A stretch of DNA of 8,548 bases, from assembly GCA_014380255.1 (NCBI GenBank), contig JACMKG010000329.1:1-8548 (forward strand), read 5' to 3'. Shown piece by piece: positions 1 through 8,548 of the stretch. Position 1 is the first letter of the stretch. Each line of letters begins with the position of its first letter. Source of the DNA: Prolixibacteraceae bacterium. Its GTDB lineage: Bacteria > Bacteroidota > Bacteroidia > Bacteroidales > Prolixibacteraceae. The notes beneath the pieces were generated by a model, which was not told the DNA's origin, made no database searches, and worked only from the letters and a program-made list of their open reading frames with translations. Position numbers and translations under genes: made by a program.

Positions 1-14
1 CCCACGTAAAGAAT

Positions 15-19
15 AGGAG
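15..19 (+). promoter_or_regulatory. Shine-Dalgarno-like ribosome binding site
   Basis: AGGAG lies 9 bases before the ATG at 29 and supports that start codon. It is worth recording because the other genes in this window lack a clear Shine-Dalgarno sequence, as is usual in Bacteroidota. An upstream gene may end just to the left (a TAA at 7-9), but too little is visible to say what it is. Confidence 0.55.
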
Positions 20-28
20 AAAACAGAC

Positions 29-1021
29 ATGCCATTATTTGAAAGTTACGACAGAAGAATCACACAGATAAACAATGTGTTGAATTTTTACGGCATCTCT
101 TCTATCGAAGAAGCCAAAAAGATATGCGATGAAAAAGGCGTCGATGTTTACAAGATTGTAAAAGACATTCAACCCATTGCCTTCGAAAACGCCATGTGGT
201 CATACATCGTGGGCGGTGCTATTGCCATTAAATTAGGCCAGACCAACGCTGCCGAAATTGCTGCAACTTTGGGAATCGGCTTACAGGCTTTCTGTATCCC
301 CGGATCAGTGGCTGATGACCGCAAAGTAGGTATCGGTCACGGTAACCTGGCTGCCATGTTACTGAAAGAAGAAACCAAATGTTTCGCTTTCCTTGCAGGT
401 CACGAATCGTTTGCTGCTGCTGAAGGTGCGATCGGTATTGCCAAATCGGCCAACCGTGTCCGCAAAGAACCATTACGTGTTATCCTGAACGGATTGGGTA
501 AAGATGCTGCCAAGATCATCGCCCGTATCAACGGATTTACCTATGTACAGACAGACTTCGACTATGCTACCAGCGAGTTGAAAGAAGTGGCACGTATTGC
601 TTACTCAACAGGCGATAAAGCCAAAGTAAATTGCTACGGAGCCAACGATGTACGTGAAGGTGTTGCCATTCTTCACAGCGAAGGCGTGGATGTTTCCATT
701 ACCGGAAACTCAACCAACCCAACACGTTTCCAGCACCCTGTTGCAGGTACCTACAAAAAAGAATGTCTGGAGCAAGGCAAGAAATACTTCTCGGTGGCTT
801 CAGGTGGCGGTACAGGCCGTACCCTTCACCCCGACAACATGGCCGCAGGTCCTGCCTCTTACGGTATGACTGACACCATGGGACGTATGCACTCTGATGC
901 CCAGTTTGCCGGTTCTTCATCCGTTCCAGCTCACGTAGAGATGATGGGATTGATCGGAATGGGTAACAACCCAATGGTAGGCGCTTCAGTGGCTGTAGCA
1001 GTAGCTATTTCACAGGCATAA
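29..1021 (+). CDS. GGGtGRT family protein (function unknown)
   Basis: This 330-residue protein carries the heptad GGGTGRT at residues 259-265, the signature that gives the GGGtGRT family its name. Other stretches that look conserved are glycine-rich or contain His: GIGHGN at 101-106, LAGHESFAAAEGAIGIAK at 122-139, and a Gly/Ala/Met-rich C-terminus from about 266 onward. No signal peptide or clear transmembrane helix is seen, so it is probably cytosolic. The length matches what I remember of family members (about 330 residues), so it looks complete. The start is supported by AGGAG at 15-19. A strong terminator follows 18 bases after the stop, so the gene ends its transcript. From memory, homologues in Bacteroidota and Clostridia often sit beside a NifU-like iron-sulfur scaffold gene; that neighbour would lie left of this window and is not visible. 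No biochemical role is established to my knowledge. The family call is confident, the function is not known. Confidence 0.92.
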   Translation: MPLFESYDRRITQINNVLNFYGISSIEEAKKICDEKGVDVYKIVKDIQPIAFENAMWSYIVGGAIAIKLGQTNAAEIAATLGIGLQAFCIPGSVADDRKVGIGHGNLAAMLLKEETKCFAFLAGHESFAAAEGAIGIAKSANRVRKEPLRVILNGLGKDAAKIIARINGFTYVQTDFDYATSELKEVARIAYSTGDKAKVNCYGANDVREGVAILHSEGVDVSITGNSTNPTRFQHPVAGTYKKECLEQGKKYFSVASGGGTGRTLHPDNMAAGPASYGMTDTMGRMHSDAQFAGSSSVPAHVEMMGLIGMGNNPMVGASVAVAVAISQA

Positions 1022-1038
1022 TCCAATATACTAATATT

Positions 1039-1076
1039 AAAAAGCCCCGCTTCGAAAGAAGACGGGGCTTTTTTTT
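1039..1076 (+). terminator. Rho-independent terminator after the GGGtGRT gene
   Basis: The stem GCCCCG (1044-1049) pairs with CGGGGC (1063-1068) and is extended outward by A-T pairs. Above a single bulged A (1062), CTTC (1050-1053) pairs with GAAG (1058-1061) and closes a GAAA loop of the GNRA type. Eight T residues (1069-1076) follow directly. This is a strong intrinsic terminator for the plus-strand gene. No plus-strand gene is left open here, so read-through into the next small gene is unlikely. Confidence 0.93.
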
Positions 1077-1188
1077 ATGGGATGAATTGAAGGATTGAAG
1101 GACCGAATATCGACACTTGATAAATTCACAATGCCTCAGCTTATACCTTTTCCTCAAACCAATCTTTAAATTTGTTCCAGATCGATAG

Positions 1189-1216
1189 TTTCTATTCATT
1201 CAAAAATGTAAATTTG
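1189..1216 (+). promoter_or_regulatory. Candidate Bacteroidota-type promoter for the small gene at 1234
   Basis: TAAATTTG (1209-1216) matches the -7 consensus TAnnTTTG exactly and ends 17 bases before the ATG at 1234. The only nearby -33 candidate is a weak TTTC (1189-1192) 16 bases upstream, so the -33 part is doubtful. A transcript from here would have a leader of roughly ten bases. Confidence 0.4.
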
Positions 1217-1233
1217 CTTGAAATAAATTCAAT

Positions 1234-1410
1234 ATGAAGAAAACAATTGAAATAACTAAAGGTAAAAATCTGGTTCATCCAACCAACAAGCCGCTTTCTC
1301 AGGCAGAATTGGAAAATGAACTAAAAAAAGCTGAAGAGGGCACTTTTATATCCGTTCAGGATGGAATGAAGGATTTCGAACAATGGCTGGAATCAAGAGA
1401 AAACAAGTAG
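1234..1410 (+). CDS. Small acidic protein, antitoxin-like (58 residues)
   Basis: The ATG at 1234 opens a 58-codon frame ending in TAG at 1408-1410. The product begins MKKTIEITKG and contains a charged helix-like stretch (residues 22-36, rich in Glu, Lys and Leu), then GTFISVQDGMKDFEQWLESR. The pattern of an E/K-rich helix, then G-x-F-I-S, then a short amphipathic helix ending in W-L resembles the toxin-binding tail of small RelB/YefM-type antitoxins. This is a resemblance only; I cannot name a family. A perfect TAAATTTG -7 element lies just upstream, which favours a real gene. A toxin gene would normally overlap or follow directly, but only an unconvincing frame (from 1383) is present, so this would be an orphan or the remains of a toxin-antitoxin pair. 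A small regulator or plain hypothetical protein is equally possible. Confidence 0.6.
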   Translation: MKKTIEITKGKNLVHPTNKPLSQAELENELKKAEEGTFISVQDGMKDFEQWLESRENK

Positions 1411-1575
1411 TTTTATATACCGGGGTGCTACCATTTGATCGGTATCTGATCTCTATCTGTACTAAAATGCGGTTTTTAGTAGGGATAACGTTCTTAAAAA
1501 GATCTGATAATAACAACCCGGTAGTAGGCCTTTATCAACCTAATAAAACCATGGTTTTTGTTGAAAGGATGATTT

Positions 1576-2151
1576 CTATTTCTCCTTTTGCTTATTCACC
1601 CTTTCAATGATTGAAGTTCCATCAATCTGTACGTCGCTCAATACAGCCTCTCCATTTTTGATACTCACCAAGGCATAGGTTACCCTATTGGTATCTGCCT
1701 GTAATTGCCGATAGAGGATTTCAGCCTCCAATGCTTTTGATTCTTCCATATAAAACCGGTCAAAAGGATAATCTATCACCACCTTTCTGGGTTTTTCATC
1801 CATAACATACCGCACTTTAGCCCTGATCACATTAGGTTGGCCTGAGGGCATTTCCTTTGAAACAAAATCAATTTTAGCAAATCCATTGCTGTCTGTTGTC
1901 AGGGTTAAATAAATGGGTTCTCCATCGATCCATTCCTCCCCGTCATTTACCTCTACTGTATTTTCGCGAAAAGTCAGGGCGATGTATTTCCCCCTAAACG
2001 GGTCGTTTGGATCAACAGGGGCTGTTCTGAACTTATAAAGGGTTCCAGTATCCAATATTTCTTCTCTATCCCAAATCATTTTTACTGGAATAGCCAGTTG
2101 CACCAATGCAACCAGCAAAAAAGCAATCAAAAGGATTCTTTTGCTAGTCAT
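1576..2151 (-). CDS. GDYXXLXY domain protein, membrane-anchored
   Basis: This 191-residue protein has one N-terminal hydrophobic helix (residues 5-23) followed by a soluble, probably extracytoplasmic domain. The motif DPFRGKYIALTF (residues 50-61) is the family signature, here with Lys in place of the Asp of G-D-Y and Phe in place of the last Tyr. A second recognisable family segment is DRFYMEESKALEAE (131-144). I chose the ATG at 2151 (MTSKRILL) rather than the longer frame from 2208, because the extra 19 residues would precede the signal anchor and lie wholly inside the upstream gene. The start overlaps the 3' end of the DUF2157 gene by 8 bases (ATGACTAG), which implies translational coupling. 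Members are commonly found next to or fused with DUF2157 proteins. The molecular function is unknown. The sequence looks more AT-rich than that of the DUF4914 and sua5 genes. Confidence 0.88.
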   Translation of the reverse strand: MTSKRILLIAFLLVALVQLAIPVKMIWDREEILDTGTLYKFRTAPVDPNDPFRGKYIALTFRENTVEVNDGEEWIDGEPIYLTLTTDSNGFAKIDFVSKEMPSGQPNVIRAKVRYVMDEKPRKVVIDYPFDRFYMEESKALEAEILYRQLQADTNRVTYALVSIKNGEAVLSDVQIDGTSIIERVNKQKEK

Positions 2152-3427
2152 TTTTGTTTCTCTTTTTAAGCATGATATAATTGGTGGCAAAGAACCCGGC
2201 ACCGACAATCAGAAACATTATACCCCGGAGTACAAAGCTCAAGTCAGTATCTAAAAACCTACAGATTACCAATGCGATAATAATCAGTAAGCCAAGATTC
2301 AGGACTCCCAGGTGATCCATCCTGGAACCTTCTCTCATGGTTAGCAATCCAATTAGAAATACACACAGATTAATCAATACCACTGAAAATGGGAAATAAA
2401 GTCCAAGAAGGTATGTGGCTATAAACAGCATAAAGACATAGGCGATAGGCTTGATTTGGTCAGCGGGCTTATTTTTATACTGAAAATAAAACAGTGCAGC
2501 AGCCATAAAAGAAAGTACAATAGCGGCTATAAATTCAGGAGATGTAAAGACCTGATCGATGGGAAAATCTCTGTGAATCAGTTTTTCCCAAAAGTCATCA
2601 AAACTCAAACTCAACAGCAGGATAAGCGTACCGAGTGTGCCTATTATTTTATAGCCATTGTTGATGGGTTTCTGTGGTGAGAAAAAAGCTGAATCCCCTA
2701 TCATGTAAAACAAACCAAGCAAACTGAAATACGCAATGAACATTAATTCGCCATTCGTTTTTGCCACCGTTCCCAAGGTAATAATGATCGATAGCGGGAT
2801 GATCCAATGGTGGAAAACCATAAAGTTACTCTGTGGCTTTTCCTTATACAGTTGGTAATAGTGAGGCAAAGCCCCTGCCAGCAAAAGCCAGTAGAGATAG
2901 GAATCTTCCCGGGGATACGAAAAATAGCTGGTAACACAGGCATAACTAGTTATTCCGATGATAAAAAGTAAGGATGCAAGGGAAGATTTCATGATATAAA
3001 TCAGCGGGAAACAAAGAATGGTCCAGGTTAAAAGAAAGGAACTTAGGTTTCCCGGTATGTTGTAAATCTGACTAATCAACGCGATGACTGCTCCCACTGC
3101 AAAAATCAAAAAGGTGGTGGTACTTTCTCTCCAGGCAATGCTGTTCTGTTTCTTCATCAACACATATCCGCACAAAAACTGCCCCGCTACAAGCGGCATA
3201 AATGCCATGCCTGTTTTGGTCGCCCTTGAAAGTTCATCCCAATTGTGTGCAATAATCAGTATAAATCCCAACCCTGTTAAGAGGGCTCCGAATATCGCAA
3301 AGACAATAAAAAGCCTGCTGGTTGACGAATTGCTTTTACTTTGGTAATAGAAGTTTATCCTGTCCGCTGTTTCCTGGTTGATAACAGCAGCTTCAACAAG
3401 TTCATCAAGGTCCTTTATTCTACTCAT
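2144..3427 (-). CDS. DUF2157 domain polytopic membrane protein
   Basis: With the start at 3427 (MSRIKDLDEL) the protein is 427 residues long. A short cytosolic N-terminal region (1-37, with a helix ending INFYYQSK) is followed by about ten to twelve hydrophobic segments, starting near 38-60 and ending near 400-419. The DUF2157 hallmark is the first membrane hairpin with the loop AHNWDELSRATK (60-71); a second typical stretch is the ISQIYNIPGNLSSFLLTW region (118-135) followed by another hydrophobic pair. An upstream ATG at 3538 would add 37 residues of non-family sequence; I prefer 3427 because the family N-terminus fits there, although a promoter-like site lies directly before 3538. Its stop codon overlaps the start of the GDYXXLXY gene, so the two are very likely co-expressed and may work together in the inner membrane. 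No catalytic motif is apparent and the role is unknown. Confidence 0.87.
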   Translation of the reverse strand: MSRIKDLDELVEAAVINQETADRINFYYQSKSNSSTSRLFIVFAIFGALLTGLGFILIIAHNWDELSRATKTGMAFMPLVAGQFLCGYVLMKKQNSIAWRESTTTFLIFAVGAVIALISQIYNIPGNLSSFLLTWTILCFPLIYIMKSSLASLLFIIGITSYACVTSYFSYPREDSYLYWLLLAGALPHYYQLYKEKPQSNFMVFHHWIIPLSIIITLGTVAKTNGELMFIAYFSLLGLFYMIGDSAFFSPQKPINNGYKIIGTLGTLILLLSLSFDDFWEKLIHRDFPIDQVFTSPEFIAAIVLSFMAAALFYFQYKNKPADQIKPIAYVFMLFIATYLLGLYFPFSVVLINLCVFLIGLLTMREGSRMDHLGVLNLGLLIIIALVICRFLDTDLSFVLRGIMFLIVGAGFFATNYIMLKKRNKND

Positions 3428-3549
3428 CGGTCGGCATTTATAGTTTGGTGAACTTTTGTGTATGCATTTAAAACCGATTATTTTTAGTGAAGGTATGATT
3501 TCACCAACCTCCTCAAAGGCCCAATCGTTCAATGACACATTCTTGTCTT

Positions 3550-3580
3550 CAAAGCTATCTTTTTATGACAATTAATCCAA
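3550..3580 (-). promoter_or_regulatory. Candidate promoter for the DUF2157-GDYXXLXY operon
   Basis: Read on the minus strand, TTG (3580-3578), a 20-base spacer and TAGCTTTG (3557-3550) match the Bacteroidota TTTG / TAnnTTTG pattern with the -7 element exact. Transcription would begin near 3543, giving a leader of about 115 bases to the preferred start at 3427, or almost none to the alternative ATG at 3538. The 294 bases between 3428 and 3721 hold this site and nothing else I can identify: no other gene and no convincing terminator after the XRE gene. Confidence 0.5.
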
Positions 3581-3721
3581 TTAAACTACAAAATAGTTGG
3601 ATGTTCTTACGCTGGAATGTTCCTTTTAATGAAGGAAAAGAAGCTAACGATTTCACAATCCTAAACCTTCATTGGAGAGGATGAATACTCTTTTTGTGAA
3701 GGAGGATACTTAGGGAACCTC

Positions 3722-4273
3722 TTATGCTCCTGAAGGGGTCGTTATCCACAACAGTTCTCCTTTTGGAGCCTCCACAAGGTTCACACGATGGGAAAGAATG
3801 GTATCGAAGTAAAAACTGTCGCCTTTTTTGAGCCGGTAATTCACCTCATCCAGATGAAATTCAAAGGTTCCTTCGTTTACAAAGCAAAAGGTCTGTGCAC
3901 GGTAGGCAGAAAAGAAGCCTTGGATGTCGGATTTTTCCACGAACCGGATGAGATACGTCTCCATCCTTTTCAGCGGATCATGGTTCGAGAGCAGGTACAA
4001 TTCACTTCCGCTTTCATTCTTTTCAATAAACTTGATTTCTTCCCGGGTGATCAGCGGGTTCTGGGAAAGGTTTTCATTCTCGCCAATCAGCTCGCCTACC
4101 GTGGTGTGTAGACATTCAGCAATATTCTTTAAAGTAGCAATCGAGGGTGAAGCCTTTGCATTTTCAATCTGCGACAGTGCGCTGGCACTGATGCCTGCCC
4201 GTCGGGCCAGATCATTGAGCTGAATCTTCTGAACCTCGCGTTTCTTCTTAATCCTTTCTCCCAGTCGCTTCAT
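3722..4273 (-). CDS. XRE-family transcriptional regulator with C-terminal cupin domain
   Basis: This 183-residue protein has an N-terminal helix-turn-helix of the Cro/XRE type (about residues 5-62). The recognition part is SASALSQIENAKASPSIATL (29-48), and the next helix, NIAECLHTTVGELI, is typical of this family. After a linker comes a small cupin barrel (about 100-180) with the GTFEFHLDEVNYRLKKGDSFYF segment (135-156) and a following SHRV turn (161-164). Proteins of this architecture bind DNA as dimers and sense a small ligand through the cupin; the ligand cannot be read from the sequence. The gene stands alone, 158 bases after sua5 and 294 bases before DUF2157. The upstream region carries tandem ACACATAG copies and inverted repeats that could be its own operator. 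Targets could include itself or neighbouring genes, but that is inference. The gene looks intact. Confidence 0.92.
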   Translation of the reverse strand: MKRLGERIKKKREVQKIQLNDLARRAGISASALSQIENAKASPSIATLKNIAECLHTTVGELIGENENLSQNPLITREEIKFIEKNESGSELYLLSNHDPLKRMETYLIRFVEKSDIQGFFSAYRAQTFCFVNEGTFEFHLDEVNYRLKKGDSFYFDTILSHRVNLVEAPKGELLWITTPSGA

Positions 4274-4278
4274 TATTC

Positions 4279-4303
4279 ATGTGTTTATAATTTTGAAACA
4301 CAT
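4279..4303. repeat. Perfect 8-base inverted repeat upstream of the XRE gene
   Basis: ATGTGTTT (4279-4286) and AAACACAT (4296-4303) are exact reverse complements with a 9-base spacer. The site begins 5 bases upstream of the regulator's start codon, a position suited to an autoregulatory operator or to a hairpin covering the ribosome entry region of its mRNA. Confidence 0.6.
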
Positions 4304-4357
4304 AGACACATAGGACACATAGTTAAAAATTATTCTATGAGCTCTATGTACCAATGT
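4298..4357. repeat. Triple ACACATAG direct repeat inside an imperfect dyad
   Basis: ACACATAG occurs three times in the same direction at 4298-4305, 4306-4313 and 4315-4322. The right part (4308-4322) also pairs imperfectly with 4335-4349 (12 of 15 positions) across a 12-base AT-rich loop, and 4300-4303 pairs further out with 4354-4357. The array could be a multi-site operator for the adjacent XRE-cupin regulator, or a copy of a dispersed intergenic repeat. The sequence alone does not decide. Confidence 0.6.
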
Positions 4358-4431
4358 ATTTACTTTCATTTAGTGATAGTTGTTAATAATCATTTTACTG
4401 TGTGTCAAAATACAATAGGCAGGAGCGTTTC

Positions 4432-5415
4432 CTATTCTTCCTTTTGGGTGGTGTCTAAATAACTATAGGCAGCCTTTCGTGCACGGTCCATAATGGCCTT
4501 GCCAATGCCTGTTTCAGCAATGGATTCAAAATATATCTGGCTAATTTCAGCGTCATCTTCCAGCATATGCAACACGGCAAACAGGTTGACGGCCATCTCG
4601 AACAGATCTCCATCAGTTGATAAAGGCAAGATTTTTACTGCGGAAGGGTTTACGCCAACCTTGGCAGAACCTACGATAAGGCCTGAGCCTGCAGGCAGTT
4701 CAACAGCAGAAGCATCTTCCACGATATACATCGGTTTGCGCGGAGCATAATGACTTTTAAGCATGCCGGGCGAATGAAGCCCGTTGGTGTCATTTTCCTC
4801 TTTGGCGGTAATGATCTTCACATGAGCTGCCAGCGCTTCCTCGGTAACAGCGCCGTAACGCAGGATACGCACCCCTCCCGGGGAAACAGAAACGACCGTT
4901 GATTCAATACCAAAGTCGGTGGAGCCTCCATCGAGCAGGTATTCAGGCTGCATATTCTGTTTAACCACATGGGAAGCCTGCGTAGGACTTAGGCATCCGA
5001 ACTTGTTGGCACTGGGAGCAGCTACCGGGGTACCGGCCTTTTCAATCAGCTCCAGGGCTATGGGATGTGAAGGCATACGCACGGCCACGGTAGGCAACCC
5101 GGAGGTTATAAGATCAGGTACCCGCGTTTGCTTGGCATGTACGATGGTTAAAGGACCGGGCCAGAAAGCTTTTGCCAGAGTATAAACCTGCGGATCGATG
5201 GGAGCCTGAAACAATTGTTCCAGTTGATCGAGCGAGGAGATATGTACAATGAGGGGATCAAAATTAGGTCTCTCCTTCAGTGCAAATACCCGGGCAACGG
5301 CCAATGCATCAAACGCATTGGCCCCTAACCCGTAAACTGTTTCAGTGGGAAATACGACCAGTTTCCCTTCACGCAAAAGCTCTGCAGCTTTGTCAATATC
5401 AGTTCCAATCAGCAT
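4432..5415 (-). CDS. sua5: L-threonylcarbamoyladenylate synthase, Sua5 type
   Basis: The enzyme joins L-threonine, bicarbonate and ATP to give threonylcarbamoyl-AMP and pyrophosphate, the first step of making t6A at position 37 of tRNAs that read ANN codons. At 327 residues it is the long two-domain form. The YrdC-like catalytic domain (about 5-195) shows PTETVYGLGAN (23-33), the KER substrate-binding motif (47-49), FWPGPLT (84-90), VRMPSHP (112-118), PSAN (134-137) and GIESTVV (169-175). The linker SPGMLKSHYAP (215-225), which covers the active site in Sua5 structures, leads into the C-terminal Sua5 domain (about 226-320). All key residues appear present. The product is cytosolic. The gene begins 21 bases after the DUF4914 stop codon on the same strand, so the two are probably co-transcribed. 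The same protein is called YwlC or TsaC2 in some annotations. Confidence 0.96.
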   Translation of the reverse strand: MLIGTDIDKAAELLREGKLVVFPTETVYGLGANAFDALAVARVFALKERPNFDPLIVHISSLDQLEQLFQAPIDPQVYTLAKAFWPGPLTIVHAKQTRVPDLITSGLPTVAVRMPSHPIALELIEKAGTPVAAPSANKFGCLSPTQASHVVKQNMQPEYLLDGGSTDFGIESTVVSVSPGGVRILRYGAVTEEALAAHVKIITAKEENDTNGLHSPGMLKSHYAPRKPMYIVEDASAVELPAGSGLIVGSAKVGVNPSAVKILPLSTDGDLFEMAVNLFAVLHMLEDDAEISQIYFESIAETGIGKAIMDRARKAAYSYLDTTQKEE

Positions 5416-5436
5416 GCCTTGTTTTTTTGTGCAAGT

Positions 5437-7332
5437 TTAGGAATATTTTGTTTCAATTAAAGCAGCATACTGCTCAATGGTCGCATCATTCAAACAAGCA
5501 TCAATAATTTGCTTGCCCAGAGGTGAAATTCCTTCCTTATCAAACTTGCGGACTTCGTTCTTGAAGAACTCGGTCAGCATGCGGTAGCCCTCATCGTATC
5601 CTTCCTCTCCCACTTCATTCTGACGGTATACTTTCAGGAAGCGTGAAGGAATCTTGGCGCCTTCGATGGTCAGGTAATTCATTTCATAGCCAAGCAATGT
5701 TCCGCGGGCAGGCTGATACTGATCGGGCCGCAGGGAAGCATTACCGCGGCGGGTAAGGTATTCACGCATCAGCAGCTGAGGTTTGAAACCTACTTTCCAT
5801 ACGCCTACATATTGATTGGGCGTTAAGACGTAACGCACTTTATTGGTAGATACAATCTGATCAAGCAACATATTGGCATGCTGGATCATCTTGCCGGTGG
5901 CAAAGGGCCAGTATGAGCCCACCCCTTCCGATTCCATCCCGCCGGTACTCACGATGCTCGGGTTGGCATGTCCGCGAGGAGATACCAATCGCCACAACCA
6001 GGCCAGCGCAGGCGGCAGAATGTGGAACAAGCCTAAGATTCCATACGATGGATCTTCTTTTGAACAAGGAGGAGTACGAACTCCAAAGCTGCGCACATCC
6101 ACCGACACAGGGCGGTCGAGCACTCCCGGTACAATTTCGCGGGGAAGGATCACACGCGGATTAGGGCATTTCTTTCCTGGTGAATCCTGGATATGATCCC
6201 ATACCAAAGCTGTTGAATTCGGGTTGGATTCAATGTTGAGGAACAGCAACGGCTTGGAAGGGTTCAGGGTAATCTTTTCAAGGAACGGGTCGTCGCCATA
6301 CTGGTTGATGGAATCAACCCTGATAAACCATGCATTCTCGGCATCCAGTACACGTAGCCGGCCGTTTTTCTTCTGAATGGAAGGATGGCATAGAGCCATG
6401 TCATCGGTTACCGGGTTAAACGAGCAAAGCAGCGGGATGCTTATAAGGCGTCGTTCACCTGTGATGGTATTCTCGCCGATTAATATCTGCCCGTTGGGTT
6501 CGCGCACCACGTGCTGCAGCATCTCACTCTTTCCCCCACCGCTGGCCCCTTCATGCATGAAGGTAGTGGTGTTATCGTAAGGGCTTACCACCTGAACGGT
6601 GCTACAATGGGCTGTAATCCAGTTTTCCTTTTCACCCTGTGACAGAAGAACCCCGTAAAGGCCCTTTTTAGCGCTTGGGCCGGGATATAAGTTGTAAGAG
6701 AACAATTCATGCACCTCATCCAAACGATTGTGCACAACGATCTGTTTGCCCTCAAAATGGGTATGACGGAATGGTGGGGCTACGTAAATAACCGACTGCA
6801 CTTTGAAGTCTTCGGTAAGCTCATCCACGGCAATGATCTGCTGAAGCATGGAAAGGCCCATGGCAAAAAAGGCCGCATTGGCAGGAACCACTGCAATACC
6901 CCCTGAACCGATCCCCTGACGACCGGCAAAGAAGAAAAATACACCCAGGTCCTGTTGCTTCAGCCACTCGAAGGTCTCGGTGCGTAAGGTATCAAATTTA
7001 TAATGGAAACGTTCCGAAAAACGTTGCTTATCGGTTGGTTTATCATCAGCAATCAACATGGTATCCGGGTCACGGCGGCGCATATAGGCATCGGTATAGT
7101 TGGCCGAAATACCATTCTTCACGCGGTGTACAATCGCTTCGGTGTACATGCCCTTGCCTTCAACTTCATATTGCACTTCGAATTCACTGTTCTGAATTCC
7201 GCCAGTTGAGGCCACGGCCAACTCTTCAGAAGTATTAAATACAGTTAGACTTTTACAGTTTTCAAGGAGTTCGACCAGTTCGGATGATAATGAAATCCCT
7301 TTTTGCTGACAAATGCTTAATAAATTTTCCAT
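5437..7332 (-). CDS. DUF4914 family protein, PEPCK-like NTP-binding enzyme
   Basis: This 631-residue protein matches what I know as the DUF4914 family (about 630 residues, Bacteroidota and Clostridia). Seen directly: a P-loop GASGGGKS at 262-269, RRRDP at 85-89, KKG at 222-224, HCS at 242-244, LIGEN at 284-288, NPRV at 391-394, and SFGVRTPP at 415-422. In the same order ATP-dependent PEP carboxykinase (E. coli PckA, recalled) has GRSP (R65), KKG (K212, K213), HCS (H232), GLSGTGKT (K254), LIGDD (D268, D269), NTRV (R333) and AFGVLPP. The lysine-to-histidine spacing is 19 residues in both. I infer a divergent PEPCK-fold enzyme that binds a nucleotide and perhaps a dicarboxylate. The usual acidic pair after the P-loop is Glu-Asn, so the reaction may differ. 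No membrane segment or signal peptide is evident. The gene leads a probable two-gene operon with sua5. Confidence 0.85.
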   Translation of the reverse strand: MENLLSICQQKGISLSSELVELLENCKSLTVFNTSEELAVASTGGIQNSEFEVQYEVEGKGMYTEAIVHRVKNGISANYTDAYMRRRDPDTMLIADDKPTDKQRFSERFHYKFDTLRTETFEWLKQQDLGVFFFFAGRQGIGSGGIAVVPANAAFFAMGLSMLQQIIAVDELTEDFKVQSVIYVAPPFRHTHFEGKQIVVHNRLDEVHELFSYNLYPGPSAKKGLYGVLLSQGEKENWITAHCSTVQVVSPYDNTTTFMHEGASGGGKSEMLQHVVREPNGQILIGENTITGERRLISIPLLCSFNPVTDDMALCHPSIQKKNGRLRVLDAENAWFIRVDSINQYGDDPFLEKITLNPSKPLLFLNIESNPNSTALVWDHIQDSPGKKCPNPRVILPREIVPGVLDRPVSVDVRSFGVRTPPCSKEDPSYGILGLFHILPPALAWLWRLVSPRGHANPSIVSTGGMESEGVGSYWPFATGKMIQHANMLLDQIVSTNKVRYVLTPNQYVGVWKVGFKPQLLMREYLTRRGNASLRPDQYQPARGTLLGYEMNYLTIEGAKIPSRFLKVYRQNEVGEEGYDEGYRMLTEFFKNEVRKFDKEGISPLGKQIIDACLNDATIEQYAALIETKYS

Positions 7333-7422
7333 TTATATTTCTGTTAAAATTTTCCTGTTTAAATCATTCACCTATAAGACAAATCCCACGATGTTTTTGT
7401 TTGTTGGAGAATTAATTCATTG

Positions 7423-7430
7423 CAAATATA
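7423..7430 (-). promoter_or_regulatory. Candidate -7 promoter element for the DUF4914-sua5 operon
   Basis: Read on the minus strand, TATATTTG (7430-7423) matches TAnnTTTG exactly. A transcript starting near 7416 would have a leader of roughly 85 bases before the ATG at 7332. No good TTTG -33 element lies at the right distance; the nearest TTG is at 7458-7456, a 25-base spacer, which is long. Confidence 0.35.
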
Positions 7431-7492
7431 ATTAAGCATTACTTCACTAATTAAACAATACTTAATTTTATACATTTGATAACACTAATATT

Positions 7493-7522
7493 ACATTGGA
7501 ATAGACGACTGGAATCCAATGT
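7493..7522. repeat. 8-base perfect inverted repeat
   Basis: ACATTGGA (7493-7500) and TCCAATGT (7515-7522) are exact reverse complements with a 14-base spacer. The site lies about 60 bases upstream of the candidate -7 element of the DUF4914 operon. It could bind a dimeric regulator; no T-run follows in either direction, so it is not a terminator. Confidence 0.5.
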
Positions 7523-7653
7523 GAATTCATCATTAACAGGTGGTATGAAAAAAGAAAATAACGTACTGCTCATTTACATTTAAATAATTAATTACCCCTC
7601 TGCCCTCCCTGCCATGAAGCTACCGTGTAATAACAACCTTTCCTGATCCCATG

Positions 7654-7750
7654 GATCACAAATAAACACCAATAAACCACCAATAGTAAAAGATGTTATT
7701 TGGTCTAAATCATTGGTGTTTATTCATTTTATTTGAGTTTATCTGTGATC
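7654..7750. repeat. Large imperfect inverted repeat pair
   Basis: The left arm (7654-7685) and right arm (7711-7750) point towards each other. The outer ends GATCACAAATAAAC (7654-7667) and GTTTATCTGTGATC (7737-7750) pair at 13 of 14 positions. In an alternative register AATAAACACCAAT (7661-7673) pairs perfectly with ATTGGTGTTTATT (7712-7724) over 13 bases. Each arm itself repeats the unit TTTATT(G/C). This looks like two facing copies of a short intergenic repeat and could fold as a hairpin in RNA or DNA. It resembles, from memory, the dispersed TTCGTGTTTATTCGTGG-type repeats of some Bacteroidota genomes. Confidence 0.7.
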
Positions 7751-7796
7751 TTTGCTTTAGTTTTTACCTGATATTCCTGAGGTTATTAAAGATTTG

Positions 7797-7808
7797 GTTA
7801 CCGGTAAC
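7797..7808. promoter_or_regulatory. Palindrome GTTACCGGTAAC, possible operator
   Basis: This is a perfect 12-base palindrome with a central CG, the shape favoured by LacI/GalR-family regulators. It lies 86 bases upstream of the candidate -33 element for the PAP2 gene. No LacI-family gene is in the window, and one or two 12-base palindromes are expected by chance in a sequence this long. Confidence 0.25.
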
Positions 7809-7893
7809 TGTGAGACAGTGAAAAAAAGCTCCGTTATTTTCAAAAAGACTGAATGGAAAAAACTACTTAAATCTATACTACGTGTCATTTATG

Positions 7894-7925
7894 TTTGTCG
7901 GTTCATCAGATTTATATAATCTTTG
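7894..7925 (+). promoter_or_regulatory. Candidate Bacteroidota-type promoter for the PAP2 gene
   Basis: TTTG (7894-7897) and AATCTTTG (7918-7925), a 7-of-8 match to TAnnTTTG, are 20 bases apart, which is the usual spacing. Transcription would start near 7931, giving a leader of about 30 bases before the ATG at 7962. Confidence 0.55.
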
Positions 7926-7961
7926 TCCAATCAATTTCGGGATGAATGAATTATCAATAAT

Positions 7962-8548
7962 ATGGAATACCTACAATCACTGGATACCGATCTTTTCTTT
8001 TTGATCAACGGATGGAACAACAGCTTTTTCGATCCCATCATGTACTGGCTCAGCCATAAGCTGATATGGATACCCATGTACCTGCTCATTGCCTACCTGA
8101 TTGTAAGGCGCTACCGGATGAAGGGTGTGCTGATGCTTGCCTTCATTGGCCTGGTAATTACCCTGTGCGACCAGACCGCCTCGGGCCTGCTAAAAGACCT
8201 GGTTCAGCGCCTGCGCCCCTCGCGTGAGCCTGCCTTTGAAGGGATGATACACCTCTCTGAAGCAGGTCCCGGTGGTAAGTATGGATTTGTGTCCTCGCAT
8301 GCAGCCAATGTTTTCGGACTGGCCACCTTCCTTCATTTTGTACTTGACTCCAAGTTCAGGCTGATGAAGCTTTGGCTTTTCATCTGGGCCGTGCTGGTAG
8401 CCTACAGCCGCGTTTACGCCGGAGTGCATTACCCGGGCGATGTCATTGTAGGATCCCTGATCGGGGCTGCCTACGGATGGCTGCTGGCTAAAGCTTATTT
8501 CAAGGCAGATGCCTGGCTGGAGGAAAGAAAACAAGGCAAAAGGCAAAA
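7962..8548 (+). CDS. PAP2-family membrane phosphatase (3' end outside the window)
   Basis: The frame is open from the ATG at 7962 to the right edge, giving 195 residues with no stop. It carries the complete PAP2 lipid-phosphatase signature: KDLVQRLRP (78-86, matching K-x6-RP), SSH (111-113, the histidine-bearing second motif, with Ser where many members have Pro-Ser-Gly) and SRVYAGVHYPGD (149-160, matching SR-x5-H-x3-D). About five hydrophobic segments are visible (roughly 34-48, 54-75, 114-128, 134-150, 159-178), so it sits in the inner membrane with the active site facing the periplasm. Such enzymes remove phosphate from undecaprenyl pyrophosphate or other lipid pyrophosphates, or from lipid A; the substrate cannot be told here. 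The highly charged tail (from about 181) suggests that only the C-terminal end is missing. It is transcribed away from the DUF4914 operon. Confidence 0.9.
   Translation, partial: MEYLQSLDTDLFFLINGWNNSFFDPIMYWLSHKLIWIPMYLLIAYLIVRRYRMKGVLMLAFIGLVITLCDQTASGLLKDLVQRLRPSREPAFEGMIHLSEAGPGGKYGFVSSHAANVFGLATFLHFVLDSKFRLMKLWLFIWAVLVAYSRVYAGVHYPGDVIVGSLIGAAYGWLLAKAYFKADAWLEERKQGKRQ

Follow-up and report, generated by a model that had tools for sequence, protein, structure and literature searches.

DUF4914 proteins are probable divergent homologues of PEP carboxykinase with an apparently intact catalytic core

Our comparisons indicate that the protein family DUF4914 is almost certainly homologous to PEP carboxykinase (PEPCK) over its full chain. 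Both a profile match extending beyond the P-loop and the predicted fold support this conclusion, which upholds the proposal of a preliminary description, made from a single sequence, that the protein is a full-length, divergent PEPCK homologue. Judging from sequence conservation and the predicted model, it is also fairly likely that DUF4914 proteins interconvert oxaloacetate and PEP + CO2. The gene under study lies in an 8,548-nucleotide stretch of a Prolixibacteraceae genome (the window) and encodes a 631-aa protein of predicted PEPCK fold (5437..7332, minus strand, as are all features within the gene given below), as assigned from the open reading frame, a PF16260 match and an AlphaFold model. 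In the Pfam search, residues 15-626 matched the entire PF16260 profile (1-612 of 612) with 980.2 bits against a cut-off of 25.7.

Curated family models place DUF4914 outside the recognized PEPCK families. The protein did not reach the cut-off of either the PF01293 or the PF00821 model and matched neither at E values up to 10, at which a chance FcoT match was its sole other Pfam match and the NCBIfam search yielded no match. PDB sequences searched with the protein or its profile likewise returned no PEPCK chain at E up to 10; PPi-PEPCK was thus not found with the profile, in a search that also missed ATP-PEPCK. By the curated models, DUF4914 is therefore a member of neither PF01293 nor PF00821; as far as anatomy shows, it resembles both in its working. 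The family comprises at least 8,000 relatives (90% identity clusters), and its hosts among the matches listed are Prolixibacteraceae, Paludibacter, Ignavibacteriaceae, Balneolaceae, Flagellimonas, Cyclobacteriaceae and Kiritimatiellae, while the Thermotoga maritima control genome also has a match over cut-off. Within our genome collection 114 loci were found and 80 kept, and the plasmids searched gave no match. The strings DUF4914, PF16260 and IPR032583 (which we take to be the InterPro number of the family) were not found in the PMC text searched. One locus (L011), from a Candidatus Edwardsbacteria MAG, encodes a protein 70% identical to that of the window though it belongs to another phylum, and DUF4914 was not found in the nine other genomes of that phylum searched; this copy would reflect either lateral transfer or mis-binning.

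Profile comparison provides the first line of evidence for homology. A set of 55 DUF4914 sequences, made up of the window protein and relatives sharing 54-82% identity with it, matched 19 ATP-PEPCKs with a probability of 82 and an E value of 1e-5 over 459 columns. Against 42 ATP-PEPCKs (hhalign) the score was 51.1 over residues 113-613, compared to 18.1 for a reversed profile and at most 25.0 for 20 column-shuffled profiles. Masking of the P-loop stretch (255-292) left an ATP-PEPCK score of 35.7 along the same path, still above the decoys, and residues 1-254 alone scored 30.4. Masking 210-292 lowered the score to 21.65, and residues 293-631 alone scored 25.1; as both values are at decoy level, the C-terminal half is unrecognisable by sequence alone. 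For 57 more diverse DUF4914 sequences, the scores were 49.9 against ATP-PEPCK (37.5 with 255-275 masked) and 29.6 against GTP-PEPCK, the latter slightly above 12 shuffled decoys (26.4 or less) and falling to 21.0 with the P-loop masked. Since the reference pair of ATP-PEPCK and GTP-PEPCK scored 43.5 by the same measure, DUF4914 is, by profile score, about as close to ATP-PEPCK as the two nucleotide-dependent classes are to each other. The curated DUF4914 model in turn gave seven sub-cut-off matches in 296 Bacteroidota genomes, six of which fell in PckA genes at 18-21 bits; these six genes encode GLSGTGKT, are 48-49% identical to E. coli PckA and match before and at the P-loop. This signal is faint, as none of the 247 genomes of a Bacteroidales sample had such a match to PckA. 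Two further loci (L094 and L138) showed weak PEPCK_ATP matches of 24 bits at profile positions 186-246, the open frames concerned being 308 and 290 aa long; about 24 bits can thus arise from a P-loop region by itself. The L094 frame contains GFSGVGKS and may, we presume, encode an HPr-kinase-type protein.

The predicted structure provides the second line of evidence. The AlphaFold model of the protein (pLDDT 87.3, pTM 0.87) adopts a PEPCK fold along almost its entire length. Among the 50 matches listed, 585 and 573 of the 631 model residues aligned with PPi-PEPCK, 515-527 with GTP-PEPCK and 480-505 with ATP-PEPCK, and PPi-PEPCK also heads the superposition list for an N-terminal fragment (residues 1-314). 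In superposition with ATP-PEPCK (PckA, PF01293; E. coli and Thermus thermophilus 2pc9) the identity was 13-17%, DUF4914 being about 90 residues longer. In superposition, ATP-PEPCK and PPi-PEPCK fit the model equally well. The review PMC8100219 describes PPi-PEPCK as evolutionarily unrelated to the ATP/GTP enzymes; the shared fold, as modelled, suggests that ATP-PEPCK and PPi-PEPCK are related after all.

The individual motifs noted in the preliminary description occur in the translation where it had placed them: RDP with R87, KKG at 222-224, HCS at 242-244, GASGGGKS at 262-269, the LIGEN string at 284-288, NPRV at 391-394 (R393), SFGVRTPP at 415-422, LTIEGAKIP at 554-562 and FFKNEVRKF at 589-597. 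The second Lys and the His are likewise 19 residues apart in each protein (223 and 242 in DUF4914, 213 and 232 in E. coli). Conservation was judged from an alignment of 304 DUF4914 sequences, consisting of 86 locus ORFs and 218 proteins (window protein included), with rows taken from best-hit lists and duplicates kept. The 86 ORFs were picked by a P-loop pattern, which makes P-loop invariance among them true by construction, whereas the other 218 were not motif-picked. Of its 631 columns, 128 are invariant, and all six residues singled out beforehand from one sequence (R87, K222, K223, H242, K268 and R393) are among them. The chance of this is (128/631)^6, or about 7e-5, and the motif matches are therefore more than chance. 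Conceivably, the P-loop alone could be shared and the other motif matches be coincidence, as no PEPCK HMM detects DUF4914 directly and masking 210-292 removes the profile signal; we nevertheless regard this as extremely improbable.

K222, K223, H242, the P-loop, N391-R393 and F416-G417 have the same partners in separate ATP-PEPCK and GTP-PEPCK profile alignments. By these alignments, K222-K223-G224 (6661..6669, 304/304) corresponds to E. coli K212-K213-G214, H242 of H242-C243-S244 (6601..6609; H242 304/304) to H232, and R393 of NPRV (6151..6162; N391, P392 and R393 304/304) to R333, while SFGVRTPP (6067..6090; R419 304/304) parallels both AFGVLPP and the FGGRR of GTP-PEPCK. Y216 (6685..6687, 304/304) is the candidate counterpart of Y207 in the ATP-PEPCK alignment, the GTP-PEPCK alignment being one residue off. 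The P-loop, a kinase-1a motif recovered in the profile alignments (6526..6549; model pLDDT <50 at 264-272), is invariant at residues 262-269 (304/304, by construction in 86), and its K268 and S269 match Lys254 and Thr255, with Ser for Thr. It reads GGG where ATP-PEPCK has GTG, and it lacks the reactive Cys that characterizes the PSACGKT P-loop of GTP-PEPCK (PF00821; rat and M. tuberculosis), as seen in L110-L113. Further along the chain, DAENAWFIR (330-338; 6319..6345) runs parallel to the NPEAGFFG of GTP-PEPCK, with E332 pairing with Glu304 of L111 and both E332 and R338 invariant (304/304). In the E. coli enzyme, Y207 and R333 belong to the oxaloacetate/PEP site and R65 to the CO2/oxaloacetate site. 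For R65, the RDP string and R87 are present as described, and one profile alignment does pair R87 with R65, but a focused comparison does not; judging from the sequences, the counterpart is probably one of R85-R86-R87 preceding DP (7072..7080, 304/304).

On the metal site, the preliminary description was mistaken. It had equated LIGEN with the LIGDD of E. coli PckA, but residue 287 is Glu in just 158 of 304 sequences and superposition instead puts D310-D311 (6400..6405, 304/304) at E. coli 268-269. In E. coli PEPCK the metal ligands are K213, H232 and D269, and D310-D311 would thus contribute to the predicted metal site. The two profile alignments conflict here, as that with ATP-PEPCK lays LIGEN on LIGDD, whereas that with GTP-PEPCK selects D310-D311; in view of the variable residue 287 and the superposition, an assignment from the former alone would mislead. 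A fragment of residues 1-314 was folded separately (pLDDT 82.4, pTM 0.75; 44 for the last four residues and <50 at 262-273) and superposed. Each of the 18 E. coli rows among the matches listed ends by pairing residue 314 of the model with residue 272 of E. coli PckA; 13 of these rows bear the name E. coli by title, and the other five (1oen, 1os1, 1aq2, 1k3c and 1ayl) we take to be E. coli structures. In the seven rat-titled rows among the matches listed, 314 pairs with 314. Extending the 314/272 pair ungapped over the last few residues brings D310-D311 onto E. coli 268-269, a placement that derives from end points, because the first and last aligned residues alone are reported (rmsd 4.2-4.6 for E. 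coli), and that is supported by the 304/304 invariance. The segment following the Asp pair is collinear in the GTP-PEPCK alignments (DDMA..NGRLRVLDAENAWF in DUF4914, DDIAW..EGVLRAINPEAGFF in the GTP type), and Asp269 is a mutated residue named in PDB entries 6com and 6v2m. As for LIGEN itself (284-288; 6469..6483), the model puts it within a beta-hairpin (strands 283-288 and 294-297), and it would be part of a family-specific insertion at about 280-300, between the P-loop and the DD strand, that distinguishes DUF4914 from ATP-PEPCK.

The phosphoryl donor is less readily deduced. With respect to the label of ATP-PEPCK homologue originally given to the protein, kinship to PEPCK holds and the sequence profiles favour ATP-PEPCK, but the ATP class is unsettled, since the fold is equally near PPi-PEPCK. 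Similarly, the proposed nucleotide-dependent carboxykinase-like enzyme is borne out as PEPCK-like, whereas its nucleotide dependence is unsupported, as no purine-pocket residue found a counterpart in the ATP- and GTP-PEPCK profile alignments. R449 and T455 are adenine-pocket residues of ATP-PEPCK for which no match in DUF4914 was recovered; in the long ATP-PEPCK alignment they fall on V514 and M522, and the focused alignment stops short of both. The guanine pocket region gave no GTP-PEPCK alignment in the focused comparison. Inspection of residues 506-528 by eye had suggested a purine pocket of the GTP type (GVWKVGF versus GKWLWPGYG), which received no support from the focused profile alignment and was rejected.

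These features could fit a compact PPi-dependent PEPCK of the PEP carboxytransphosphorylase type, devoid of a nucleotide site, a donor alternative that overlaps with our best explanation. PPi-PEPCK covers the most model residues among the 50 matches listed, ranks first for the N-terminal fragment, and would account for the missing purine-pocket match. The PPi-PEPCKs (Propionibacterium freudenreichii 8e1u; 6k31) are, however, chains of about 1,110 aa (8e1u_D 1124, 6k31_B 1108) as opposed to 631, and their likeness to DUF4914 is one of PEPCK fold (predicted for DUF4914). We consider this alternative rather unlikely. Overall, the hints regarding the donor are split, with the sequence favouring an ATP-type and the structural coverage a PPi-type enzyme. 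It is possible, albeit tentative, that DUF4914 represents a fourth PEPCK class in addition to those using ATP, GTP and PPi, compact at 630 residues, about as near in structure to ATP-PEPCK as to PPi-PEPCK, and seen in Bacteroidota, Balneolaceae, Kiritimatiellae and Thermotoga.

Our best explanation is that DUF4914 would be an anciently diverged class of the PEPCK fold with its catalytic core intact. Given the whole predicted PEPCK shape and nearly all catalytic residues, its chemistry is probably the same or closely related, and the invariance of the metal site and of the residues matching Y207 and R333 makes the PEPCK reaction its most likely function. Our comparisons establish the family, the predicted fold, profile-based homology, and both conservation and equivalence for K222, K223, H242, the P-loop, D310-D311 and R393. 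Beyond that, drawing upon the residue roles established for PEPCK, we infer the reaction, whether its donor is ATP, GTP or PPi, the binding of a metal and the movement of the lid. In such an enzyme, K223, H242 and D311, the predicted counterparts of the ATP-PEPCK ligands (each 304/304), would bind a divalent metal, R393, Y216 and an Arg of R85-R87 would hold oxaloacetate/PEP, and the GASGGGKS P-loop, with K268 and D310/Mg2+, would accommodate the phosphoryl donor. PEPCK has a mobile lid. By profile alignment and this anatomy, residues 458-478 (5899..5961; pLDDT <50 at 458-464 and 466-478) appear to sit at the position of the lid, which may close over the enolate intermediate. A catalytically dead or regulatory PEPCK-fold protein, for which a PckA in the same genome would leave room, seems very improbable, as all 304 sequences retain the P-loop Lys and Ser (by construction in 86), the two active-site Lys, the His, the Asp pair and R393.

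The distribution of other PEPCKs bears on what DUF4914 may do in its hosts. PckA was present in 13/16 and 23/26 DUF4914 genomes, or 36/42 together (42 of the 80 loci tested), and GTP-PEPCK in 4/16 DUF4914 genomes. In an even sample of 247 Bacteroidales genomes, 26 carried DUF4914 over cut-off (one sub-cut-off match was dropped), and PckA was found in 16/26 carriers versus 190/221 non-carriers; it was thus missing from 10/26 versus 31/221 (p 0.004, phylogeny uncorrected). GTP-PEPCK was found in 5/26 carriers versus 13/221 others (p 0.03). Joint absence of PckA and GTP-PEPCK showed no significant enrichment in this sample (5/26 versus 19/221, p 0.15), where counting was done by hand, the lack of PckA in 19 genomes was deduced from absence in a positive list and some absences may be gaps, as genome completeness values are not given. 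DUF4914 as a simple replacement for PckA is unsupported; rather, these counts make DUF4914 usually a second enzyme that sometimes stands beside neither PEPCK. Of six carriers without a PEPCK match, five have a PEP carboxylase (PF00311) and hence still a PEP/oxaloacetate link. In the T. maritima control genome, no match was obtained for PEPCK_ATP, PEPCK_GTP, PEP carboxylase or archaeal-type PEP carboxylase, and a pyruvate carboxylase/oxaloacetate decarboxylase domain was matched.

Since most hosts already carry PckA (36/42; 16/26), an extra PEPCK is not obviously needed. It could be that a PEPCK-fold enzyme with intact metal/phosphate machinery acts on another keto or dicarboxylic acid, by phosphorylation or by (de)carboxylation, or serves as a kinase for a related acid, and thereby complements PckA instead of duplicating it, which would also suit the 128 invariant DUF4914 columns, many more than there are PEPCK counterparts, and the failure of the focused comparison to recover the R65 equivalence. 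Yet the holders of oxaloacetate/PEP, Y207 and R333, have invariant counterparts in Y216 and R393, and the set of metal ligands is complete. Moreover, according to PMC8100219, a second, canonical PEPCK is kept by most organisms that have PPi-PEPCK, which sets a precedent for the co-occurrence of DUF4914 and PckA. We regard another substrate as the main rival, though a minority possibility, and the PEPCK reaction as the preferred reading.

The gene neighbourhood may also be informative. Directly downstream of the DUF4914 gene in the window is a Sua5/YrdC threonylcarbamoyl-AMP synthase gene (4432..5415, minus strand; Pfam), followed by a gene for an XRE-cupin transcription regulator (3722..4273, minus strand; Pfam HTH_3 and Cupin_2). 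Among 81 loci (80 plus the window; ORFs called mechanically, within seven ORFs), an XRE-cupin gene of the same sequence cluster was near DUF4914 in 38, in 27 of these directly upstream on the same strand. A Sua5 of the same sequence cluster occurred in 25 of the 81 loci, and an ORF judged by eye to be PurE-like in 15. PMC7901475 reports that 6/7 tested Pseudomonas XRE-cupin regulators control the adjacent gene and that their neighbours are mostly enzymes or transporters. The linkage of DUF4914 to an XRE-cupin regulator would fit a metabolite-regulated enzyme. Elsewhere in the window, the listed ORFs for a DUF2157 membrane protein and a GDYXXLXY protein, which are neighbours, overlap (1576-3538, minus strand), and a GGGtGRT protein of a conserved family named after its motif alone is encoded at 29-1021 (plus strand; PF14057, 642 bits). 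In one genome (G375, locus L201), which has no PF01293 or PF00821 match, DUF4914 (5874-7766) and a PEP carboxylase gene (9080-11671) lie about 1.3 kb apart and divergent, with a 224-aa ORF between them; among 93 loci scanned for such a pairing, the only other match (L144) came from the same genome.

PEPCK lies at the junction of glycolysis, gluconeogenesis and CO2 fixation, and in genome-based models its presence decides the direction of carbon flow. If our interpretation is correct, a carboxykinase would be added to many bacteria, in the form of a family of at least 8,000 members (90% identity clusters) that is currently annotated as of unknown function. DUF4914 would then be the unrecognised PEPCK of organisms listed without one, such as Thermotoga maritima, in which it would be the only PEPCK seen; a published survey (PMC3561251, Table 3) lists pepck for none of T. 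maritima, T. neapolitana and T. petrophila. Among the Bacteroidales, DUF4914 would constitute a second PEPCK, one whose donor or regulation is its own.
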